This document shows, in pieces, positions 1 through 64,000 of a DNA stretch of 64,000 nt. Under the pieces are notes generated by a model. It did not search any database. It was not told the origin of the DNA and saw nothing but the letters and a program-made list of their open reading frames with translations. Both the position numbers and the translations under genes were made by a program. The DNA comes from Gaiellales bacterium (lineage in GTDB: Bacteria; Actinomycetota; Thermoleophilia; Gaiellales; JAICJC01). The stretch covers positions 1 through 64,000 of the forward strand of contig DASWRM010000067.1 in the NCBI GenBank assembly GCA_036403155.1, in the 5' to 3' direction. Every line of letters begins with the position of its first letter. Positions within the stretch are counted from its first letter, which is position 1.

Positions 1-97
1 GGGGGCTGTCCGGGTCGAACGGCCGCGGTTGGTGGCGGTCAGCGGCATACTCGCCGACCAGCGCGAGGATCTGGTCTGCGCTGCGCTGCGGGGACAT
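1..97 (-). CDS. RfbH-like CDP-sugar 3-dehydrase, N-terminal fragment
   Basis: The reverse strand reads an in-frame ATG at 97 followed by 31 codons running off the left edge (begins MSPQRSADQILALVGEYA and ends near PFDPDSP). This resembles the N-terminus of the PLP-dependent CDP-4-keto-6-deoxyglucose-3-dehydrase (RfbH/E1) subfamily of DegT/StrS aminotransferases, whose members start with a similar 'I..L...YA...H.P..F.P' segment. It is divergent from the neighbouring glucose-1-phosphate cytidylyltransferase gene, the first enzyme of the CDP-deoxysugar route, which supports the assignment. Only 32 residues are visible and no catalytic residue is in the window, so the call rests on a short similarity plus context. 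Confidence 0.5.
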   Translation of the reverse strand, partial: MSPQRSADQILALVGEYAADRHQPRPFDPDSP

Positions 98-196
98 CGA
101 GCGGCGTAATCGGCGCCGCTGAGGGTGACTTGAGACGCCAGACGGCCTTCCGGCCTACCGCTCAAGTGGGGGACGGCGCGGACGATTCACCGCGGC

Positions 197-1068
197 ATGA
201 ATGCCAAAGTCGTCCTGCTCTGCGGTGGTCAGGGCACGCGCATGCGCGAGGAGACCGAGTTCCGGCCCAAGCCGATGGTCGAGGTCGGCGGGCGGCCGCT
301 GCTCTGGCACATCATGAAGGGCTACGCGCACCACGGCTTCGACGACTTCATCCTCTGCTTGGGCTACCGCGGGCAGATGATCAAGCGCTACTTCCTCGAC
401 TACCACCTGCTCAGCTCCGACGTGACGTTCGACCTGCGCACCGGAGACGTCGCCTACGGCGGAGCCGGCCACGACGAGGGCTGGCGCGTGACCTGCGCCG
501 ACACCGGCGACTCCTCGATGACCGGCGCCCGCGTGAAGCGCGTCGAGCACCACCTGGGCGGGGCCGACATCGTGCTCGTCACCTATGGCGACGGCCTTGC
601 AGACATCGACGTCACGGCGCTCGTCGATTTCCACCGGTCGCACGGGCGCCTGGCCACGGTCACCGGGTGCATGCGCCCGCCCGCTTCGGGCAGCTCGTGT
701 CCGACGGCGGCTGGGTGCGCCAGTTCGCCGAGAAGCCGACCGACACGGGCTGGATCAACGGCGGCTTCTTCGTCTTCGAGCGGGGGGTCTTCGACCGGCT
801 TTCCGCCGATCCCCGCTGCGTGCTCGAGCACGACCCGCTGGAGCGGCTGGCCGCGGACGGCGAGCTTGCCGTGTTCCATCACGAGGGCTACTGGCAGTGC
901 GCCGACACGCTGCGCGACGTCGAGCTCCTGCGCGGGCTCTGGGCTGCGGGGCAGGCGCCGTGGCGGGTCTGGGACGCCCGCGGCACGGCGGATGGGCCGA
1001 ATCTCGGCCGCCGCTCGGCGGACTGGGCGGTTGCGCCGGAGGCGGCGCTGCGGAGCAGGGCGGCATGA
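197..1068 (+). pseudogene. rfbF: Glucose-1-phosphate cytidylyltransferase, frameshifted
   Basis: RfbF makes CDP-glucose from CTP and glucose-1-phosphate, opening CDP-3,6-dideoxyhexose synthesis. Frame 197 onward carries the nucleotidyltransferase N-terminus ([14 protein letters not shown], then [19 protein letters not shown]) and reads well to the VTG codons near 668. The family sequence then continues in the next frame ([18 protein letters not shown], later [10 protein letters not shown] and [10 protein letters not shown]) to the stop at 1068. The break lies at 676-683, where two CCCG units stand in tandem; adding a third unit restores one frame of about 290 codons, the normal family length. 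Either a 4-bp slippage deletion or an assembly error would explain this. The next gene starts inside the stop, so translational coupling would be disturbed. Confidence 0.85.
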
Positions 1069-1514
1069 TCGACGGCGTCGGGGTGTTCGCGCTTCGGCAG
1101 ATTCCCGACGAGCGCGGCAGGGTGATGCACATGCTGCGCGCCGACGACCCGCACTTCGAGGCGTTCGGCGAGATCTACTTCTCGACCGTCAATCCGGGTG
1201 CGATCAAGGGCTGGCACATCCATTCGCGGATGACGCTGAACTACGCCTGCGTCTCCGGGCAGGCCAAGCTCGTCCTCTACGATGACCGCGTGGACTCGCC
1301 CAGCCGCGGCGCGCTGCAGGAGCTCTTCATCGGTGACGCGAACTACGTGCTCGTGCGCATCCCGCCGATGGTCTGGAACGGCGTCAAGGGGATCGGCCAG
1401 TCCCCGGCAATGATCGCCAACTGCGCGAGCCATCCGCACGACCCCGAGGAGATCTCGCGGCTCGATCCCTTCTCACCGGAGATTCCGTACGACTGGTCAC
1501 TGAGGCACGGATGA
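1065..1514 (+). CDS. Cupin sugar 3,5-epimerase-like protein
   Basis: A 149-residue protein of the dTDP-4-dehydrorhamnose 3,5-epimerase (RmlC) cupin family. The central segment [18 protein letters not shown] matches the family strand that carries the metal-free catalytic histidine, followed by AKLVLYDDR and a [10 protein letters not shown] strand. It is shorter than classical RmlC (about 180 residues), as in the group acting on other nucleotide sugars. ATG at 1065 overlaps the TGA of the broken rfbF, and its own stop overlaps the next start, so it sits inside a tight operon. The likely substrate is a CDP-linked 4-keto sugar, inferred from neighbours only. Confidence 0.75.
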
Positions 1515-2746
1515 GCGGCCCGCGCGGCGAGTGCGACCTCGCGGTCGTCGGCGCCGGCATCCTCGGCCTGGCAACGGCGCGCGAGCTGCTCCGCCGCCAT
1601 CCCGACCTGACCGTCCAGGTGCTCGAGCGGGAGGGCTCGGTCGCGGCCCATCAGACCGGCCACAACTCCGGGGTGATCCATCAGGGCGTGTACTACCAGC
1701 CGGGGTCCCTGAAGGCCCGGCTGTGCGTCGCCGGCGCCCGGGAGCTCTACGACTACTGCGACGAGCGCGGCATCCCGGCCGAGCGCTGCGGCAAGGTGAT
1801 CGTCGCGACGGCCGCCGGTGAGCTGCCGCGGCTGGACGAGCTCGAGCGGCGCGGGACGGCGAACGGCGTGCCCGGTCTGCGGCGTCTGACCGCGGACGAG
1901 CTGCGCGGGGTCGAGCCGCATGCGCGCGCGATCGCCGCCCTGCACTCGCCGCAGACGGGCATCGTCGACTACTCGCGCGTTGCCGGGGCCTTCGCGGACG
2001 ACGTGGAGGCGGCGGGCGGCACGATCACGACGGAGTGCGGGGTGACCGGCATCTGGCCGACCGCGGGACGGCTCCGCCTCGTGCATCGGCGCGGCGAGAC
2101 GCGAGCCCGCCATGCAATCTTCTGCGCCGGGGGGTGGTCGGACCGGCTGGCCGTGATGGCCGGGGGCAGTCCCGACCCGCGCATCGTCCCGTTCCGGGGC
2201 GCGTACCGGCGCCTGAGGCCGGAGCGACGCTCGCTCGTCCGCGGAATGATCTATCCGGTGCCGGATCCCGAGCTGCCGTTCCTCGGCGTCCATCTGACCA
2301 AGCGGATCGACGGTGAGGTGCTGATCGGCCCGAGCGCGCTCCTGGCGCCCGCGCGGGACGCGTACGAGCTGTTGCGCCTGGCGCCCGACGACGTGCTGTC
2401 CACGCTGACCTGGCCGGGCACCTACCGGATGGCGCGGCGGTTCTGGCGGACCGGCGTCGACGAGATGCGCCACCTGCTGCCCGGCGGTTCGTTCGTGGGG
2501 GCTGCCGCCCGGTTCGTGCCCGAGTTGCGCAGCGGTGACGTGACCGCCGGCTTCGCTGGGGTGCGGGCTCAGGCGGTCGGGCGCGACGGCCGGCTGGTCG
2601 ACGACTTCGTCTTCTCGCACACCGAGCGCGCCCTGCATGTCCGCAACGCGCCCTCGCCGGGCGCCACGTCCTCGCTCGCCATCGCCCGGTACATCGCGGA
2701 CGAGGCGCAGCGCACCTTCGACCTTCCCACCACCACCTCGTCCTGA
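1511..2746 (+). CDS. lhgO: LhgO-type FAD-dependent 2-hydroxyacid oxidase
   Basis: A 411-residue DAO-superfamily flavoprotein. The N-terminal dinucleotide-binding motif is VVGAGILGLATARELL, followed by TGHNSGVIHQGVYYQPGS, characteristic of L-2-hydroxyglutarate oxidase (LhgO/YgaF). The conserved mid region LHSPQTGIVDYSRVAGAF and a C-terminal APSPGATSSLAIA FAD segment are also present. LhgO oxidises L-2-hydroxyglutarate to 2-oxoglutarate, passing electrons to the membrane quinone pool in Escherichia coli. Here it lies within a nucleotide-sugar operon (start overlaps the preceding stop), so an oxidation of another alpha-hydroxy acid or sugar acid is possible. Family assignment is firm; substrate is not. 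Confidence 0.82.
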   Translation: MSGPRGECDLAVVGAGILGLATARELLRRHPDLTVQVLEREGSVAAHQTGHNSGVIHQGVYYQPGSLKARLCVAGARELYDYCDERGIPAERCGKVIVATAAGELPRLDELERRGTANGVPGLRRLTADELRGVEPHARAIAALHSPQTGIVDYSRVAGAFADDVEAAGGTITTECGVTGIWPTAGRLRLVHRRGETRARHAIFCAGGWSDRLAVMAGGSPDPRIVPFRGAYRRLRPERRSLVRGMIYPVPDPELPFLGVHLTKRIDGEVLIGPSALLAPARDAYELLRLAPDDVLSTLTWPGTYRMARRFWRTGVDEMRHLLPGGSFVGAAARFVPELRSGDVTAGFAGVRAQAVGRDGRLVDDFVFSHTERALHVRNAPSPGATSSLAIARYIADEAQRTFDLPTTTSS

Positions 2747-2755
2747 GGAGCAGCC

Positions 2756-3757
2756 ATGCGCGTTCTCGTCACCGGCCATAGGGGCTACATCGGCGCCCAC
2801 CTCGTCGACCTGCTGAAGCAGCATGGGCACACGGTCACCGGCGTCGACCTCGACCTGTTCGCCGGCTGCGCGTGGGAGCCGGCAACCCCGGCCGACCGCG
2901 ACGTCGTCGGTGACGTGCGCACGCTGGATCCGCGCGTCGTCGACGGCCATGACGCGGTCTGCCACCTGGCCGCCATCTCGAACGACCCGATGGGCGATCT
3001 CGACGCGCAGCTGACGCTCTCGGTCAATCGGGACGCATCGATCCGGCTGGCACGGATCTGCAAGCAGGTCGGCGTCCCCCGGTTCCTGTTCTCGGGCAGC
3101 TGCTCGGTGTACGGGAAAGGAGCGACGCTCGACCTCGACGAGGGCGCCGAGCTGAACCCCCTGACCGCGTACGCTCGCTCGAAGATCGAGACCGAGGCCG
3201 CGGTGCGCCCCCTGGCCGATGCCGGCTTCTCGCCGGTCTACCTGCGCAACGCCACCGCGTACGGCCACTCGCCGGCGCTCCGGATCGATCTGGTCGTCAA
3301 CAACCTGCTGGCGTGCGCGCACGCGCTCGGTGAGATCAGGATCATGAGCGACGGCTCCCCGTGGCGCCCGCTGACGCATTGCCGAGACATCGCTGCGGCG
3401 TTCGTCGCCTGCCTCGAGGCGCCGCGCGAGCGGCTCCACAACCTCGCCGTCAACATCGGCGGCAACGATGAGAACTACCAGGTCCGCGATGTCGCGGACG
3501 AGGTGCGCCGCCTGGTGCCCAGCGCGGAGGTGACCTACACCGGCGAGATCGGTGCCGACCCGCGCGACTACCGCGTCAACTTCGACCTGCTGGGGCGGCT
3601 GCTCCCGGACTTCAAGCTGCACTACACGCTGCGCAGCGGGATGGAGGAGCTGCACGACGCCTACCGTCGCCAGGGCTTCGACGCCGACGACTTCCGCGGC
3701 CCGCAGTTCGTCCGGTTGCGGACGCTCGGATCGCGCATGCACGTCCTGGCGGCGTAG
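2756..3757 (+). CDS. NAD-dependent nucleotide-sugar epimerase/dehydratase
   Basis: An extended short-chain dehydrogenase of 333 residues. The Rossmann motif GHRGYIGAHL is at residues 8-17, the catalytic Ser and YxxxK pair are in SGSCSVYGKG and YARSKIETE, and the conserved RNATAYGHSP segment follows. Such enzymes convert CDP- or dTDP-4-keto sugars by epimerisation, reduction or dehydration. A strong ribosome site (GAGGAG) lies 7 nt before ATG 2756. It follows the LhgO-like gene by 9 nt and precedes a second, distantly related enzyme of the same superfamily, consistent with successive steps on one sugar nucleotide. The exact reaction cannot be read from sequence alone. Confidence 0.85.
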   Translation: MRVLVTGHRGYIGAHLVDLLKQHGHTVTGVDLDLFAGCAWEPATPADRDVVGDVRTLDPRVVDGHDAVCHLAAISNDPMGDLDAQLTLSVNRDASIRLARICKQVGVPRFLFSGSCSVYGKGATLDLDEGAELNPLTAYARSKIETEAAVRPLADAGFSPVYLRNATAYGHSPALRIDLVVNNLLACAHALGEIRIMSDGSPWRPLTHCRDIAAAFVACLEAPRERLHNLAVNIGGNDENYQVRDVADEVRRLVPSAEVTYTGEIGADPRDYRVNFDLLGRLLPDFKLHYTLRSGMEELHDAYRRQGFDADDFRGPQFVRLRTLGSRMHVLAA

Positions 3758-3765
3758 AGGGTGCC

Positions 3766-4683
3766 GTGCGCGTCCTGCTGACCGGCGGTAGCTCCTTCAC
3801 CGGCTGCTGGTTCGCCCGCGAGCTCGCCGCGGCCGGACACCACGTCACGGCGACGCTGCGGCGCTCGCAGTACGACGGCGTGCGCGCCGAGCGGGTCGCT
3901 GCGCTCCGCGACGCCTGCGAGACGGTCGAGGGGCTGGCGTTCGGCGATGACCGGTTCGTCGGGCTGGTGCGGGCCGGTGGCTGGGACCTCCTGTGCGTCC
4001 ACGGCGCGCAGGTCGCCGGCTATCGCGATCCGGGCTTCGACGTCGCCGCGGCGCTCGCGGCGAACACGCGGCGGGCCGCGGAGGTGGTCTCGCACGTGCC
4101 GCGCGTTCTCGTTACCGGCAGCGTGTTCGAGCCGGGAGCGGGGAGGAGCGACGATGGCGCGCTGCCGGCGTTCTCGCCCTACGGCCTCTCGAAGGCGTTC
4201 ACCTCCGAGGTGTTCCGGTACCTGTGCGGCCGGCACTGCGTCACGTTCGGCCGCTTCGTCGTTCCCAACCCGTTCGGCCCGATGGAGGAGCCGCGGTTCA
4301 CGTCCGCCCTTGCGCGGGCATGGCGGGCGGGGGATACGCCTCAGGTGCGGACGCCCGAGTACGTCCGCGACAACATCCACGTCTCGCTGCTCGCCCGCGC
4401 CTACGTCCGGTTCGCCGAGGAGCTGCGGGCGGACGGCGCAGCGGTGGAGATCGGTCCGAGCGGCTATCGCGAGCCGCAGGGCGCGTTCGCCCGGCGGTTC
4501 GCTCGGGAGATCGGCGCCCGGCTGGGCATCGCCACGCCGATCGAGCTGCTGCCCCAGGAGGAGTGGTCGGAGCCGGCGGTGCGAGTGAATACCGACCCGG
4601 TGGACGAGGCGGCGGTCGGGTGGGACGAGCCTGCCGCCTGGGACGTCCTCGCCCGGTGGTACGCCGACGCGTTCCCCGGTTAG
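3766..4683 (+). CDS. NAD(P)-dependent sugar epimerase/reductase
   Basis: A 305-residue extended SDR starting at GTG 3766, 8 nt after the previous stop. It has a variant glycine motif (LLTGGSSFTGCWFARELAAA), an active-site YGLSKAF segment and a VVPNPFGPMEEPRF loop as in GDP/CDP-sugar reductases such as CDP-abequose synthase-like enzymes. It is the last gene of the glycan cluster; its TAG overlaps the stop of the convergent L,D-transpeptidase gene by 3 nt. Together with rfbF, the cupin and the preceding SDR it fits a CDP-deoxysugar or branched sugar route. Substrate unassigned. Confidence 0.78.
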   Translation: MRVLLTGGSSFTGCWFARELAAAGHHVTATLRRSQYDGVRAERVAALRDACETVEGLAFGDDRFVGLVRAGGWDLLCVHGAQVAGYRDPGFDVAAALAANTRRAAEVVSHVPRVLVTGSVFEPGAGRSDDGALPAFSPYGLSKAFTSEVFRYLCGRHCVTFGRFVVPNPFGPMEEPRFTSALARAWRAGDTPQVRTPEYVRDNIHVSLLARAYVRFAEELRADGAAVEIGPSGYREPQGAFARRFAREIGARLGIATPIELLPQEEWSEPAVRVNTDPVDEAAVGWDEPAAWDVLARWYADAFPG

Positions 4684-5699
4684 CCGGCCTGCCGCAGCGG
4701 CGCGTGCACCGGAGTTGCGTGCGTTCGTGTGGCGGGCCGGTGGGCGGGGCCGGCGAAGCGGCGCTGGGCCATGGCCGTCGGCTCGGCGAGCGGCGCGTGC
4801 GGGAGCGGCTCGTGCGGCACCCGCACCGCGAGGGCACTGGAGCCGGTCGTGGCGAGCCGGATGGTGGGCGGCGCCGGCGGCGGGGCCGGGTGCGCGTGCA
4901 TCGGGTGCGACCGCTGCGCCGGACGCCGCTGGGGGAGTACGGGGAGCGACGATCGCCTTGCCGCGCCCATCGCGGTGCGCGCGGTCGGCATGATGACGAC
5001 GGGCATGCCGAGCTGCAGCGACTCGCGCAGGCGCGTCAGCGCGTCCGGCGAGACGCGGAGGCAGCCGTGCGAGGCCGCTGTTCCGATCGAGCCCGGGTCG
5101 TTGGTGCCGTGGATCGCGAGCTGGTCGCCGCCCGCCCACTGCGGCGGCAGGTTCGGCTGGTGGCCGGACAGCCCGAACGCGTACCAGCCGAACGGTCCGG
5201 AGGGGTCGCCGGTGAGCACGCGATCCGTCACGCTGAAGCGGCCGGTGGGTGTCGCCGTGCCGGGTGCTCCGATCGCCGCGCTGTACGTCGCCAGCGTCCG
5301 GGCCCCGCGCATCAGCCAGATCCGGCGTGCCCGCAGCGACGCTCGCACCCAGATCCGGGTGCGCACGGTGCGCACGCCGCGCAGGTCGATCCACCCTGTG
5401 CGGCCGTTCGGCCGCACCGGCAGGACGACCCGACCCCATCGGCCGTGGCGCGCCGTCGCGACCACCCAGAACCAGGTCGGCGAGCCCAGTGGTGTGGCAC
5501 CCGCCAAGGCGATCGTCGCGCGGCCGCCGGGGCGTGCGTGCACGGTCGCGCCGTGCGGGGTGGAGGCGAGGAGGAACCTGGGGCCGCTCGTTGCCTGGGC
5601 GGGCACCGCGGACATCAGCAGGACCACCGAAGCGATGCCGGCGATTGCGGCGATGGTCACGTTCCGGTGGTGCGTCGAACCCGGCTGCACGTCGTCCAA
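4680..5699 (-). CDS. Secreted L,D-transpeptidase (YkuD domain)
   Basis: An exported cell-wall cross-linking enzyme of up to 339 residues. An N-terminal hydrophobic segment (IAAIAGIASVVLLMSAVPAQA) acts as signal peptide or anchor, followed by an SH3-like region with WGRVVLPVRP. The YkuD catalytic signature is HGTNDPGSIGTAASHGCLRV, with the nucleophilic Cys after SHG. The C-terminal roughly 80 residues are Pro/Ala/His-rich and low-complexity. The start is uncertain: TTG at 5699 is the longest reading, while GTG at 5690 is better spaced from the upstream GGGGGG. L,D-transpeptidases form 3-3 links between meso-diaminopimelate residues. Confidence 0.85.
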   Translation of the reverse strand: MDDVQPGSTHHRNVTIAAIAGIASVVLLMSAVPAQATSGPRFLLASTPHGATVHARPGGRATIALAGATPLGSPTWFWVVATARHGRWGRVVLPVRPNGRTGWIDLRGVRTVRTRIWVRASLRARRIWLMRGARTLATYSAAIGAPGTATPTGRFSVTDRVLTGDPSGPFGWYAFGLSGHQPNLPPQWAGGDQLAIHGTNDPGSIGTAASHGCLRVSPDALTRLRESLQLGMPVVIMPTARTAMGAARRSSLPVLPQRRPAQRSHPMHAHPAPPPAPPTIRLATTGSSALAVRVPHEPLPHAPLAEPTAMAQRRFAGPAHRPATRTHATPVHAPLRQAG

Positions 5700-5912
5700 A
5701 CCCCCCGAGATGGCCCTCTCGCGAGCGCAATCCTACCGCACGACTTGACGGGTTCCAAGTCCGCTGTGCGGAGGGTCGCAGACGCCGCCATTGCGGACAA
5801 CTACTGATCGGCGTCCCGTGTCTTCGCTGGTGACCGAGCGGCCGGCTGACGTGAACGTACGGCTCGTGAGCAGACACCACAGGCGCAGGGGCCAGACGCG
5901 CGAGGTGATCCG

Positions 5913-6437
5913 GTGAACCACCTGATGGTGGTCTACAACCTCATCTACGCCGTGCTGGTCGTCGCCGGGCTGGGATTCTTCGCGATGATCTTCCTCTCCA
6001 CCCGGCCGTCGGCGCGCGCCAAGCCGATCAGCGTCGCCGCGTGGAAGCGGCGCGAGAACGGGTGGATGTACGTCGTCATGCTGGCGCTGCTGGCCGCGCT
6101 CGCGGCGACCATCTTCGAGACGCCGTGGCGGGCGTCGGCCGACGCGAACCGCCAAGTCGTCCAGGTGACGGGTGAGCAGTTCGGGTTCGTCTTCTCGACG
6201 ACGACGGTGCACGCGGGCCGCCAGGTCGAGTTCAATCTCCGTTCAGCGGACGTCAACCACGCCTTCGCCGTCTACGACCCGGCCGGGACGTTCGTCGCGC
6301 AGGCGCAGATGATGCCCGACCATCCGCAGGTCCTGCGCGTCACGTTCACGAAGCCGGGCAGGTACACCGTTCGCTGCTTCGAGTACTGCGGGGTCGGCCA
6401 CCATCTCATGCAGGCGAGCTTCAGGGTGGTTCCGTGA
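5913..6437 (+). CDS. Cytochrome c oxidase subunit II (CuA), B-type
   Basis: A 174-residue membrane protein that accepts electrons from cytochrome c and passes them to subunit I. Two transmembrane helices lie at about residues 5-30 and 50-72, followed by a cupredoxin domain. The binuclear CuA site is intact: Cys155, Cys159, His163 and Met166 in CFEYCGVGHHLM, with an upstream ligand His in VNHAFAVYD. GTG 5913 is preceded by GAGGTGA at 5903. The TGA overlaps the GTG of the subunit I gene, so the two are coupled. No subunit III, assembly factor or heme synthase is next to it, in keeping with minimal ba3-type systems. Confidence 0.9.
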   Translation: MNHLMVVYNLIYAVLVVAGLGFFAMIFLSTRPSARAKPISVAAWKRRENGWMYVVMLALLAALAATIFETPWRASADANRQVVQVTGEQFGFVFSTTTVHAGRQVEFNLRSADVNHAFAVYDPAGTFVAQAQMMPDHPQVLRVTFTKPGRYTVRCFEYCGVGHHLMQASFRVVP

Positions 6438-8245
6438 CCACCGTCACTCTCGAGGAGACCGGCCACCTGGCCGGCGAAGCGGCCACCGTGCCGATCGAAC
6501 GGATCCGGGGGCTCGTCACCCGCTACGTGGTGGCCTCGACCGCCATCTTCTTCGTCGGCGGAGCGCTCGGTGGCCTGCTGCGCCAGAGTCAGGGCGATGT
6601 CAAGAAGCTGAGCGCCGCGGTCTGGTACGAGGTGATGACCGCGCACGGACTCGCCGCGTTCGTCGGCTGGGCGGCGTTCGCGCTGATGGGCGTCACCTGG
6701 TGGCTGTTGCACGAGGCCGGCTTCGAGATCGGTACGTGGGCATGGCGCTGGGCCGTCGCGTGCTGGTGGACGATGATCGCCGGTGTCACCGGGATCGTCA
6801 TCACGTGCCTCGGCCTCGGGTTCGCCGGGTCGTGGGTCTTCCTCTACCCGCTGCCGCTGAAGAGCGCCTCCCAGTGGTCCGAGCTGGCGGCGGCGCTGTT
6901 CTCCGCATCCGTGCTCGTCGTCGGGCTGTCGATCTTCGCGTACTGCTTCGGGGTACTGGCCGTGGTGACGGGAGCCGGGTTGCGAGCACGGTCCCAGAGC
7001 CCCTGGAACCGTCTCGGCTGCGCGCTCGGGCTGGGACTGCTCTGGCCGAAGCGGTTCGTGACCGACCGGCCGGTGCCCTTCGCCGTGATCCCGCTGACGG
7101 TGATCGCGCTCGACATGATCATCGCGACCGTTCCCCTGGCGCTCCTGCTGGTCGAGATGATCGTGCAGGCCGCCGACCCCTCGATCACGATCGACCCGCT
7201 GCTGGCCAAGAGCATGCTCTGGTGGTTCGGCCACCCGGTCGTGTACCTGCTGCTGTTTCCCGCGGTCGCCGTCTACTACCACCTCGTCCCCCGCTACGCG
7301 CAGCGACCGCTCGTCGCCGGCCAGGCGATCGCGATCGGCTGGCTGATCGGCGTGGTGACGAACGTGTTCATCGGCGCGCACCACATGTACACGGACTTCC
7401 CGAACTCGTTCCAGCAGTCCGTCGACACCTGGATGCAGCCCATGACCTACGCGGTCACGATCCCGAGCGCGCTCTCGCTGTTCTCGCTTGCGTTCACGAT
7501 CTACCGGTCGGACTTCATCTGGACGCCCGCGTCGCGGTTCCTCTGCGTCGCGATGGTCTCCTGGCTGGTCGCCGGCCTCCAGGGCCTCGGGCTCGCGACG
7601 ATCCAGTACGACGCGGTTGCGCACAACACGCTCTGGGTCGTCGGCCACTTCCACAACATGGCCCTGCTGAACATCGGGCTCGTGATCTTCGCCGCCACCT
7701 ACGCCTTCCTGCCTGCGCTCGTGGGTCGCGACTGGTACTCCCAGCGGCTCGGCAACTGGCACCTCGCGCTGACCGTGGTCGGTGGATATGGGAGCGTCGT
7801 GCCGTGGATGCTCCAGGGCCTGGACGGGGCGCCGCGGCGGTGGGCCGTGCTGCCGCACCGCTACCTCGAGCTGACGCAGATCGCGCTGCCGTTCGTGGCG
7901 CTGATCGCGATCGGCCAGCTGCTGTTCGCATACAACCTCGTGCGGACGCTGGGAGCCGGCCCGCTCCCGGCCTGGCTGGGGTCGCGTCGCGAGGCGGAGG
8001 AGTCGTGGAGCGGCGGCCGCCCCGAGGAGTCCCCGAGCGAGACGCTTGGCGCTGCGATGGCCGGCCTCGGCGTGGCGGTGTCGCTCTACGCCTTCTGGTT
8101 CAAGCCGTTCCTCTGGGTGCCGATCGGGATGCTGCTCGGGTACCTCGCGATCGCGTTCGGGCAGCGGCGGCAGGGCCTGTGGACGATCGCGGTTGCCGGA
8201 GCGATCCTGCTCCTCACGGTGGTGATGCACGCGGGCATCGTCTAG
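6434..8245 (+). CDS. Heme-copper oxidase subunit I, B-type (ba3-like)
   Basis: A 603-residue polytopic protein with about 13-14 hydrophobic segments, the proton-pumping catalytic subunit that reduces O2 to water. Diagnostic sites: MTAHGLAAF (low-spin heme His), WWFGHPVVYLLLFP (CuB His and its cross-linked Tyr), GAHHMYTDFP (two CuB His) and VVGHFHNMAL (two heme His). The glutamate of A-type enzymes (HPEVY) is Val here (HPVVY), which marks the B family, as in Thermus ba3, with a single K-type proton channel. Its stop overlaps the stop of the convergent gene at 8242. Confidence 0.9.
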   Translation: MTTVTLEETGHLAGEAATVPIERIRGLVTRYVVASTAIFFVGGALGGLLRQSQGDVKKLSAAVWYEVMTAHGLAAFVGWAAFALMGVTWWLLHEAGFEIGTWAWRWAVACWWTMIAGVTGIVITCLGLGFAGSWVFLYPLPLKSASQWSELAAALFSASVLVVGLSIFAYCFGVLAVVTGAGLRARSQSPWNRLGCALGLGLLWPKRFVTDRPVPFAVIPLTVIALDMIIATVPLALLLVEMIVQAADPSITIDPLLAKSMLWWFGHPVVYLLLFPAVAVYYHLVPRYAQRPLVAGQAIAIGWLIGVVTNVFIGAHHMYTDFPNSFQQSVDTWMQPMTYAVTIPSALSLFSLAFTIYRSDFIWTPASRFLCVAMVSWLVAGLQGLGLATIQYDAVAHNTLWVVGHFHNMALLNIGLVIFAATYAFLPALVGRDWYSQRLGNWHLALTVVGGYGSVVPWMLQGLDGAPRRWAVLPHRYLELTQIALPFVALIAIGQLLFAYNLVRTLGAGPLPAWLGSRREAEESWSGGRPEESPSETLGAAMAGLGVAVSLYAFWFKPFLWVPIGMLLGYLAIAFGQRRQGLWTIAVAGAILLLTVVMHAGIV

Positions 8246-8529
8246 CGCGGAGCGTCGCCGCCCGCCGAGCGGGCCGCGACAACCGGGACGTCGGAGACCG
8301 CCGGCTCGGGGAGCCCGGCAGCGGCGATCGCCTCGTGGAACCCCGGCGATGTCGAGAAGCCGCGGAAGATCTCCTCGCTGGGGCACGTGTCGTAGACGAC
8401 GATGCCGTCGTCACGTCGGGCGCAGAGATGCCAGACGGTCGCGTCTGATGGCATCATCGCCATCAGGCGGTGGTAGCCGGCGATCAGCTCTTCCGGGTCG
8501 CCGCGGAACTCGTAGATCCCGAGATGCAC
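8242..8529 (-). CDS. Small ferredoxin-like fold protein, hypothetical
   Basis: A 95-residue soluble protein beginning GTG at 8529. The pattern (LGIYEFRGDPEELIAGYHRL, then VWHLCARRDDGIVVYDTCP, then FHEAIAAAG) resembles dimeric alpha/beta-barrel (ABM/DUF1330-like) proteins, but no catalytic signature is visible. A TAGATT hexamer stands 6 nt upstream of the GTG with no Shine-Dalgarno sequence, so the transcript is probably leaderless, which also supports this start. It is convergent with the oxidase operon. Function unknown. Confidence 0.65.
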   Translation of the reverse strand: MHLGIYEFRGDPEELIAGYHRLMAMMPSDATVWHLCARRDDGIVVYDTCPSEEIFRGFSTSPGFHEAIAAAGLPEPAVSDVPVVAARSAGGDAPR

Positions 8530-8535
8530 CGCCTC

Positions 8536-8541
8536 AATCTA
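8536..8541 (-). promoter_or_regulatory. -10 hexamer TAGATT
   Basis: Six nt before GTG 8529 of the 95-residue protein. Confidence 0.55.
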
Positions 8542-8937
8542 CCGAAGAGCGATCAGCCCCGCAGGCGCGGACCGGAAACCGCAGGCCTCGAGGTAGAAGG
8601 TCGCGAGCCGGGGCTCGAAGTCGACGTGCAGCCACTCGCAGCCGGCCGCTCTCGCTTCGTCGGTGGCGATGACGATCAGTCGCCGCCCGATGCCGGCGCG
8701 GCGGCGATCCGCTGCCACCAGCGTGTCCAGGACGAACGCGTGCGCCGCACCGTCCCACGGAACGTTCACGAAGCCGACCAGCCGTCCGCCGTCGCGTGCC
8801 GTGACCCAGCCGAGGCTGTGGCGCTCGACCTGCCCGCGCCAGTCGTCGTCGAGGACGTCATGGCCGAAGCCCTCGGCGTGCAGGGCGTTCACTTCGGCGT
8901 TGTCGAACTCGCCTCGCCAGGCATACGCGATCGGCAT
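8539..8937 (-). CDS. GNAT-family N-acetyltransferase
   Basis: A 132-residue acetyl-CoA-dependent acetyltransferase. The acetyl-CoA loop is RRAGIGRRLIVIA (family Q/RxxGxG/A), preceded by the strand HAFVLDTLVAA and followed by CEWLHVDFEPRLATFYLEACGFR, the usual C-terminal strand-helix. ATG 8937 is preceded by GTGAGGAT, a good ribosome site; the open frame upstream of it reads as low-quality sequence overlapping the next gene and is not included. Substrate unknown. Confidence 0.85.
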   Translation of the reverse strand: MPIAYAWRGEFDNAEVNALHAEGFGHDVLDDDWRGQVERHSLGWVTARDGGRLVGFVNVPWDGAAHAFVLDTLVAADRRRAGIGRRLIVIATDEARAAGCEWLHVDFEPRLATFYLEACGFRSAPAGLIALR

Positions 8938-8977
8938 GGCGCGGATCCTCACCGAAATCCTCCCGGCCGTGGCGCGT

Positions 8978-9268
8978 TCAGGCGGATCCGTTGCGCTCCC
9001 GGTGTGTGCATCCGGGCCAGCAGCAGGGCCGGCGCTCGCCCTGCTCGAGCTCTTCCTGCGTGCGGCGGATGCGGCGTTCGCGCGTCGCCTGCTTCTTCGC
9101 GTCCTCGACCCAGCAGATGAACTCGTTGCGGGCCAGCGGCGTGATGTCCACCCACGCGTGGCGCGCCTTGGCGTTGGCGGCCAGTGCCCGCTGGAGGTCA
9201 GGAGGCAACTCGTGCACCACCCCACCGGGAAGGTGCCGGCCGTTCGTCGGGCTTTCGGGGCGATCCAT
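8978..9268 (-). CDS. YdeI/OmpD-associated family protein
   Basis: A 96-residue protein matching the C-terminal helical YdeI/OmpD-associated domain: VVHELPPDLQRALAAN, then NEFICWVEDAKKQATRERRI, the typical 'W(V/I)xxAK...TRxRRI' signature. Unusually it ends with a Cys-rich tail (PCCWPGCTHR). ATG 9268 lies 7 nt downstream of a TACCTT hexamer and lacks a ribosome site, suggesting a leaderless mRNA; an alternative ATG three codons upstream is less likely. The molecular role of the family is poorly defined (linked to stress and peptide resistance in enterobacteria). Confidence 0.7.
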   Translation of the reverse strand: MDRPESPTNGRHLPGGVVHELPPDLQRALAANAKARHAWVDITPLARNEFICWVEDAKKQATRERRIRRTQEELEQGERRPCCWPGCTHRERNGSA

Positions 9269-9275
9269 GGCTCTC

Positions 9276-9281
9276 AAGGTA
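9276..9281 (-). promoter_or_regulatory. -10 hexamer TACCTT
   Basis: Seven nt before ATG 9268 of the YdeI-like gene. Confidence 0.55.
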
Positions 9282-9360
9282 CCTCCCGCGCAGCGGCACG
9301 TCTCTCGCGAATCTGATTCGGAATGCCGAAAACCCCCGGATCAGCAGGGGTTTTCGGGAG

Positions 9361-9433
9361 TACCGCATACCGGATTCGAACCGGTGTTACCGCCGTGAGA
9401 GGGCGGCGTCCTAGGCCCCTAGACGAATGCGGC
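9361..9433 (-). tRNA. tRNA-Glu (anticodon CTC)
   Basis: Reading the minus strand, a 7-bp acceptor stem GCCGCAT/ATGCGGT (first pair G-U), a T arm containing GGTTCGAATCC and an anticodon stem CCGCC/GGCGG with loop CTCTCAC are all present. The loop gives anticodon CTC, decoding GAG. CCA is not encoded. It lies in the gap between the YdeI-like and RidA-like genes. Confidence 0.95.
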
Positions 9434-9474
9434 ACGAGTCGCCGCGAGGCGGCGGCCATTCTAGCAAGGGCCTC

Positions 9475-9864
9475 TCAGGACTCGTCGACGATCGCCTCGG
9501 CCTCGATCTCGACCAGGAAGGCCGGGTCGACGAACGCGGTCACGCCGAGCATCGTCGACGCGGGCCGGACGTGGCCGCACCAGTCGCCGTGGGCGCGACC
9601 GACGTCGAACTGGTTGCGCTCGACGTCGACCACGTACATTCGCGTGCGCACCACGTCGTCGACCGACGCCCCGACCGCTCCCAGGGCCGCCTCGATCCGC
9701 TCGAACGCGAGCACGGCCTGCGCGTAGGCGCCTTCCGGCGGCCGCTCGTCGGTCCCCATGCCAAGCGTCCCCGCGACGTGCACGTGCGGGCCGACCCGGA
9801 TTGCGCGCGAGTAGCCGTACCGCTGCTCGAACGTGGTGTCTGTCGAGTGGCGCTGCCGTTCCAT
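9475..9864 (-). CDS. RidA/YjgF-family enamine/imine deaminase-like protein
   Basis: A 129-residue RidA-superfamily protein. Core features are YGYSRAIRVGPHVHVAGTLG at the N-terminus, the helix AVLAFERIEAALGAVGAS, and the C-terminal PASTMLGVTAF...FLVEIEAEA, where members have R-P-A-x-T and E(I)E(A). RidA proteins hydrolyse reactive enamine/imine intermediates to ketoacids. ATG 9864 has GGGAGG just upstream and is preferred over an ATG five codons earlier. It is monocistronic next to tRNA-Glu. Confidence 0.88.
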   Translation of the reverse strand: MERQRHSTDTTFEQRYGYSRAIRVGPHVHVAGTLGMGTDERPPEGAYAQAVLAFERIEAALGAVGASVDDVVRTRMYVVDVERNQFDVGRAHGDWCGHVRPASTMLGVTAFVDPAFLVEIEAEAIVDES

Positions 9865-9925
9865 TCGCCTCCCTCTCACTCGATTGGGCGTGGCGGCCGG
9901 TCGCCGCCTCGGGCACGCTGAGCAT

Positions 9926-10801
9926 ATGGGTCGCCTGGTGCCACCGCTCCCCCTGCTGGCGCTCGCGTGCGCGGTTGCCGCCCTCGCCTCCCCGGCCGCG
10001 CAGGCATCGCCGGCGGCGGGGACACCTGCGGTCTCGCTTCCCGCGCCGGTCGACTGCCGGGCGTGCTGGCACCCACCGCTCGAGGTGAGCTGGCAGTGGC
10101 AGCTCGGTCACGTGCCACGCGCGCCGTTCCTCGACGTCGACATGGATGACATCGACGGCTTCGAGGCGACCGGCGCGCTCGTCGACGCGCTCCACCAGCG
10201 GCCGGGGCGCCACGTCGTCTGCTACATCAGCGCCGGCTCGTGGGAGTCGTTCCGTCCGGACGCGTCGCGGTTCCCGGCCCGCATCCGCGGCCGCAAGCTG
10301 GACGGCTGGCCGGGCGAGCGCTGGCTCGACATCCGCCGCTACGGCGGCCGCCTGGGAGCCATCATGCGCGCCCGCATGGACATGTGCGCAGCCAAGGGCT
10401 TCGATGCCATCGAGTTCGACAACGTCGACGGCTATCTGAACAGGACCGGCTTCGCACTCTCGGCGGCCGACCAGTTCCGCTACAACGCGTGGCTCGCGAA
10501 CGAGGCTCACGCCCGCGGGCTGTCCGCGATGCTCAAGAACGACATGCCGCAGATCCCGCGGCTGCTCCCGTACTTCGACATGGCGCTGAACGAGCAGTGC
10601 TGGCAGTACTCCGAGTGCACGACCGCGCAGAACGGCCGGTACGGCTACGACCAGTTCATCGCGGCGGGCAAGCCCGTGTTCCAGGTCGAGTACGCGCTCG
10701 GCCCGGCGACGTTCTGCGCGCGATCGAACCGTCAGGGCTTCAACTCGCTGCGCAAGCGGCTGGCGCTGGGACCCTACCGGGTGCCCTGCCGCGGCGCCTG
10801 A
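9926..10801 (+). CDS. Secreted GH114-like endo-alpha-1,4-polygalactosaminidase
   Basis: A 291-residue exported protein: a signal peptide at 1-30 ending near SPAAQASPA, then a TIM-barrel of the GH114 family. Diagnostic stretches are VSWQWQL, FLDVDMDDIDGF, HVVCYISAGSWESFRPD, the catalytic-like FDAIEFDNVDGYLNRTGF and a late YFDMALNEQCWQYSEC. Family members cleave galactosamine-rich exopolysaccharide (Pel-like) chains. A role in remodelling cell-surface polymers or biofilm matrix would fit the glycan genes of the window. Its 3' end overlaps the convergent acetyltransferase gene by 28 nt. Confidence 0.85.
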   Translation: MGRLVPPLPLLALACAVAALASPAAQASPAAGTPAVSLPAPVDCRACWHPPLEVSWQWQLGHVPRAPFLDVDMDDIDGFEATGALVDALHQRPGRHVVCYISAGSWESFRPDASRFPARIRGRKLDGWPGERWLDIRRYGGRLGAIMRARMDMCAAKGFDAIEFDNVDGYLNRTGFALSAADQFRYNAWLANEAHARGLSAMLKNDMPQIPRLLPYFDMALNEQCWQYSECTTAQNGRYGYDQFIAAGKPVFQVEYALGPATFCARSNRQGFNSLRKRLALGPYRVPCRGA

Positions 10802-11421
10802 CGTGCCACGCGCTGCCGAAGCTGCTCGCGCGCGGCGGGCCAGTTGTCGTCCGTGATGGCGTACCAGGCGGAGTCCCGCCAGCGCCCGCCGTACATCAGC
10901 ATGTGCTTGCGAAAGACGCCTTCGAAGCTCGAGGGCAGTGCTGCGAGCGCCGCGCGGGCCCGCTCGTTGCGGGCGTCAGTCTTGAACTCGACGCGCGCGC
11001 AGCCGAGCCGCTCGAAGGCGTGGTCGAGCATGAGCAGCTTCGCCTCGCTGTTCGCCCCGCCCCCCCAGGCGGCAGGCGACACCAGCGTCCACCCGATCTC
11101 GAGCCCACGGTCGGCGGCCCGGAAGGAGAGGTAGCGGCTGCTTCCGAGGGCGCGGCCGGTCGCGCGATCGACGGTGGCGAATGCGAGCTCCCGCCGGGCT
11201 GCGGTCAGCGCCAGCGCCTCGTCGAACCATGCGTCGAAGTCGCCGCGGCTGGCCGAGGCGTCGATGCGCGTCCACCGCCAGACCGCGGGGTCGGACAGCG
11301 CCTCCGCGAGGGGGTCGCGATGGCGTTCCTCGAGCGGCTCCATCCGCACGACGTCGCCGGCCAGCATCGGCGGCCGCTCGAACAGTGCGTCGAAGGCGGA
11401 GATGCCGGTCCGGTCGTCCAC
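10774..11421 (-). CDS. RimJ/RimL-type GNAT acetyltransferase
   Basis: A 215-residue acetyltransferase of the ribosomal-protein N-acetyltransferase-like group. It has the leading strand GDVVRMEPLEERH, the central LAFATVDRATGRALGSSRYL and the acetyl-CoA region WTLVSPAAWGGGANSEAKLL followed by FERLGCARVEFKTDARN and RGRWRDSAWYAI-type ending. GTG 11421 is chosen because a TACACT hexamer sits 7 nt upstream, pointing to a leaderless mRNA. An internal ATG (11367) would remove the first conserved strand's lead-in. Substrate unknown. Confidence 0.82.
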   Translation of the reverse strand: MDDRTGISAFDALFERPPMLAGDVVRMEPLEERHRDPLAEALSDPAVWRWTRIDASASRGDFDAWFDEALALTAARRELAFATVDRATGRALGSSRYLSFRAADRGLEIGWTLVSPAAWGGGANSEAKLLMLDHAFERLGCARVEFKTDARNERARAALAALPSSFEGVFRKHMLMYGGRWRDSAWYAITDDNWPAAREQLRQRVARQAPRQGTR

Positions 11422-11428
11422 GCGGGCC

Positions 11429-11434
11429 AGTGTA
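11429..11434 (-). promoter_or_regulatory. -10 hexamer TACACT, leaderless acetyltransferase
   Basis: Seven nt before GTG 11421; decides that start over ATG 11367. Confidence 0.6.
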
Positions 11435-11457
11435 GGTGGGGCCCCGGCCGCGCCCGG

Positions 11458-11463
11458 TAGGCT
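11458..11463 (+). promoter_or_regulatory. -10 hexamer TAGGCT, leaderless amidase
   Basis: Six nt before GTG 11470; no ribosome site. Confidence 0.6.
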
Positions 11464-11469
11464 CTCCGC

Positions 11470-12876
11470 GTGTCGGAGCAGCTCTGGACGATCAGCGCGG
11501 CCGAGGCCGTCGGACTCCTGCATGCGGGGGAGGTCTCGGCGGTGGAACTGGTCGAGGCGGCGCTGGCGCGGATCGAGCAGGTGGACGGCGCGATCAACGC
11601 GCTCCCCACGGTCTGCGCCGAGCGGGCGCTCGACCGCGCGCGCCGCGCCGACCGTGCGACGCCACTCGCCGGCCTGCCGATCGCCGTCAAGGATCTCAAC
11701 GACGTGGCGGGGGTGCGCACGACGTACGGCTCGCCGATCTACGCAGGCCATGTCCCGGACACCTCCGACGCGATGGTGGCCCGGCTCGAGCGGCGCGGCG
11801 CCGTCGTGCTGGCCAAGTCGAACACCCCGGAGTTCGGTGCGGGCGGCAACACGTTCAACGAGGTGTTCGGCGAGACGCGCAACCCGTGGGACACGTCGCG
11901 GACCTGCGGCGGCTCATCGGGCGGCTCCGCGGCCGCCCTCGCCGCCGGGGAGGTATGGCTGGCGACCGGCTCCGACCTCGGCGGCAGCCTCCGCACGCCG
12001 GCCGGGTTCTGTGGGGTCGTCGGGATCCGCCCCACGCCGGGCCGGGTCGCGAACGGGCCGTCGCCGCTGCCGTTCGGCACGCTGTCCGTCGAGGGGCCGA
12101 TGGGACGGTCGGTCGCCGACGCGGCGCTCATGCTCGACGCCATGGCGGGGCTCGACCCCGTCGACCCGCTCTCGCTTCCGGAGCCGGCGCGGCCCTTCGT
12201 GGAAGCGGCGACGCGCCCGGCGCTCCCCGTGCGGGTGGCCTACAGCGCCGATCTGGGGGTGACGCCGGTTGATCCCGCCGTGCGCGCCGCGTGCGACCGC
12301 GCGGTGGCGCAGCTCGAGCAGGCGGGCGTTGTCGTCGATCGCGTGACGCCGGGCCTGACCGACGCACCGGAGGCGTTCCAGGTTCTCCGCGCGGCCGGGT
12401 TCGTGGCGGACATGGCGGAGCTCTACGAGACCGAGCGAGGGCGGCTGAAGCCCGACATCGTCTGGAACATCGAGCTGGGACTGCAGCTCACGCCCGAGCG
12501 CATCGGCTGGGCGAAGCGGACGCGCGGCGCTGTCGCGCACGCGCTGGGACGGCTGCTCGAGAACCACGACGTGCTGCTGTGCCCGTCCGCGTGCGTCCTG
12601 CCATTCGACGTCGCGGTTCGCTGGCCGCGGGAGGTGGACGGCGTGGCGTTCGGCAACTACGTCGAGTGGCTGCGCATCACCTCGACCATCACGCTCACCG
12701 GCTGCCCGGTGGTCGCCCTGCCCTGCGGCCTCTCGGACGAGGGGCTGCCCGCCGGCATGCAGGTTGTCGGCCGCTTCCGTGGTGAGTGGGAGCTGATCGC
12801 GGCCGCGGCCGGAATCGAGGCGGCGTGGGGGATGGCCGCCCGCGTTCCCCGCACGCCACAAGCGGGTGCCGCCTGA
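11470..12876 (+). CDS. Amidase (amidase-signature family)
   Basis: A 468-residue amidase-signature hydrolase. The Ser-cisSer-Lys triad is visible: Lys in AVKDLNDVAG, the cis-Ser in CGGSSGGSAAALAAG and the nucleophile Ser in GSDLGGSLRTPAGFCG. The C-terminal TGCPVVALPCG and GLPAGMQVVG are typical. Such enzymes hydrolyse aliphatic or aryl amides; GatA is a relative, but no GatB/C partner is adjacent. GTG 11470 is 6 nt after a TAGGCT hexamer with no ribosome site. It is divergent from the acetyltransferase gene and overlaps the downstream GluQ-like gene by 4 nt. Confidence 0.88.
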   Translation: MSEQLWTISAAEAVGLLHAGEVSAVELVEAALARIEQVDGAINALPTVCAERALDRARRADRATPLAGLPIAVKDLNDVAGVRTTYGSPIYAGHVPDTSDAMVARLERRGAVVLAKSNTPEFGAGGNTFNEVFGETRNPWDTSRTCGGSSGGSAAALAAGEVWLATGSDLGGSLRTPAGFCGVVGIRPTPGRVANGPSPLPFGTLSVEGPMGRSVADAALMLDAMAGLDPVDPLSLPEPARPFVEAATRPALPVRVAYSADLGVTPVDPAVRAACDRAVAQLEQAGVVVDRVTPGLTDAPEAFQVLRAAGFVADMAELYETERGRLKPDIVWNIELGLQLTPERIGWAKRTRGAVAHALGRLLENHDVLLCPSACVLPFDVAVRWPREVDGVAFGNYVEWLRITSTITLTGCPVVALPCGLSDEGLPAGMQVVGRFRGEWELIAAAAGIEAAWGMAARVPRTPQAGAA

Positions 12877-13802
12877 TCGCCGGCCGGTTCGCGCCGAGTC
12901 CGAGCGGGCTCATGCACCTCGGCAACGCGCGCACGGCGCTGCTCGCCTGGCTCGACGTGCGCGCGCGCGGCGGCCGGATGATCCTCAGGATCGAGGACCT
13001 CGACCGCGACCGGTGCCGCCCGGAGTACGTCGTGGCGCTGCGCGAGGACCTCGCCTGGCTCGGCCTCGACTGGGACGAGGAGACCCGCCCGCAGTCCCAG
13101 CGCGCGGAGGCGTACCGGTCAGCGGTCGCGCGGCTGGATGCGGCCGGGCTCGTGTACGAGTGCTACTGCACCCGCCGGGAGCTCGCCGTCGCGTCAGCGC
13201 CGCATGGGGCGTCGGAGGAGGCGCCCGCGTACCCGGGCACGTGCCGCGAGCTGAGCGAGCGGCGCCGGGCTGACCTGCGGGCGACGGGGCGGCCGCCCGC
13301 CCTTCGGGTGCGTATGCCCGACCGGCTGCCCGCTGTGCACGATCGCGTCCACGGCGATGTGCCAGGGGCGAGCGGCGGCGACGTGGTCCTTCGTCGCTCC
13401 GACGGGCTGTACGCCTACCAGCTGGCCGTGGTCGTGGACGATGCGGCCGACGGCGTCACCGACGTGGTGCGCGGCGACGACCTGCTCGCATCGACGCCTC
13501 GACAGGCCGCTCTTGCCGGGATGCTCGGGCTCCCGGGCGTCGACTATGCGCACGTGCCGCTCGTGGTCGACGCGGCGGGTGTGCGACTGGCGAAGCGGCA
13601 CGCGTCCCTCACCCTGCGCTCGCTGCGGGACGCGGGAGTGACCGCGCAGGCGCTTGTCGGCGCGATGGCGGCGGCGGCCGGCATCGGAGACGGCCGGCCG
13701 GCGGACCCCGCCGCACTGGCTGCCCGGTTCGACATCGCGCGGATCAGCCGCGAGCCGTGGGCGGCGGATGAGCGGGAGATCCTGCGCACGGCTCGAGTTT
13801 GA
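12873..13802 (+). CDS. gluQ: Glutamyl-Q tRNA(Asp) synthetase-like protein
   Basis: About 309 residues: a class I GluRS catalytic core without the anticodon-binding domain, as in GluQ-RS, which attaches glutamate to queuosine of tRNA-Asp. Seen: GRFAPSPSGLMHLGNARTAL (HIGH motif as HLGN), LRIEDLDRDR, the zinc-type CYC...Y...C arrangement (YECYCTRRELA, YPGTCREL) and a KMSKS equivalent KRHAS. The conserved frame begins at a CTG overlapping the amidase stop; no ATG/GTG/TTG stands exactly there. In-frame GTGs at 12825 and 12786 would add 16 or 29 poorly conserved residues, so the start is uncertain. No queuosine synthesis gene is in view. Confidence 0.8.
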   Translation: MIAGRFAPSPSGLMHLGNARTALLAWLDVRARGGRMILRIEDLDRDRCRPEYVVALREDLAWLGLDWDEETRPQSQRAEAYRSAVARLDAAGLVYECYCTRRELAVASAPHGASEEAPAYPGTCRELSERRRADLRATGRPPALRVRMPDRLPAVHDRVHGDVPGASGGDVVLRRSDGLYAYQLAVVVDDAADGVTDVVRGDDLLASTPRQAALAGMLGLPGVDYAHVPLVVDAAGVRLAKRHASLTLRSLRDAGVTAQALVGAMAAAAGIGDGRPADPAALAARFDIARISREPWAADEREILRTARV

Positions 13803-13917
13803 CCGCCACGTCTTCGAGGACATCGAGCGCGTCGTGTCCGCGCACGACGGCTACGAGGTGGTCGAGAAGCTCGACATGGACATCGACGCCGAGTGGAGCC
13901 GGCTGGCGACCGGATGA
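13768..13917 (+). CDS. Small hypothetical protein or gene remnant
   Basis: A frame overlapping the 3' end of the GluQ-like gene and ending at 13917. The part downstream of that gene (RHVFEDIERVVSAHDGYEVV, then KLDMDIDAEWSRLATG) has near-total G/C at third positions and an acidic helical composition, which looks genuinely coding. ATG 13768 gives 49 residues. The first dozen codons lie inside gluQ, so this could also be the tail of a truncated gene. No family recognised. Confidence 0.4.
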   Translation: MSGRSCARLEFDRHVFEDIERVVSAHDGYEVVEKLDMDIDAEWSRLATG

Positions 13918-13930
13918 GCTGAGCGCGAGC

Positions 13931-14383
13931 TCAGCCGACGGCGACGACGCGCGCGGTCCACTTGCCGCTCGGCGCCTTCACCGTCACCTTGTCTCCCGCC
14001 GCGCGGCCGATCAGCGCGCTCCCGACGGGCGAGTGCGGGGACACCGTGCCGGCGCCGCCGGCGTTCGAGATCGTCACGCTCGTGCGCTCGCCGGCGTCGT
14101 CCTCGAACTCGACCACCGAGCCCACGCCGGCCTTCCCGTCGCCCGCGGCCTCGCGGTCGACGACGACCGCCGCGGACAGCTTGTGCTCGAGCAGCCTGAT
14201 CTGGTGTTCCAGCAGCCCCTGCTCGTTCTTGGCGGCGTGGTACTCGAAGTTCTCCGAGAGGTCGCCGTACCCGCGCGCCGTTGCAATCGCTTCCACGATC
14301 TCGGCGCGGCGAGGGCCGCGGAGGTGGTCGAGCTCGGCCTGCAGCCGGTCGAGCTCCTCCTGGGTCAGGTGCGTCTCGTCCAT
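13931..14383 (-). CDS. greA: Transcription elongation factor GreA
   Basis: A 150-residue GreA. An N-terminal coiled coil (about residues 8-75) carries the tip acidic loop ARGYGDLSENFEYHAAKNEQ, whose Asp and Glu stimulate RNA-polymerase transcript cleavage. The C-terminal FKBP-like domain contains VGSVVEFED, PHSPVGSALIGRAAGD and ends KVTVKAPSGKWTARVVAV. It rescues arrested polymerase. ATG 14383 has a TACCCT hexamer 6 nt upstream and no ribosome site, so it is probably leaderless. Confidence 0.95.
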   Translation of the reverse strand: MDETHLTQEELDRLQAELDHLRGPRRAEIVEAIATARGYGDLSENFEYHAAKNEQGLLEHQIRLLEHKLSAAVVVDREAAGDGKAGVGSVVEFEDDAGERTSVTISNAGGAGTVSPHSPVGSALIGRAAGDKVTVKAPSGKWTARVVAVG

Positions 14384-14389
14384 CCGCTC

Positions 14390-14395
14390 AGGGTA
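14390..14395 (-). promoter_or_regulatory. -10 hexamer TACCCT, leaderless greA
   Basis: Six nt before ATG 14383. Confidence 0.6.
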
Positions 14396-14402
14396 GCGCC
14401 CG

Positions 14403-15056
14403 TTACTTCGCCGTGTCCCAGGTGAAGCTGTCCGCGAGCAGGTCGTAGACCGGCCCGTTGTCGCGCGTGTCGGGCGTCTGCAGCGAGAGCACGACGATCG
14501 TGTTCCCATGCTGCAGCAGGTAGCGGTAGACGATGGTCGTTCCCTCTGGCTCCGTGTTGGAGGCCGGATGATCCTTTGAGAAGACGACGCGGACGGCCTT
14601 GCCGGCGTGGGGCAGGTCGACGGTTCGCGGCTTGTGAAGCACATCGAGGATCTTGTGCTTCTTGAGCTGCTTCTGCAGCGCCGTCTTGACGCCCTTCGCC
14701 TTCGGCGGGAACTTGCCGGGACGCGATGCGATCACGATCACGTTGCCGAGCCGTGCGATGCGGACGATCCCGTGGGCCTTCGAGGCATGCCAGCCACCGG
14801 GGACCAGCATGTGGTAGCCGCCCTTCCTGTCCGTGTAGGTCTCAAACAGCGCGCCGTTGTTGTCGGTGCCCGCCGCGGGCACGTAGGTGCCGGTGGGCGG
14901 CCCACTGGAGCCGGGCGGCGTGGTGCCAGAGCCTGCGGCGGTCGTCTGCGGGCGGCTGCCGCCAGAGGTCGCCGCGCTCGTGCTTGCGCATGCGCACGCG
15001 GCGAGGCAGAGCAGTGCGAGCAGGCAGGCACGCCCGAGGGTCGTGCTCACGGTCAT
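14403..15056 (-). CDS. Putative lipoprotein
   Basis: A 217-residue exported lipoprotein: signal peptide with lipobox LLCLAAC (Cys near residue 21), then a Ser/Thr/Gly/Pro-rich linker to about residue 60, then a globular domain (YTDRKGGYHMLVPGGWHAS, later VYRYLLQHGNTIVVLSLQ) reminiscent of LpqN/PsbP-like lipoproteins that begin with a 'GY..P.GW' motif. ATG 15056 is 7 nt downstream of a TAGGGT hexamer. It lies downstream of the repeat-protein gene on the same strand but two strong hairpins separate them. Ligand or function unknown. Confidence 0.75.
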   Translation of the reverse strand: MTVSTTLGRACLLALLCLAACACASTSAATSGGSRPQTTAAGSGTTPPGSSGPPTGTYVPAAGTDNNGALFETYTDRKGGYHMLVPGGWHASKAHGIVRIARLGNVIVIASRPGKFPPKAKGVKTALQKQLKKHKILDVLHKPRTVDLPHAGKAVRVVFSKDHPASNTEPEGTTIVYRYLLQHGNTIVVLSLQTPDTRDNGPVYDLLADSFTWDTAK

Positions 15057-15063
15057 CCGGGTC

Positions 15064-15069
15064 ACCCTA
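15064..15069 (-). promoter_or_regulatory. -10 hexamer TAGGGT
   Basis: Seven nt before ATG 15056 of the lipoprotein gene; decides against an upstream ATG. Confidence 0.6.
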
Positions 15070-15103
15070 CCCGGTTCGGCGGCCGTCAATGCATGTCGGA
15101 CAT

Positions 15104-15135
15104 GCCGACGCCGCCCGTGGCCGGGCGGCGTCGGC
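15104..15135. terminator. Perfect 14-bp hairpin
   Basis: Arms GCCGACGCCGCCCG (15104-15117) and its exact complement (15122-15135) flank the tetraloop TGGC. It lies downstream of the repeat-protein gene and upstream of the lipoprotein gene. There is no U-tract, as is common for actinobacterial terminators. Confidence 0.6.
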
Positions 15136-15145
15136 GAACGAGGCG

Positions 15146-15182
15146 GGCGGCCGCTCCAGGCTGTCCAACCGGAGCGGCCGCC
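15146..15182 (-). terminator. 12-bp hairpin after the repeat-protein gene
   Basis: Arms GGCGGCCGCTCC (15146-15157) and GGAGCGGCCGCC (15171-15182) with a 13-nt loop, 10 nt beyond the stop of the 15193-17553 gene. Together with the 15104-15135 hairpin it forms a tandem stop signal for the minus strand. Confidence 0.7.
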
Positions 15183-15192
15183 AGCGGCTTGG

Positions 15193-17553
15193 CTACTGGG
15201 TGACGAAGATCACGGCGTCACCCGTGCAGTTGGTCATCGGATCGACCTTGACGACGTAGGTGTTCGTGCCCGAGACGGGGTTGAACGTCGTCATGGTGTC
15301 GCCGGCGTTGTGCGTGCCCCAGCTGGTGACCTGCACCCCGGCCTTCCAGAGCGAGATGGTCGCGCCGTTGCACGTGCTCGTCACGTCGTAGTTGACGGTC
15401 ACGGGCGAGGTGGTCGTGGTCGTGAAGCTGATCTGCATGTTCTGTCCAGGCACCGTGCTCGTCGCCGTGAACGTGCCGCCGTTCACCGTTGCCACTGTGC
15501 TCGCGTCTGCCGGCACGTCGTACGGCGTCACGCTGAACCCGCCGGTGTAGTTGCCGGCCGGGTCGAACGACAGGGTGTACGTGCCGGTGGACGGCAGCGT
15601 GACCGGCTCGCGGAACGTGTCGTGCGCGTTCAGCGTCCAGCTGGTGCCCACGGCCGACCCGGTCGGGCCGGTCAGCGTGACCGTCGACCCCGAGCCGATC
15701 GCAGAGCCGATGGTGACGTTCGTGAACCAGAGCGAGAGCTGGTGGGCCGCCGTGCCGGTGAACGTGACCTTCGCGTTCTGTCCGGGCGTGGCGACCGACA
15801 CGGCCGTCGTCGAGCCGAGCGTGACGCCGCTGTAGGTGGCGTCGGCGGGCACCGAGTAGATCGTCGTCGTGACCGATCCGGCGTTCTGCCCGGACGGGTC
15901 GAGCAGCAGCTTGTACGTCGCGCCGGCCGTGAGGCTGAGCGTGTCGATGTACTTGTCGCTGTTGCCGAACGTCCAGGAGGAACCGATCTGCGTCGACCCC
16001 TGGTAGAGCGACGCGGTCAGCCCGGAGATGCCCGTGCTGCCCGCGGTGATGTTGCTGAACTGGATGCTGTCCTTCGCCGCGGCCGTGAAGGTGATCTGCG
16101 CGTTCTGGCCGGGCACGGTCGTGACCGTGAGCGGCGTGCCAAGCGTCGCCGACTGCGTCGACGGGTTGGTGAAGGCGTAGGCCGTGACGTCGACCGAGCC
16201 CGTGGCCGTGCCCTGCGGGTCGACCTTGATCGTGTAGGTGCCCGAGGCGGTCAGCTGCACGGCATCGAAGAACTTGCCGGTCGTGCCGAACGTCGCGCTC
16301 CCGTTCGTGATCGTGGCGTTGGACGGATTCGTGATCGTGACCTTGGTGCTGCTGATGCCGTCGTTGGCGAACTTGACCGCCAGGTACTGGCCGGACGTCG
16401 CGCTGATGGTGTAGGACGCGTTCTGTCCGACGGTGGTCAGGGCCGCCGTCGTCGGTGTGCCCGAGGTGAGGGCGCCGGTCAGGTCGGCCGGCGACACGAA
16501 GGCATTCAGGGTGACCGTGCCGGTCGACTCCGCGGTCGGGTCCACGGTCACGGTGTACGTGCCGGTGGCCGGCAGCGTGGTCGGCTCCATGAGCGCGCCG
16601 GAGTTGGTCAGCGCGATCGTGGTCAGCACCGTGCTGTCGGGCTTCTTGATCTTGACCGTGGCGCCCGGCGTGATCGGGCCGGTGAGCGATGCGGCCGCCG
16701 AGAGCGTGATCTTCTGGCCGCTCGTGCCGGAGAATGTCAGGCTCGCGTTCTGACCGGGCGTCCCGAAGGTGAGCACCTGGTTGCCTGCACCGAGCGTGAG
16801 CGTGCCGGTCTGATCCGCGGGGACGACCCACAGCTTGTAGTCGGTCGAGCCGGTGGTGTACTTCGGCGGGTTCGCCGTGATGGTGTATGTCCCCGTCTCC
16901 GCGAGCGTGATCGGCTCGAAGAACATGCCGCCGGTGCCGACGGCCGTGGACGCGAGCACCGTCGCGGTACTCGGTGCCTTGATGGACACGGTGACGTTGC
17001 GCGCGCTCGTGGCGCCGGCGCCTGCGAGCAGCGAGATGCGCTGGCCGGCGGTGCCGCTGAACGTCATGGTGCCGTTCTGGCCTGGCGCGGCGTACGCCTG
17101 CGTCGTGGTGGTGCCGTCGGTCGCGATGGTGCCGGTGAGATCCGCCGGGACATCCCAGGCCGCCACCGTCCACTTGCCCTTCAGCGTGCTGGACGGCGTG
17201 ATGACGAACTTGTAGGTGCCGGTCTGCGTCAGGTTGACCGGGCCCATGAAGCCGCCCGCGACACCCCAGGTGCCGGACGTCTTCACGACCGAGCCGTCGG
17301 GCGCCTTGAGGGCGATCGTGTAGTTCGTCACCGAGGACGAGGAGATTCGGACGCTGACGCGGTGGCCGGTCGTGCCGGAGAAGCTGATGTTGGCCTTCTC
17401 ACCGGCAGACGTGGTGGTGGCCGTGATCGGCGTGCCGTCGAGCGTGATGGACGTGGAGGAGGCCGCCGCATTCCCTGCGGTCAGCATTGCCACGAACGCG
17501 ACGGCCAGCGCGATCCGTGACGTGATGCGGGGGACGTGCAGAGACGGGAACAT
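15193..17553 (-). CDS. Secreted protein of seven ~110-residue beta-rich repeats
   Basis: A 786-residue exported protein: signal peptide (hydrophobic ITSRIALAVAFVAMLTAG, cleavage near NAAAS), then seven consecutive divergent repeats up to the C-terminus. Each repeat has an opening PGQNAxxTFxGTAGQ-like strand, a central VTLTGPTG-like strand, a TGTYTxxxDP strand and a closing VPAD or equivalent. Composition is Thr/Ser/Gly/Ala-rich with almost no Cys; the last repeat has two Cys (TSTCNGATIS and MTNCTGDA) that could form a disulfide. No anchor, LPXTG or catalytic residues are visible. ATG 17553 follows a GAGGAT ribosome site. An extracellular structural or adhesive role is likely but inferred. Confidence 0.8.
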   Translation of the reverse strand: MFPSLHVPRITSRIALAVAFVAMLTAGNAAASSTSITLDGTPITATTTSAGEKANISFSGTTGHRVSVRISSSSVTNYTIALKAPDGSVVKTSGTWGVAGGFMGPVNLTQTGTYKFVITPSSTLKGKWTVAAWDVPADLTGTIATDGTTTTQAYAAPGQNGTMTFSGTAGQRISLLAGAGATSARNVTVSIKAPSTATVLASTAVGTGGMFFEPITLAETGTYTITANPPKYTTGSTDYKLWVVPADQTGTLTLGAGNQVLTFGTPGQNASLTFSGTSGQKITLSAAASLTGPITPGATVKIKKPDSTVLTTIALTNSGALMEPTTLPATGTYTVTVDPTAESTGTVTLNAFVSPADLTGALTSGTPTTAALTTVGQNASYTISATSGQYLAVKFANDGISSTKVTITNPSNATITNGSATFGTTGKFFDAVQLTASGTYTIKVDPQGTATGSVDVTAYAFTNPSTQSATLGTPLTVTTVPGQNAQITFTAAAKDSIQFSNITAGSTGISGLTASLYQGSTQIGSSWTFGNSDKYIDTLSLTAGATYKLLLDPSGQNAGSVTTTIYSVPADATYSGVTLGSTTAVSVATPGQNAKVTFTGTAAHQLSLWFTNVTIGSAIGSGSTVTLTGPTGSAVGTSWTLNAHDTFREPVTLPSTGTYTLSFDPAGNYTGGFSVTPYDVPADASTVATVNGGTFTATSTVPGQNMQISFTTTTTSPVTVNYDVTSTCNGATISLWKAGVQVTSWGTHNAGDTMTTFNPVSGTNTYVVKVDPMTNCTGDAVIFVTQ

Positions 17554-17778
17554 GAGGATCCTCTACGAGACGACAGGGATGAAAACCTGGCGCAGCCGGA
17601 CCGCCGCACCTCCTCGCATGGTCGGAGCACACAGCGTGCGGAGCGACCCCCGTATAGGTGATTCGCGGTTCATGTGTTGCGCGCCGGGCTTCTGGGGAGC
17701 GGTTGTCCGCCCGGCCGTTTCGGCCCCGTGGCGAAGCGGGCGGACGAGACCTGCTCTGGTATCCTTCCCGGCGCCCGT

Positions 17779-17849
17779 TGCGGGGTCGTCTAATGGTAGG
17801 ACGCCTGACTCTGGATCAGGTAGTCGGGGTTCGAGTCCCTGCCCCGCAG
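17779..17849 (+). tRNA. tRNA-Gln (anticodon CTG)
   Basis: Acceptor stem TGCGGGG (17779-17785) pairs with CCCCGCA (17842-17848), discriminator G. The anticodon stem CCTGA/TCAGG encloses loop CTCTGGA, giving CTG for CAG codons; the T arm contains GGTTCGAGTCC. CCA is not encoded. It stands alone between the repeat-protein promoter region and a gene-poor stretch. Confidence 0.95.
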
Positions 17850-18400
17850 CCTCACGAAACACCTGCTGACCGCACTGTTTCGCCTCAATCCGCAGCGCCG
17901 CTCGTCTCGGGCTCGGCGGGTGAGCGGACGGGCTGCAATTTCGGCCCAGGCCGTCGCGGCAGTCGCCGAACGTCGCGGTTGCAGATGCCGGCCTCCCGGT
18001 GCGCTGACGCGTGCGGGTACTATCGGTGTGCATGGGGACTCGCCTCCCTGTGCCGGGCCGGGGCAGTTACCGCTGCGCCCGGCCGCTTTGCATCTGTCCC
18101 CCGCCATCGTCGATCGTCAGCCACCGCGGCTCGACGGGATGGACCTGCCGCTCGGCCGGCGCGGCCAGTGCAAAACGGCGGCGAGGCGCGAGATCGGATC
18201 GACAAGGATCAACCTTCTCGGTCATGAGGGTACTCCGTTGTCTTTCCAGACAACGAACGCCGAGCCGCGTGGCGGACGCGGTCGTCGCGCGGACGGGTAG
18301 TGGATTCGGCAGCGACGGTGGATGTATGAGATAGTGGCAACTTCCACGTGAGATGCGTGTGAGGGGCGCGTTTTCCACACCCATAGAAGGGGGCATCCTG
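17850..18400. other. Gene-poor stretch with one inverted repeat
   Basis: No convincing gene in 550 nt. A minus-strand frame of 52 codons (ATG 18225 to 18067) has mediocre third-position bias and no family resemblance. An inverted repeat CGTTGTC-TTTCCA-GACAACG at 18236-18255 stands just upstream of that ATG. The segment just before the secreted protein gene (from about 18300) is relatively A/T-rich and probably holds its promoter. I see no RNA gene or mobile-element ends. Confidence 0.4.
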
Positions 18401-19141
18401 ATGCCACGAAAGCTTCGCGCGTTCTTCGCGGGGTGGGCGATACTCCTGTGCGCCGCCATTGCGGCAGCACCGGCGAACGCAGCAACACCCGGTAACTACA
18501 CGTACACCGTGCAAGGCGGAGCGACATTCCCGCTGCTTACGACCGGTCTGATCATTCCCTTTGCTGGGCAGACGGATGACACGACCGTGCTGATGACCAC
18601 CTCCTCGACGAGGCCGTTCAGGCTACCGTTCGCGCTGCACGTATACGGGCACAACTACAGCAGCGTTCGGGTTTCCTCTAACGGAAACCTTCAGTTCGGC
18701 GGCGCCAACAGCGCTGCATTTACGAACAATGCGCTGCCAGACTCCCAGTTCTCCACGGGCGGAGCAAACGCCACACTGTTCCCGTTCTGGGATGATCTGT
18801 ATTTCGTACCGTCAGACACGGGACACTTCTTCAACGAAGGGATCTTCACGAAGACGTCGGGTGTTGCGCCCAACAGGACGTTCGTGATCTCCTGGCAGGG
18901 CCACGCGTTCAACAGCGAGTCGTACTTCGTGCTCGTCCAGGCCGTGTTCAAGGAGAGTAGTCAGACGATCAGGTACCGCTACGGGTCACGCGACAATCAG
19001 ACCTCGGGAGCGCCATCAGAGACGATCGGCGCGCAGTTCATCAGCCCGACGATTGCGAGCGACTTCCTGCAGATCGCGTTCAATCCGGCGCCTCCCGGCG
19101 CGGTTGCACCCGGCACGCAGTTCATCCTGACTCACCACTAG
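18401..19141 (+). CDS. Secreted beta-rich protein with a 'PFWDDL' domain
   Basis: A 246-residue exported protein: signal peptide about 1-30 (FFAGWAILLCAAIAAAPANA), then one domain with VRVSSNGNLQFGGAN, NATLFPFWDDLYFVP and APNRTFVISWQGHAFNSES, followed by QTIRYRYGS. This pattern (SNG.L.F, PFWDDL, APNRTFV(I/V)EW) recurs in bacterial surface proteins and is distantly nidogen-like. ATG 18401 has AGAAGGGGG upstream. Codons use clearly more A/T at third positions than neighbouring genes, suggesting recent acquisition. A strong hairpin follows the stop. Function unknown; probably extracellular binding. Confidence 0.7.
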   Translation: MPRKLRAFFAGWAILLCAAIAAAPANAATPGNYTYTVQGGATFPLLTTGLIIPFAGQTDDTTVLMTTSSTRPFRLPFALHVYGHNYSSVRVSSNGNLQFGGANSAAFTNNALPDSQFSTGGANATLFPFWDDLYFVPSDTGHFFNEGIFTKTSGVAPNRTFVISWQGHAFNSESYFVLVQAVFKESSQTIRYRYGSRDNQTSGAPSETIGAQFISPTIASDFLQIAFNPAPPGAVAPGTQFILTHH

Positions 19142-19148
19142 CAGCATG

Positions 19149-19189
19149 GCGCTCGCACCCCGCACCCGAACGGTGCGGGGTGCGAGCGC
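19149..19189. terminator. Perfect 18-bp hairpin
   Basis: Arms 19149-19166 and 19172-19189 are exact complements (right arm GGTGCGGGGTGCGAGCGC) around loop CGAAC, starting 8 nt after the secreted-protein stop. No U-tract. It can act for both strands and also lies just past the decayed cyclase sequence on the other strand. Confidence 0.75.
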
Positions 19190-19194
19190 TCTCG

Positions 19195-19400
19195 CGCACT
19201 GCCACTCGGGATGTCTTTGAGGACATGCGTGCCGCGGTCGTCGAACGTGAGGAAGGAGCCGTCCACGAGATCCCCGAACGGCGCTCGACACCAGCACCTC
19301 TCCGGGCTGTGCCATGGCAGCGATGCCTGCGCCGAGGAGACGGCAATACCACGCGTTCCGCCTTCGCGCGGCGGTGCATCCGGCCCGGCCGGCATCCCAT
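19195..19400 (-). pseudogene. Remnant of a class III adenylate/guanylate cyclase
   Basis: On the minus strand two frames together spell the C-terminal end of a class III nucleotidyl cyclase: GIAAMAQPGEVLVSSAV in one, then DLVDGSFLTFDDRGTHVLKD in another, which corresponds to the family ending 'ARIAALAQPGEVLVS.TVKDLV.GSG..FEDRG.H.LKGVP'. One frameshift falls in a CCCC run at 19272-19275 (one base too many), and a second near GIAV at about 19345. No upstream catalytic region is left, so this is a truncated, decayed copy. The neighbouring phosphoesterase gene starts beyond it in the opposite direction. Confidence 0.7.
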
Positions 19401-19502
19401 GGCCGGCTTGACGAGTTCAAGGCGATCGAGTACGTTGGTCGGCCGCGGCCCCGCGGGCTGTTGCTCACATCGCGTGGTGCGCCGCGCAGAAAGGACGCCG
19501 CT

Positions 19503-20477
19503 TTGCGCCGTCTCATCCTGGTCGCCACGGCGACCGCGCTGATGCTCATGGCCGGATCCGCGGGAACGTCAGCCGCGACCGCGACCACACCCGCGCTCGC
19601 CTCGTCACACGTCTACCTGATCATCGGTGAGAACACGGAGTACACCCAGGTCAGCAAGATCGATGCGCCCTACATCCTCGGAAACCTGAAGCCCCGTTCT
19701 GCCTGGCTTACCAACTACTTCGCCCTGACGCACTTCTCCGAAGCCAACTACGTCGGCATGATGTCGGGCCAGTACACGCACTGCCAGCAGTTCGACTACT
19801 CGGCCGCCGACTGTCACCAGGACGTCGGAAACTTGTTCAGCCAGCTGGATGGCCGGCATGTGACATGGCAGAGCTGGATGGAGTCCATGCCGGAACCGTG
19901 CGGCCTGACCAGCTCCGGCGCAGCGAAGACGCTGAACCACTACGGCGCCAAGCACAACCCCGCGATCTTCTTCGACAACATCGAAGGTTCCGGCGGTGTG
20001 TGGGGCGCGCCCGGCGATGAGTGCATCGCGAACGACCTGCCAACGGGCGGAACCGGCCCCAACGACATGAGCGTGTTCAACACGGCCGTGCGGAACCACG
20101 ATACGGCGCAGTTCAACCTCGTCGTCCCCAACGAGTGCGAGGACGGGCACGACAACTGCCAGCCAAAGAAGAACCGCCTCACCCAGTTCGACACCTTCCT
20201 GAGCCGGGAGGTGCCGATCATCCAGGGCGCCGACCCCAACGCCCTCATCATCGTGACGTTCGACGAGGGCACCTCCAACAAGGGGCCGGCCAGCTCGAAG
20301 CAGTTCACCGGTGGCGGCAACGTCGTATTCCTGGCGCTCGGCCCGCTGGTGCACCCTGGCGTCTACCAGTCGACGTCCAACCACTTCGGGCTGCTTGCGA
20401 CGCTCGAGGACGGCTACGGCGCTCCGCGGCTCGCCGGCGCCTCGTCGACGGACGCTATCGGCGGCATCTGGAAGTAA
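19503..20477 (+). CDS. Secreted phosphoesterase/acid phosphatase family protein
   Basis: A 324-residue exported member of the phosphoesterase family that includes phospholipase C and AcpA-type acid phosphatases. Signal peptide: RRLILVATATALMLMAGSAG. The metal-site region begins VYLIIGENTEYTQV (family E-N near the start), then TNYFALTHFSEANYVGMMSG. The C-terminal metal ligands appear in LIIVTFDEGTSNKG and the HPGVY...SNHFGLLATLED end. The start is assigned to TTG 19503 because AGAAAGGA lies 7-9 nt upstream and the signal peptide begins there; the open frame extends upstream into the cyclase remnant without coding character. Substrate unknown. Confidence 0.8.
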   Translation: MRRLILVATATALMLMAGSAGTSAATATTPALASSHVYLIIGENTEYTQVSKIDAPYILGNLKPRSAWLTNYFALTHFSEANYVGMMSGQYTHCQQFDYSAADCHQDVGNLFSQLDGRHVTWQSWMESMPEPCGLTSSGAAKTLNHYGAKHNPAIFFDNIEGSGGVWGAPGDECIANDLPTGGTGPNDMSVFNTAVRNHDTAQFNLVVPNECEDGHDNCQPKKNRLTQFDTFLSREVPIIQGADPNALIIVTFDEGTSNKGPASSKQFTGGGNVVFLALGPLVHPGVYQSTSNHFGLLATLEDGYGAPRLAGASSTDAIGGIWK

Positions 20478-20490
20478 CGCCGCCGCATTC

Positions 20491-20529
20491 ACGTTTCCCT
20501 CCGGCGGCATGCCCGCCGGAGGGAAACGT
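20491..20529. terminator. 17-bp hairpin after the phosphoesterase gene
   Basis: Arms 20491-20507 (ACGTTTCCCTCCGGCGG) and 20513-20529 are exact complements with loop CATGC, beginning 14 nt after the stop codon. No U-tract. Confidence 0.75.
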
Positions 20530-20599
20530 TGCGCCGGTGGGTGCGAAGGCGTATCGTCGGCGGCCGCGGTCAAGAAGTGGCCACCGAGGGGGGCATGCG

Positions 20600-21376
20600 G
20601 TGACGGTCATCACCGAGCAGGATCTCAGGCACGAGCTGGACCGGCTGCGGCCGTTTCATCACAGCATCGAGCTGCCGTACGGGCTCAACACCTTCGATGC
20701 AGCGACGTCGCGCCGCCCTGTCGAAGGCGTTCGCGTCGACAGCTTCGTTCGTCATGCCTACCCAGCGCTGCTCGACCGCTACGGCGGTACGCTCGCCGGC
20801 AAACGCGTGCTGGACGTCGGCTGCAATTGCGGCGGCTTCTCGTTCGAGGCGGCCAAGGCGGGTGCCGAGGCCGTGATGGGGATCGACCTGGCCGACCGGT
20901 ACATCGAGCAGGCGAACCTGATCCGTCGCGTCCTCGGCCTCGACCAGACCGAGTTCCGTGTCATGGCGATCGAGGATGTCACCCCCGAGACGGTGGGACG
21001 GTTCGACGTGGTGCTGTGCCTGGGCGTCCTGTACCACCTGGAAAGCCCGGTGGCGGCGATGCGGTCGCTGAGTGGTGTCTGCGACGACGTCATGCTTGTG
21101 GATACGAACATCACCGCCAGTCGCTGGCTGAAGAAGCCGTTCTGGCGGACGAACGTGCCCGTGCCCGGCCGTGAGGACGGCACCACGGGCGCGTGGCGGT
21201 CGGACCGCCGCGTATTCCAGTGCACGCCGAATGCGCCGGCGGTCGAACAGCTTCTCGACTTCGTCGGGTTCCCGGATGTGATCCAGCTCCCGAACCGGGA
21301 ACCTTCCCTGGATCGGCGGTACAAGAAGGGACGCCGAGCAACGTTCCTGGCGACCGCCGGCGCGGTGGCTGGCTGA
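20600..21376 (+). CDS. SAM-dependent methyltransferase (CmoB/DUF1698-like)
   Basis: A 258-residue class I methyltransferase. An N-terminal helix region (HSIELPYGLNTFDA) resembles the substrate-recognition lead of mo5U34/CmoB-like enzymes. Motif I is GKRVLDVGCNCGGFSFEAAK, the acidic residue of motif II is in MGIDLADRYIEQAN, and motif IV/V is FDVVLCLGVLYHLESPVAAM. GTG 20600 has GAGGGGGGC upstream; an ATG five bases earlier is closed by a stop. It is flanked by a terminator on the left, so it is monocistronic. The substrate could be a tRNA, sugar or small molecule. Confidence 0.8.
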   Translation: MTVITEQDLRHELDRLRPFHHSIELPYGLNTFDAATSRRPVEGVRVDSFVRHAYPALLDRYGGTLAGKRVLDVGCNCGGFSFEAAKAGAEAVMGIDLADRYIEQANLIRRVLGLDQTEFRVMAIEDVTPETVGRFDVVLCLGVLYHLESPVAAMRSLSGVCDDVMLVDTNITASRWLKKPFWRTNVPVPGREDGTTGAWRSDRRVFQCTPNAPAVEQLLDFVGFPDVIQLPNREPSLDRRYKKGRRATFLATAGAVAG

Positions 21377-21502
21377 CTGCTCGCTGTTTCCAACGCGCCG
21401 GCGCTCAGGCGACGTTGCGTGTATTGACACCGGTCGCGTTCGCTCGCCGATCGCTTAACCAGAACGGCGCACGAGCGCAACCTGCACGCAACGTCTCCTC
21501 GC

Positions 21503-21508
21503 TACGCT
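21503..21508 (+). promoter_or_regulatory. -10 hexamer TACGCT
   Basis: Six nt before ATG 21515 of the 51-residue membrane protein. Confidence 0.55.
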
Positions 21509-21514
21509 GGGGGC

Positions 21515-21670
21515 ATGATCGCACTACTTTCAACGACGCTCGCCGCAGTGGCCGCATTCGCGCTGGGCAGACTGAACGATCCCGTCGGCCGTGAGCTCGA
21601 CGACGTTCGTTCGCAGGTCGAGCTGCGAAGCGTGATGACGCCGCTGTTCGGCGGCTCGTCCGACCGCTAG
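21515..21670 (+). CDS. Small single-span membrane protein
   Basis: A 51-residue protein: N-terminal hydrophobic helix (MIALLSTTLAAVAAFALG) followed by a charged tail with DPVGRELDDVRSQVELRSVM. ATG 21515 lies 6 nt after a TACGCT hexamer with no ribosome site, which matches the leaderless pattern seen elsewhere in the window and supports the gene being real. No family recognised. It converges on the SDR gene. Confidence 0.6.
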   Translation: MIALLSTTLAAVAAFALGRLNDPVGRELDDVRSQVELRSVMTPLFGGSSDR

Positions 21671-21682
21671 CTCGACGCTCCC

Positions 21683-22570
21683 TCAGGGGTGCGGCATGCC
21701 GCCGTGCACGCCGATCACCGTACCAATGGTGTAGCTCGACTCCGGCGAGGCGAGGTACACGTACGCCGGCGCCAGCTCGACCGGCTGCGCCGCGCGCCCG
21801 ATGGGCGCACTGCTGCCGAACTTCTCGACGTGCTCCGGCGGCATCGACATCGGGATCAGCGGCGTCCACACCGGCCCCGGCGCGACGGCGTTCACGCGGA
21901 TGCCCTTCGGCGCCAGCTCCTGGGCGAGTCCCTTCGTGAACGTGACGATCGCGCCCTTCGTGGTCGCGTAGTGCAGCAACGCGGGCTTTGGCTGGTACGC
22001 CTCGACCGACGCCGTGTTGATGATCGCGCCCCCCTCCGTCATGTGAGGGATGGCGGCCTTGCACAGCCAGAACATCGCCAGGATGTTCGTTCGGAAGACC
22101 CGCTCGATCTCGTCGGACGGGAGGTCGAGGATGCCCTCGCGCTCCATCTGGTGGGCGGCGTTGTTCACCAGCACGTCGAGCCGGCCGAACTCATCCATCG
22201 CCCGGCGCACCAGGCTCTGGCAGTGCTGCTCGTCGCCGATGTCGCCCTCTATGGCAACGCAGCGCCGGCCCGACGACTCGACCGCCTCGACCGTCTCCCT
22301 CGCGTCCGACTCCTCCTCGAGGTAGGCGATCAGGACGTCCGCGCCCTCGCGCGCGAACGCGATCGCGACCGCGCGGCCGATGCCGCTGTCGCCGCCGGTG
22401 ATGATGGCCGCTCGGCCCTCGAGGCGGCCGGTTCCGCGGTACGACTCTCGCCCGTAATCGGGTCGCGGCTGCATCGCCGACTCGGTGCCCGGCGGGTTCT
22501 GGCGCTGCTGGGGGAACGGCGGCTCCGGCTGGTTTCCGAGCCCCTCGCCCTGGCTCTGCTGGTCGCTCAT
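21683..22570 (-). CDS. SDR oxidoreductase with extended N-terminus (YhdF/YghA type)
   Basis: A 295-residue classical short-chain dehydrogenase. A 45-residue Gln/Pro-rich lead (PEPPFPQQRQNPPGTE) precedes GRAAIITGGDSGIGRAVAIA, the cofactor motif; NNAA and the catalytic YATTKGA follow, with NAVAPGPVWTPLIP after. This architecture is that of the general-stress SDRs related to YghA/YhdF. The C-terminus ends in IGVHGGMPHP. ATG 22570 is preceded by GAGGA. Likely an NAD(P)-dependent aldehyde/alcohol oxidoreductase; substrate unknown. Confidence 0.85.
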   Translation of the reverse strand: MSDQQSQGEGLGNQPEPPFPQQRQNPPGTESAMQPRPDYGRESYRGTGRLEGRAAIITGGDSGIGRAVAIAFAREGADVLIAYLEEESDARETVEAVESSGRRCVAIEGDIGDEQHCQSLVRRAMDEFGRLDVLVNNAAHQMEREGILDLPSDEIERVFRTNILAMFWLCKAAIPHMTEGGAIINTASVEAYQPKPALLHYATTKGAIVTFTKGLAQELAPKGIRVNAVAPGPVWTPLIPMSMPPEHVEKFGSSAPIGRAAQPVELAPAYVYLASPESSYTIGTVIGVHGGMPHP

Positions 22571-22743
22571 CCGGCGTCCTCGCTGATCGGGTGGCGGGGC
22601 GCGTACCCGCCGCCAATCGAGCACAAACGTCGAGCGCTAGGATGCACACGACCGGAATGTGCTTCGCGACGTGCAGCGAGGCGCGCGTACCCCCTTCCGG
22701 TCAGCCCGCCGGTTCTAGTAGACAGAACCGGCGGCCCACTCCT

Positions 22744-23649
22744 TCACAGCCGGAAGCTCGGCAGCAGCCGCTTCTCGGTGTCGCCCTCGAGCGCGGCCGC
22801 GACCTCGATGTGGTCTTCGAGGCCCGAGCCGCGGAGCTTCGACCGCAGGAGGTTGTCCACCTGGAACAACCCCGCGGAGTTGTTCATCTCGATCTCCACC
22901 AGCACCTTGCCGTCGCGTCCTCCGCGGATGGCCACCTCTTCGATCGCCGCCGCCGACAGCGAGTGGATCGACACGCGGCCGGTCTCGAACGGGATCCGCG
23001 ACCTGCCCTTGGCCATATCGAGCGCGTCGGCGACCCGGACGATGCCGGCCTCGAGCGACAGCGGCCGGCCGTCGGAGCGGTGGCTGATGATGGTCTGGAG
23101 CACCTCCGCCACCACGATGGTGCGCTCGGGCTCCTCGTACAGCCCCTCGAGCAGGGCGGGCAGCCGGTCGGCCGCGAGGAAGAGGCTCATCTCCTCGTGG
23201 CCGTTGCGATGGATCGCCATGCCCAGACAGTGGGTCAGGCAGCCCAGCGCGACGACCACCTCGGCGTCCTCCTGCCGCATGCTGTAGTCGGTCACCATTC
23301 CGGGCTCCACCCCCGCGCGCTTCAGCTCGCGCAGCAGCTTCAGGCCGATGTTCGTCACGATCTGGATGTGCACCCACGAGTGGTCGTTGATCTGCATCCG
23401 GGCGACGGCGTTGACGTTCGCCGCGTGCCACAGCGCCTTGATCGAGTCGTTCCGGTTGACGCGGTCGACGACGTCGCGGAGGGTGCGGTTCCCGCGCGCG
23501 GGAACGTTGATCCGCATGTCGCGGACTGCCTCGGCGGGCGTCATCCGCGCGCCGCGCTCGGCGCGCACGCTCACCGGCGTGCCGGGCGCGGCCTCGGCGC
23601 CGGCGGGCATCTCGTCCGGATCGTTCGTCGGCTGGTCGTCCGCGCTCAT
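22744..23649 (-). CDS. HD-domain phosphohydrolase-like protein
   Basis: A 301-residue soluble protein. After a disordered acidic N-terminus (to about residue 45) comes an HD-superfamily helical domain: NDHSWVHIQIVTNIGLKLL, LGCLTHCLGMAIHRNGHEE, TIISHRSDGRPLSLEAGIVR and VADALDMAKGRSRIPFE. The His/Asp pairs fit metal-binding residues of HD hydrolases, although the first 'HD' doublet is atypical. A roughly 80-residue C-terminal alpha/beta region follows. A TAGGCT hexamer lies 9 nt before ATG 23649. Substrate, possibly a nucleotide, is unknown. Confidence 0.75.
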   Translation of the reverse strand: MSADDQPTNDPDEMPAGAEAAPGTPVSVRAERGARMTPAEAVRDMRINVPARGNRTLRDVVDRVNRNDSIKALWHAANVNAVARMQINDHSWVHIQIVTNIGLKLLRELKRAGVEPGMVTDYSMRQEDAEVVVALGCLTHCLGMAIHRNGHEEMSLFLAADRLPALLEGLYEEPERTIVVAEVLQTIISHRSDGRPLSLEAGIVRVADALDMAKGRSRIPFETGRVSIHSLSAAAIEEVAIRGGRDGKVLVEIEMNNSAGLFQVDNLLRSKLRGSGLEDHIEVAAALEGDTEKRLLPSFRL

Positions 23650-23680
23650 CTCACGCGCAGCCTATCGCCGGTGCCGCGGT

Positions 23681-24805
23681 TCAGACGCCCTTGGGCATGA
23701 TCCGCCAGCCGAAGGCGAAGGCATCGCGGAACCAGCCGGCGTTCGGGCCCATGTAGTCGATCGTCACCCCGGCCCCGCTGCCGTGGCTGTTGATCGTCCA
23801 GCCGCGCCCGAGGTAGATGCCGGTGTGGTACACGGTGCTCGAGGCGGTCAGGACGCCGTGCGGGTTCGTGCTCCAGAACAGCACGTCACCGGGCCGCAGG
23901 TCGGCGTACTTGATGCGCTTGGACACGGGGATGTTCGCGGCCATGTCGTAGGTGGTGCGCCACGGGATCTTCGACGTGCCGTCCCAGGTCGTCCCGTTCG
24001 CGGTGTAGGACCGCTTCATCACCCACCAGACGAATCCGGAGCAGTCGAACCCCGGCTGGGCGCTCAGGCCGAACGGTGCCTGCGGCTGGTCGGAGGTGCC
24101 GCCCCAGATGTACGGCGCACCCGCGTACCGGATGGCGAAGCCAAGCACCGCCTTCTTCAGCGGCGTGTACTCGGGCAGCTCGTGGACGACGTTCAGCTGC
24201 GTATCGACCGAGGACTGCCAGTAGCTGCCGAGGTGCCCGAGCAGGTACGCCTGCACGGCCAGGTTCGCGCGCCGCAGCGTCGTGCTCGGCCAGGTCTCCC
24301 AGTTGTCCGCGCCGAACGGCACGTTCCAGCGCGCCCCGACGTCCCGCACGACCTGCTCGACGCCAAAGCCCTTCGGCAGCGCGGGCTTCCAGCCGTCTGC
24401 GGCGGTGATGCCGCGCAGCGCCCGTGCATCGCTGTAGAGGCCCATCACCCGCACGATCCCGGTGTCGAACTGCAGCTGCGTGATCGTCCCCTCGGAGCCG
24501 TCGCCCGCGGCGATCCAGCCGGCGTCGACCGCCTGGCCGAACGCGTCGTCCGCGACGGGCGCGCCGGTCAGCTCGTGGTTCAGCTTGGCGAGCACGAGCG
24601 CCGCCTTCGAGCGCGTGACGTCGCGCTTGGCGCCGAAGGTGCCGTCCTTGCGCAGCGGCACCCACCCCTTGCTGACCGCCCACGCGACCTGGGAGTGAGC
24701 CCAGAACGACGAGGAGACGTCGGGGATGGTGGTGGCCGCGCTTGCGGGCGATGGAACGATGCACGCAAGCGCGGCCAGAGCCAGGAGCACACGCAGACGA
24801 CCCAT
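23681..24805 (-). CDS. Secreted SLH-like / NlpC-P60 peptidoglycan hydrolase
   Basis: A 374-residue exported cell-wall hydrolase. Signal peptide 1-24 (LLALAALACIVPSPASA). Residues 25-130 look like S-layer-homology units (FWAHSQVAWAVSKGWVPLRKDG with RDVTRSKAALVLAK) that could hold the protein on the wall. The NlpC/P60 domain has the catalytic Cys in GFDCSGFVWWVMKR, the His in VYHTGIYLGRG and the third polar residue in INSHGSG. NlpC/P60 enzymes cut D-Glu-mDAP bonds. The upstream region holds the palindrome GTTTAGTAAAC. It follows the ABC exporter genes by 65 nt but probably has its own promoter. Confidence 0.88.
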   Translation of the reverse strand: MGRLRVLLALAALACIVPSPASAATTIPDVSSSFWAHSQVAWAVSKGWVPLRKDGTFGAKRDVTRSKAALVLAKLNHELTGAPVADDAFGQAVDAGWIAAGDGSEGTITQLQFDTGIVRVMGLYSDARALRGITAADGWKPALPKGFGVEQVVRDVGARWNVPFGADNWETWPSTTLRRANLAVQAYLLGHLGSYWQSSVDTQLNVVHELPEYTPLKKAVLGFAIRYAGAPYIWGGTSDQPQAPFGLSAQPGFDCSGFVWWVMKRSYTANGTTWDGTSKIPWRTTYDMAANIPVSKRIKYADLRPGDVLFWSTNPHGVLTASSTVYHTGIYLGRGWTINSHGSGAGVTIDYMGPNAGWFRDAFAFGWRIMPKGV

Positions 24806-24838
24806 ACAGTGCGTTACATCGGAAGAAACGCAAGAGAC

Positions 24839-24849
24839 GTTTAGTAAAC
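24839..24849. repeat. AT-rich palindrome upstream of the NlpC/P60 gene
   Basis: GTTTAGTAAAC is a perfect 5-bp-arm palindrome around one G, in the 65-nt gap upstream of ATG 24805. An A/T-rich palindrome in this GC-rich background may be an operator; which protein binds is unknown. Confidence 0.35.
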
Positions 24850-24870
24850 AGATTGTGAGGCGGAGGCTCG

Positions 24871-26673
24871 CTACGCGCTCTGGCGCCAGTCGTCGTAGAG
24901 CGAGAAGTAGCGGCCGCGCTGCGCGATCAGGTCCTCGTGCGACCCCATCTCGATCACCTCGCCGTGCTCCAGCACGACGATCAGGTCGGCGCGCCGGATC
25001 GTGCTCAGACGGTGCGCGACGACGACGGACGTGCGACCGGCCAGTAGCGTCTCCAGTGCCGCCTCGATCCGGGCCTCGGTGGGAATGTCGACGCTCGACG
25101 TCGCCTCGTCGAGGATCAGCAGCCGAGGATCAGCGAGCAGCGCCCGGGCGAACGCGACCAGTTGCCGCTGGCCGATCGACAGGCGGGCGCCGCGCTCCTC
25201 GATGCGCGTGTCGTATCCGTCGGGCAAGCCCTCGATGAACGCGTCGGCGCCGACCGCCGCGGCGGCCGCCTTGACGTCCTCGAGCGTCGCGTGCGGCCGC
25301 CCGAACGCGATGTTGTCGCGCACCGATCCGGCGAACAGGAACGCCTCCTGCGGCACGATGCCGAGCTGCTGCCGCAGCGAGTGCATCGTCACGTCGCGCA
25401 GGTCGTGGCCGTCGATCGTGATCCGCCCGCCGGTGGGGTCGTAGAACCGGGCGAGGAGCTTCACGATCGTGGACTTGCCGGCGCCGGTATGTCCCACGAG
25501 TGCGACCGACTGGCCCGCCTCCGCGGCGAACGAGATGCCGTGCAGCACCTCGGCGGTGTCGGTGCGGTACGCGAAGTGCACGTCGTCGAACTCGACCCGG
25601 CCGGCAATGTCGGGCAGCTCCTCCGCGCCCGGGCCGTCGACCATGCCGGGGGCTGTCTCGAGCACCTCGAACACCTTGTCCAGAGCGGCCGTCCCGGCGA
25701 GAAACGTCTGGTAGAACTGCGACAGCTGCTGCACCGGGTCGAAGAAGTTCGAGAGCAGCCCGATGAAGACGAACAACGCGCCCGGGGTGATGTCGCCGTT
25801 CAGCGCCCGGACACCGCCGTACCCGAGCACGACGGCTGTTGCCGTCGCTGACAAGAGGTCGACGAACGGGAAGTACATCGCGCTGACGTTGACGGTCTGC
25901 TGGTTTGCCTCCCGGTACTCGTCGTTGACGCCAAGGAAGCGGCGGTAGTTCGAGTCCTCGCGGCGGAAGGCCTGTACCACCCGCACGCCGGAGATGTCCT
26001 CCTGCAGGCTCGCGGTCACCTCGCCCAGCCGCTCCCTGGTGCGGCGGTAGGCCATCGCCGAGTAGTGCCGGTAGAGCGCCGTCGCGATCGACATCGCCGG
26101 AAACACCGTCAGCGTGGCCACCGCCAGCCGCCAGTCGACGTAGAGCAGCACCGCCGCGGAGCCGATCAGCGTGATGGTGTTCTGCACGAGCGTGGTCGGG
26201 CCGTCGGTGACGAGCGTGTTGAGCGCCTCGATGTCGTTGGTGAGCCGCGAGATCACCACGCCCGCGCGCGTGCGCTCGAAGTAGCCCAGATCCAGCCGCT
26301 GGACGTGGCGGAAGAGGTCGCTGCGCAGGTCGGTCAGCACGCGCTCCCCGACCCACGTCGTCAGGTAGCTCTGCACGGCCGTGAAGACCCAACCGAGGAC
26401 GGCGGCGGCGAGGTAGACGGCAACCCACAGCTCCACCGTGCCGAAGTCGCCGGGTGTGATGCCGCGGTCGATCGCCTGCTTGGCGATCACGGGGCCGGCG
26501 ATGGTCGTTGCGGTCGAGCCCAGCAGTGCCCCGATCGCGACGGCCGTCCGTGCCTTATGCCGTCCGATGTAGCGGATCAGCTGGCCCACCCGGCGCGCCG
26601 TTCTACGCACTCCCAGGCCCGCGCCCGTGGCACCGCGGGCGCTGATGTGGCCGCCGAACGTGGAGGGCCTCAC
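24871..26673 (-). CDS. ABC exporter half-transporter, catalytic-site subunit
   Basis: A 600-residue type IV ABC exporter subunit: six-helix transmembrane domain (about 35-330), then the ATPase domain. Walker A is GHTGAGKSTIVK, Q-loop GIVPQEAFLF, signature LSIGQRQLVAFARAL (Gly replaced by Ile), Walker B LLILDEATSSVD with the catalytic Glu, H-loop VVAHRLSTI. GTG 26673 overlaps the stop of the partner gene upstream. The altered signature here and altered Walker B in the partner complement each other, which predicts a heterodimer with one hydrolytic site. Substrate likely lipophilic or a drug, by family only. Confidence 0.9.
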   Translation of the reverse strand: MRPSTFGGHISARGATGAGLGVRRTARRVGQLIRYIGRHKARTAVAIGALLGSTATTIAGPVIAKQAIDRGITPGDFGTVELWVAVYLAAAVLGWVFTAVQSYLTTWVGERVLTDLRSDLFRHVQRLDLGYFERTRAGVVISRLTNDIEALNTLVTDGPTTLVQNTITLIGSAAVLLYVDWRLAVATLTVFPAMSIATALYRHYSAMAYRRTRERLGEVTASLQEDISGVRVVQAFRREDSNYRRFLGVNDEYREANQQTVNVSAMYFPFVDLLSATATAVVLGYGGVRALNGDITPGALFVFIGLLSNFFDPVQQLSQFYQTFLAGTAALDKVFEVLETAPGMVDGPGAEELPDIAGRVEFDDVHFAYRTDTAEVLHGISFAAEAGQSVALVGHTGAGKSTIVKLLARFYDPTGGRITIDGHDLRDVTMHSLRQQLGIVPQEAFLFAGSVRDNIAFGRPHATLEDVKAAAAAVGADAFIEGLPDGYDTRIEERGARLSIGQRQLVAFARALLADPRLLILDEATSSVDIPTEARIEAALETLLAGRTSVVVAHRLSTIRRADLIVVLEHGEVIEMGSHEDLIAQRGRYFSLYDDWRQSA

Positions 26674-28445
26674 GCCACATCCTCCTTCTCGATCGGCGCG
26701 CCGTCGGGGTCGAGCTGGACGAACGTCCGCTCCACCAGCCCGTGACGGTGGATCTGCTGGTAGACCTCGCTCTGCTCGAGCAGAGCCTCGTGCTCGCCCC
26801 GCGCGACGATGCTCCCCCGGTCGAGCACCACGACGTTCGTCGCCAGGGAGATCGTGGAGAGCCGGTGGGCGATGATCAGCGTGGTGCGACCGCGCATGAC
26901 CTCGCGCAGGGCGAGCTTGATCCGCGCCTCGGTGGTCGCGTCGACCGAGGCCGTGGCGTCGTCCAGGATCAGCACGCGCGGGTCCATCAGCAGGGCGCGC
27001 GCGATCGCGATCCGCTGCCGCTGACCGCCCGAGAGCGTCAGGCCCCGCTCGCCGACGCGGGTGTCGTAGCCGTCCGGCAGATCCATGATGAAGTCGTGTG
27101 CCTGGGCCCGCGTGGCCGCCTCGACGATCTGCTCGGGCGTCGCGCGCGGCGCGCCGTAGGCGATGTTCTCGGCGACCGTGGTGGAGAACAGGAACGTGTC
27201 CTGGCCGACGATGCCGATGGCGCCGCGCAGCGAGTCGAGCGTCGCATCGCGCACGTCCATGCCGTCGAGCACGACGCGGCCCCCATCGACGTCGTAGAAC
27301 CGCGGGATCAGCGTGGTCAGCGTCGTCTTGCCGCACCCTGTCGGCCCGATCAATGCGACCGTCTCGCCCGCCGTGATCTCGAGGTCGATGCCCGAGAGCA
27401 CGGGGTGGGCCGGGTCGTAGCCGAACGTCACCCCCTCGAAGCGCACAGCGCCTGGCCCGTCGGGCAGGGCGGCGGCGCCGGGGCGCTCGACGATGTCACG
27501 CTCCTCGTCGAGCACCTCGAACACCCGCTCCCCGGACGCCATCGCGCGCTGGTACTGGCCGACCCACATGCCGATCGCCCGCAGCGGCAGCATCAGGAGC
27601 AGCAGGTAGGAGTTGACCGCGAAGAACTCACCGAGCGTGAGGCGACCGTGCACGACCTGGTAGCCGCCGACCAGCAGGACGCCCGCAACCGCGAGGCTGG
27701 GAAGCGACGACATGGCCGGCACGTATCGCGCCTGTAGGCGGGCGGCCCTGACCGCCTGCCGGAAGATCCGCTCGGAGCCGAGGCGGAAGCGCTGCGACTC
27801 GCTCTGCTCCTGCGCGAACGCCTTCACGACCCGCACGCCGACGACGTTCTCCTCCGCCTGCGTGGTGACGTCGGCAACCCGCTGCTGCACCTCCTTCAGC
27901 ACCGGGTGGCTCACGCGCGAGTAGCGGAACGCCATGGCGGCGAGCACCGGTGTGATCGCCAGCGCGACCAGCGTCAGCTGCAGGTTCAGGAGGCTGAGAA
28001 CCACCAGCACGCTGACGATGGTGAACAGGTGCTGCGAGAAGAAGATCAGTCCGTACCCGAGGAACACACGCACGGCCTGCACGTCGACGGTCGCGCGGGA
28101 CAGCAGCTGCCCGGTCTGGTGCTGGTCGAAGAACCGGTAGGACAGCCGCTGCATGTGCGCGTACATGCGGTTGCGCAGGTCGTACTCGACGGCCAGCGAC
28201 AGGCGGCCGGCAAGCCAGCGCCGGAAGAACATGAGCGTCCCGCGCAGGACGCCGGCTCCGACGATGAGCCCGGCGTAGGTGTAGATCTGCGAGCGGCTGC
28301 CGCCTGCCCGCGCGGCATCGATCACCTCGCCGGTCAGGTAGGGGACGGCGAGCCCGGCCGCCTGCGTGCCGGCCGCGAGCAGCGCCGAGGCCACCACCTG
28401 CCCGCGGTAGGGTGCGAGGAACCCGAGCAGGCGGCGAAACGTCAT
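26670..28445 (-). CDS. ABC exporter half-transporter, degenerate-site subunit
   Basis: A 591-residue partner of the gene at 24871. The transmembrane domain occupies about residues 15-310. Walker A is GPTGCGKTTLTT, signature LSGGQRQRIAIARAL (canonical), Walker B VLILDDATASVD with Asp in place of the catalytic Glu, H-loop IIAHRLSTI. This is the textbook distribution for heterodimeric exporters such as TM287/288. ATG 28445 is 6 nt downstream of TACGCT and lacks a ribosome site, so the operon's transcript probably starts at the initiation codon. Confidence 0.9.
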   Translation of the reverse strand: MTFRRLLGFLAPYRGQVVASALLAAGTQAAGLAVPYLTGEVIDAARAGGSRSQIYTYAGLIVGAGVLRGTLMFFRRWLAGRLSLAVEYDLRNRMYAHMQRLSYRFFDQHQTGQLLSRATVDVQAVRVFLGYGLIFFSQHLFTIVSVLVVLSLLNLQLTLVALAITPVLAAMAFRYSRVSHPVLKEVQQRVADVTTQAEENVVGVRVVKAFAQEQSESQRFRLGSERIFRQAVRAARLQARYVPAMSSLPSLAVAGVLLVGGYQVVHGRLTLGEFFAVNSYLLLLMLPLRAIGMWVGQYQRAMASGERVFEVLDEERDIVERPGAAALPDGPGAVRFEGVTFGYDPAHPVLSGIDLEITAGETVALIGPTGCGKTTLTTLIPRFYDVDGGRVVLDGMDVRDATLDSLRGAIGIVGQDTFLFSTTVAENIAYGAPRATPEQIVEAATRAQAHDFIMDLPDGYDTRVGERGLTLSGGQRQRIAIARALLMDPRVLILDDATASVDATTEARIKLALREVMRGRTTLIIAHRLSTISLATNVVVLDRGSIVARGEHEALLEQSEVYQQIHRHGLVERTFVQLDPDGAPIEKEDVA

Positions 28446-28451
28446 GCCGCC

Positions 28452-28457
28452 AGCGTA
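28452..28457 (-). promoter_or_regulatory. -10 hexamer TACGCT, ABC exporter operon
   Basis: Six nt before ATG 28445. Confidence 0.6.
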
Positions 28458-28503
28458 GATGAAGCCGCGTCGCCGGCCCGCTGCCGCGGGCGGCGACGGT
28501 CAG

Positions 28504-28680
28504 CTAGTGCGACTGGCCGTTGGCGCCGTCGCGAATCTGATGGAGCAGCACCTGGAAGGAGACTCCCTCCAGCTGCGCGATGACCCACAGCCCGGCGATC
28601 ACCAGGATGGCGACGCACATCAGGCTCGTGGAGATCTCGGAGGCGACGCTGCCGCGCTCGCTGCGAACGATCCGGTTCAC
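28504..28680 (-). CDS. Small pilin-like (Flp-type) membrane peptide
   Basis: A 58-residue protein from GTG 28680, which has AGAAGGGG a few bases upstream. A short basic lead (VNRIVRSERGSVASE) is followed by one hydrophobic helix (ISTSLMCVAILVIAGLWVIA) and a polar tail. This resembles Flp/TadE-class IVb pilins, with SVASEIS in place of the usual G(A/T)(A/T)xEY cleavage region, so it may be a divergent pilin or simply a small membrane peptide. A prepilin peptidase lies at the right end of the window and PilZ genes are adjacent. Confidence 0.55.
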   Translation of the reverse strand: MNRIVRSERGSVASEISTSLMCVAILVIAGLWVIAQLEGVSFQVLLHQIRDGANGQSH

Positions 28681-28783
28681 TTGCAGACCCCTTCTCAACG
28701 TTCCGCCCGCACGACCCCCGTGCGTACCGTGTATATCGACCGCGGGCGCGCGGCGGTGCATCACCCGAAAACGGGAACGCCGT

Positions 28784-29530
28784 TCAGCTGTCGCGCCGGC
28801 CGCCCAGGCGGCTCGAGAGCACGGTCGTCTGCGCGCGGCTCTCTGTCAGTGCGGCGACGACCTCAGGCTTGCGCTGATCCTCGGTGCCGCCCGCCGCGTC
28901 GACGGCAGCGAGGGCGGAGATGGTGCGCCGGTCGCCGTCGGCGATCTCGGTGATCTCGCAGCCGGCCCGGTAGCGGCCGTACGGCGCCGGGTCGAGCCGC
29001 ACCACACGCGCCTCCGGGTGCATCTGACGGCCCTCGAGGTGGAACGCCAGCCGGACGAGGTCCCCGGGGTCGAGCTCCTTCTGGGTGACGAACGCGCACC
29101 CGGTGGCCGAGATGTCGACGAGCCGGACGTCGAGCTGCGTCTCGCGGGGAAGGGTGCGGCAATACCGGACGGACACGCGGGCGGGCATCGAGACCGCCAT
29201 GCGCGGCGATGCCCGACGCGCCTTGCGGTGCCGAACGCCGCTCACGGCCAGGTGGACGAGCGCCTCCGACACGCTCTGAAAGTAGTGCTCGACCACCTCC
29301 AGCTCCACCTCGTAGCGGCCGCGGTCGGGGTAGAACACGCGCGCGAGCAGGTGCAGGTCGTTGCGGACCGCGCCGCGCGGCGCCTGCGCGAGCAGCAGGC
29401 CGTCCTGCCCGTTCTCGAGCGTGAGCGGGAAGCAGCCGCCGTCCTCGGACAGCACGTCGATCGTGTCCGGCAGCTCCGGCAGCACGCCGAGCGCCAGCGT
29501 CAAGAGGTCTTCGCGGGTCGGTTGCGCCAT
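28784..29530 (-). CDS. PilZ-domain c-di-GMP effector (YcgR-like)
   Basis: A 248-residue two-domain protein. Residues about 1-110 form a YcgR-N/PilZN-like beta domain (LPDTIDVLSEDGGCFPLTLENG, then FYPDRGRYEVELEVVEHYFQ). The PilZ part has the RRASPRMAVS stretch (RxxxR type), then VRLVDISATGCAFVT (D/NxSxxG type) and a YRAGCEITEI strand. These are the c-di-GMP contacts of the family, though the first arginine motif is loose. A paralogue lies at 30040-30783 with the same architecture. Likely partner unknown; pili or envelope machinery are candidates. Confidence 0.8.
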   Translation of the reverse strand: MAQPTREDLLTLALGVLPELPDTIDVLSEDGGCFPLTLENGQDGLLLAQAPRGAVRNDLHLLARVFYPDRGRYEVELEVVEHYFQSVSEALVHLAVSGVRHRKARRASPRMAVSMPARVSVRYCRTLPRETQLDVRLVDISATGCAFVTQKELDPGDLVRLAFHLEGRQMHPEARVVRLDPAPYGRYRAGCEITEIADGDRRTISALAAVDAAGGTEDQRKPEVVAALTESRAQTTVLSSRLGGRRDS

Positions 29531-29615
29531 GGTGCAGGTGGCTACATCGGCGTTCGGCGTGCGGGCCTGAAGCGGGTTTCGCCGGACGACACCGGGGTGT
29601 AGGCTGCGACGAGCC

Positions 29616-30032
29616 GTGCACGGTGCTGATTTCTGGATGGTCATGTTCCTCGCGGTGGCGCTGAAGCTGCCGCTCGTCGGCCTGTTTGCAGCCATCTGGT
29701 ACGCGGCGAAGCTGGGCGACCAGGCGCACCAGATCCACGCCGCGCCGGTGTCGCACATGGCGCTCTGCGGGTTCTGCGGCGCGCGCATCACCGTTGGGTA
29801 CGACGCGGGCATCGTGCACGAGCGGGCGATCGGCATCGCGGCCCGGACCGGTCAGGCGGCGTTCGACGTCGAGACGCGGCTGGTCCGCGAGGAGCTGTCG
29901 CTGCCCGACCGCTACGCCGTCGAGCCCACCCGCTGCCCGGGCTGCGGCGAGCACACCGTCTGGGTGCCGATCGAGCCGCTGGATGACGAGTCGACGGCCG
30001 CGCTTCAGGCCGTGCGGCCCGATCTCGCCTGA
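29616..30032 (+). CDS. Membrane-anchored zinc-ribbon protein, hypothetical
   Basis: A 138-residue protein beginning GTG 29616. An N-terminal hydrophobic helix (MVMFLAVALKLPLVGLFAAIWYA) is followed by a soluble part with two CxxC pairs, CGFC and CPGC, about 75 residues apart, which could bind one zinc. A TAGGCT hexamer lies 10 nt upstream. It sits between the two PilZ genes and is transcribed against both, with only 7 nt separating its stop from the stop of the second. No family recognised. Confidence 0.6.
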   Translation: MHGADFWMVMFLAVALKLPLVGLFAAIWYAAKLGDQAHQIHAAPVSHMALCGFCGARITVGYDAGIVHERAIGIAARTGQAAFDVETRLVREELSLPDRYAVEPTRCPGCGEHTVWVPIEPLDDESTAALQAVRPDLA

Positions 30033-30039
30033 GCAGACG

Positions 30040-30783
30040 TCAGGTGTCGTACCGGCGCGCCCGGCGCGTCGCCAGGCTCTGCTGCTTCCGGGCCGCCGCC
30101 AGCCGCTCCAGCATCTCCGGGTCGCGCTCCGCGGCTGAGCCCTCGGCGCCGTAGGTGCGCGCGATCTCCGCGAGCCGGTAGCGGTCTGCCTCGAGGATCG
30201 TCGTGATCTCACCGCCGACGCGGTTGCGCCCGTAGACGGCGGGGATCGTCCGCACGACACGGAGCTCGAAGCGCAGCGGCCTGCCCTCGACCGAGGTCTC
30301 CACCTCGACCAGGTCGCCCTGCGAGAGACGCCGCTCGGTGACGAACGCAGCGCCGGTGGGGGAGACGTCGGCCAGGCGGACGTCGAACAGCTCGTCACGC
30401 TCGTGATTCTGGGCGTACAGGATCCTCGCGGACGCGAGCTCGGCGAGGTGCGCGCGCTGGGCGCCGCGCTCGGCGTCGCGCTGGTCGAGCGAGACGACGT
30501 TCAGGTGCAGCAGCAGGTCGTCGCCGGACTGGAAGTACGTGCGCAGCACCTCGAAGCGGATGTCCCAGCCCTCGCCGCCGTCGTCGCGCAGCCGCGCCTC
30601 CAGCTGGAGCCCGTTGCGGACGAGCGCGCGGGCGCCGTAGGCATAGATCAGGTTCCCTTCGATGGCCGCGAGCGTCATCGAGAAGCTCCCGCCCTCGGCG
30701 GAGATGACGTCGATGGAGCACGGGAGGGGAGGGAGCAGGCTGAGAGCGGCCCGCACCGTCTCGCTCGGCTTGATCGGATACAT
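30040..30783 (-). CDS. PilZ-domain c-di-GMP effector, second copy
   Basis: A 247-residue paralogue of the protein at 28784. The N-terminal region (LPCSIDVISAEGGSFSMTLA, then RFEVLRTYFQSGDDLLLHLN) parallels the first copy; the PilZ region has FDVRLADVSPTGAAFVTERR and GRNRVGGEITTI. An arginine cluster (RDAERGAQRAHLAEL) precedes it, but a clean RxxxR is less clear than usual, so nucleotide binding needs testing. The C-terminal 40 residues are helical and charged. Probably arose by duplication with the zinc-ribbon gene in between. Confidence 0.75.
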   Translation of the reverse strand: MYPIKPSETVRAALSLLPPLPCSIDVISAEGGSFSMTLAAIEGNLIYAYGARALVRNGLQLEARLRDDGGEGWDIRFEVLRTYFQSGDDLLLHLNVVSLDQRDAERGAQRAHLAELASARILYAQNHERDELFDVRLADVSPTGAAFVTERRLSQGDLVEVETSVEGRPLRFELRVVRTIPAVYGRNRVGGEITTILEADRYRLAEIARTYGAEGSAAERDPEMLERLAAARKQQSLATRRARRYDT

Positions 30784-30822
30784 GGCTCTGGTATCGGCCG
30801 CACGGCCGGTTCGCGTGAGCGG

Positions 30823-31605
30823 TCAACAGACGCGGCAGACGTCCGCCCACCAGCGCGCGTAGCGCGCGTACCGGCCGTTCGACCCCGGCGCGCCGGTGGT
30901 CACCGCCTCCGGGTCGTTCCAGACCTGCTTCCGCCATGGCGGCGTGGCTCCCGGGTCGAACGGCGGAGCGCCGCGGCGCGCGGCGTCGGCGGCCAGCAGC
31001 ACGGGGTCGGCGGAAGCCGGCAGGTTTCCGTCCCAGGCGTCGCCCGCCACATCCACCGCCCGCTGCGCGAACGAGCCGGCGTGGCTGCCCGACGCGCGGT
31101 AGACCGGTGCCGGATACGGTGCCCAGTCGTTGCGGGCCAGCTGCCACCACGGATGGCGGCCGGCCCAGCCAAGATGCGCCGACGCCCGCGCCCCGACCAC
31201 CGCGCCGTCGGGCCGAAGCTTCACGATCACGCCCTCCCAGTCGTCGCGGTGGTAGCCGTCGAGCGCCGGGATGCCGGTGTGCGCGGTTCGGGAGTCGGGC
31301 AGGTACTCCCAGTACTCGACGTACGTCGCGGCCGCGCGGCGGACGACGTGGACGTACAGCACGGGCCGGGCGCCGCGCGCGCAGGCGGAGTTGCGGCAGC
31401 GGCGAAAGTCGACAGGCTGCTCGCCGTCGCCTCGCTCGGCAACGAACGCCGGTGCGTACCGGCGGGCCAGCGTCAGCCCGGCAGCGTCACCCGTCGGCGT
31501 CGTTCGCAGCGATCCCCGGGCGATAGCTGCGGACGCCAGCAGCAGCACCGCCACGACGAAGCACATGCCCGCGTACTCGACTGTCGCCTGAGCTCGTTCG
31601 TCCAC
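30823..31605 (-). CDS. TadE-like N-terminus fused to a secreted Vps62-like domain
   Basis: A 260-residue protein. The N-terminus (DERAQATVEYAGMCFVVAVL) has the 'Q(A/S)TVEYA' plus hydrophobic helix typical of TadE-like pseudopilins. The remaining 200 residues (YVEYWEYLPDSRTAHTG, GYHRDDWEGVIVKLRPDG, SAHLGWAGRHPWW) resemble Vps62/DUF946-type proteins, where 'HxxDWE' and 'SxHxG' recur. Thus it may be a pilus-like assembled or membrane-anchored extracellular protein. GTG 31605 follows TACCCT by 6 nt without a ribosome site. It shares an upstream region with the divergent lipoprotein gene. Confidence 0.6.
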   Translation of the reverse strand: MDERAQATVEYAGMCFVVAVLLLASAAIARGSLRTTPTGDAAGLTLARRYAPAFVAERGDGEQPVDFRRCRNSACARGARPVLYVHVVRRAAATYVEYWEYLPDSRTAHTGIPALDGYHRDDWEGVIVKLRPDGAVVGARASAHLGWAGRHPWWQLARNDWAPYPAPVYRASGSHAGSFAQRAVDVAGDAWDGNLPASADPVLLAADAARRGAPPFDPGATPPWRKQVWNDPEAVTTGAPGSNGRYARYARWWADVCRVC

Positions 31606-31611
31606 CGGGCG

Positions 31612-31617
31612 AGGGTA
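31612..31617 (-). promoter_or_regulatory. -10 hexamer TACCCT
   Basis: Six nt before GTG 31605 of the TadE-like fusion gene. Confidence 0.55.
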
Positions 31618-31639
31618 CGGACCCGGGTGCGCAGCGTGG

Positions 31640-31654
31640 GTGACGCTGCGTCAC
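31640..31654. promoter_or_regulatory. GTGACGC-T-GCGTCAC palindrome
   Basis: A perfect palindrome with 7-bp arms in the divergent intergenic region between 31605 and 31749. Two further half-sites (GTGAC, then GTCAC) follow within about 30 nt toward the lipoprotein gene. Looks like an operator for a dimeric regulator; the spacing is one base too long for a standard CRP site. Confidence 0.45.
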
Positions 31655-31748
31655 AGGCTCGTGACGGTGTGTGTATTGTCACGGTTCGCACAAGAACGGC
31701 CCCGACCGGTGTAGCATCACTCGCGGTCGCAGAAGGAAGGAGTGCACG

Positions 31749-32264
31749 GTGAGTATCCGTCCGGTCATCGTTTCGGCAATCGTCCTCGTCATGGCGGTCG
31801 CCGCCGCCTCGTGCGGCGGCTCGTCGAGCTCGTCGAGCGGCGCAAGCACCTCCGCCGGCGGCGGAGGTTCGACGTCGGCGCTCGGGACGGGCGGGTCCAG
31901 CACGGGCTCGCTGGGCGGTGGCAGCGGCTTCTGCAGCGTCGCGACCGGCAAGATGCGCGGCCTCGAGCGGAAGATGGCGCAGATCGCGACGATCGCATCC
32001 CAGCCGGAGCGGCTGAAGCAGCAGCTCGACGCGATGCAGTCGTTCGCGAACGGCGCCGAGTCGGACGCGCCGGGCGAGATCAAGCCGGACATCGCGGTCT
32101 TCGCCGGATTCCTCAAGCATCTCGCCGACGGCTACAAGAAGGCGGACTACAACCCCGCTGCCGCAGCCGTGGTGCTCGGGCCCTACATCCAGCAGCAGCA
32201 GTCGAAGCTGGACGCGGCAAGCAAGCACGTCCAGGCCTGGGCGTCGGCGAACTGCGGACTGTAG
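31749..32264 (+). CDS. Putative lipoprotein with Ser/Gly-rich linker
   Basis: A 171-residue exported lipoprotein. Lipobox AAAASC is near residue 20; a Ser/Gly-rich linker runs to about 60; the mature domain is helical (MRGLERKMAQIATIA, then PDIAVFAGFLKHLADGYKK) with two Cys (GFCSVA and the C-terminal NCGL) that may pair. GTG 31749 has a strong AAGGAAGGAG ribosome site. A TAGCAT about 40 nt upstream could be its -10. No family recognised; the helical Cys-flanked domain resembles small actinobacterial surface lipoproteins of unknown role. Confidence 0.7.
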   Translation: MSIRPVIVSAIVLVMAVAAASCGGSSSSSSGASTSAGGGGSTSALGTGGSSTGSLGGGSGFCSVATGKMRGLERKMAQIATIASQPERLKQQLDAMQSFANGAESDAPGEIKPDIAVFAGFLKHLADGYKKADYNPAAAAVVLGPYIQQQQSKLDAASKHVQAWASANCGL

Positions 32265-32274
32265 ACGCCCGGGG

Positions 32275-34215
32275 CTAGGCCGCGACGGGCGCGTCCGCGG
32301 TGCTCAGCCCGGCCTCGGTGCCTTCGCGGATGGCCTCCTCGAACGACCGCGGACCGAGTGCGTCCCCAACCCGGACAACACTCGCGCCCGCCTCGACGAG
32401 CGCCTCATACAGGTCTCCGCCGGCCGCTCGGCGGCCCTCGTTCGCGACCACGGTATCGAAGCCGTCGAGCGTGACCTCTCGATCGGAGAACACGTTGCGG
32501 AAGCGAGCCCGCCCGTCCTCGACGGCGACGAGTCTCAGGTGGTGCACCAGCTCGACACCCGCCTCGTCGAGGCGCGCCAGGTACATGTTGCGCTGGTACT
32601 GGTGCACGCCCTCCCCGAACGCCACGGCGCTCGTCACCAGCTGCACCTGCCGGCCCGCCGCGGTCAGCTGCTCCGCGAGCGCCAGACCGGTCCAGTCGCC
32701 GCCCCAGTCGTAGAGCAGGACGCGGTTGCCCGTGGGAGCCCCCGCAAGCACGTCCCAGGCGCCCAAGGCCCCCTGGATACCGGCATCGTGCGCGACCGCC
32801 CCGGTCGCGACGACCACGCGGTCCGGGCGTTCGCCGAGCACCGACTCCGCCGTCGCCTCGACGCCGAAGTGGACGGCTGCGCCGGACAGCCAGCCCTCGG
32901 CGGTCGCGATCAGCCCGCGAGCGATCTCGGCGTGGCCGGGCGCATCCGCGGCCAGTCGCATCTGGCCGCCGGCCGCGTCCGCGCGCTCGAGCACCACGAC
33001 GGTGTGTCCCTGCGCCGTCGCGCACCCGGCCGCCGCGGCGCCCGCCGGGCCGGCCCCGATCACCACGACCCTCGCCGGCCGCGACGCACGTGCCGGCCGC
33101 GGCAGCGTCCGCTCGTACCCGGTCCACGGGTTGATCGTGCACGCGATCGGAATTCCGGCGTGATAGTGCCCGATGCAGCCCTGGTTGCAGCCGATGCACG
33201 TGGTGAACGGCTCGCCGGCGGCCGCGCTGCGCGGCATTGCCGGATCCGCGATCAGCGCGCGGGTCATCCCGCACGCGTCGCAGTCGCCGCGGGCGATCAT
33301 CGCGTCGCCGTCGGCCGGGTCGACGATCCGGCCCGTCGCGATCACCGGCACGTCCACCGCCGCCTTCATGCGGCGGGCGAACCCTGCAACGGCGTTGTGC
33401 GCGACGGGCACCGGCGGGACGATCCAGCTCGAGCCGCGGTAGGTGGAGGAGGCGCCGAGCGCGACGGAGAGGTAGTCGATCAGGCCGTCGCCGGACAGAC
33501 GTGATGCAGCTTCGGTGAGCTCCTCGTCGGTGTTGCCGTCCCAGGAACCGCTCTCGTCGGTCAGGCGGCAGCCGACGATCCCCCCGCCGATTCCCTCGCG
33601 CATCGCCTCGCACGCCTCTCGCAGGAACCGCAGGCGGTTCTCGAACGACCCGCCGTACTCGTCGGTGCGGCGGTTCGCGTGCGGTGAGAGGAACTGCGTG
33701 GGGAGGTAGTCGAACCCGGCACAGACCTCGACCCCGTCGATGCCGCCCTGCGCGGCGAAGGCCGCCGCCTCGCGGTAGCCGTCCAGCATCTCCCGGATCT
33801 CGCGGCGCGTCAGCGCGCGCGGCTCGGTCTTGAAGCGGGCGCTGGGAATGCTCGACGGGGCGACGGCCGGAGGGCGGGGGGGCGATGCGATCACCTCGCG
33901 GCCGCCATGGAACAGCTGCACCGTCAACACCGTGCCGTGCCGGTGCACGGCGTCGGCCAGCCGCCGGTAGACCGGGACGATGCCGGGCAGGTAGCCGCCG
34001 ACGGTATGGGCCGTGAGCAGCCCGGTGTGGTGGATGGCGGTCGCCTCGATGCAGATCATGCCGGCACCGCCGCGCGCCCGCTCCTCGTGGTAGGCGATCA
34101 GATCATCGGTCGGCAGGTGGTCGTGCACCAGGCTGGTCTGGTGCGATGTCGACACGATCCTGTTTGGGAGGGTGACGGGGCCGATCGCGAGCGGCGAGAA
34201 CAGGTGGTCGAGCAT
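32275..34215 (-). CDS. NADH:flavin oxidoreductase / 2,4-dienoyl-CoA reductase family
   Basis: A 646-residue fusion of an Old Yellow Enzyme TIM barrel (1-350) with a pyridine-nucleotide-disulfide oxidoreductase-like half. The barrel carries FKTEPRALTRREIREM, DGVEVCAGFDYLPTQFLSP (FMN and substrate loop) and ATGRIVDP. A 4Fe-4S cysteine set lies at CIGCNQGCIGHYHAG...ACTINP. The second half has VVVIGAGPAGAAAAGCA for FAD. Relatives reduce dienoyl-CoA, amines or proline betaines. ATG 34215 is 6 nt after TAGAGT. It is separated from the riboswitch gene only by its own promoter. Confidence 0.88.
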   Translation of the reverse strand: MLDHLFSPLAIGPVTLPNRIVSTSHQTSLVHDHLPTDDLIAYHEERARGGAGMICIEATAIHHTGLLTAHTVGGYLPGIVPVYRRLADAVHRHGTVLTVQLFHGGREVIASPPRPPAVAPSSIPSARFKTEPRALTRREIREMLDGYREAAAFAAQGGIDGVEVCAGFDYLPTQFLSPHANRRTDEYGGSFENRLRFLREACEAMREGIGGGIVGCRLTDESGSWDGNTDEELTEAASRLSGDGLIDYLSVALGASSTYRGSSWIVPPVPVAHNAVAGFARRMKAAVDVPVIATGRIVDPADGDAMIARGDCDACGMTRALIADPAMPRSAAAGEPFTTCIGCNQGCIGHYHAGIPIACTINPWTGYERTLPRPARASRPARVVVIGAGPAGAAAAGCATAQGHTVVVLERADAAGGQMRLAADAPGHAEIARGLIATAEGWLSGAAVHFGVEATAESVLGERPDRVVVATGAVAHDAGIQGALGAWDVLAGAPTGNRVLLYDWGGDWTGLALAEQLTAAGRQVQLVTSAVAFGEGVHQYQRNMYLARLDEAGVELVHHLRLVAVEDGRARFRNVFSDREVTLDGFDTVVANEGRRAAGGDLYEALVEAGASVVRVGDALGPRSFEEAIREGTEAGLSTADAPVAA

Positions 34216-34221
34216 CGCTCG

Positions 34222-34227
34222 ACTCTA
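34222..34227 (-). promoter_or_regulatory. -10 hexamer TAGAGT
   Basis: Six nt before ATG 34215 of the flavin oxidoreductase gene. Confidence 0.6.
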
Positions 34228-34239
34228 CCGCTCGTCCGG

Positions 34240-34668
34240 TCAGCCCCGTTGCCAGACCAGGCCCTGATGCGTCCAGGACGCGGAGGCGAGTACGGCGCGC
34301 ATCTGCGCGGGAAGGTCGGCACCGGGCTCGACCGGCGCGCCGCGGAGCGTGCCGCGGCGCACGAGCAGCCCGCGCAGCTCCGCGGCGGTTGGCCGGCCGG
34401 AGATGTTCGTCCAGAGCTGGCTCGGCCGTCCGGCGTCGTCGACGACGAGGACGATGACGGGGCGGACGGTGAACTTCACTGCCACCGTGGCGGCACTGCC
34501 CCCCGCAGCGTCCACCGTCCGCAACCCGTATCGATTCGGATCGATTCGCGCTGCCGAGGTGCCTATCCCCGGAAGGGCGAGCGCGGTGGCGATCGTGATC
34601 GCCGCCGCTCCAGTGAGCACCGCCTTCGCCGGCCGCCTGCTCTCGCGAGGTTCGCGGCCGCCGTCCAT
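34240..34668 (-). CDS. Small exported protein under a c-di-GMP riboswitch
   Basis: A 142-residue protein: basic N-terminus, one hydrophobic segment (AVLTGAAAITIATALALPGI), then a soluble domain with VKFTVRPVIVLVVDDAGRP, SQLWTNISGRPTAAELRGLL and ASASWTHQGLVWQRG. No family recognised. ATG 34668 is chosen because it lies immediately downstream of the GEMM-I aptamer; the open frame continues upstream to 34779 but that part is the RNA element itself. No clear ribosome site precedes the ATG, so the riboswitch could act on translation or on mRNA start. An internal GTG (34620) is possible. Confidence 0.55.
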   Translation of the reverse strand: MDGGREPRESRRPAKAVLTGAAAITIATALALPGIGTSAARIDPNRYGLRTVDAAGGSAATVAVKFTVRPVIVLVVDDAGRPSQLWTNISGRPTAAELRGLLVRRGTLRGAPVEPGADLPAQMRAVLASASWTHQGLVWQRG

Positions 34669-34674
34669 GTGCGG

Positions 34675-34762
34675 GTCCCGGTTTCGGTAGCCGAGCCGTC
34701 TCCGTGGGAGACCTCTTGCTTTGCGCCCCCACCTCACGGTGGGTTTGCCGTTTTCGATCCGT
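34675..34762 (-). promoter_or_regulatory. Cyclic-di-GMP-I (GEMM-I) riboswitch
   Basis: On the minus strand the conserved order of the class is present: GGCAAACC (34749-34742), stem CCCACC closed by GNRA loop GTGA onto GGTGGG, then GCGCAAAGC (GCAAAGC 34724-34718), a second stem GTCTCC-CAC-GGAGAC inside GAG/CTC, and finally GGCTACCG (34692-34685). These are the nucleotides shared with the Vibrio Vc2 aptamer. The position equal to Vc2 G20 is G, favouring c-di-GMP over the 3',3'-cGAMP variant. It ends about 10 nt before ATG 34668. No expression platform with a clear terminator is visible. Confidence 0.85.
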
Positions 34763-34972
34763 ATCTCCATCATCGTCAATACCTACGAGTGTCTTCGTCG
34801 CCCGAAGGGTGGCCCGGAGTCCCCGGAATGGGGTATCCGCACGCCGGCTACGGGCGGCACTTCCCCCGATCGGGTCATGAATTCGGCGGGCAATCGGACG
34901 ATGCCTTGGCACCTTCGTCGGTTTCCCGTCCGTGCGGGTGCCGTCGATCCGAACCCCCGTAGGAGGAAGTGC
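34763..34972. other. Divergent promoter region and structured leader
   Basis: Intergenic region between the riboswitch (minus) and the surface-protein operon (plus). On the plus strand it contains several hairpins, such as GACGATGCC/GGCACCTTCGTC near 34898-34925, and ends in an excellent ribosome site AGGAGGAAG before ATG 34973. I could not match it to a known riboswitch. It probably holds the promoters for both directions. Confidence 0.45.
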
Positions 34973-35485
34973 ATGTCCCGCACCCGCATTGCGCTGGTGG
35001 GCGCCCTCGTGGCTGCCATCGCCGCTGTCTCGGCCGTCTCGGCGCTCGCCGCGCCGCCGAGCAGCGACTCGCAGAACCAGACGGTGAAGTTCACCAACCG
35101 TGCCTCCGTGCAGCTCACCCTCGACACGCCGACGGTGGACTTCGGCAACGTCGACCCGCTGACCACCTACTCGGCGGCGGGCGGCAAGGCCAACGTCAAG
35201 GCGAACGCCGGCTGGTCGCTGGCGATGACGGCTCCGGCGAACTTCACCGAGAGCGGCGCCGGCACGAACACGATCCCGATCGGGCGGCTGTCGCTGGGCA
35301 TCAACGGAGGCGCGTACTCGGCCGTCGCCACCGGTCCGACCGCGATCTCCAGCGGCGCGAAGACGACCAATGCCGGTACCGACACCACGCTGGCATACCA
35401 GCTCGCCCTGCAGTTCGGCGACAACCCGAACACCGCGGGACAGAACTACCAGGCCGTGCTGCAGTACACGGCCACCACGCCGTAG
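34973..35485 (+). CDS. Secreted surface protein, beta-sandwich (camelysin/TasA-like size)
   Basis: A 170-residue exported protein: signal peptide 1-24 (IALVGALVAAIAAVSAVSALA), then one beta-rich domain that starts VQLTLDTPTVDFGNVDP and ends NYQAVLQYTATTP. There are no Cys and no anchor. The same domain forms the C-terminus of the protein encoded at 35592 (VDFGGVDP... TSLTYTATTP), so the two are related. ATG 34973 has AGGAGGAAG. A strong hairpin follows. In context (DUF916-like protein downstream) it looks like a structural subunit of a surface fibre or adhesin. Confidence 0.7.
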   Translation: MSRTRIALVGALVAAIAAVSAVSALAAPPSSDSQNQTVKFTNRASVQLTLDTPTVDFGNVDPLTTYSAAGGKANVKANAGWSLAMTAPANFTESGAGTNTIPIGRLSLGINGGAYSAVATGPTAISSGAKTTNAGTDTTLAYQLALQFGDNPNTAGQNYQAVLQYTATTP

Positions 35486-35510
35486 CCTCGCTCCCCCGAG
35501 GTCTGCGATC

Positions 35511-35542
35511 GCGGGGCGGGCTCCTCCGGGAGCCCGCCCCGC
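35511..35542 (+). terminator. 14-bp GC hairpin between surface genes
   Basis: Arms 35511-35524 (GCGGGGCGGGCTCC) and 35529-35542 are exact complements with loop TCCG, 25 nt after the stop at 35485. It would end most transcripts of the first surface gene and let part read on into 35592, giving unequal amounts of the two proteins. Confidence 0.7.
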
Positions 35543-35591
35543 GGGCGTCCCGGGCAGGAATCAGGGCGTCCGCTTTGAACCACTCGGCGAG

Positions 35592-37037
35592 GTGTTCCAC
35601 CAGCGGACTCGAGCGGCTGCATGCGCCATTGCTGTGGCGGGCGCGTGCATGCTCGCACCCGCGTACTCGCGTGCCGCAAACCTGATCGCAAACCCGGGGT
35701 TCGAAACCTCCGGAGCGTCGGGCACCGCGTTCTCGGACACGCTGCCCGACCTGGCGGCATGGCAGGTGACGTCGGGCAACTACACGCTGAGCGGTGGCGT
35801 GCTCACGTCGCAGGGCTTCGGGCCGTCCACGGATCTCGCGGTCGTCCGCAACTCACAGGACTACCAGGACGGCGTGTTCACGGTTGTGACGACGCCGCTT
35901 ACCGTGGCCCCGCAGGAGACCGGAGGCGCCGTCGTGCGCTACCGGGACGGGTCGAACTTCTACCTGTGCGGGATCACGAAGAACTCCGTGGTCGTGCAGC
36001 GGCGGCTGAACGGGACGGATCTGGTGATCGCGAGCGCCGCGTACACCTCCGCGGTCGGCTCCGCCTACACGCTGACCGCGAGCGCCGCCGGGACGCAGAT
36101 CGGCTGCAAGGTGACCGGGCCGGGCGGAACGGCGACCGCGACCGCGTCCGACGGCACCTTCCCGAGCGGCATGATCGGCGTCGCGGCGATCAACTCGAAT
36201 CCTTCGCAGCTGCGCCAGATGAAGTTCGCACAGCCCGCCATGACCGCGACGCTGCCCCAGTCGTGGTCGTCTCTCGGAGCGCTCGCCGGGCGGCCGGGCC
36301 TCATCCCCGACCGGATCGCCCCGGCGAACGGCGGCTCCGCGTACATGCAGCTGTTCGGCGGCTCCGGGTCGTTCTCCGGCTCGACGCAGCAGACGTCGGT
36401 CGCCGTCGCCGCCGGCAGCGGCTACACGCTCACGGCCGCGATCCGGACCGACGCGGTGACCGGCTCCGCCAAGGTGCTTGCGGTCGAGCCGGACGGGACG
36501 ACCACGACGCTCGCAGGCGTGTCCGGGACCACCGGGTGGACGGTGTACTCGACGAGCTTCGTGACGCGGCCGACGACGACGCTGCTCACGATCCGGCTGC
36601 GGCTCGACGGCAGCGGGAGGGCGAGCTTCGACGACCTGAGCCTCGCTGTGACGCCGTCCGTCACCCTCTCGCTCTCAGCGTCGTCCGTGGACTTCGGCGG
36701 CGTCGACCCGATCTCGTCGCCGTTCGTGCTGGCGCCGGCTGTGACCGCCACGGTGACGGCGAACACCACCTGGTCGCTCTCGCTCACCGGGTCGGGCGAC
36801 TTCGCGGACGGCACCGGCAAGACGTTTCCGCTCTCGCAGCTCGGCTGGCGCCTGGACGGCAGCGGAGCGGCGTACGCCGCGGTGTCGACGAGCGCGCAGT
36901 CCGTGACCACCGGCGTCGCAAACACCCCGTCGGGTACCGCGAGCGGGATCGACTTCCGGCTCCAGGTGACCTACGCCGATCCCGTCTCGTCCCAGCCGTT
37001 CCAGACGTCGCTGACCTACACCGCCACGACACCGTGA
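35592..37037 (+). CDS. Large secreted protein with CBM-like start and TATTP domain
   Basis: A 481-residue exported protein from GTG 35592. Signal peptide: RAAACAIAVAGACMLAPAYSRA. Residues from 30 (NLIANPGFETSG) resemble the opening of carbohydrate-binding/jelly-roll modules; a second jelly-roll-like region lies around residues 215-355 (NGGSAYMQLFGGSGSFSG, ASFDDLSLAV). The last 110 residues are homologous to the protein at 34973 (SSVDFGGVDPISSP to TSLTYTATTP). The start is uncertain: no strong ribosome site; an ATG at 35649 would destroy the signal peptide. Likely a minor, tip or carbohydrate-binding subunit of the same structure. Confidence 0.7.
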   Translation: MFHQRTRAAACAIAVAGACMLAPAYSRAANLIANPGFETSGASGTAFSDTLPDLAAWQVTSGNYTLSGGVLTSQGFGPSTDLAVVRNSQDYQDGVFTVVTTPLTVAPQETGGAVVRYRDGSNFYLCGITKNSVVVQRRLNGTDLVIASAAYTSAVGSAYTLTASAAGTQIGCKVTGPGGTATATASDGTFPSGMIGVAAINSNPSQLRQMKFAQPAMTATLPQSWSSLGALAGRPGLIPDRIAPANGGSAYMQLFGGSGSFSGSTQQTSVAVAAGSGYTLTAAIRTDAVTGSAKVLAVEPDGTTTTLAGVSGTTGWTVYSTSFVTRPTTTLLTIRLRLDGSGRASFDDLSLAVTPSVTLSLSASSVDFGGVDPISSPFVLAPAVTATVTANTTWSLSLTGSGDFADGTGKTFPLSQLGWRLDGSGAAYAAVSTSAQSVTTGVANTPSGTASGIDFRLQVTYADPVSSQPFQTSLTYTATTP

Positions 37038-37047
37038 GGAGCAATCG

Positions 37048-38079
37048 ATGCGAAGACTGACCACCACCGCCGTGCTGGCTGCGGCGCTGCTCGTGGCCGG
37101 CTCGGCCGGCCCCGCGTCCGCCGCGAAGCTTGCGTCGATCTCGATCGGCGTCGCGCCGTCCAAGCTGCAGGCGAAGCTCCACCCAGGGCAGCTGTACACC
37201 ACCGAGGTGGACGTCTACAACAAAGGCAACGAACCCGTGGTGCTGGATGTCTTCCTCCAGGACTACACCATCTCGGCGGATTCGGCGGTCGCGTTCAAGC
37301 CCGCCGGGAGCCTGGCGGCGTCGGCAGCGCCGTGGTCGTCCCTCTCGAAACGTGTCCTGCGAATGCCGGCCCACAGCGACCACGGCGTCATCCTCACCGT
37401 TGATGTACCTGACAACGCGGCCCTCGGCACCCACACGCTGGCGGTGGTCTTCCGGTCGCGCGAGGTCAAGAGCAGCGGCAACGTGCAGTACCGGCCGGCG
37501 GTCGCGTCTCTGATGGCGGCGGGGGTCGCAAACCGCGACGGGACCGGCCTGGTTCTCCGCGGACAGGCGGTGACGCAGTCGGTCGACGTCGACTGGATCG
37601 GCCTCGGCGGCGTATGGCACTCGAGTGACAGGGCCGGCGCCGTGATGGACTGGCTGTTCCACCCCACGGTGACTGCGCATGTCGAGGTTCGCAACACCGG
37701 CAACACGTTCTTCAACATCATCCGGGGCGGTACGGACTTCAGCACGTCGTTCGCCGCAGGCGCGAGGAGCGGCCACGCGACGGCGCCCACGTACACGATC
37801 CTGCCCGATTCGGTGCGTACGCTGACGATGACGTGGAACCATGCCCCGCTGTTCGCGAAGGGGACGGCCGAGACGCGCATCTACTACAACGCCTCGTCCC
37901 ACCTGCCCGTGGTGCCCGCGAACTTCACGATCATCCCCTGGCACCTGATCACGGTTGCCGGGGTTCTGTTGGCGGCGATCCTGCTCTGGACGGTTCGGCG
38001 GCGCATCCGAAGGAGGGGCGGCCGCCGATCGTCGGCGTCGGCGCCGTCGCCATGGCTGGCACGGGGATCCGGAGTCTGA
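37048..38079 (+). CDS. DUF916-like membrane-anchored surface protein
   Basis: A 343-residue protein: signal peptide 1-26, an immunoglobulin-like domain beginning ISIGVAPSKLQAKLHPGQL, with TEVDVYNKGNEPVVLDVFLQDY and GTHTLAVVFRSREVKSSGNV, a second one with HVEVRNTGNTFFNI, then a transmembrane helix (WHLITVAGVLLAAILLWTV) and a basic tail RRRIRRRGGRR. The layout equals DUF916/DUF3324 proteins that work with WxL surface proteins in Firmicutes and with related fibre systems. GAGGAG precedes ATG 37048 by 6 nt. It ends the surface cluster and its TGA shares one base with the ftcD start. Confidence 0.78.
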   Translation: MRRLTTTAVLAAALLVAGSAGPASAAKLASISIGVAPSKLQAKLHPGQLYTTEVDVYNKGNEPVVLDVFLQDYTISADSAVAFKPAGSLAASAAPWSSLSKRVLRMPAHSDHGVILTVDVPDNAALGTHTLAVVFRSREVKSSGNVQYRPAVASLMAAGVANRDGTGLVLRGQAVTQSVDVDWIGLGGVWHSSDRAGAVMDWLFHPTVTAHVEVRNTGNTFFNIIRGGTDFSTSFAAGARSGHATAPTYTILPDSVRTLTMTWNHAPLFAKGTAETRIYYNASSHLPVVPANFTIIPWHLITVAGVLLAAILLWTVRRRIRRRGGRRSSASAPSPWLARGSGV

Positions 38080-38966
38080 TGCACGGCCTGCTCGAATCCG
38101 TCCCGAACTTCTCGGAGGGGCGCGACCGAGGCGTGCTGGACGCGCTCGTCGACGCCTTCGGAGCGGCCGGCGCCCGTGTGCTCGACGTCCATGCGGACGC
38201 GGACCACAACCGGTCGGTGTTCACAGTGGTCGCCGACCCGGACAGCCTCGTGGAGGGTCTCGCCGCCGCGATCGCGCTGTCGACAGGCCGGATCGACCTG
38301 ACCCGGCACGAGGGGGTGCACCCGCGCGTCGGCGCGACCGACGTCGTGCCGTTCGTGCGGTTCGACCCGGCCGACCCACGCCCGGAGCAGGCGGCGCGGT
38401 CGCTCGCACGGCGGATTGCGATGCTCGGCGTGCCTGCGATCGGGTACGGCGCGCTCGGCGGCGGGCTGCGGCCGGCCGCGTTTCGGGCCGGCGGCCCGGA
38501 GCGCCTCGGCGAGCGGATGGCCGCGGGCGAAGTGGTCCCGGTTGCGGGACCGGACACGCCGCACCGGACGGCGGGCGTGGTGCTGCTCGGCGTGCGGGCG
38601 CCGCTCGTTGCCTTCAACGTCGACCTGGACACCGACGACGTCGGCGTCGCGCGCGCTATCGCGGCGGCGGTCCGCGAGCGCGACGGGGGGCTGCCGGGCG
38701 TGCAGGCGCTCGGGCTGCCGGCCCGCGGCGGTGCGCAGGTCTCGACCAACCTGATCGACGTCGACGCCACGCCGCTTCACCGCGTGACGGCCGAGATCGT
38801 GCGGCTGGCCGGTGACCACGGGGTCGGCGTGCGCGGCGGCGAGCTGGTCGGGCTCATGCCGGCCAGCGTGATGGCGGCGGCGGCCGGTGAGGCGCTGCTG
38901 CTGCCCGGCATGGCTGCCGACCGCGCGCTCGAAGTTGCTGCACACGGCGAGTTCGGCGACGGCTGA
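38079..38966 (+). CDS. ftcD: Glutamate formimidoyltransferase
   Basis: A 295-residue protein equal to the formiminotransferase half of FTCD, without cyclodeaminase. It moves the formimino group of N-formimino-L-glutamate to tetrahydrofolate, the last step of one histidine-degradation route. Seen: ESVPNFSEGRD at the N-terminus, DADHNRSVFTVV (catalytic His region), TRHEGVHPRVGATDVVPF and QVSTNLID. ATG 38079 overlaps the previous stop by one base, and hutH starts 18 nt downstream. The absence of HutG/HutF-type hydrolases nearby supports FtcD as the terminal enzyme. Confidence 0.9.
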   Translation: MHGLLESVPNFSEGRDRGVLDALVDAFGAAGARVLDVHADADHNRSVFTVVADPDSLVEGLAAAIALSTGRIDLTRHEGVHPRVGATDVVPFVRFDPADPRPEQAARSLARRIAMLGVPAIGYGALGGGLRPAAFRAGGPERLGERMAAGEVVPVAGPDTPHRTAGVVLLGVRAPLVAFNVDLDTDDVGVARAIAAAVRERDGGLPGVQALGLPARGGAQVSTNLIDVDATPLHRVTAEIVRLAGDHGVGVRGGELVGLMPASVMAAAAGEALLLPGMAADRALEVAAHGEFGDG

Positions 38967-38970
38967 GCCG

Positions 38971-38976
38971 TAGACT
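38971..38976 (+). promoter_or_regulatory. -10 hexamer TAGACT, hutH
   Basis: Eight nt before GTG 38985. Confidence 0.5.
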
Positions 38977-38984
38977 GCCCAGCC

Positions 38985-40517
38985 GTGGACGCCGTCGCGC
39001 TGACCGGGACCGGGCTGGATATCGAGGACGTCGAGCGCGTTGCGCTCGGCCATGCCGTGGCCGAGCTCTCCGAGCAGGCCGTCACCCAGATCGAGGCGGC
39101 GCGCGCGCTGATCGACCGCGCGGTCGAGGCGGGCACACCGACGTACGGGGTCAACACCGGCTTCGGCCGGTTCGTGGACGTCGCCATCTCGCGCGAGGAC
39201 ACCGGCCGGCTGCAGCTGAACCTGCTGCGCAGCCATGCGTGCGGTGTCGGCGACCCGTTCCCCACCGAGGTCGTCAGAGCCGCGATGCTGCTGCGGGCGA
39301 ACGCCCTTGCGACCGGCGCGTCGGGCGTGCGCCGCGAGACGGTCGAGCTGCTTCTGGCCATGCTGAATGCACGCGTGCATCCGGTCGTCCCCTCGCGCGG
39401 GTCGCTGGGTGCGAGCGGCGACCTCGCCCCGCTCGCGCATCTCGCGCTGCCGCTCGTGGGAGAGGGGCTCGCGGAGGTCGAAGGCGAGGTGCTCGGCGGG
39501 GCGGAGGCGCTGCACCGCGCGGGACTTGAGCCCGAGGCCCTGGCCGCCAAGGAGGGGCTGGCGCTGATCAACGGCACCCAGTTCATGGCGGCGATCGGTG
39601 CGCTCGTGCTCTGCCGCGCGCGACGGCTCGTGCGCATCGCAGATGCGGCGGCAGCGCAGTCGGTCGAGGCGGTTCGCGCATCGCGGACGCCATTCGCGCC
39701 CGAGATCCAGGCCCTGCGGCCGCATCCGGGCCAGATCGACTCGGCGGCCAACCTGTACGCGCTGCTCGACGACTCCGAGATCAACGAGTCCCACCGCTGG
39801 TGCGGGCGCGTGCAGGACGCGTACTCCCTGCGCTGCTCGCCCCAGGTGCATGGGGCCTGCCGCGACGCGATGGGGTACGCCCGGTCGGTCGTGGCGATCG
39901 AGGTGAACGCGGCGACGGACAACCCGCTCGTGTTCGCCGATCGCGACGAGGTGCTCTCCAACGGCAACTTCCACGGCGAGCCGGTGGCCATGGCACTGGA
40001 CACGCTGAAGATCGCGGTCGCGGAGCTGGCGGGGATCAGCGAGCGTCGGATCGAGCGCATGGTCAACCCGACGATGAGCGAGGGGCTGCCGCCGTTCCTC
40101 ACGCAGCACGGCGGGCTCAACTCCGGGTTCATGATCCCGCACTACGTGGCTGCGAGCCTCGTCGCCGAGAACAAGGTGCTGTGCCACCCGGCGTCGGTGG
40201 ACTCGATCCCGACCAGCGCCGGCCAGGAGGACCACGTGTCGATGGGCGCAACAGCGGCCGTCCACGCATGGCAGGTGTGCGCCAATGTCGAGCGGGTGCT
40301 CGCCGTGGAGCTGCTCTGCGGGGCGCAGGGGCTCGACTTCCTGGCACCGCTCAAGCCGGGGCCTGGCATCGCGGCGCTGCACGCTGCGCTGAGGGAGCGC
40401 TCGCCGCACCTGGACGACGACCGGTCGCTCGCGGCCGACATCGAGACGGTCGCCCGGGCGATCCGCGACGGGTCGCTGGTGGCGGCGGTCGAGGGCGCGG
40501 TGGGCGCGCTGCGCTGA
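38985..40517 (+). CDS. hutH: Histidine ammonia-lyase
   Basis: A 510-residue enzyme that deaminates histidine to urocanate. The Ala-Ser-Gly triad that cyclises to the MIO electrophile is in SLGASGDLAPLAHLAL around residues 142-144. Other conserved parts: YGVNTGFGRF, GTQFMAA, VQDAYSLRCSPQVHGA, and TDNPLVF. GTG 38985 follows a TAGACT hexamer by 8 nt and has no ribosome site, so it probably has its own leaderless promoter in addition to read-through from ftcD. Confidence 0.95.
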   Translation: MDAVALTGTGLDIEDVERVALGHAVAELSEQAVTQIEAARALIDRAVEAGTPTYGVNTGFGRFVDVAISREDTGRLQLNLLRSHACGVGDPFPTEVVRAAMLLRANALATGASGVRRETVELLLAMLNARVHPVVPSRGSLGASGDLAPLAHLALPLVGEGLAEVEGEVLGGAEALHRAGLEPEALAAKEGLALINGTQFMAAIGALVLCRARRLVRIADAAAAQSVEAVRASRTPFAPEIQALRPHPGQIDSAANLYALLDDSEINESHRWCGRVQDAYSLRCSPQVHGACRDAMGYARSVVAIEVNAATDNPLVFADRDEVLSNGNFHGEPVAMALDTLKIAVAELAGISERRIERMVNPTMSEGLPPFLTQHGGLNSGFMIPHYVAASLVAENKVLCHPASVDSIPTSAGQEDHVSMGATAAVHAWQVCANVERVLAVELLCGAQGLDFLAPLKPGPGIAALHAALRERSPHLDDDRSLAADIETVARAIRDGSLVAAVEGAVGALR

Positions 40518-40580
40518 GTGCGACGGGACCGTGGCGAGACGTCACGGACGCGCTCCGGCCGTCTCACCGGCCCCGCCTCC

Positions 40581-40682
40581 GGGGTTTGACACCACCGGGT
40601 GGGGGCGGCTCACCCATCCCGCCGGAGGTCACAAGCGCGTGTCGAAGCGGCGTCACCGCACCTGATCGGGGTTTGACACCCC
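40581..40682. repeat. Paired GGGGTTTGACACC intergenic elements
   Basis: GGGGTTTGACACC occurs at 40581-40593 and again at 40668-40680 in the 211-nt gap between hutH and hutU. The second copy extends to the inverted repeat GGGGT-TTGAC-ACCCC. Related GTCAAA-centred hairpins occur at 53254-53268 and 53335-53354, so this is a small dispersed intergenic family. Confidence 0.55.
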
Positions 40683-40714
40683 GGGGCCGGCCTTCCTGCT
40701 CCCGGCACGTGTCG

Positions 40715-40720
40715 TATAGC
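40715..40720 (+). promoter_or_regulatory. -10-like hexamer TATAGC, hutU
   Basis: Eight nt before ATG 40729; last base departs from TANNNT. Confidence 0.4.
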
Positions 40721-40728
40721 CTGCCGTG

Positions 40729-42426
40729 ATGGCCACACGCGAACTCCGAAGCGAGGTCGAGGCGCTGGTCGGCGACCTCTCGAACATCCACGCGCCGCAC
40801 GGGACGGAGCTGCGCTGCAAGGGCTGGCATCAGGAGGCCGCCCTGCGCATGCTGTGCAACAACCTCGACCCGGACGTCGCCGAGGATCCGACCAGGCTCG
40901 TCGTCTACGGCGGCTCCGGCCGCGCGGCCCGCAGCCATGAGGCGCTGCGCGCGATCGTCCGCACGCTGATCGAGCTCGAGAACGACGAGACGATGCTGAT
41001 CCAGAGCGGCAAGCCGGTCGCGGTGTTCCGCACGCACCCCGGCGCACCGAGGGTGCTGATCGCCAACTCGCTGCTCGTTCCCCGGTTCGCGACCTGGGAC
41101 GAGTTTCGGCGGCTCGAGGCCGAGGGCCTGACCATGTTCGGCCAGATGACGGCCGGGTCGTGGATCTACATCGGCACGCAGGGCATCCTCCAGGGCACGT
41201 TCCAGACGTTCGCCGCCGCGGGGGAGCGCCACTGGGGGTCGCCCGACCTCGCCGGTCGCACGATCCTCACCGCGGGCCTCGGCGGCATGGGCGGCGCACA
41301 GCCCCTGGCCGCGTCGCTCGCAGGAGCCGCGAGCCTCACCGTCGAGGTCGATCCGCACCGGATCGCGCGCCGCCTCGAGACCCGGTACCTGGACGAGGTT
41401 GCCGCCGACCTCGACGACGCCGTCCGGCGGGTGCGAAGGGCAGCCGACGAGGGCCTGGCGATCTCGATCGGGCTGCTCGGCAATGCGGGCGACGTGTTCC
41501 CCGAGCTTGCCCGCCGGGGAGTCGCGTTCGACCTGGTCACCGACCAGACCTCGGCCCATGACATGCTCAACGGGTACGTCCCGATGGGCGTGTCCCTCGA
41601 GGATGCGGCGGCGCTCCGCGAGTCAGACCCCGAGGAGTACGTCCGCCGCGCCCGGGCGACGGCCGTCGAGCACGTCAAGGCCATGGTCGCGTTCCAGGAG
41701 GCGGGCAGCCACGTGTTCGACTACGGCAACAACCTGCGCACCGAGGCGCGCGACGCGGGGTACGAGGACGCCTTCGCGTTCCCCGGCTTCGTCCCCGCGT
41801 ACATCCGCCCGCTCTTCGCGCGCGGCGCCGGGCCGTTCCGCTGGGCGGCACTCTCGGGAGACCCGGCCGACATCCACCGCATCGACCGGGCGCTGCTCGA
41901 GGCGTTCCCGGACGACGCGCTCCTGCAGCGCTGGCTGCGCATCGCGCCCGACCGGATCGCCTTCCAGGGGCTTCCTTCCCGGATCTGCTGGCTCGGGCAG
42001 GGCGACCGGGCCAGGGCGGGCCTGATCTTCAATGACCTCGTCCGCCGCGGTGAGGTGTCCGCGCCGGTCGTGATCGGCCGCGACCACCTCGACACCGGCT
42101 CGGTCGCCTCGCCGTTCCGCGAGACCGAGGCCATGAAGGACGGCTCCGACGCGATCGCCGACTGGCCGATCCTGAACGCGCTGCTCTCGACCGCCTCCGG
42201 GGCTTCGTGGGTGTCGGTCCACCACGGCGGCGGAGTCGGCATAGGCAACTCGATCCACGCCGGTCTCGTGATCCTCGCGGACGGCACCGACGAGATGGAC
42301 GAGCGGCTCGCGCGCGTCCTCACCAACGACCCCGGTATCGGCGTCGCGCGTCACGCTGACGCGGGATACGAAGACGCCATCAGCACCGCGCACGCGCAGG
42401 GCGTGCGCCTGCCGATGGAGGACTGA
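40729..42426 (+). CDS. hutU: Urocanate hydratase
   Basis: A 565-residue NAD-dependent enzyme converting urocanate to 4-imidazolone-5-propionate. Conserved parts are [38 protein letters not shown], the NAD-binding [20 protein letters not shown], the catalytic-loop [14 protein letters not shown] and [18 protein letters not shown] 40729 lies 8 nt after TATAGC, again without a ribosome site; a GTG one codon earlier is possible. Its TGA overlaps the ATG of the following SDR gene. Confidence 0.95.
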
Positions 42427-43115
42427 TGACGACGGACACCCGCACCGCAATCCTGACCGGCGTCACCGGCGGCTGGGGGAGGGCCGTGCTCGACCGGTTC
42501 CTCGAGCGCGGATGGAGCGTCTGCGCGGCCACGCGCAACGCCGACGGCGAGAACCTGCCGGACGGCGTGCTGGCGGTGGACGCCGACCTCACCGACCCGG
42601 CGTCGGCAGAGCGGGTGGTCGCCGCGGCGCTCGACCGCTTCGGCTCCGTCCAGGCGCTTGCGTGTGTGGCCGGCGGCTTCCGGATGTCCGGCCCGCTCCA
42701 CACCTCCTCGCCCGACGACTGGCGCGGGCAGCTCGCCGTCAACCTCGACACCGCGTACACGATCACGCGGGCCGTGCTCGGGCCGATGCTGGACGCCGGC
42801 GCCGGGTCGATCGTCTATGTCGGATCGCGCGCAGCGTTGCGCCCGTTCCCGGGCGCGGCGCCGTACATCGTCTCGAAGGCGGCGGTGCTCGCGCTCATGG
42901 CCGCGGTCGACGCCGAGGTGCGGACGCAGGGCGTGCGCGTCAACACCGTCGTCGCAAACGTCGTCGACACGCCCCGCAACCGGGAGGAGAACCCGGATGC
43001 GGACTTCGCACGGTGGACGACCGGCGAGGAGCTCGCCAGGGTGATCGAGTGGCTGTCGGGCGACGAGTCGGCGCCGCTCTCCGGTGGCGCGATCCCCGCC
43101 TACGGCCGCTCCTGA
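42426..43115 (+). CDS. SDR-family oxidoreductase inside the hut cluster
   Basis: A 229-residue classical short-chain dehydrogenase: TGVTGGWGRAVLDRFLERG (cofactor motif), ACVAGGFRMSG in place of NNAG, VGSRAALRPFPGAAPYIVSK with catalytic Ser/Tyr/Lys, and NTVVANVVDTPRN. ATG overlaps the hutU stop (TGATG) and hutI begins 4 nt after its stop, so it is co-translated with the hut enzymes. No step of the standard pathway needs an SDR; it may handle a side product such as imidazole-lactate or -propionate. That is inference. Confidence 0.85.
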   Translation: MTTDTRTAILTGVTGGWGRAVLDRFLERGWSVCAATRNADGENLPDGVLAVDADLTDPASAERVVAAALDRFGSVQALACVAGGFRMSGPLHTSSPDDWRGQLAVNLDTAYTITRAVLGPMLDAGAGSIVYVGSRAALRPFPGAAPYIVSKAAVLALMAAVDAEVRTQGVRVNTVVANVVDTPRNREENPDADFARWTTGEELARVIEWLSGDESAPLSGGAIPAYGRS

Positions 43116-43119
43116 CACC

Positions 43120-44337
43120 GTGCCGTCGCTCCTGATCGATCACATCGGCCAGCTGGCGACCCCCGCCGGTGCCGCTCCCGCGCGCGGCGCCGACCTGCGT
43201 CACGTCGACGTGGTCGAGCACGCCGCCGTCGCCATCGTCGACGGTCGCATCGCCGCCGCGGGGGCGCGCGAGGACGTCGTCCGCATCCACGGCGACCTGC
43301 CGCTCCACGACGCCGAGGGCCGCGCCGCAATTCCGGGTCTCGTCGACTGCCACACACACGCGGCGTTCGGCGGCGATCGGGCGGGCGAGTTCGACCTCCG
43401 TGCGCAGGGCGCCGGCTACGAGCAGATCCATGCCGCCGGCGGCGGCATCGCCGCCAGCGTCGCCGCCACGCGCGAGGCGGCGGCGGACGGCACGCTGCCC
43501 GGCATGCTCGAGCGCCATCTGGGCTGGATGGCGGCCGGCGGGACGACCACCGCGGAGGTCAAGTCCGGGTACGGGCTCGACCACGACACCGAGCTCGCGA
43601 TGCTGCGCGCCGCGGCGGCGCCGCACGCGATCGAGGTCGCCCCGACCTTTCTCGGCGCGCACGCCGTCGGCCCCGAGTGGGACGACGCCGACGCGTACCT
43701 CGACTTCGTGATCGACGATGTGCTGCCGGCGGCCGCCGGCCTCGCCGAGGCGGCCGACGTCTTCCTCGAACGGGGTGCGTTCGACCGTGCGCAGGCCGGC
43801 CGCTACCTGCGCGCCGCGGCGTCACACGGGCTTGCGCTGCGGCTGCACGCCGACCAGTTCAGCGAGGCCGGCGGCATCGATCTGGCCGTCGCCCTCGGTG
43901 CCCGCTCGGTCGACCACCTCGAGGCGACGGGGCCGGCGGGCGTCCAGGCGCTGTCCGCGAGCGAGGTGGCCGCGGTGCTGCTGCCCGCCTGCATGGTCAC
44001 CCTCGACCTCCCGCGCCCGCCCGCGCGGGCTCTCGCCGACGGTGGCGCCATCGTCGCGCTCGCGACGGACTTCAACCCCGGCAGCGCATTCTGTCAGTCG
44101 CTGCCGCTCGTCATGTCGCTCGCCTGCACGCTGCTGCGGATGTCGCCGGCCGAGGCGCTGGTCGCGTCGACCCTCAACCCGGCCTGGGTGCTGGCCCGGC
44201 ATGACCGGGTCGGCCGCGTCGCCGCCGGGTACGATGGCGACGTGGTGCTGCTTGACAGCGACGACTGGCGGCACGTCGCCTACCACCTCGGCGGCCCGGT
44301 GGTCGCGGCCGTCGTCAAGGGCGGCCGCCGGCTGTGA
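43120..44337 (+). CDS. hutI: Imidazolonepropionase
   Basis: A 405-residue amidohydrolase that opens imidazolonepropionate to N-formiminoglutamate. Metal ligands: LVDCHTHAAFGGDR (HxH), LRLHADQFSEAGG and DHLEATG, and the terminal Asp in ALATDFNPGSAFCQSLP. VKSGYGLDHDTE is the substrate-binding segment. GTG 43120 is chosen since homologues begin just before the first beta strand (LLIDHIGQLATP). It completes the set ftcD-hutH-hutU-hutI. Its TGA overlaps the next GTG. Confidence 0.93.
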   Translation: MPSLLIDHIGQLATPAGAAPARGADLRHVDVVEHAAVAIVDGRIAAAGAREDVVRIHGDLPLHDAEGRAAIPGLVDCHTHAAFGGDRAGEFDLRAQGAGYEQIHAAGGGIAASVAATREAAADGTLPGMLERHLGWMAAGGTTTAEVKSGYGLDHDTELAMLRAAAAPHAIEVAPTFLGAHAVGPEWDDADAYLDFVIDDVLPAAAGLAEAADVFLERGAFDRAQAGRYLRAAASHGLALRLHADQFSEAGGIDLAVALGARSVDHLEATGPAGVQALSASEVAAVLLPACMVTLDLPRPPARALADGGAIVALATDFNPGSAFCQSLPLVMSLACTLLRMSPAEALVASTLNPAWVLARHDRVGRVAAGYDGDVVLLDSDDWRHVAYHLGGPVVAAVVKGGRRL

Positions 44338-45173
44338 TCGACCGCGTGCGCGGCCTGGCCTACGGCGAGGCGCTGGCCGTCGCGGCGGCCGGGCTGGTCG
44401 CCGCCGGCCTCGTCATCACGGGCGACGGCCTGGTCGCCGCCGCGCAGCGCACGCCCGGCTCGTCGGCGATGGGATGGCAGGACCGGCTGCTGCTCGGGCT
44501 CTGGAACTTCAGGCTCGAACACGCGCTGTGGTTCACGATCGGGCTGCTCCTGCTCTGGGTCGCCCTGGCGGCCGGAGCAACGCTGCTCGGCCAGCGGGAG
44601 CGCGCGGCCCGGCTGGCGGGCGGGGTGGCTGTGGGATTCGTCCTGCTGGCGGCCGCCGTCGCGGTCGGCTCGACGGTCGTCGCCCTGAGCGGGTCGGTCG
44701 GTGCCGGGGCGCTCACGGTGAACTTCACGCGCAACGAGCGCATCTTCACCTGGCTGCTGCAGGTGGCGAGCGCCGTGTCGCTCTCGGCCGCATGGCTGCT
44801 CGCGGGTACCCGGCTGGGGGAGCTCGCGCCTGCGCCCGCCGTGCCGCCCGCACCAGAGCAGGCGCCCGGTGACGCGGAGGACGACGAAGAGCCCGACGAC
44901 GGCCTCGACGAGCTGACGGGGGAGCCGCCGCCGCCCCCGCCGCCCGTGCCGCGGCCCGAGCGCCGGACCACGCCCGAGCCGCCGCCGCAGGCCGCCGACC
45001 CACCGGCGCCCGCCACGCCCGCGGCTGCCGCCCGCCTGGCCTTCCGCGACCGCATCGCGTTCTCCCCACGGCGCGACGATGCCCAGCGCCTCCTCGACGA
45101 GCTGGGTCGCGCGGAGCGCGACGGCCGCGACGACGAGGTCGCCGCCATCGCAGCGCGCATCCAGGCGATGTAG
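44334..45173 (+). CDS. Polytopic membrane protein with proline-rich tail
   Basis: A 279-residue protein starting GTG 44334 (overlaps the hutI stop). Four hydrophobic segments lie in residues 1-160 (for example LAVAAAGLVAAGLVITG and LWFTIGLLLLWVALAAGA), then an acidic Pro-rich region (EPPPPPPPVPRPE) and a C-terminal charged helix with RDRIAFSPRRDDAQRLLDEL. No family recognised. The shared operon with hutI is probably positional rather than functional. Confidence 0.65.
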   Translation: MIDRVRGLAYGEALAVAAAGLVAAGLVITGDGLVAAAQRTPGSSAMGWQDRLLLGLWNFRLEHALWFTIGLLLLWVALAAGATLLGQRERAARLAGGVAVGFVLLAAAVAVGSTVVALSGSVGAGALTVNFTRNERIFTWLLQVASAVSLSAAWLLAGTRLGELAPAPAVPPAPEQAPGDAEDDEEPDDGLDELTGEPPPPPPPVPRPERRTTPEPPPQAADPPAPATPAAAARLAFRDRIAFSPRRDDAQRLLDELGRAERDGRDDEVAAIAARIQAM

Positions 45174-45188
45174 CGCCCACGTCACCAC

Positions 45189-45194
45189 TAGACT
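45189..45194 (+). promoter_or_regulatory. -10 hexamer TAGACT
   Basis: Seven nt before ATG 45202; may drive the MBL-hisS-aspS block. Confidence 0.55.
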
Positions 45195-45201
45195 TCGCGC
45201 C

Positions 45202-45555
45202 ATGGCGACGAAGAAACAGCAGCGGCGCAGGTACCGCCGGGCGCAGGGGCGGGGGCGGCTCTACGACGGGTACGAGCCCAAGCAGCAGGACGAGAAGCCG
45301 GCCGAGCGCAGGCAGTCGCGGCCGCGCGGAGTGCGCGAGCCGGCGCGCCCGACCTGGAGCCGATCGTTGCGCCGCGCCGGCCTGTTCGCCGTCGGCCTCT
45401 TCCTCTTCGTCACGGTGATCCCGCTCGGCGGCACGAAGACGGACACCGTCGCCGCTGCCGTGCAGTCGGCATCCTTCTTCGTCTTCCTCGTGCCGTTCGG
45501 CTATCTGATGGACGGCTTCCTCTACAACCGCTGGCTGAAGCGGCAGCAGGGGTGA
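45202..45555 (+). CDS. Small membrane protein with basic N-terminus
   Basis: A 117-residue protein: 50 very basic residues (ATKKQQRRRYRRAQGRGR) followed by two hydrophobic helices (LFAVGLFLFVTVIPLGG and ASFFVFLVPFGYLMDGFLY). Small proteins of this type often precede the MBL-hisS block in related actinobacteria. ATG 45202 lies 7 nt after TAGACT, no ribosome site, so a promoter for the whole downstream block (MBL hydrolase, hisS, aspS) may start here. Function unknown. Confidence 0.65.
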   Translation: MATKKQQRRRYRRAQGRGRLYDGYEPKQQDEKPAERRQSRPRGVREPARPTWSRSLRRAGLFAVGLFLFVTVIPLGGTKTDTVAAAVQSASFFVFLVPFGYLMDGFLYNRWLKRQQG

Positions 45556-46157
45556 CGCTCGAGGTCGTGAGCCTTCCGCTCGGCGCCTATCAGACCAACT
45601 GCTACGTGGTCAGCGCCGAGGGCTCGACCGACGCCGTCGCGATCGACCCGGGCGACAGCGCGGACACCGTGCAGCGCGTGCTCGCGGAGCGCGGCCTGGT
45701 CCTGCGCGCCATCCTGGTCACGCACGGGCACCTGGACCACATCGGCGCGGTCCGCGACCTCGCGGAGGCGGCCGGCGTCGAGGTGTGGATGGCGCGGGGG
45801 GACGCCGACGACCTGCGGACGTTCGGCCCAGCGCCGTACGACCCGCAGCATCTTGTTGCCGGCGGAGACACCGTCGAAGCGGCGGGGATCCGGTTCCGGA
45901 CGTTCGACGTCCCCGGACACACGGCCGGCTCGGTCGCCTTCGCGGCGGACGGTGTTGCCTTTGTCGGCGACGTGCTCTTCGCGGGCTCGATCGGCCGCAC
46001 CGATCTGGACGGCGGCGACTTCGACACCCTCATCTCGAGCATCGCGCTCCTGGTCCGCGAGCTTCCGCCCGACACGGTGGTCGCGCCGGGCCACGGGCCC
46101 GCGACGACGCTCGAGCGTGAGCTGGCGTCGAATCCGTTCCTGGACACGTTGCGATGA
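45552..46157 (+). CDS. MBL-fold hydrolase (glyoxalase II-like)
   Basis: A 201-residue metallo-beta-lactamase-fold enzyme. Metal motif VTHGHLDHIGAV (HxHxDH), further ligands in FDVPGHTAGS, FVGDVLFAGSIGR and VAPGHGPAT. The overall pattern (GAYQTNCYVVS at the start) is that of hydroxyacylglutathione hydrolase-like thioesterases common next to hisS/aspS. GTG 45552 overlaps the previous stop, and its stop overlaps hisS. Substrate not known; glutathione itself is unlikely in actinomycetes. Confidence 0.88.
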   Translation: MTLEVVSLPLGAYQTNCYVVSAEGSTDAVAIDPGDSADTVQRVLAERGLVLRAILVTHGHLDHIGAVRDLAEAAGVEVWMARGDADDLRTFGPAPYDPQHLVAGGDTVEAAGIRFRTFDVPGHTAGSVAFAADGVAFVGDVLFAGSIGRTDLDGGDFDTLISSIALLVRELPPDTVVAPGHGPATTLERELASNPFLDTLR

Positions 46158-47398
46158 GCGAGCGGTTCCAGCCGCCGCGCGGGACGCGCGACTGGTCCGG
46201 CGACGACGCCGCCGTGCGGCGGCGGGCGATCGACCTGGCGCGGTCGGTGTTCGAGCCGGCCGGGTACGGCGAGGTCGTGACCCCGGGGTTCGAGGACACG
46301 GCGCTGTTCGCGCGCTCCTCCGGCGAGACATCCGACGTCGTCAGCAAGGAGATGTACACCTTCGAGGACCGCAGCGGGCGGTCGCTGACCCTGCGCCCGG
46401 AGAGCACCGCGGCGGTGATGCGCGCCTACCTGAACTCGATGACCCGCCGGCCGCAACCGGTCAAGCTCTGGTACTGCCAGAATCACTTCCGCTACAACGC
46501 CGTGCAGCGGGGCCGGGCGCGGGAGCACTACCAGTTCGGGGTCGAGGCGATCGGCGCCGAGGACGCGGCGGTGGACGCAGAGGTGATCGCGCTCCAGCAT
46601 CGCTGGTACGAGCTCTGCGGGGTGCCGGCGCTGCGCCTCGAGCTCAACTCGATCGGCGACGCAGCGTGCCGTCCGGCCTATGTGCAGATGCTGGTGGAGT
46701 TCATCGACAACCACGCCGCCGAGCTGTGCGACGAGTGCCTCGAGCGCCGTCACACCAATCCGCTGCGCGTGCTCGACTGCAAGAACCGCGCCTGCCAGGC
46801 GGTGCTCGCGAACGCTCCCCGGATCACCGACCACCTGTGCGAGCCGTGCCGCGAGCACTTCGCCGAGGTCCGCCGCCATCTCGACGCCCGGGAGGTGGAG
46901 TACGAGCTGGTGCCGGCGCTCGTGCGCGGGCTCGATTACTACACCCGCACGACGTGGGAGTGGATGGGCGGCGATCTGGCGAGCTCGATCTCGGGCGGCG
47001 GCCGGTACGACGGGCTGTCGGAGCAGATCGGGGGCGGCCCGGCACCCGGCGTCGGGTTCGGCGCCGGGCTCGAGCGGCTGCTCGAGGTCACACGCCCGGA
47101 GCCGGACGCCTCCGGTGGCATGGTGCTCTTCGCCGTGATCGCGGAGCAGGCGCGTCCTCGGCTGTTCGCGCTGATGGACGAGGCGCGCGCCGCGGGCGTC
47201 GCGGCCGACGCGGCGTACGGGTCGCGCCGGCTGAAGCGGATGCTCGAGCTCGCGGGACGTCGAGGCGCACAGCGCGTTGTCATCGTGGGCGACGATGAGT
47301 GGGAGCGCGAGCATGCCACCCTGCGTGATATGACGTCGGGCGAACAGCGCACGGTGGCGCTGGATGCCCTCGTGAGGGAGCTGACTGGTGAGCTATAG
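46154..47398 (+). CDS. hisS: Histidyl-tRNA synthetase
   Basis: A 414-residue class II synthetase. Motif 1 lies around GYGEVVTPGFEDTALFAR, motif 2 is LTLRPESTAAVMRAYL with YCQNHFRYNAVQRGRAREHYQFG, the histidine loops are LVRGLDYYTRTTWEWM and SISGGGRYDGL, and motif 3 is GVGFGAGLERLLEV. A C-terminal anticodon-binding domain follows. Near-standard length. It overlaps MBL by 4 nt and aspS by 11 nt, an arrangement conserved in many bacteria. Confidence 0.95.
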   Translation: MSERFQPPRGTRDWSGDDAAVRRRAIDLARSVFEPAGYGEVVTPGFEDTALFARSSGETSDVVSKEMYTFEDRSGRSLTLRPESTAAVMRAYLNSMTRRPQPVKLWYCQNHFRYNAVQRGRAREHYQFGVEAIGAEDAAVDAEVIALQHRWYELCGVPALRLELNSIGDAACRPAYVQMLVEFIDNHAAELCDECLERRHTNPLRVLDCKNRACQAVLANAPRITDHLCEPCREHFAEVRRHLDAREVEYELVPALVRGLDYYTRTTWEWMGGDLASSISGGGRYDGLSEQIGGGPAPGVGFGAGLERLLEVTRPEPDASGGMVLFAVIAEQARPRLFALMDEARAAGVAADAAYGSRRLKRMLELAGRRGAQRVVIVGDDEWEREHATLRDMTSGEQRTVALDALVRELTGEL

Positions 47399-49151
47399 GA
47401 CGCGGCTCGGCGGAGACCTGCGCGCCGCCGATGCCGGCGAGCGGGTCACGCTCGCAGGCTGGGTGGCGCGGCGCCGGGACCATGGTGGGCTCGTGTTCGT
47501 CGATCTGCGCGACCGGGCCGGTGTTGTCCAGCTGGTCATCGACCCGGACCAGGCGGAGGCCCATGCCGTCGCGGGCGAGCTGCGCAACGAGTTCGTGATC
47601 CAGGCCGAGGGGCGCGTCACGCCCCGCTCGGCGGAGACCGTGAACCCGAAGCTGCCGACCGGGGAGGTCGAGGTGCGCGTGGAGCGCCTGGAGGTGCTCT
47701 CGCGAGCGGCGGTGCTGCCGTTCCAGCTGGACGACGAGAACGTGGACGAGGCGCTGCGGCTCCATCACCGCTACCTCGACCTGCGCCGCGACGAGATGCG
47801 CAGCAACATCCACACGCGCTTCCGACTGACGCAGATCATCCGCCGGCACATGGAGGACAACGGGTTCTGGGAGCTGGAGACGCCGATCCTCTACAAGTCC
47901 ACGCCGGAGGGTGCGAAGGAGTTCCTCGTGCCGACGACGACGCGCCCCGGGCAGTTCTACGCCCTGCCGCAGTCGCCCCAGACGTTCAAGCAGCTCTACG
48001 CGATCGCCGGCTACGAGCGCTACTACCAGATCGCCCGGTGCTTCCGGGACGAGGCAACCCGCGCCGACCGCACGCTCGAGTTCACCCAGCTCGACATCGA
48101 GATGGCGTTCATGGACCCCGAGGAGCTGTTCGCGCTGCTCGAGCAGCTCTTCTCGCGCCTCTGGCGCGAGCTGCTCCAGGCGGAGGTCGAGACGCCGTTT
48201 CGGCGCATGACCTGGGACGACGCGATGCTGCGCTACGGATCTGACAAGCCCGACCTCCGCTTCGGCGCGGAGATCGCGGACGTCACCGACCTGCTCGCCG
48301 AGACCGAGTTCAAGGCGTTCAGGGGCGTCGTCGACGGCGGAGGCGTGGTGCGCGGCTTCGCGGTTCCCGGCGCGCTCGAGTTCTCTCGCAAGGATCAGGA
48401 CGACCTGGTCGAGTTCGCGCGCGGCTGGGGCGGCAAGGGCGTCGCGTGGCTCCAGGTGCACCCGGGCGGCGAGGTCCGCTCCCCGATCGCCAAGTTCCTC
48501 GCCGAGGACGAGCTTGCCGGGATCGTCGAGCGCACCGGCGCGGGGGAGGGCGACACGGTCTTCCTCGTCGCCGACCAGGAGGAGGCCGCCGTGCGCGTTC
48601 TGGGCCCGCTGCGCCTCCACCTCGGCGAGCGCCTGGGCCTCATACGCGACGCCTGGGAGTTCGTCTGGGTGACCGGCTTTCCGATGTTCGAGTGGCTCCC
48701 CGACGAGGGGCGGTGGAAGGCGTCGCACAACCCGTTCTCGGCGCCGGCTCCCGGGTCGGAGCGCTTCTGGGAGGACCCGGCGGCGGCCCGGTCGTACCAG
48801 TACGACCTCGTTCTGAACGGCAATGAGGTCGGCGGCGGCTCGGTCCGAAACCACCGCGCCGACATGCAGAGCAAGGTGTTCGAGCTGCTCGGGATCTCGG
48901 CCCAGCGCGCTGAGGAGAACTTCTCGTTCCTGCTGCGCGCTCTCTCGATGGGGGCACCGCCCCACGGTGGGATCGCCTTCGGCCTCGACCGGCTGGCGAT
49001 GCTCGTCGCCCAGGCCGACTCGCTGCGCGAGGTGATCGCGTTCCCCAAGGGCCAGGGTGGGGTCGATCCGCTGACCGGCGCGCCCGGCCCCGTGCCGCCC
49101 GCCACGTTGTCCGAGCTCGGGCTGCGCCCGGCCGCGCCGCCCCAGCCGTAA
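47388..49151 (+). CDS. aspS: Aspartyl-tRNA synthetase
   Basis: A 587-residue bacterial-type AspRS. N-terminal OB-fold for the anticodon (GWVARRRDHGGLVFVDLRD), class II core with motif 2 CFRDEATRADRTLEFTQLD, flipping loop SPQTFKQL, the bacterial GAD insertion between about 290 and 420, and motif 3 GGIAFGLDRLAMLVA. GTG 47388 lies inside the 3' end of hisS. Whether it is discriminating (Asp only) or also charges tRNA-Asn cannot be read here. Confidence 0.95.
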   Translation: MSYRTRLGGDLRAADAGERVTLAGWVARRRDHGGLVFVDLRDRAGVVQLVIDPDQAEAHAVAGELRNEFVIQAEGRVTPRSAETVNPKLPTGEVEVRVERLEVLSRAAVLPFQLDDENVDEALRLHHRYLDLRRDEMRSNIHTRFRLTQIIRRHMEDNGFWELETPILYKSTPEGAKEFLVPTTTRPGQFYALPQSPQTFKQLYAIAGYERYYQIARCFRDEATRADRTLEFTQLDIEMAFMDPEELFALLEQLFSRLWRELLQAEVETPFRRMTWDDAMLRYGSDKPDLRFGAEIADVTDLLAETEFKAFRGVVDGGGVVRGFAVPGALEFSRKDQDDLVEFARGWGGKGVAWLQVHPGGEVRSPIAKFLAEDELAGIVERTGAGEGDTVFLVADQEEAAVRVLGPLRLHLGERLGLIRDAWEFVWVTGFPMFEWLPDEGRWKASHNPFSAPAPGSERFWEDPAAARSYQYDLVLNGNEVGGGSVRNHRADMQSKVFELLGISAQRAEENFSFLLRALSMGAPPHGGIAFGLDRLAMLVAQADSLREVIAFPKGQGGVDPLTGAPGPVPPATLSELGLRPAAPPQP

Positions 49152-49259
49152 CCGGATCGTCACCGCCGGCGTGCCGGTGGGACGGAAAAGGTACGGAAAA
49201 CCGCACCATGGCCCCTGCTACGGTGAGCGGACGCCCCCCACGCGGAAGAGAGAGCACTC

Positions 49260-51548
49260 ATGGATGACCACCAGGCCGACGGGCCCTCGCTCGCGGAAGA
49301 CCGACGCATCGCACACTCCGGCGGCCTTGCCCGCTGGGCCGGCCACTGCGCCCGCCATCCCTGGCGGGTGGTGCTGACGTGGATCGGCATCGTCGTGGCA
49401 CTGGGAGCGCTGAACGCCGCCTTCCACGGCACGCTCGTCAACGACTTCAACATTCCCGGGTCGGACGTCCAGAAGGCGACCGACCTGATCGACGCCAAGT
49501 TCGGCGGCCAGAAGGGCTCCGCGCTGCGCGTCGTCGTCGCCGCGCCCAACGGCCAGCGGATCGACTCCCCCCAGGGACGCACGGCGATCGCGAACATGCT
49601 GAAGGCCAGCTCGGCCTCGCAGCGCTCGCTGGACGAGTCCCAGAAGGACGTCAGCGCGACCACGAGCCCACTGTCGACCGACGGGCAGCACCAGCTGTCC
49701 AAGAGCGGGCGGATCGGCTTCTTCGACGTGCAGTTCGACCGAACGGGGTTCGAGCTGCCGCGCGCCGGGATCGTGGATCTCGAGGACAAGCTGCGCGAGA
49801 TCGGGGCGCCCGCGAACCTCCAGGTCGAGTTCACCGGGGACGCCGAGAGCGCGCCGCCCGAGCAGGGCAGCAGCGACATCGTCGGGCTGGTGGCCGCCTT
49901 CATCATCCTGATCGTGCTGTTCCGCGCACTCGTGCCGACGGTGATCCCGCTGCTGTTCGCGATCACCGCGGTGGCGTCGGCGTTCCTACTGCTGTTCCTC
50001 GCCGCCCGGCTCTGGCACTTCAACACCATCACCGAGATCCTGGTGCCGATGATCGGCCTGGGCGTCGGCATCGACTACACGCTCTTCATCGTCACCCGGT
50101 TCAGACAGCTGCTGCATGACGGGTTGTCTCCGCAGGATGCCGCGGCGGCAGCGGGCGCGACCGCGGGGCGCGCGGTCATCTTCGCCGGCGTGACGGTCGC
50201 GATCTCGATCACGGGCCTCGCCCTGATCGGCATCGACTTCATCACCAAGCTCGGCATCGGCAGCGCGCTCGGCGTCGTCACCGCGGTCGCCCTCGCGAAC
50301 TCGCTGCTCCCGGCGGTGCTTTCCCTGCTGGGCCACAAGATCGACCGTGGCCGCATGGGCCTCAAGTCGCTCGACGAGTCCCGCCATGGGCAATCCGGCA
50401 CGCTGGTGGCGGCGTGGGGGCGCTTCGTGTCGCGCAACGCCAAGATCGTCCTGCCGGTCATGGTCGTGCTGCTGCTCGTGCTGGCCTCGCCGGTGCTGAA
50501 GGTGCGCCTCGGGCTGGCGGACGCCGGTACGGCGCCGAAGGCCCAGACGACGCGCAAGGCGTACGACCTGCTGTCCGCGGGCTTCGGCCCGGGCTTCACG
50601 TCGCCGATCCCGGTGGTCGTCGACCTGCAGTCCGACCACCAGGCGGCCGCCAAGCTGGAAACGGCGCTCGGAAAGGTTCCGGGCGTCGCGCAGGTTGTGC
50701 GGCCGATCTACAACGCCCAGACGCCCGACCAGGCGTCGGTCGCGATCGTCAACACGTACTCGAGGTACAAGCCGCAGGACGCGAAGACGGACGACATCGT
50801 CTCGACGTTCCGCGACAGCGCCATCCCGAACGCGCTGCGCGGCTCGTCGGCGCACGCGTACGTGTCGGGCGAGAACGCCGCGTTCACGGACATCGGCAAC
50901 CGCATCCTCAGCCGGGCGCCGTGGTTCCTGCTGTACATCATCGGCATCACGTTCATCGTGCTGGCCATGGCGTTCCGCTCGGTCGTGATCGCCATCAAGG
51001 CGGCGGTCACGACACTCACCTCGGCCCTCGTCGGGTTCGGCGCGCTGACCCTGATCGTCCAGCTGGGGCACGGGATGGGGCTGATCGGCCTCGACCGCAC
51101 CGGCCCGATCGAGAGCTTCGTGCCGCCGATCGCGTTCGCGATCCTGTTCGGCCTCTCGATGGACTACGAGGTGTTCCTGATGAGCCGGATCCGTGAGGAG
51201 CACGTGCATGGCAGTGACACCGTGCGGGCCGTTCAGGACGGTGTCTCGGGTGTCGGCCGCGTGATCGTCGCGGCGGCGCTGATCATGTCGTCGGTGTTCT
51301 TCTCGTTCCTGCTCAGCCCCGACCGCGTCTCGAAGGAGTTCGGCCTCCTGCTCGGCGTCGCGATCCTCACGGACGCCCTGCTCGTGCGGATGACGCTCGT
51401 GCCGGCGCTGTTGACGGTGCTGGAGGAGCGTTCGTGGGCGATGCCGCGCTGGCTCGACCGGGTGCTTCCCGGCCTGACCATCGAGCCGCCGAGCGAGCGC
51501 GAGCCGGAGCCGGAGGCTCGGCCGATCGAGGTCGGGGCGGGCACCTAG
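49260..51548 (+). CDS. MMPL/RND-family membrane transporter
   Basis: A 762-residue transporter of the actinobacterial MMPL type with about 11-12 helices in two homologous halves. The large periplasmic loop follows the first helix (residues about 60-210, with FNIPGSDVQKATDLI). Conserved features are GVGIDYTLFIVTRFRQ in the first half and FGLSMDYEVFLMSRIREEH in the second, both with the Asp-Tyr pair implicated in proton relay. MMPL proteins export lipids or siderophores. ATG 49260 has GGAAGAGAG upstream. Monocistronic; cargo unknown. Confidence 0.88.
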   Translation: MDDHQADGPSLAEDRRIAHSGGLARWAGHCARHPWRVVLTWIGIVVALGALNAAFHGTLVNDFNIPGSDVQKATDLIDAKFGGQKGSALRVVVAAPNGQRIDSPQGRTAIANMLKASSASQRSLDESQKDVSATTSPLSTDGQHQLSKSGRIGFFDVQFDRTGFELPRAGIVDLEDKLREIGAPANLQVEFTGDAESAPPEQGSSDIVGLVAAFIILIVLFRALVPTVIPLLFAITAVASAFLLLFLAARLWHFNTITEILVPMIGLGVGIDYTLFIVTRFRQLLHDGLSPQDAAAAAGATAGRAVIFAGVTVAISITGLALIGIDFITKLGIGSALGVVTAVALANSLLPAVLSLLGHKIDRGRMGLKSLDESRHGQSGTLVAAWGRFVSRNAKIVLPVMVVLLLVLASPVLKVRLGLADAGTAPKAQTTRKAYDLLSAGFGPGFTSPIPVVVDLQSDHQAAAKLETALGKVPGVAQVVRPIYNAQTPDQASVAIVNTYSRYKPQDAKTDDIVSTFRDSAIPNALRGSSAHAYVSGENAAFTDIGNRILSRAPWFLLYIIGITFIVLAMAFRSVVIAIKAAVTTLTSALVGFGALTLIVQLGHGMGLIGLDRTGPIESFVPPIAFAILFGLSMDYEVFLMSRIREEHVHGSDTVRAVQDGVSGVGRVIVAAALIMSSVFFSFLLSPDRVSKEFGLLLGVAILTDALLVRMTLVPALLTVLEERSWAMPRWLDRVLPGLTIEPPSEREPEPEARPIEVGAGT

Positions 51549-51910
51549 GAGCTGGAGGCGACGACCAGCACGCCGCGGCCGGGCACCCGGGCGCGCACCG
51601 CATAGCCGCGCATGTCGCAGCGGCAGGTGCGTGCCACACGGCGCCCGGCCGTGGCCGCCGCCCGCCGCACGTACGGCAGATCGGAGGCGTGCACGCCGCT
51701 GATCGCTGCCACCACGTAGCCGTTGCGGTCGTAGGCGTCGGTCACCGGCTGGCCGAGCGAGAGCATTGCGCCGGTGAAGCGGGTCGCGAGCGAGGGGCGC
51801 CACGGCCGCAGGTCAGGCACGTTGGCCGGCGGTGCCGGCCTGCTGGGCACGGCCGCGAGCAGGGCGAGCAGCATGAGTGCCGTGCCGGCTGCGATGATGC
51901 CGCGAGCCAT
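51545..51910 (-). CDS. Small exported protein, hypothetical
   Basis: A 121-residue protein with an N-terminal signal peptide or anchor (IIAAGTALMLLALLAAVPS), then an alpha/beta domain (TDAYDRNGYVVAAISGVHA, VARTCRCDMRGYAVRARV). Its stop overlaps the stop of the convergent MMPL gene. A GAGAAT hexamer 6 nt before ATG 51910 may be a leaderless -10. No family recognised. Confidence 0.6.
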   Translation of the reverse strand: MARGIIAAGTALMLLALLAAVPSRPAPPANVPDLRPWRPSLATRFTGAMLSLGQPVTDAYDRNGYVVAAISGVHASDLPYVRRAAATAGRRVARTCRCDMRGYAVRARVPGRGVLVVASSS

Positions 51911-52095
51911 TTGCGCATTCTCGCAGCTTGGCTAGTGTGTGAGGTGCCGGCGCCACTTCAACCAGCGCACTTCGTTTAATCCGTCGTGCGACACTTCCAG
52001 CGCCGAGGCAGAGTCGTAGCGGTCGAAGCATCCAGAAAGTGGCCGCACGCCAAGCCTCAGGCGTCGGCATGCGCGGGGTCGCCTCGCGCGGTTGG

Positions 52096-52101
52096 TAGGG
52101 T
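52096..52101 (+). promoter_or_regulatory. -10 hexamer TAGGGT, cysteine desulfurase
   Basis: Seven nt before ATG 52109. Confidence 0.6.
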
Positions 52102-52108
52102 GCGCGGC

Positions 52109-53221
52109 ATGGTCTACCTCGACCATGCCGCCACCTCGCCACTCTGCCGCGAGGCGCGGGAGGCGATGGCGCCCTACCTCGATGAGCACTTCGGGAACGC
52201 GTCCGAGCCGCACGGGTACGGCCGGGCCGCGCGCGAGGGGCTGGAGCGGGCGCGCGCGACGCTCTGCGAGCTGGTCGGGTGCGATCCGGCGCAGCTGGTG
52301 TTCACGTCGGGGGGCAGCGAGGCCGACAACCAGGCGCTGTTCGGGCTGACCGGACGGCCGCTGGGCCGGCTGGTGGTGAGCGAGATCGAGCATCCGGCCG
52401 TGCGCGTGCCGGCGGAGGAGCTCGAGCGGCAGGGGTTCGACGTCGCGTGGGTCGGCGTCGACCGCGACGGCGTGGTCGACGTGGACGCCTTTGGCGCGGC
52501 CGTCAGGCCCGGCGACCGGGTGGCCGCGGTGATGTGGGCGAACAACGTGACGGGGGCGGTGCAGCCGGTCGCCGAGCTCGCGGCGATCTGCGCCGAGCGC
52601 GAGGTGCCGCTCCACGTCGACGCGGTGCAGGCGGCCGCGTCGCTGCCGATCGACTTCCGCGGCTCGGGTGCCGAGACGATCGCCCTGTCCGCGCACAAGG
52701 TGAACGGCCCGAAGGGCGTCGGGGCTCTGGTCGCCCGCGATCCGACGCGGCTGCGGCCGCTGATCTGGGGCGGCGGGCAGGAGCGTGGCCTGCGCAGCGG
52801 CACCGAGAACGTGGCCGGCGTGGTCGGCTTCGCGGCCGCGCTGGCAGCCCTCCGGTCGCGGCCGGACCGCAGGCGGGAGCTGCGCGACCGGCTCGAGCGT
52901 GCGCTGCCCGAGGTGCAGGCCGTGTCGGCGGGCGCTCCGCGGCTCCCCGGCCACTCGCTGCTCCTGGTGGAAGGTATCCGGGCCGACATGCTGGTGCTGG
53001 CGCTCGACCGTGCCGGGTACGCGGTGTCCGCGGGCAGCGCCTGCGCGAGCGGCGAGAGCGAGCCGAGCCGGGCGCTGACCGCACAGGGCCTCACGCCCGA
53101 CGAGGCGCGCAGCGTCGTCCGCGTCTCGATCGGGATCGATACGACGGAGGGCGACGTCGACGGGTTCGCGTCGGCGCTGCGTGAGTGCGCGGAGCGGCTT
53201 CGCGCGGGCGCCCTCATCTAG
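52109..53221 (+). CDS. Cysteine desulfurase (IscS/NifS-like)
   Basis: A 370-residue PLP enzyme that releases sulfane sulfur from cysteine. N-terminus VYLDHAATSPLCREAREAM, PLP contacts in FTSGGSEADNQAL and the Schiff-base Lys in LSAHKVNGPKGVGAL; the persulfide Cys is on a short active-site loop SAGSACASGESEPS, as in group I (IscS/NifS) enzymes that serve many acceptors. ATG 52109 lies 7 nt after TAGGGT with no ribosome site. It precedes the IscU-MnmA fusion gene on the same strand, its natural sulfur acceptor. Confidence 0.92.
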   Translation: MVYLDHAATSPLCREAREAMAPYLDEHFGNASEPHGYGRAAREGLERARATLCELVGCDPAQLVFTSGGSEADNQALFGLTGRPLGRLVVSEIEHPAVRVPAEELERQGFDVAWVGVDRDGVVDVDAFGAAVRPGDRVAAVMWANNVTGAVQPVAELAAICAEREVPLHVDAVQAAASLPIDFRGSGAETIALSAHKVNGPKGVGALVARDPTRLRPLIWGGGQERGLRSGTENVAGVVGFAAALAALRSRPDRRRELRDRLERALPEVQAVSAGAPRLPGHSLLLVEGIRADMLVLALDRAGYAVSAGSACASGESEPSRALTAQGLTPDEARSVVRVSIGIDTTEGDVDGFASALRECAERLRAGALI

Positions 53222-53253
53222 CGCCAACCCGCGCCAACTGCCACCCCAGCTCA

Positions 53254-53354
53254 GGGAGTCAAACTCCCCGGACGGGCGTTGCGCGGTTGTGACGCGTCTG
53301 TGATGAACGCCGGGATGGTTGAGCGGTCCGCCCCCCGGCGGAGTCAAACGCCGG
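53254..53354. repeat. Two GTCAAA-centred intergenic hairpins
   Basis: GGGAGT-CAA-ACTCCC at 53254-53268 and CCGGCG-GAGTCAAA-CGCCGG at 53335-53354 lie in the 235-nt gap after the desulfurase gene. They share the GTCAAA/TTTGAC core with the two elements at 40581-40682. They may end the desulfurase transcript or belong to a REP-like family. Confidence 0.5.
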
Positions 53355-53444
53355 CGCCGGGGGTGCGCTCGTGAGCCGGCACGGAACCGCTGGCGGTCGT
53401 TGCGAGCCTGTGACGGTTGTCCGGGCGGGGGGCCGCGGGCGCTC

Positions 53445-53450
53445 TACGCT
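53445..53450 (+). promoter_or_regulatory. -10 hexamer TACGCT, IscU-MnmA fusion
   Basis: Six nt before GTG 53457; supports translation of the fused form. Confidence 0.6.
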
Positions 53451-53456
53451 TCGCTC

Positions 53457-54875
53457 GTGTACAGCGACGCAGTCCTTCGCAGCGCCCTCGACGGCTCTCG
53501 AGCCGGCTCCGCCGGCCGGCACGCCGCCTGGGGCGAGGCGGGCGACCGGCGCTGCGGTGACGCGGTACGGATCGAGCTCGCGGTCGCCGGCGGCCGCGTC
53601 GTCCGCGCGCGCCACCGCGCCTTCGCCTGCCCGCACGCCACGGCCGCCGTCGCGCTGGCGTGCGCGCTCGCCGAGGGCCGCGAGCTGCTGGCCGCGGCCA
53701 CCATCGGCGCCGGCGAACTCGAGACCACTCTTCGGCCGAACGAGCACAACCGCGAATGCGTCGCGCTTGCGGCGGACGCCCTGCACGCCGCGATCGCGCG
53801 CGCCCTCGAGGCCGAGCCGCTCGCTTCGGACGAGCATCGCGTGGCCGTTGCCATGTCGGGCGGCGTCGACAGCGCCGTGGCGCTGCTGAAGGCGCTCGAG
53901 GCGGGGCTGCGGCCCGTAGGCGTGACGCTGCGGCTGTGGATCGATCCCGAGGCACCCGACTCCGAGCGCGCATGCTGCTCCCCGATGTCGGTGCGCGCCG
54001 CGCGCAGCGCCTGCCACGCCGCCGGCGTGCCGCACGTCACGCTCGACCTGCGCGACGGCTTCCGGGAGACCGTCGTCGGCGACTTCGTCCGTCGGCATGC
54101 CGAGGGTCTGACCCCGAACCCGTGCGTCCGCTGCAACGGCAGCTTCCGGTTCGACGCGCTGGCCCGCTTCGCCGACCGCGCCGGCGCGCCGCTGCTCGCC
54201 ACCGGTCACTATGCCCGCATCGTCAGGCGCGACGGCCGGACGCTGCTCGCTCGCGGGGTCGACCCGGCAAAGGACCAGTCGTACATGCTCGCCGCCGTGC
54301 CGGAGCACATCCTCGCCCGCACCTGGTTCCCGCTCGGCACGCAGCGCAAGTCGGAGACGCGGGCGCAGGCCGGAGCCGCGAACCTGGCGGCAGCCCGGCG
54401 CGCCGAGAGCCAGGAGGTCTGCTTCGTCGGCGGGGGCGACCACCGGCGGTTCCTCGAACGGCAGGGCGGTGCCGGGCCGGCGGGCGAGATCGTCGATGAG
54501 GAGGGGCAGGTGCTCGGGACGCATGCCGGCATCCACCGGTTCACGCCGGGGCAGCGTCGCGGGCTCGGCGTCGGCGGCGGGGCGCCGCTGTTCGTCCTGC
54601 GCACGGATCCCGCCACCGGACACGTCGTCGCCGCTCCGCGCGAGGCGCTGGCGCAGACCACCGTGCGGGTCCGGCCGGGGTCGCTGGCGCTGCCCGTGCG
54701 GCGGGTGGAGGCCAAGCTGCGGTACCGGTCGGCTCCCCTCGGGGCCACGGTGCGCGCGGCCGGCGACGGGTTCGACCTCGAGCTCGACGAGCCGGCGTAC
54801 GGGGTTGCTCCCGGCCAGTCGGCCGTGCTGTACGACGGCGACATGGTCGTCGGCAGCGGCGTGATCGCACGGTAG
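53457..54875 (+). CDS. mnmA: IscU-like scaffold domain fused to tRNA 2-thiouridylase MnmA
   Basis: A 472-residue fusion. Residues 1-125 are an IscU-type Fe-S scaffold: YSDAVLRSALDGSRAG, Cys33 in GDRRCGDAV, Cys58 in FACPHATAAVA and Cys101 in NRECVALAADALHAAI, matching the three ligands of IscU in spacing (25 and 43 residues). Residues 130-472 are MnmA: PP-loop AMSGGVDSAVAL near 133, Cys223 in NPCVRCNGSF, Cys322 in SQEVCFVGGG, then the C-terminal beta barrel. MnmA thiolates U34 of Lys, Glu and Gln tRNAs. GTG 53457 is 6 nt after TACGCT, which supports the fused start. Stand-alone MnmA is about 360 residues. Confidence 0.88.
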   Translation: MYSDAVLRSALDGSRAGSAGRHAAWGEAGDRRCGDAVRIELAVAGGRVVRARHRAFACPHATAAVALACALAEGRELLAAATIGAGELETTLRPNEHNRECVALAADALHAAIARALEAEPLASDEHRVAVAMSGGVDSAVALLKALEAGLRPVGVTLRLWIDPEAPDSERACCSPMSVRAARSACHAAGVPHVTLDLRDGFRETVVGDFVRRHAEGLTPNPCVRCNGSFRFDALARFADRAGAPLLATGHYARIVRRDGRTLLARGVDPAKDQSYMLAAVPEHILARTWFPLGTQRKSETRAQAGAANLAAARRAESQEVCFVGGGDHRRFLERQGGAGPAGEIVDEEGQVLGTHAGIHRFTPGQRRGLGVGGGAPLFVLRTDPATGHVVAAPREALAQTTVRVRPGSLALPVRRVEAKLRYRSAPLGATVRAAGDGFDLELDEPAYGVAPGQSAVLYDGDMVVGSGVIAR

Positions 54876-54878
54876 TAT
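54873..54878 (+). promoter_or_regulatory. -10 hexamer TAGTAT, DUF948 gene
   Basis: Eight nt before ATG 54887; contains the mnmA stop. Confidence 0.45.
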
Positions 54879-54886
54879 GGCGCGTC

Positions 54887-55264
54887 ATGGACGCCTCCGA
54901 CGCCTGGCGCTACGCGCTCGCCGCCTTCCTGATCTTGACCGGTATCGGTCTGACGTACATGCTGCTGCGCCTGGGTGGGCTGCTGGGGCGGGCCACGACG
55001 AGCATCGAGCAGGCGATGACGGAGGTCATGCCCATGCTGGGCAAGGCATCGACGACGCTCGACCACGTCAACGAGGAGCTCGGCAAGGTCGGCCACATCA
55101 CCGACTCGGCGGTCGATGCGGCGGACAAGCTCGACAGCACCGTCCGGACGCTCTCGAGCGTGCTGGGAAAGCCGGCGAAGGCCGTGTCCGGTGTGTCCGC
55201 CGGGGTGTCCCAGGCGTTTCAGAGCTTCCGCAGCAAGCGCAACCAGCGCGGCGGCGTCGTGTGA
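54887..55264 (+). CDS. DUF948-type membrane protein
   Basis: A 125-residue protein: an N-terminal transmembrane helix (YALAAFLILTGIGLTYMLL) and a long amphipathic helix with heptads (TLDHVNEELGKVGHITDSAV), ending basic. This is the DUF948 pattern commonly found before alaS in actinobacteria. ATG 54887 lies 8 nt after TAGTAT, whose TAG is the mnmA stop. It overlaps the next gene by 4 nt. Role unknown; possibly a membrane scaffold. Confidence 0.75.
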   Translation: MDASDAWRYALAAFLILTGIGLTYMLLRLGGLLGRATTSIEQAMTEVMPMLGKASTTLDHVNEELGKVGHITDSAVDAADKLDSTVRTLSSVLGKPAKAVSGVSAGVSQAFQSFRSKRNQRGGVV

Positions 55265-55521
55265 GCCGGCTGGCGACGGCGCTCGGCGTGGCCGTTGCCG
55301 GCGGTGCCGCCTACGTCGTCGAGCGGGCACGGCGAATTGCCGCGGAGGAGGGCCGGCCGCTCACCGACGTGCTCGCCGAGATGCCGTCGCGTCTGCGCTC
55401 CGACCTGACGACGATCGGCGAGGACCTGCGCGAGGCGGCTGACGAGGGCAAGAGCGCCGCCGCTCGCCGCCAGGAGGAGATCGACGAGGAGCTGCGCGCT
55501 GCCCGCGGAGGAGCCGGCTAG
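55261..55521 (+). CDS. Small helical membrane-associated protein
   Basis: An 86-residue protein from GTG 55261, overlapping the DUF948 gene stop. A short hydrophobic start (LATALGVAVAGGAAYVV) is followed by a charged helix rich in Glu/Arg/Ala (EIDEELRAARGG). Similar YtxH-like partners commonly follow DUF948 genes. No catalytic features. The tandem repeats follow immediately. Confidence 0.6.
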   Translation: MSRLATALGVAVAGGAAYVVERARRIAAEEGRPLTDVLAEMPSRLRSDLTTIGEDLREAADEGKSAAARRQEEIDEELRAARGGAG

Positions 55522-55522
55522 G

Positions 55523-55690
55523 GGAGCACGATGGAGCCGCGCGGCGGGCCGGTGGGAGAGCTACTCCATGGTGGGCTGCCGCTCGACGAGCTCCGCCGCT
55601 GTCGGGCGGAGCACGATGGCGCCGCGGCGGGCCGGTGGGAGAGCTACTCCATCGTGGGCTGCCACTCGACGAGCTCCGCCGCTGTCAGGC
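55523..55690. repeat. Tandem duplication of an ~85-bp unit
   Basis: Unit 1 (55523-55607, 85 nt) and unit 2 (55608-55690, 83 nt) both begin GGAGCACGATGG, share GGGCCGGTGGGAGAGCTACT and contain CTCGACGAGCTCCGCCGCTG. They differ by a few substitutions and a 2-nt indel. A third copy begins (GGAGC) and then stops. No open frame spans them. They lie between convergent gene groups. Confidence 0.85.
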
Positions 55691-55697
55691 GGAGCTC
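55671..55697. terminator. 10-bp hairpin at the end of the tandem repeat
   Basis: GAGCTCCGCC (55671-55680) and GGCGGAGCTC (55688-55697) are exact complements around GCTGTCA. Unit 1 has nearly the same hairpin at 55588-55614 with one mismatch at its foot. Placed between convergent genes, it can end transcription from both sides. Confidence 0.6.
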
Positions 55698-55742
55698 TGA
55701 ATAGTGTCGCGGCGCGGGCTGCGCCCGCGCTCGCGCGCATCG

Positions 55743-56057
55743 TTAGTCGTGCAGCCTCGCGACGACCTCGTGGCGCGCGATCAGCCGCTTGGGCTGCCCG
55801 CTGACTCGGATCTCGAATCCGGCACGCCGCGGGAACAGCACCTTGTCGCCCGGCGCGAGTCCGCCCGCGTCGTCGCCCGCCGCCACGACGATCCCCGAAA
55901 GGCAGGCCGACTCCGCCGATGCCGGGATGATCAGGCCGGCTCGCGTCTCGGTCTCGTCCTCGACCGGCTCCACCAGCACGTAGTGGTCGAGCGGCTCGAT
56001 CCGCCCGGTGAAGGGCTGCGAGCGCTCGAACCTGTCGAGGGTGTCGTCTTCGTGCAT
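55743..56057 (-). CDS. GroES-like co-chaperonin
   Basis: A 104-residue GroES-fold protein. The core IEPLDHYVLVEPVEDETETRAG starts the chaperonin-10 domain, followed by GIVVAAGDDAGGLAPGDKVLF and a C-terminal VVARLHD strand. Unlike canonical GroES it has a 20-residue N-terminal lead, a shortened mobile loop (GLIIPASAESACLSG) and no neighbouring groEL, so it is probably a divergent paralogue. ATG 56057 is 6 nt after TACGCT with no ribosome site. Confidence 0.75.
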   Translation of the reverse strand: MHEDDTLDRFERSQPFTGRIEPLDHYVLVEPVEDETETRAGLIIPASAESACLSGIVVAAGDDAGGLAPGDKVLFPRRAGFEIRVSGQPKRLIARHEVVARLHD

Positions 56058-56061
56058 GCGC

Positions 56062-56466
56062 TCAGCGTAGCGGGGCGATGTCGCCGAACGCCCGCCGGAC
56101 GTCGGCGAGCAGCGCGGGCAGCTCGAACGGCTTCTGGTGGAATGCCGCGCCCAGCTCGGCGACCCGCCGCCGCGTCTCCGGGTCTCCCACCACCGACATG
56201 ACGATCATCGAGCACGGCAGACGCTCCCGCGCGGCGTGCTCGCAGAGCGCGAGGCCGTCGATGCCGGGCATCCGCACGTCGACCACCGCCGCACCGTGCC
56301 GCCGGGCGCGCAGCAGCTCCAGCGCGCCATGCCCGTCCGCGGCCTCGTCCACCAGGTACCCATGCGCGCGCAGCGCCTCGCAGATCACCGTCCGCAGCGG
56401 TGCGTGGTCGTCGGCCACCAGCACGGAGCGGTCGCTGGGGCCTGCGTGCGCACGAGGCTCGTCCAC
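56062..56466 (-). CDS. Stand-alone response-regulator receiver protein
   Basis: A 134-residue protein consisting of one receiver domain: acidic pair in VLVADDHAPLR, phospho-acceptor Asp in GAAVVDVRMPGIDGLAL, the Thr/Ser switch in MIVMSVVGD and the Lys in FHQKPFELPALL. No output domain. No histidine kinase is close. GTG 56466 begins the frame; ACAATG a few bases upstream might be part of its promoter. It ends only 5 nt before the GroES-like gene, so the two may be co-transcribed. Confidence 0.82.
   Translation of the reverse strand: MDEPRAHAGPSDRSVLVADDHAPLRTVICEALRAHGYLVDEAADGHGALELLRARRHGAAVVDVRMPGIDGLALCEHAARERLPCSMIVMSVVGDPETRRRVAELGAAFHQKPFELPALLADVRRAFGDIAPLR
56064..56069 (-). promoter_or_regulatory. 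-10 hexamer TACGCT, GroES-like gene
   Basis: Six nt before ATG 56057. Confidence 0.55.
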
Positions 56467-56555
56467 CGGCCGTCCATTGTCCCACCCGGCTGGCAGGAGT
56501 TACCATCACCGGTTTGTGGTAGGCGCCCCCTGCGGGCCGCCCCGCAGGCCGCCGG

Positions 56556-56561
56556 TAGAAT
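56556..56561 (+). promoter_or_regulatory. -10 hexamer TAGAAT, leaderless alaS
   Basis: Six nt before ATG 56568, so transcription would begin at or next to the start codon. Confidence 0.7.
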
Positions 56562-56567
56562 GGCGCG

Positions 56568-59147
56568 ATGCGCAGCCACGAGCTGAGACGCCGGTATCTC
56601 GAATACTTCATCGAACGCGGCCACGTCCACCTGCCGAGCGGCTCGCTCGTGCCCCCGGACTGGGACACCTCCGTCCTGATCACCACCGCCGGGATGCAGC
56701 CGCTGAAGCGGTACTTCCTCGGCATCGAGCAGCCGCCCGCCCCGCGCGCCACCAGTGTGCAGAAGTGCTTCCGCACCGGCGACATCGACGAGGTCGGGAA
56801 CACGGCGCGGCATCTCACCTTCTTCGAGATGCTGGGCAACTTCTCGTTCGGCGAGTACTTCAAGGAGTACGCGATCGAATGTGCCTGGGATCTCTCGACG
56901 CGGGAGGACGGGTTCGGGCTCGACCGCGAGCGCATCTGGGTGAGCGTCTACCAGGGCGACGAGCGGGTTCCGCCCGACGAGGAGGCGATCGCGCTGTGGG
57001 TCGCCAACACCGGCGTGCCGGCCGAGCGGATCGTCCGGCTGGGCGGCGACAACTTCTGGCAGGCGGGTCCGACCGGCCCCTGCGGCCCCTGCTCCGAGCT
57101 GTACTACGACCGCGGCCCGGAGCATGGCTGCGACCGGCCAGACTGTGCCCCGGGCTGCGAGTGCGACCGCTTTCTCGAGTTCTGGAACCTGGTGTTCCTC
57201 CAGTACAACATGCTGGAGGGCGGCGGGCTGGAGGCGCTGCCCGCGCCCAGCGTCGACACCGGCGCGGGGCTCGAGCGGGTCACCGCGCTGACCGAGGGTG
57301 TGCACTCGGTCTTCGAGACCGACGCCTTCGCCGACATCATCCGCGAGATCGAGGCCTGGTCGGGCGCGCGGTACGGCGAGACGGAGTCGCAGACCAAGTC
57401 GCTGAGGGTACTCGCCGACCACGGCCGCTCGATGACGTTCCTCGCAAGCGACGGCATCGAGCCGTCGAACGAGGGCCGCGGCTACGTGCTTCGGCGCATC
57501 ATCCGGCGAGCAGCGCTGCACGCGCGGCGCCTCGGCATCGACGGTTTGGTCGCACCCCGCGTCCAGGAGGTCGTGATCGGCCTGTTCGGCGAGGCCTACC
57601 CCGACCTGCAGCGCAACCGCCTCGAGGTCGCGGAGCTGCTCGCGAACGAGGAGGCACGATTCGCGCAGACGCTGCGCAACGGCCAGCAGCTGCTCGACGA
57701 GGTGCTCGCCCGCTCGGCGGAGCAGATCGCGGCGGAGGACGCCTTCCGACTGCACGACACGTACGGCTTCCCGTTCGAGCTCACCGCCGAGATCGCGTCC
57801 GAGCACGGCAGGACGGTGGACGAGGCCGGCTTCGCCCGGCTGATGGACGAGCAGCGCGAGCGGGCGCGAGCCAGCACCGCCGCCGTGGGCTACGGGGCAT
57901 CCGAGCTGGATGCCGGCTTCACGACCGACTTCGTCGGCTACGAGCAGCTCGACGTCCGCACGCAGGTCGGCGCCCTGGCGCTCGAGCAGGACGGGGCCAT
58001 CCGGCTGAAGCTGCGCGAGTCGCCGTTCTACGCCGCCGGCGGCGGCCAGGTCTCCGACAGCGGCGTGATCGAGTCGGACACCGGCCGCGCCGTCGTCGAG
58101 CAGGTCATCCGGCAGGACGAGGACCAGCAGATCGTGGCGCGAATCGTGGAGGGCGAGATCGCAGCGGGCGAGCGGGTGCGCGCGCACGTCGCGGGCGACC
58201 TGCGTCGCCCGACGATGGCGAACCACACCGCGACCCACCTCCTGCACGCCGCGCTGCGCGAGGTGCTGGGCGGGCACGTGAGCCAGGCCGGCTCGTACGT
58301 CGGCCCGGACAAGCTGCGCTTCGACTTCCGGCATGACAGCCCGATGAGCCCGGAGCAGGTGCGGCAGGTCGAGGACATCGTGAACCGCCGGATCGTCGAG
58401 AACAGGCCCGTGCACATCTTCGTGACCGAGCAGGACCGCGCCCGCGAGCTCGGGGCAACCATGCTGTTCACCGAGAAGTACGGCGAGCAGGTGCGCGTGG
58501 TCGAGGTGCCCGACGTGTCGCTCGAGCTGTGCGGCGGCACGCATGTCCGCACCACAGCCGAGATCGGCGCGTTCGTCATCCAGCGCGAGTCGAGCTCGTC
58601 CCAGGGCGTCCGCCGGATCGAGGCAATCACCGGACAGGCCGCCGTCGACCATCTGCGCGCCAGGTCGGACGAGGCGGACCGGCTCGAGCGCGAGGTCGCC
58701 GCGCTGCGCGGCGAGCTGAAGAAGCGCGAGCGCGCCGGCGGCACCGGCCCGGGTGGCGGGTCGGGCAACGGGCGCGAGTCCTCGCTGATCGAATCGGCCG
58801 GCGAGCAGGACGGCGTGCGCATCGTCGCTGCGGTGGTCGACGACACCGACGCTGACGCCCTGCTCGCGATCTCGGACCGTCTGAAGGCCCGGCTGGCGCC
58901 GGCCGCCATCGTGCTCGGCAGCGCGACGGACGGCAGGGTGCACCTGATCGCCGCGGTCGACCAGCCGGTCGTGGACCGGGGGCTGTCGGCCGTCGACCTG
59001 ATCCGCGAGATCGCGCCGATCGTCGGGGGCGGCGGCGGCGGCCGGCCGACGATGGCGCGAGCGGGCGGTCGCGACGCCGACCAGCTCGGCGCGGCCATCG
59101 CGGCCGCCGAGACCGCGATCCGCGAGCGCCTCAGCGCCGCCGGATGA
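56568..59147 (+). CDS. alaS: Alanyl-tRNA synthetase
   Basis: An 859-residue AlaRS, standard length. The class II core begins LRRRYLEYFIERGHVHLPSG with the TTAGMQPLKRYFLG and CFRTGDIDEVG segments; the editing domain holds the zinc set NHTATHLLHAALREV and ELCGGTHVRTTAEIG; the C-Ala domain is at the end with GGGGGRPTMARAGGRD. ATG 56568 is 6 nt after TAGAAT, the clearest leaderless promoter in the window. It leads the alaS-ruvX-mltG-aroE operon. Confidence 0.96.
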   Translation: MRSHELRRRYLEYFIERGHVHLPSGSLVPPDWDTSVLITTAGMQPLKRYFLGIEQPPAPRATSVQKCFRTGDIDEVGNTARHLTFFEMLGNFSFGEYFKEYAIECAWDLSTREDGFGLDRERIWVSVYQGDERVPPDEEAIALWVANTGVPAERIVRLGGDNFWQAGPTGPCGPCSELYYDRGPEHGCDRPDCAPGCECDRFLEFWNLVFLQYNMLEGGGLEALPAPSVDTGAGLERVTALTEGVHSVFETDAFADIIREIEAWSGARYGETESQTKSLRVLADHGRSMTFLASDGIEPSNEGRGYVLRRIIRRAALHARRLGIDGLVAPRVQEVVIGLFGEAYPDLQRNRLEVAELLANEEARFAQTLRNGQQLLDEVLARSAEQIAAEDAFRLHDTYGFPFELTAEIASEHGRTVDEAGFARLMDEQRERARASTAAVGYGASELDAGFTTDFVGYEQLDVRTQVGALALEQDGAIRLKLRESPFYAAGGGQVSDSGVIESDTGRAVVEQVIRQDEDQQIVARIVEGEIAAGERVRAHVAGDLRRPTMANHTATHLLHAALREVLGGHVSQAGSYVGPDKLRFDFRHDSPMSPEQVRQVEDIVNRRIVENRPVHIFVTEQDRARELGATMLFTEKYGEQVRVVEVPDVSLELCGGTHVRTTAEIGAFVIQRESSSSQGVRRIEAITGQAAVDHLRARSDEADRLEREVAALRGELKKRERAGGTGPGGGSGNGRESSLIESAGEQDGVRIVAAVVDDTDADALLAISDRLKARLAPAAIVLGSATDGRVHLIAAVDQPVVDRGLSAVDLIREIAPIVGGGGGGRPTMARAGGRDADQLGAAIAAAETAIRERLSAAG

Positions 59148-59533
59148 AGGTGCTCGCGGTCGACTACGGCCGGGCGCGGACCGGCCTCGCCGTCAGCGAC
59201 GAGACCGGCACCCTCGCGCGGCCGCTCGCGGTCATCGAGCGCGCGCGCACCGAGGCGGGGATGCGCGCGCTCGTCTCGCGCATCGAGTCGGAGGGAGCCG
59301 AGCTCGTCGTCGTCGGGCTGCCGCTGACCCTGCGCGGCGAGCAGGGCGAGCAGGCACGCGAGACGCTCGGGTTCGTGAAGCGGCTCCGCGAGCAATGCTC
59401 CGTTCCCGTTGAGACCTACGACGAGCGGTTCACGACCACGCTGGCCGGCCGCTCGCCCGGATCCCGGCACGGCGACGACGCGATCGCGGCCGCACACCTG
59501 CTCGAGGGGTTCCTGACACGGCTCGCCGGCTGA
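59144..59533 (+). CDS. ruvX: RuvX/YqgF pre-16S rRNA nuclease-like protein
   Basis: A 129-residue RNase H-fold protein of the YqgF family: VDYGRARTGLAVSD with the catalytic Asp at the N-terminus, ELVVVGLPLTLRGEQGEQA, YDERFTTTLA and a final Asp in GDDAIAAAHLLEGFL. It is implicated in 16S rRNA 5' maturation. It overlaps alaS by 4 nt and precedes mltG, as in most actinobacteria. Confidence 0.92.
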   Translation: MKVLAVDYGRARTGLAVSDETGTLARPLAVIERARTEAGMRALVSRIESEGAELVVVGLPLTLRGEQGEQARETLGFVKRLREQCSVPVETYDERFTTTLAGRSPGSRHGDDAIAAAHLLEGFLTRLAG

Positions 59534-59550
59534 TCGCACTCGCGGTCCTG

Positions 59551-60504
59551 GTGGTGGCCGCGCTGCTGGTGTTCGAGGGGGTGCGCCGCGTGTTTCCCGA
59601 CTCGAGCAAGCCGGCGGCGGACCCGCACGGGCCGTTGATCCAGGTCGTCATCCCCAGCGGCACCGACGCGTCCGGCATCGGCGACATCCTGCAGCAGGAC
59701 GGCGTGGTCGAGGACGGCGGCCGGTTCCGCGACTATGCCAAGGAGCAGGGCGAGGGGTCGGGCTTCCAGGCCGGCCGCTATCGATTCCGCGCCGGCACGG
59801 ACTACGACGAGATCATCAGGGCGCTCGACGCCGGTCAGGTCGCGGTGAAGGTGCGGACGCTCGTCATCCCGGAGGGGTTCCGGGTCTCGGAGATCGCGGA
59901 CCGCGCGCCCTCGGTCGGCATCTCACGGGCCGCCTACCTGCGCGCCGTGAAGGCGGCCGTCCCGCCCGACGGCTTCGGCCATCACACGAACATGGAGGGC
60001 TTCATGTTCCCGGCCACGTACACCGTGCGGCCGCACGAGAAGGCGGCCACCCTGGTGGCGCAGCAGCTGGCGGCCTTCCGGGCGAACGTCGCCAAGGTCG
60101 ACATGTCCTATGCCCGCTCGAAGAACCTGAGCCCGTACGACGTCCTGTCGATCGCCTCGATGATCGAGCGCGAGGCGCACGTCGAGAAGGACCGGCCGCT
60201 GATCGCGGCGGTGATCTACAACCGGCTGCACCTCGGGATGACGCTCGGCATCGATGCGACGCTGCTCTACGAGTACGGCTCCTGGACGCACCAGCTGACG
60301 CTGAGCGAGCTGGACAAGCCGACCCCCTACAACACGCGCAAGCTGCCGGGGCTGCCGCCCACGCCGATCTGCAACCCGGGCCTCGCCTCACTGCAGGCGG
60401 CGGCCCACCCGGCGAAGGTCGACTATCTCTACTACGTCGCCAAGGGGGACGGGACGCACTACTTCACCAACAACCTGGACGACTTCATCGCACATGGCGG
60501 CTGA
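59551..60504 (+). CDS. mltG: Endolytic transglycosylase MltG
   Basis: A 317-residue membrane-anchored lytic transglycosylase that cuts nascent glycan strands. An N-terminal anchor (VAALLVFEGVRRV) is followed by a LysM-like region, then the YceG domain with catalytic Glu in DVLSIASMIEREAHV and AAVIYNRLHLGM, and the PTPYNTRKLPGLPPTPICNPG end. The anchor looks short from GTG 59551; in frame the hydrophobic stretch extends back to a CTG at 59530 next to the ruvX stop, so translation might begin there. Confidence 0.92.
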   Translation: MVAALLVFEGVRRVFPDSSKPAADPHGPLIQVVIPSGTDASGIGDILQQDGVVEDGGRFRDYAKEQGEGSGFQAGRYRFRAGTDYDEIIRALDAGQVAVKVRTLVIPEGFRVSEIADRAPSVGISRAAYLRAVKAAVPPDGFGHHTNMEGFMFPATYTVRPHEKAATLVAQQLAAFRANVAKVDMSYARSKNLSPYDVLSIASMIEREAHVEKDRPLIAAVIYNRLHLGMTLGIDATLLYEYGSWTHQLTLSELDKPTPYNTRKLPGLPPTPICNPGLASLQAAAHPAKVDYLYYVAKGDGTHYFTNNLDDFIAHGG

Positions 60505-61318
60505 GCCGCCAATCCGCGGAACGACTCGACTGACCGGCGTGATCGGGTGGCCGGTCGCGCATTCGCGCTCGCCGCAGATGCACAACGCCGCATTCGCGGA
60601 GCTGGGGATGGACTGGGCGTACGTCGCCATGCCCGTCGAGCCCGCACGCCTGGACGCGGCGGTGCGCGGGCTCGCCGCCCTCGGGTTCGCCGGCGTGAAC
60701 GTCACCATCCCGCACAAGCAGCCGGTGTCGCGCCTCTGCGACGAGCTGTCCGACCAGGCGCGTGCTGCCGGCTCGGTCAACACCGTGCTGATCGCGGAGG
60801 ACGGGTCGCTTCGCGGCGAGACGACCGACGGCGCCGGAATGCTGCACGCGATCGGCGAGCCGCCGGCCGGTGAGGCGGTGGTGCTCGGGGCGGGGGGCTC
60901 CGCACGCGCCGCCGCGGCGGCCCTTCGCGATGCGGGTGTGGCGGTCGCGCTCGCGGCGCGACGGCCGGAGGCGGCGAACGCGCTTGCCCAGGAGTTGGGA
61001 GTGCCGGCCGTGTCCTGGCCAGGGTCATCGCTTCCCGCGCTCGTCGTCAACGCGACGCCGGTCGGGCAGTCAGGTGCGAGCGACGAGCTGCCGGTGGCCG
61101 AGCCGCTGCTCGGCGACGTCGAGGTCGTCTGCGACTTCGCGTACCGTGCCGACGGCGCGGAAACGGGGTTGATCGCCGCGGCCCGCCGGCGCGGGATACG
61201 GTCCGTCGACGGGCTCGACGTGCTCGTCGGGCAGGGCGCCATCGCATTCCGGCTGTTCACCGGCCGGGAGCCGCCGGTGGCGGCGATGCGAGCGGCTGCG
61301 CGCGGGACGTTAAGCTAG
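60494..61318 (+). CDS. aroE: Shikimate dehydrogenase
   Basis: A 274-residue NADPH-dependent enzyme reducing 3-dehydroshikimate. Shikimate-binding SRSPQMHNAAF and the catalytic Lys in NVTIPHKQPVSRLC, NADP motif VLGAGGSARAAAAAL, and the C-terminal GLDVLVGQGAIAFRLFTG. ATG 60494 overlaps the end of mltG by 11 nt. Its stop lies inside the hexamer that probably drives the next gene. Confidence 0.93.
   Translation: MAAEPPIRGTTRLTGVIGWPVAHSRSPQMHNAAFAELGMDWAYVAMPVEPARLDAAVRGLAALGFAGVNVTIPHKQPVSRLCDELSDQARAAGSVNTVLIAEDGSLRGETTDGAGMLHAIGEPPAGEAVVLGAGGSARAAAAALRDAGVAVALAARRPEAANALAQELGVPAVSWPGSSLPALVVNATPVGQSGASDELPVAEPLLGDVEVVCDFAYRADGAETGLIAAARRRGIRSVDGLDVLVGQGAIAFRLFTGREPPVAAMRAAARGTLS
61311..61316 (+). 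promoter_or_regulatory. -10 hexamer TAAGCT
   Basis: Six nt before GTG 61323 of the SDR gene. Confidence 0.55.
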
Positions 61319-61322
61319 TCGC

Positions 61323-62090
61323 GTGAACGCGCTCGTCACTGGTGCCTCGGGGGGCATCGGGCTCGAGCTGGCACGGCTGTTCGCCGGCGATGGGCATGAC
61401 CTCGTGCTGGTGTCGCGGGGCGGGAAACGGCTGGCCTCGATCGCCCGCGACCTCGAGGATCGCTTCCGCGTGCAGGTGCGGACGATTCCGCGCGATCTCG
61501 GCAACCCGATCGCCCCGCTCTCGGTGTACGACGAATGCGGCGACGTGGACATCCTCGTGAACAACGCCGGATTCGGCCACCGCGGCTCGTTCGTCGACGA
61601 GGATCCCGTGATGCTGAGCGAGATGCTTCAGGTGAACGTCGCCGCGCTCACGCAGCTGACGCGGATGTTCCTGCCCGCGATGGTGGCGCGCGGATCGGGA
61701 CGGATCCTGAACGTGGCCTCGACGGCCGCATTCCAGCCGGGCCCGCTGATGGCCGTCTACTACGCGAGCAAGGCGTACGTCCTGTCGTTCTCGGAGGCGA
61801 TACGCGAGGAGCTGGCCGGCACCGGCGTGACGGTCACTACGCTGTGCCCCGGGCCGACCCGCACCGAGTTCGTCGAGCGCGCCGAGGTGGCGCGTGGGCG
61901 GCTGACCGGATCGCGGGAGATGGAGCCCCACGAGGTCGCGCTCGCGGGCTACACCGGAATGATGGCCGGCAAGTCAGTCGTCATCCCGGGCAAGGTCAAC
62001 CGGCTCGGCGCCGCCGGCGCGCGCGTCATCCCGCGCTCGCTCGCGGCGGGGATCGCCCGGCGCATCCACGAGGCAAACGAGCCGGGATGA
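61323..62090 (+). CDS. Classical SDR oxidoreductase (DltE-like)
   Basis: A 255-residue short-chain dehydrogenase: VTGASGGIGLELARLFAGDG, NNAGFGHRGSF, catalytic YYASKAYVLSFSEAIREEL and CPGPTRTEFVERAE. The C-terminal part (NRLGAAGARVIPRSLAAGI) resembles the membrane-leaning tail of DltE/YqjQ-like members. GTG 61323 lies 6 nt after TAAGCT without ribosome site. It overlaps the secreted-glycosidase gene by 4 nt. Substrate unknown. Confidence 0.85.
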   Translation: MNALVTGASGGIGLELARLFAGDGHDLVLVSRGGKRLASIARDLEDRFRVQVRTIPRDLGNPIAPLSVYDECGDVDILVNNAGFGHRGSFVDEDPVMLSEMLQVNVAALTQLTRMFLPAMVARGSGRILNVASTAAFQPGPLMAVYYASKAYVLSFSEAIREELAGTGVTVTTLCPGPTRTEFVERAEVARGRLTGSREMEPHEVALAGYTGMMAGKSVVIPGKVNRLGAAGARVIPRSLAAGIARRIHEANEPG

Positions 62091-63310
62091 TCCGAGCGGC
62101 GTTCCCCGCCGGCGTCCGCACCGCCGCGGCGACGCTTGCGATCGTCATGCTGGCGGCCGTGTGCCCGGGGAGCCCGGCGCGTGCCGCGACGCCGTACGAC
62201 CAGCGCGTCGGCGTCGCGTTGCGGATCGGCGGGGGGCCGCGCGGCGACGACTCGGCGTACTGGCAGGCCGGGTTCGGCCCGTGGGATGGAGCGCACGTGC
62301 ACCCCCGGATCGTCAGCCTGTTCCTCCGCTGGAATCAGGTGGAGCCGAAGCCCGGGGCGTGGGACTGGGGCAGGCTCGCCAGCTCCTATGCCGATGCCCG
62401 CGCCCACGGCTACTTCATCATCCTGCGGGTCGTGACCGGGCATTTCGCCCCGTCGTGGATCTACACGACCGCGGGCGTTACGGGCGTGACGCTCTACGAC
62501 CCGGACAGCGGCGCCTACGACTACCGCTTCCCGGTTGTCTGGTCGAAACCGTATCGCCACCAGATCGCGCTGCTGGCGCAGGAGATCGGGAGCCTGCTCC
62601 AGACGCGGTTCCCCGGCTCGACCGAGACATGGGGCGACTACACCGCCGGCGTGCCGGTCGCCGCCGCATCGGACAACGGCACCGAGATGGCGTTGCGCCA
62701 GCGGCTCTTCTACAACACGCGATCGAGGGCGGTCTGGAATGCGGTCACACCGGAGCCACCGCGCGGTGAGAGCAGGATGCGGCTGCGGTCGGATCTCACC
62801 GCGGCTGCGTGGGAGAAGGGCGTGGCGCACTATCTCGCTGCGATCACCAACGCCCCGGTGCTGCTCGCGCTGGGCGGGATGTTCAAGGATCACGGCGCGC
62901 ACGCGACCGTCATGGCGCACACGCTCTTCACCTCGGCCAACGCCGGGCGCCTCGTCGGCATGCACACGAACTTCATCCCCGAGCGCGGGCAGGACGCGGG
63001 CGAGGCCTGGGTGCCGGCGGGGCCGTGGGGGCGCCGCTTCCCTCGCGATGCCGACCAGCTCAAGGCGATCCGCCGCAACGGCGGGGCGGTTGCCCTTCAG
63101 TCCGCAAGCTACGGCGGCGGCACGCCGCACAGCTATGCCGGGTGGTTCACGAACCCGCAGTCGGCGTACGTCTGGGCGCTTCGCAACGATCTCGAGACGC
63201 ACTGGGCGGGGGCACGGTTCTTCGAGACCGCCGGGGTGTTCGCCAATCCGGCAATCGCAGGCGTGCTGCTGAACGAGGTGCAGCCGGCCCTGGTTGCGGC
63301 ACACGGCTGA
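62087..63310 (+). CDS. Secreted glycosidase-like TIM-barrel protein
   Basis: A 407-residue exported protein: signal peptide 1-34 (AAATLAIVMLAAVCPGSPARA), then a barrel with IVSLFLRWNQVEPKPGAWDWG and HGYFIILRVVTGHFAPSWIY, the start pattern of GH42/GH-A clan enzymes (W.x.EP..G.W.W). Later segments: TWGDYTAGVPVA, LLALGGMFKDHGAHATV, GMHTNFIPERGQD and ETAGVFANPAIAG. A late Glu in LLNEVQPAL or ERGQD might be catalytic. Specificity unknown. It is co-translated with the preceding SDR. Confidence 0.7.
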   Translation: MIRAAFPAGVRTAAATLAIVMLAAVCPGSPARAATPYDQRVGVALRIGGGPRGDDSAYWQAGFGPWDGAHVHPRIVSLFLRWNQVEPKPGAWDWGRLASSYADARAHGYFIILRVVTGHFAPSWIYTTAGVTGVTLYDPDSGAYDYRFPVVWSKPYRHQIALLAQEIGSLLQTRFPGSTETWGDYTAGVPVAAASDNGTEMALRQRLFYNTRSRAVWNAVTPEPPRGESRMRLRSDLTAAAWEKGVAHYLAAITNAPVLLALGGMFKDHGAHATVMAHTLFTSANAGRLVGMHTNFIPERGQDAGEAWVPAGPWGRRFPRDADQLKAIRRNGGAVALQSASYGGGTPHSYAGWFTNPQSAYVWALRNDLETHWAGARFFETAGVFANPAIAGVLLNEVQPALVAAHG

Positions 63311-63314
63311 GTTG

Positions 63315-63328
63315 CGAACGTACGTTCG
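63315..63328. promoter_or_regulatory. LexA/SOS-box-like palindrome
   Basis: CGAACGTACGTTCG is a perfect 14-nt palindrome that matches the actinobacterial/Gram-positive SOS box CGAACNNNNGTTCG exactly. It lies 6 nt upstream of a TACGAT -10-like hexamer (63335-63340), where a bound repressor would block the polymerase. It controls the small gene at 63350 if functional. Confidence 0.75.
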
Positions 63329-63349
63329 GTCGGCTACGATCGACGGCCC

Positions 63350-63535
63350 ATGCCCGACCGCATCAGCCGCCAGCTCGTCGAGACGTCATTTCAATACGTG
63401 GTCTCCCGGCGGGCGTTCGAGGTCGCGATCGACGAGGCCCGTCGCGCCGGTTGGAGCGACGACGACCTCACCCGGGTGACCGGCCTGCCCCGCCGCGTCG
63501 TGGAGCTGGTGGCCGGCAAGCGGCCGGCGGCGTAG
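63350..63535 (+). CDS. Small helix-turn-helix-like protein, probable SOS target
   Basis: A 61-residue basic protein. The C-terminal half (AGWSDDDLTRVTGLPRRVVE) looks like a helix-turn-helix, in the style of short sigma/Xre-like DNA-binding modules, preceded by a helix (FQYVVSRRAFEVAIDEARR). ATG 63350 is 9 nt after TACGAT and 21 nt after the LexA-type box. No family recognised; a DNA-damage-induced role is inferred from the operator only. Confidence 0.65.
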   Translation: MPDRISRQLVETSFQYVVSRRAFEVAIDEARRAGWSDDDLTRVTGLPRRVVELVAGKRPAA

Positions 63536-63563
63536 ACCGGTTCCGCCGCCGTTCAGCCGTGGC

Positions 63564-64000
63564 TCACCAGCCGAACAGCGCGCTCGAGATCTCGGCACCC
63601 CACAGCAGCGAGACGACCGCGCCGACCGCGAGGAACGGCCCGAACGGGAAGGTGCTCTTGAGGCCCTTGCGCCCGTGCCGCGCGATGAAGCCCATCGAGA
63701 CCAGATTCGACGCACAGAGGCCGGCGAGCAGCGCCACGAACGCGTAGCGACCGGTGCCAAGCCCGATCATCAGCGCCATCTTGACGTCGCCGAGGCCCAT
63801 GCCCTTGGGGTAGACGACCCAGGCCAGGCCGAGGAACAGCAGGCAGCCGAGGCCGCCCAGGGCGAACTCGGCCAGCCGGTCGGGCTGGGCGAAGCTGGCC
63901 GCCGCGAAGACGAGCAACGCGCCGGGGAAGTTGATGCGGTCGGGGATGATCCGGAGATTCAGGTCGATGACGGATGCCGGCACGACCAGCGCCGTCAGGA
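63564..64000 (-). CDS. Type IV prepilin peptidase (A24), C-terminal part
   Basis: The 3' end of a gene that continues past the right edge: at least 145 residues, polytopic. It has the first catalytic Asp in SVIDLNLRIIPDRINFPG and the second in GMGLGDVKMALMIGLGTG (GxGD motif of presenilin-like peptidases), then FPFGPFLAVGAVVSLLWG. This is the PilD/TadV-type leader peptidase that processes prepilins. The N-terminal CxxC methylase-like part, if present, is outside. The reading frame is open through base 64000, so an internal ATG at 63983 is not taken as the start. Confidence 0.88.
   Translation of the reverse strand, partial: LTALVVPASVIDLNLRIIPDRINFPGALLVFAAASFAQPDRLAEFALGGLGCLLFLGLAWVVYPKGMGLGDVKMALMIGLGTGRYAFVALLAGLCASNLVSMGFIARHGRKGLKSTFPFGPFLAVGAVVSLLWGAEISSALFGW

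Follow-up and report, generated by a model that had tools for sequence, protein, structure and literature searches.

We propose that the c-di-GMP-I riboswitch aptamer on the minus strand of the window, that is, the whole stretch of 64,000 nt of DNA that was analysed, is probably the 5' third of an autonomous non-coding RNA of approximately 300 nt, which senses c-di-GMP and belongs to one family of the Thermoleophilia. The computed parts of this RNA are the aptamer, a conserved 3' domain linked to it, the loss of the open reading frame (ORF) behind the aptamer and two mutually exclusive pairings. From these parts we infer that it is transcribed as a separate RNA, switches in the cell and acts in trans. 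The features are given below in their 5' to 3' order on the minus strand.

34769-34801, minus strand: promoter-like blocks GCGACG (34801-34796) and GNCGATGAT (34777-34769), both conserved in five genomes
34754-34761, minus strand: CGGAUCGA, invariant predicted switching strand; 5' strand of the extended P1, or partner of 34544-34537
34682-34758, minus strand: c-di-GMP-I aptamer (G20, A47); RF03167 64.2 bits, RF01051 61.8 bits
34588-34603, minus strand: hairpin GGCGAU-CACG-AUCGCC; position kept, sequence replaced among relatives
34558-34565, minus strand: UAGGCACC, identical in five genomes; here the conserved 3' part begins
34537-34544, minus strand: UCGAUCCG, invariant partner of CGGAUCGA; alternatively able to pair locally, as a hairpin, with AAUCGA, which follows it
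34457-34529, minus strand: 3' domain; its covariance model R1 has credible matches in this family alone
34240-34668, minus strand: 142-codon ORF overlapping the RNA, unlikely to be the gene under regulation; frame interrupted by stops or frameshifts in each of the four relatives
32275-34215, minus strand: FMN-dependent oxidoreductase (Pfam Oxidored_FMN and Pyr_redox_2), the next gene on the same strand

A preliminary description of this DNA had recognised the conserved blocks of a GEMM-I aptamer and suggested a search with Infernal and the RF01051 model as a check. The minus strand does contain all of these blocks, and two Rfam models match at 34758-34682 above their cut-offs, namely c-di-GMP-I-GGC (RF03167; 64.2 bits, gathering cut-off 59, E 7.5e-13 with cmscan) and c-di-GMP-I (RF01051; 61.8 bits, gathering cut-off 35). 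Although RF03167 scores slightly higher, the signature base is canonical: the consensus of this model reads GCGAAGC, with a G at the A47 position, whereas the RF03167 alignment shows GCAAAGC and hence an A in the aptamer described here, which does not carry the signature of the GGC variant. The G20 equivalent is a G, as had been stated. A47 and G20 are the ligand-contact bases of the c-di-GMP-I riboswitch (PMC9049102). At the level of its sequence, the element is thus confirmed as a c-di-GMP-I (GEMM-I) aptamer. Because the bases that contact the ligand are canonical, c-di-GMP is its expected ligand. P3 had been regarded as unusually short; however, the aptamer measures 77 nt, compared with 76-84 nt in its closest relatives and 80 positions in the model. 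It is the single match to RF01051 in the 3.2-Mb Thermoleophilia genome. Class-wide the aptamer is common (164/399 genomes), and many of the copies whose flanks were read look like typical leaders of genes for pilins or exported proteins. c-di-GMP signalling is present in the genome, as it encodes 24 GGDEF domains and, 4-6 kb downstream of the RNA, two PilZ-domain proteins (window 30040-30783 and 28784-29536, both on the minus strand). At least one PilZ homologue is found near the RNA in all five family genomes.

The aptamer had been described as leaving almost no room for an expression platform. Instead, conservation extends for approximately 230 nt past the aptamer as structured RNA in five genomes, and one aptamer and one 3' domain are found together in every one of these family genomes, where the fold z-scores of the whole RNA range from -4.0 to -7.5. 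Between the two, a hairpin of 6-10 bp is kept at the same place in 5/5 genomes while its sequence is replaced (GGCGAU/AUCGCC, GCGGUGGUGA/UCACCAUCGC, GCGACGA/UCGUCGC and GCAAUGG/CCAUUGC). The MAFFT alignment did not align these replaced hairpins, which were tested by their position and by shuffling, with probabilities per genome of 0.067, 0.004, 0.017, 0.019 and 0.019. Upstream of the aptamer, the spacing between GCGACG and CGATGAT is nearly fixed at 19-20 nt in the five genomes, with variable sequence in between, and the distance of the -10-like block to the aptamer is that of the sigma28-like -10 of a sister family. The GCGACG and GNCGATGAT blocks may therefore function as a promoter. As the strict sigma28 pattern was found upstream of the RNA in 0/5 genomes of its own family, we do not claim sigma28 control for this family. 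The genome also encodes a second FliA/WhiG-type sigma factor (G000:C42:160985-161641, plus strand), which scores 192 bits and lies over the family cut-off, the main one scoring 293 bits on contig C50; this second factor might recognise the unusual promoter-like blocks.

In 5/5 genomes, the 3' domain follows the aptamer on the same strand after approximately 140 nt, within a conserved stretch that runs from UAGGCACC to CCCGU in each of them. It is predicted to fold into a 13-bp stem with an outward ACGGG/CCCGU extension, which closes a three-way junction with two hairpin arms, one of them bearing an invariant GGGGG loop; the sequence GCAGUG is duplicated in the domain. Standard pairs occupy 98.3% of the cells of the counted structure as compared to 26-64% in slid controls, and three base pairs of the outer stem are changed on both sides. 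This count of both-side changes was reached in 136/500 shuffles and the covariation score in 23/500, a control that is not decisive with five sequences; the support for the domain consists of these five sequences and, for covariation, of the three pairs. No credible R1 match was obtained outside the family in 129 genomes of the order, 399 of the class and 396 of the phylum, and an exact-pattern scan across 84,980 species gave matches on three contigs, each of which comes from a Thermoleophilia metagenome-assembled genome and from a family member. When 16 loci were compared with Rfam at E values up to 1, the aptamer alone was found and no match for the 3' domain. One R1 match in a genome of another family (G006, L049, 29.8 bits) was rejected, as it lies inside an apparent coding gene, and weak R1 matches on the opposite strand at the same place as the domain arise from the reverse complement of the long stem. 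Behind the 3' stem there is no tract of uridines, which makes the 3' end of the RNA a guess.

The two ends of this RNA might communicate through CGGAUCGA, which is located at the 5' edge of the aptamer and is identical in 5/5 genomes. This strand has two alternative partners: CGAAMCCG behind the aptamer, with which it makes an extended P1, and UCGAUCCG approximately 200 nt downstream, with which it makes 8 pairs. The minimum-energy fold contains 8/8 of the long-range pairs in all five genomes, and folds forced to contain P1 are 10.8-12.7 kcal/mol less stable in every one, the energies of 300-nt folds being rough; this difference is near the binding free energy expected at a KD of approximately 1 nM, as quoted for a c-di-GMP riboswitch (PMC3627812). 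The 3' domain folds identically in both states in 4/5 members. Covariation cannot test the long-range stem because both of its strands are invariant, and the invariance of CGGAUCGA fits a strand that is used twice. It is therefore plausible from these models that the choice of pairing partner constitutes a two-state switch.

Based on these predictions, we propose the following model. The RNA would carry the c-di-GMP-I aptamer in its 5' third and the conserved three-way-junction domain at its 3' end. As long as the ligand is absent, CGGAUCGA would be paired with UCGAUCCG and the RNA would be closed. As P1 draws on the same CGGAUCG strand, its stabilisation by bound c-di-GMP would result in the opening of the long-range stem and the release of UCGAUCCG. 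An RNA changing its shape in this manner could act away from the genes downstream of it, either via the 3' domain or by binding c-di-GMP itself.

The same anatomy could also belong to a long cis leader, in which the 3' domain would serve as an attenuator- or terminator-like platform for the FMN-dependent oxidoreductase and c-di-GMP would select between P1 and the long-range stem. An expression platform would be expected to show such a two-state pairing, and the oxidoreductase is the next same-strand gene and adjoins the RNA in 3/5 genomes, at a distance of 37-51 nt in two of them (L030 and L032) and 243 nt in the window. However, the RNA is unchanged in the other two genomes (L031 and L033), where a convergent metallophosphoesterase gene cuts the oxidoreductase off. 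The stop codon of the intervening gene, read directly at both loci (with a Pfam match for the L031 copy), is located at the 3' end of the RNA; because this gene ends right behind the RNA, these two genomes leave no downstream gene for cis control. Furthermore, a TANNNT motif precedes the oxidoreductase start codon by 6-8 nt in 4/4 contexts that were read, one of them behind the convergent gene (in the window, TAGAGT is followed after 6 nt by ATG), which suggests that the oxidoreductase likely has its own leaderless-type promoter. It also speaks against a cis leader that the 3' domain, as described above, folds alike in both states in most members. The divergent neighbour 5' of the RNA differs between the genera: in the genus of the window it is a surface-protein cluster, in the other genus a set of histidine-degradation genes. 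The RNA persists while its neighbours on both sides change and, therefore, an autonomous RNA is favoured over a cis leader, which we consider unlikely, albeit worth weighing. The divergent cluster (window 34973-38079, plus strand) encodes exported surface-type proteins, the last of which gives a weak match to WxL-interacting proteins, and it is found at this place in the window's own genus only. A role of the RNA as an antisense regulator of the divergent surface gene was rejected, as the two do not overlap and this gene is not the neighbour of the RNA in the other genus.

Alternatively, the RNA might be a sink of the merRNA type that merely holds c-di-GMP, with a 3' domain that protects the 3' end. 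Its anatomy is like that of the Bdellovibrio merRNA (PMC3627812), and the many GGDEF domains of the genome would be in line with such a role. A sink would, however, require extreme abundance, each RNA has one aptamer, and the invariant GGGGG loop and the GCAGUG repeats exceed what is needed for end protection, so that we regard this explanation as improbable.

The preliminary description had instead viewed the element as a minimal riboswitch controlling the translation of a 142-residue exported protein of no recognised family. An ORF indeed follows directly, with an ATG 13 nt after the aptamer (34668) and 142 codons extending to 34240; it is open in the window, its N-terminus contains a hydrophobic stretch, and Pfam assigned no family to the 141-residue translation. 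Control of this protein, on the other hand, found no support, as the frame is disrupted by stops or single-base indels (frameshifts) in all four other family genomes carrying the aptamer (L005 from the same genus and L002, L006 and L007 from the second genus), so that a frame open throughout the five genomes was not found. The 79-aa C-terminal half of the ORF has no match in these four genomes, and its single other match among 121 genomes (43% over 74 aa, E 1e-4) is to part of a predicted exported protein from another family. This weak homologue is located in G010 on contig C5, and no aptamer was found on that contig. The predicted exported protein at L055 (about 1492-2000, minus strand) has a C-terminal domain (approximately 43% over 74 aa) in common with the end of the ORF; the window copy of this domain is without a Pfam name. 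No Shine-Dalgarno sequence or other ribosome-binding site was found before the ATG, and the bases of the ORF are kept as RNA helices. The expectation that the leader would be found before orthologous genes fails for the 142-codon protein; it is the second RNA domain that accompanies the aptamer in the relatives. Judged from the frames, the conservation of the RNA is not owed to the ORF, which may be translated in the window's genome alone. Even with the many class aptamers that precede exported-protein or pilin genes in its favour, regulation of the 142-residue protein is thus very improbable, and an ORF right behind an aptamer is not necessarily the gene that is regulated.

Beyond the autonomous RNA of this family, aptamer-headed RNAs were seen in a sister family (G007, G010, G013, G016 and G019), where single aptamers (L003, L004, L008 and L013) or tandem aptamers (L014, L016 and L017) stand at the head of conserved stretches of 350-450 nt that are mostly non-coding. 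These stretches contain hairpins with exposed C-rich loops (GCCCUCCCCCC; CCUCCCCCCUCCCC) as well as end hairpins, and a possible very short ORF (MRRV... or MRCMWFTE...) lies behind the aptamer, preceded by a good ribosome-binding site. A sigma28-type pattern (YWA-N15-18-CCGAYA) was found upstream of 14/50 aptamer loci, compared with 0.33 expected from shuffles (for example at L003, L004, L008, L014, L069, L072 and L079); it precedes 7/13 loci of the sister family and 0/5 of the family described here. As a lead, this points to joint control of many of these riboswitch genes by c-di-GMP and a sigma factor of the motility type. More tentatively, and with considerable doubt, one might speculate that the Thermoleophilia use c-di-GMP-gated, trans-acting RNAs, with at least two families of shape-switching, aptamer-headed non-coding RNAs that regulate other RNAs or proteins: one with the GGGGG-loop domain and one, in the sister family, with C-rich-loop hairpins and partly behind sigma28-like promoters. 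If true, this would amount to a riboswitch-controlled small-RNA network instead of single cis switches.

Riboswitches that head a non-coding RNA have rarely been described. Our literature search found no papers on riboswitches in Thermoleophilia and, besides merRNA from Bdellovibrio bacteriovorus, no described example of a c-di-GMP riboswitch heading a non-coding RNA. The Rfam families RF01051 and RF03167 share with the present RNA the aptamer itself, for which both models score above cut-off, but the present RNA differs in having A47 instead of the G of the GGC model, an attached second RNA domain and no conserved coding gene in cis. Rli55 and EutX, non-coding RNAs with a B12 riboswitch, follow the principle of a riboswitch on a non-coding RNA (reviewed in PMC8079631), in which the downstream part is the output; however, they respond to another ligand, and no ANTAR-type paired hairpins were recognised in the present RNA. 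The closest likeness is to merRNA, a massively expressed attack-phase non-coding RNA of 445 nt, which holds a c-di-GMP riboswitch, has no conserved ORF and has been proposed to act as a c-di-GMP reservoir (PMC3627812). Both RNAs carry the c-di-GMP riboswitch on a non-coding RNA of several hundred nt, with no conserved ORF downstream and within a narrow phylogenetic range. The present RNA, for which we claim no sequence relation to merRNA, differs by its conserved 3' domain and by the long-range stem that competes with P1. It would add a second lineage, in which the RNA has a conserved output domain and a predicted two-state pairing, and would make the role of such RNAs directly testable.

What the first reader, a model, noticed from the sequence alone, without database searches (positions are those of the whole stretch)
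53457..54875. IscU-type Fe-S scaffold fused to MnmA
The N-terminal 125 residues carry three Cys with the spacing of IscU (33, 58, 101) and its CGD motif; the rest is a complete MnmA with both catalytic Cys. A leaderless-type hexamer places the start before the scaffold. The His next to the third ligand of IscU is replaced by Glu. The fusion suggests either direct persulfide relay from the desulfurase gene just upstream or an Fe-S dependent MnmA.
Basis: partly seen in the sequence, partly recalled or inferred. Interest (0 to 1): 0.75.

Follow-up and report, generated by a model that had tools for sequence, protein, structure and literature searches.

The report
IscU-like domain fused to MnmA
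A tRNA-sulfurating enzyme (MnmA) in an actinobacterial lineage carries at its front a domain derived from the iron-sulfur scaffold IscU; the fusion is real and widespread in its class, and its metal/sulfur site never keeps the full scaffold set, which suggests a built-in sulfur-delivery or docking module rather than a complete cluster factory.

Summary
Confirmed and extended. Window 53457-54875 encodes one 472-aa protein: a complete NifU_N/IscU fold (residues 2-114; IscU Z about 21) plus a complete C-type MnmA (128-472; CC-CxxC-C). It is not a one-off. The fusion occurs across the window's class (114 genomes in one draw of 200; a named member is Solirubrobacterales, Thermoleophilia), in family f23 and in f54. 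Clostridia and deep actinobacteria keep the unfused operon nifS-nifU-mnmA, so the fusion joined operon neighbours.

New here: unfused neighbour NifUs keep all five IscU assembly residues (Cys-Asp-Cys-His-Cys, 15 of 17). All 73 fused domains with intact Cys-Asp-Cys keep exactly one of His/Cys at the third site: 53 His-only, 20 Cys-only, none both. The window is Cys-only (Glu replaces His). In human ISCU2 those residues suffice to accept persulfide, whereas all five are essential for cluster synthesis. With nifS adjacent and no TusA/TusE family detected, the best reading is a cis persulfide acceptor/desulfurase dock for MnmA. No NifS-lacking genome keeps this Cys (37/37), but independent events are too few for significance. 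Sister family f3 has eroded the domain and lost every ligand Cys, so it is not generally indispensable. Function is inferred, not shown.

The parts
52109..53221 (+). NifS/IscS-type cysteine desulfurase gene (370 aa) upstream; SAGSACASG catalytic Cys loop
   Evidence: Aminotran_5 1.4e-64; best NCBIfam TIGR03402 NifS 326 bits, below its equivalog cut-off; adjacent in f1, f2, f6, f23, f29 and Clostridia
53445..53450 (+). TACGCT, -10-like hexamer exactly 6 bases before the GTG start (leaderless-type)
   Evidence: TANNNT-N6-start also in L004 (TAGTCT), L006 (TAGCCT); similar hexamer in most f3 genes
53457..54875 (+). fusion gene, 472 aa: NifU_N/IscU-like domain + MnmA
53457..53801 (+). NifU_N/IscU-like domain (residues 1-115)
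   Evidence: PF01592 4.4e-15; IscU structures Z 19-21, rmsd 1.5-2.3
53553..53561 (+). C33-G-D35 (human ISCU2 Cys69, Asp71)
   Evidence: C and D invariant in the 24 fused proteins of alignment A1 (f2 has CDD)
53628..53630 (+). C58 (ISCU2 Cys95)
   Evidence: invariant in A1
53754..53759 (+). E100-C101 (ISCU2 His137, Cys138): third site, Cys-only type
   Evidence: 20 Cys-only, 53 His-only, 0 both among fused
53838..54872 (+). complete MnmA (residues 128-472)
   Evidence: TIGR00420 and NF001138 above cut-off; MnmA structures Z 37-40
53973..53978 (+). C173 C174 (CC motif of C-type MnmA)
   Evidence: invariant in A1
54123..54134 (+). C223-x-x-C226 (CxxC; E. coli Asp99 and Cys102 positions)
   Evidence: invariant in A1 and A2
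54420..54422 (+). C322 (E. coli Cys199, persulfide Cys)
   Evidence: invariant in A1 and A2
54887..55264 (+). DUF948-like small protein, frequent downstream neighbour
   Evidence: DUF948 match is below its cut-off
56568..59147 (+). alaS, frequent downstream neighbour

Best explanation
The N-terminal domain is an operon-neighbour NifU/IscU captured by fusion to C-type MnmA and specialised away from full scaffold duty. In the window's lineage it most likely docks the neighbouring NifS-type desulfurase as IscU docks IscS, accepts persulfide on Cys101 (with a metal held by Asp35/Cys58), and passes sulfur in cis to MnmA's C322/C226/C223 site, doing in one chain what the Tus relay does in E. coli. 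Shown: fusion, fold, residues, conserved gene order, and no TusA/DsrC detected in the genome. Inferred: docking, persulfide acceptance and transfer.
For: [quoted passage not shown] H137A and C69S keep 70-101%; His137 sterically blocks transfer until frataxin moves it; all five residues are called essential for the assembly process (PMC11021402). The window keeps those three plus Cys33 and has Glu for the His. nifS is adjacent in the window's family f1 and in f2. TusA and TusE/DsrC were not found in G000 or in the f1 and f2 relatives searched. Cys101 is absent in 37 of 37 genomes without a NifS-type gene and present in 20 of 43 with one. The LPPxK motif of operon NifUs is lost in f1. SufU/SufS/SufBD exist elsewhere in the genome, so this copy is free of general cluster duty. 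dN/dS of the domain is 0.28-0.61 for the window against its f1 relatives, so it is under constraint, less than MnmA (0.24-0.37). Closest structures are IscU in IscS/NFS1 complexes (4eb5 Z 21.1, 8pk8 Z 20.6).
Against: NifS absence and loss of Cys101 are not independent enough for significance: the Cys needs only 4 changes on the tree and the sign test cannot reach 0.05. Family f23 has NifS adjacent but is His-only; f9 has NifS and lost the site. In f3 and f4 the domain is eroded while MnmA stays intact, so many relatives do without it. B. subtilis MnmA receives sulfur directly from YrvO with no extra domain (PMC11784392). f1 keeps the N-terminal Tyr that helps ISCU2 dimerise for cluster synthesis. 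The ISCU2 analogy is from a mitochondrial system. No interface with NifS was modelled.
Confidence: 0.45

Rival explanations
1. A dedicated scaffold in cis: the domain assembles an Fe-S cluster with NifS and hands it to the CxxC-C [4Fe-4S] site of the same MnmA.
For: The MnmA half is the CC-CxxC-C type, and T. thermophilus MnmA of that type has a [4Fe-4S] cluster and is active only anaerobically (PMC8584467). Three Cys and Asp of IscU are present and the N-terminal Tyr is kept in f1. The domain derives from operon NifU with the complete site.
Against: None of the 73 fused domains with intact Cys-Asp-Cys keeps all five residues that are essential in ISCU2, while 15 of 17 unfused neighbours do. 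f3 and f9 MnmAs keep CxxC-C with no usable scaffold site. A full SUF system is present elsewhere. LPPxK is lost in f1.
Confidence: 0.2
2. Docking or structural/metal module: the domain recruits a desulfurase (or tRNA) or holds Zn/Fe to stabilise MnmA; persulfide passes directly from NifS (or SufS) to MnmA C322. His-only lineages keep the metal set Cys69/Asp71/Cys95/His137 of free ISCU2.
For: The only feature common to the 73 is a four-ligand site, Cys-Asp-Cys plus one of His/Cys. Family f3 keeps a constrained 70-residue remnant of the fold, hhalign probability 95.7 and AF2 pLDDT 94, with no ligand Cys. YrvO feeds MnmA directly in B. subtilis (PMC11784392).
Against: It does not explain why NifS-less genomes always lack the Cys and why Cys is kept with Asp and Cys95 in f1, f2, f7 and f54.
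Confidence: 0.25
3. A passenger on the way out: the fusion is a by-product of operon proximity and the domain is being lost without a needed function.
For: Erosion in f3, f4, f9 and part of f7, complete loss in other f7 members. Domain dN/dS is higher than that of MnmA.
Against: The site shows an exact one-of-two rule in 73 of 73 sequences, Cys33/Asp35/Cys58 are invariant in A1, dN/dS is well below 1 in f1, and even the f3 remnant is conserved.
Confidence: 0.1

Closest known systems
IscU / NifU_N (PF01592), nearest structures A. fulgidus IscU 4eb5, Methanothrix-type IscU 7c8m, human ISCU2 8pk8
   Same: Fold over residues 2-122 (Z 19-21), CGD, second Cys, third Cys, N-terminal Tyr
   Different: Fused to an enzyme; His137 equivalent is Glu; LPPxK lost; below all NCBIfam IscU/NifU equivalog cut-offs
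C-type (CC-CxxC-C) MnmA, e.g. Thermus thermophilus MnmA
   Same: C173/C174, C223-x-x-C226, C322; complete three-domain MnmA above curated cut-offs
   Different: Extra N-terminal IscU-like domain
Clostridial-type nifS-nifU-mnmA operon
   Same: Same gene order with separate genes (L109, L116, L127, L150, L169; f6; f29)
   Different: There NifU is a separate small gene with all five assembly residues
E. coli Tus relay (TusA, TusBCD, TusE) to MnmA
   Same: Proposed role: carry persulfide from desulfurase to MnmA
   Different: Unrelated proteins; here covalently attached to MnmA
SufU zinc sulfurtransferase
   Same: Same superfamily; accepts persulfide from a desulfurase
   Different: Lower similarity (Z 13.8-14.9); the genome has its own SufU next to SufS

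Membership tests
NifU_N/IscU superfamily | Match to PF01592 above cut-off and IscU fold | tested here: met
   52-56 bits vs 22; Z 19-21 to IscU structures
IscU/NifU Fe-S scaffold (functional class) | All five assembly-site residues Cys-Asp-Cys-His-Cys | tested here: not met
   His replaced by Glu100; no fused homologue with intact Cys-Asp-Cys keeps all five
IscU/NifU Fe-S scaffold (functional class) | NCBIfam equivalog cut-offs (iscU, NifU_clost, NifU_proper) | tested here: not met
   33, 43, 31 bits vs 192, 188, 273 (domain alone)
IscU/NifU Fe-S scaffold (functional class) | Binds and transfers a [2Fe-2S] cluster | not testable with these tools
   needs protein and spectroscopy
SufU | SUF_scaf_2 (TIGR01994) cut-off | tested here: not met
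   15.8 bits vs 92.5; the real SufU of this genome is at L103:4988-5539
MnmA | TIGR00420 / NF001138 equivalog cut-offs | tested here: met
   268.7 vs 237; 343.1 vs 284 bits
MnmA | Catalytic Cys102/Cys199 equivalents and PP-loop SGGVDS | tested here: met
   C226, C322, SGGVDS 134-139
C-type Fe-S MnmA | CC-CxxC-C cysteine signature | tested here: met
   C173 C174, C223 C226, C322; definition from PMC8584467 and PMC11784392
C-type Fe-S MnmA | [4Fe-4S] cluster needed for activity | not testable with these tools
   needs anaerobic purification and EPR
Tus-type sulfur relay (works-like) | Persulfide passed from desulfurase to MnmA | not testable with these tools
   only residue set, gene order and TusA/DsrC non-detection were tested

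The most novel reading that the evidence does not exclude
Fusion to MnmA split an IscU scaffold into two exclusive half-functions: a Cys-only sulfur acceptor (window, f2, f7, f54) that takes persulfide from a NifS-type desulfurase without the blocking His, and a His-only metal module (other families, most lacking NifS). This would be an IscU-derived, covalently attached sulfur relay to tRNA, a job I know of for no IscU.
Probability: 0.3. Interest if true: 0.78.

Novelty: new variant of a known kind. Interest (0 to 1): 0.58.

Why it matters
Whether MnmA works by persulfide or by a [4Fe-4S] cluster is disputed (PMC11784392). This family is a natural experiment: MnmA's cluster-type cysteines stay constant while the attached IscU domain ranges from Cys-only through His-only to eroded, with the desulfurase and Tus genes coming and going. 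It names single residues (C101, E100) and ready comparison proteins that would separate sulfur relay from cluster delivery, and it bears on how IscU divides sulfur acceptance from metal binding.

Tried and rejected
(1) Chance or misassembly: rejected, fused frames in over 100 genomes, some single-contig. (2) Start further upstream (TTG 53319): rejected, homology and the leaderless hexamer place it at 53457. (3) A statistical link between NifS presence and Cys101: direction always consistent but not significant on independent pairs. Kinship of L105 to the window's class is not told by the tool; it groups inside family f10 in the tree. (5) A first regex count of third-site residues misread several families and was replaced by an alignment. 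(6) The eroded f3 domain gives no Pfam match and no IscU row among the listed structure matches; its relation rests on hhalign and the shared gene position. (7) Literature: no paper held in the library describes a MnmA-IscU/NifU fusion; the primary C-type MnmA paper (PMC7025502) is not held, so a mention there cannot be excluded. (8) Distances between the IscU site and the MnmA site: coordinates of the model are not given out, so not measured.

Full report
WHAT IS THERE. Window 53457-54875 (+) is one open frame of 472 codons. Residues 1-115 match Pfam NifU_N (E 4.4e-15 alone) and residues 128-470 match MnmA above two curated cut-offs. Cys33-Gly-Asp35, Cys58 and Cys101 align with IscU; Glu100 stands where IscU has the conserved His. 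MnmA carries C173 C174, C223-x-x-C226 and C322, the CC-CxxC-C or 'C-type' signature. AlphaFold2 on 24 fused homologues gives pLDDT 94.2 and pTM 0.91. The N-terminal part matches IscU in desulfurase complexes (4eb5 Z 21.1; 8pk8 Z 20.6), the rest MnmA (Z 37-40).

START. TACGCT-N6-GTG fits a leaderless transcript.

DISTRIBUTION. In a draw of 200 genomes of the class, 114 listed matches run from residue 30 or earlier to the end of MnmA in one frame (counted by hand). The named relative L105 is a Solirubrobacterales MAG (class Thermoleophilia) and groups within family f10, so the class is very probably Thermoleophilia. Outside it, the fusion occurs in family f23 (probably Rubrobacter-like, my inference) and f54. 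Most other actinobacteria match only from about residue 125.

ORIGIN. Clostridia, a Desulfuromonadales MAG, an actinobacterial MAG, f29 and f6 have separate nifS-nifU-mnmA genes. In f29 the NifU and MnmA frames are in phase with one stop between them. alaS follows downstream in many of the fused loci, as in the window. The simplest origin is fusion of operon neighbours. On the MnmA tree, fused and unfused families interleave, so one fusion with reversals and several fusions are both possible.

THE ONE-OF-TWO RULE. I aligned the five assembly-site residues (human ISCU2 C69, D71, C95, H137, C138; window C33, D35, C58, E100, C101). Unfused neighbour NifUs read C-D-C-H-C in 15 of 17; the two exceptions, from f23, read C-D-C-H-A. 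Fused domains with intact C-D-C read either C-D-C-H-x (53: f5, f8, f10, f11, f12, f23) or C-D-C-x-C (20: f1, f2, f7, f54); none has both and none has neither. f3, f4, f9 and two f7 members are eroded. These are sequence counts, not independent events; parsimony needs 4 changes for the Cys. The f23 exceptions show that loss of the Cys is not strictly tied to fusion.

MEANING. In human ISCU2 all five residues are described as essential, but only Asp71, Cys95 and Cys138 are needed for persulfide transfer; H137A and C69S keep 70-101% of it; His137 blocks the approach of the NFS1 Cys until frataxin moves it; free ISCU2 holds iron with Cys69, Asp71, Cys95 and His137 (PMC11021402). By that map the window's type has the sulfur-accepting set without the blocking His, and the other type has the metal-binding set without the acceptor. 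Neither is a full scaffold by residue count. This transfer of mechanism from a mitochondrial protein is inference.

GENOMIC SETTING. NifS is adjacent in f1, f2, f6, f23 and f29. NifS-type genes are missing from most f3 and from nearly all f8, f10, f11 and f12 genomes. No genome without NifS keeps the third Cys (0 of 37); 20 of 43 with NifS do; the direction is consistent but the test lacks power. TusA and DsrC/TusE are not detected in the window's genome or in the f1 and f2 genomes searched; non-detection in draft genomes (98% complete for G000) is not proof of absence. SufB, SufD, SufS and SufU lie together elsewhere in G000, so general Fe-S assembly does not need this domain.

HOW IT MOST LIKELY WORKS. 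NifS next door makes persulfide; the fused domain docks NifS as IscU docks IscS; Cys101, with metal on Asp35/Cys58, takes the sulfur; MnmA's C322 (with or without a cluster on C223/C226/C322) passes it to adenylated U34. Steps shown: genes, fold, residues, order. Steps inferred: docking, acceptance, transfer, and any cluster.

WHAT WEAKENS IT. f3 has lost every ligand Cys but keeps a conserved, confidently folded remnant (hhalign probability 95.7; pLDDT 93.8). So the domain has, or had, a role that does not need cysteines, or is being lost. f23 has NifS but no acceptor Cys. B. subtilis needs no such domain. A pure dock, a metal module and a cis scaffold remain open.

KNOWN OR NEW. Both halves are known families. 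Domain databases very probably already contain such sequences (not checked). I found no paper in the held library that describes the fusion, but key papers are not held. I file it as a new variant of a known kind: C-type MnmA with a diverged IscU-derived N-terminal domain. It is not filed as an IscU scaffold, because the five-residue test failed.

Noticed in passing
L010:1345-1572 and other f3 loci (alignment A3): In the sister family f3 the IscU domain is reduced to about 70 residues (three strands, a C-terminal helix), has lost every ligand Cys, yet stays conserved and fused to MnmA.
   Followed up: partly
G066:C1:2209449-2210797 and most f5 genomes: Family f5 has a diverged IscS-like desulfurase directly followed by a TusA gene, while its MnmA fusion is the His-only type; possibly an alternative sulfur route.
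   Followed up: partly
f3, f8, f10, f11, f12 genomes: Most genomes of the class lack any NifS/IscS-type desulfurase; the sulfur donor for their MnmA is unclear (SufS-SufU is the only obvious candidate).
   Followed up: no
L029, L030, L031 (f4): The IscU part has an unusual CAGGSCG motif with the second and third Cys lost.
   Followed up: no
L100 and L102 (f23): In two family f23 genomes the IscU and MnmA parts are split, by a frame change (L100) or an in-frame stop in the linker (L102); secondary split, ancestral state or sequencing error.
   Followed up: no
window 55743-56057 and 56062-56466, minus strand: A GroES/Cpn10-like gene and a stand-alone response-regulator receiver gene lie on the opposite strand between the DUF948-like gene and alaS.
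   Followed up: partly
L014 (f3, G015): The match to the MnmA fusion contains one TGA near the end of the gene.
   Followed up: no
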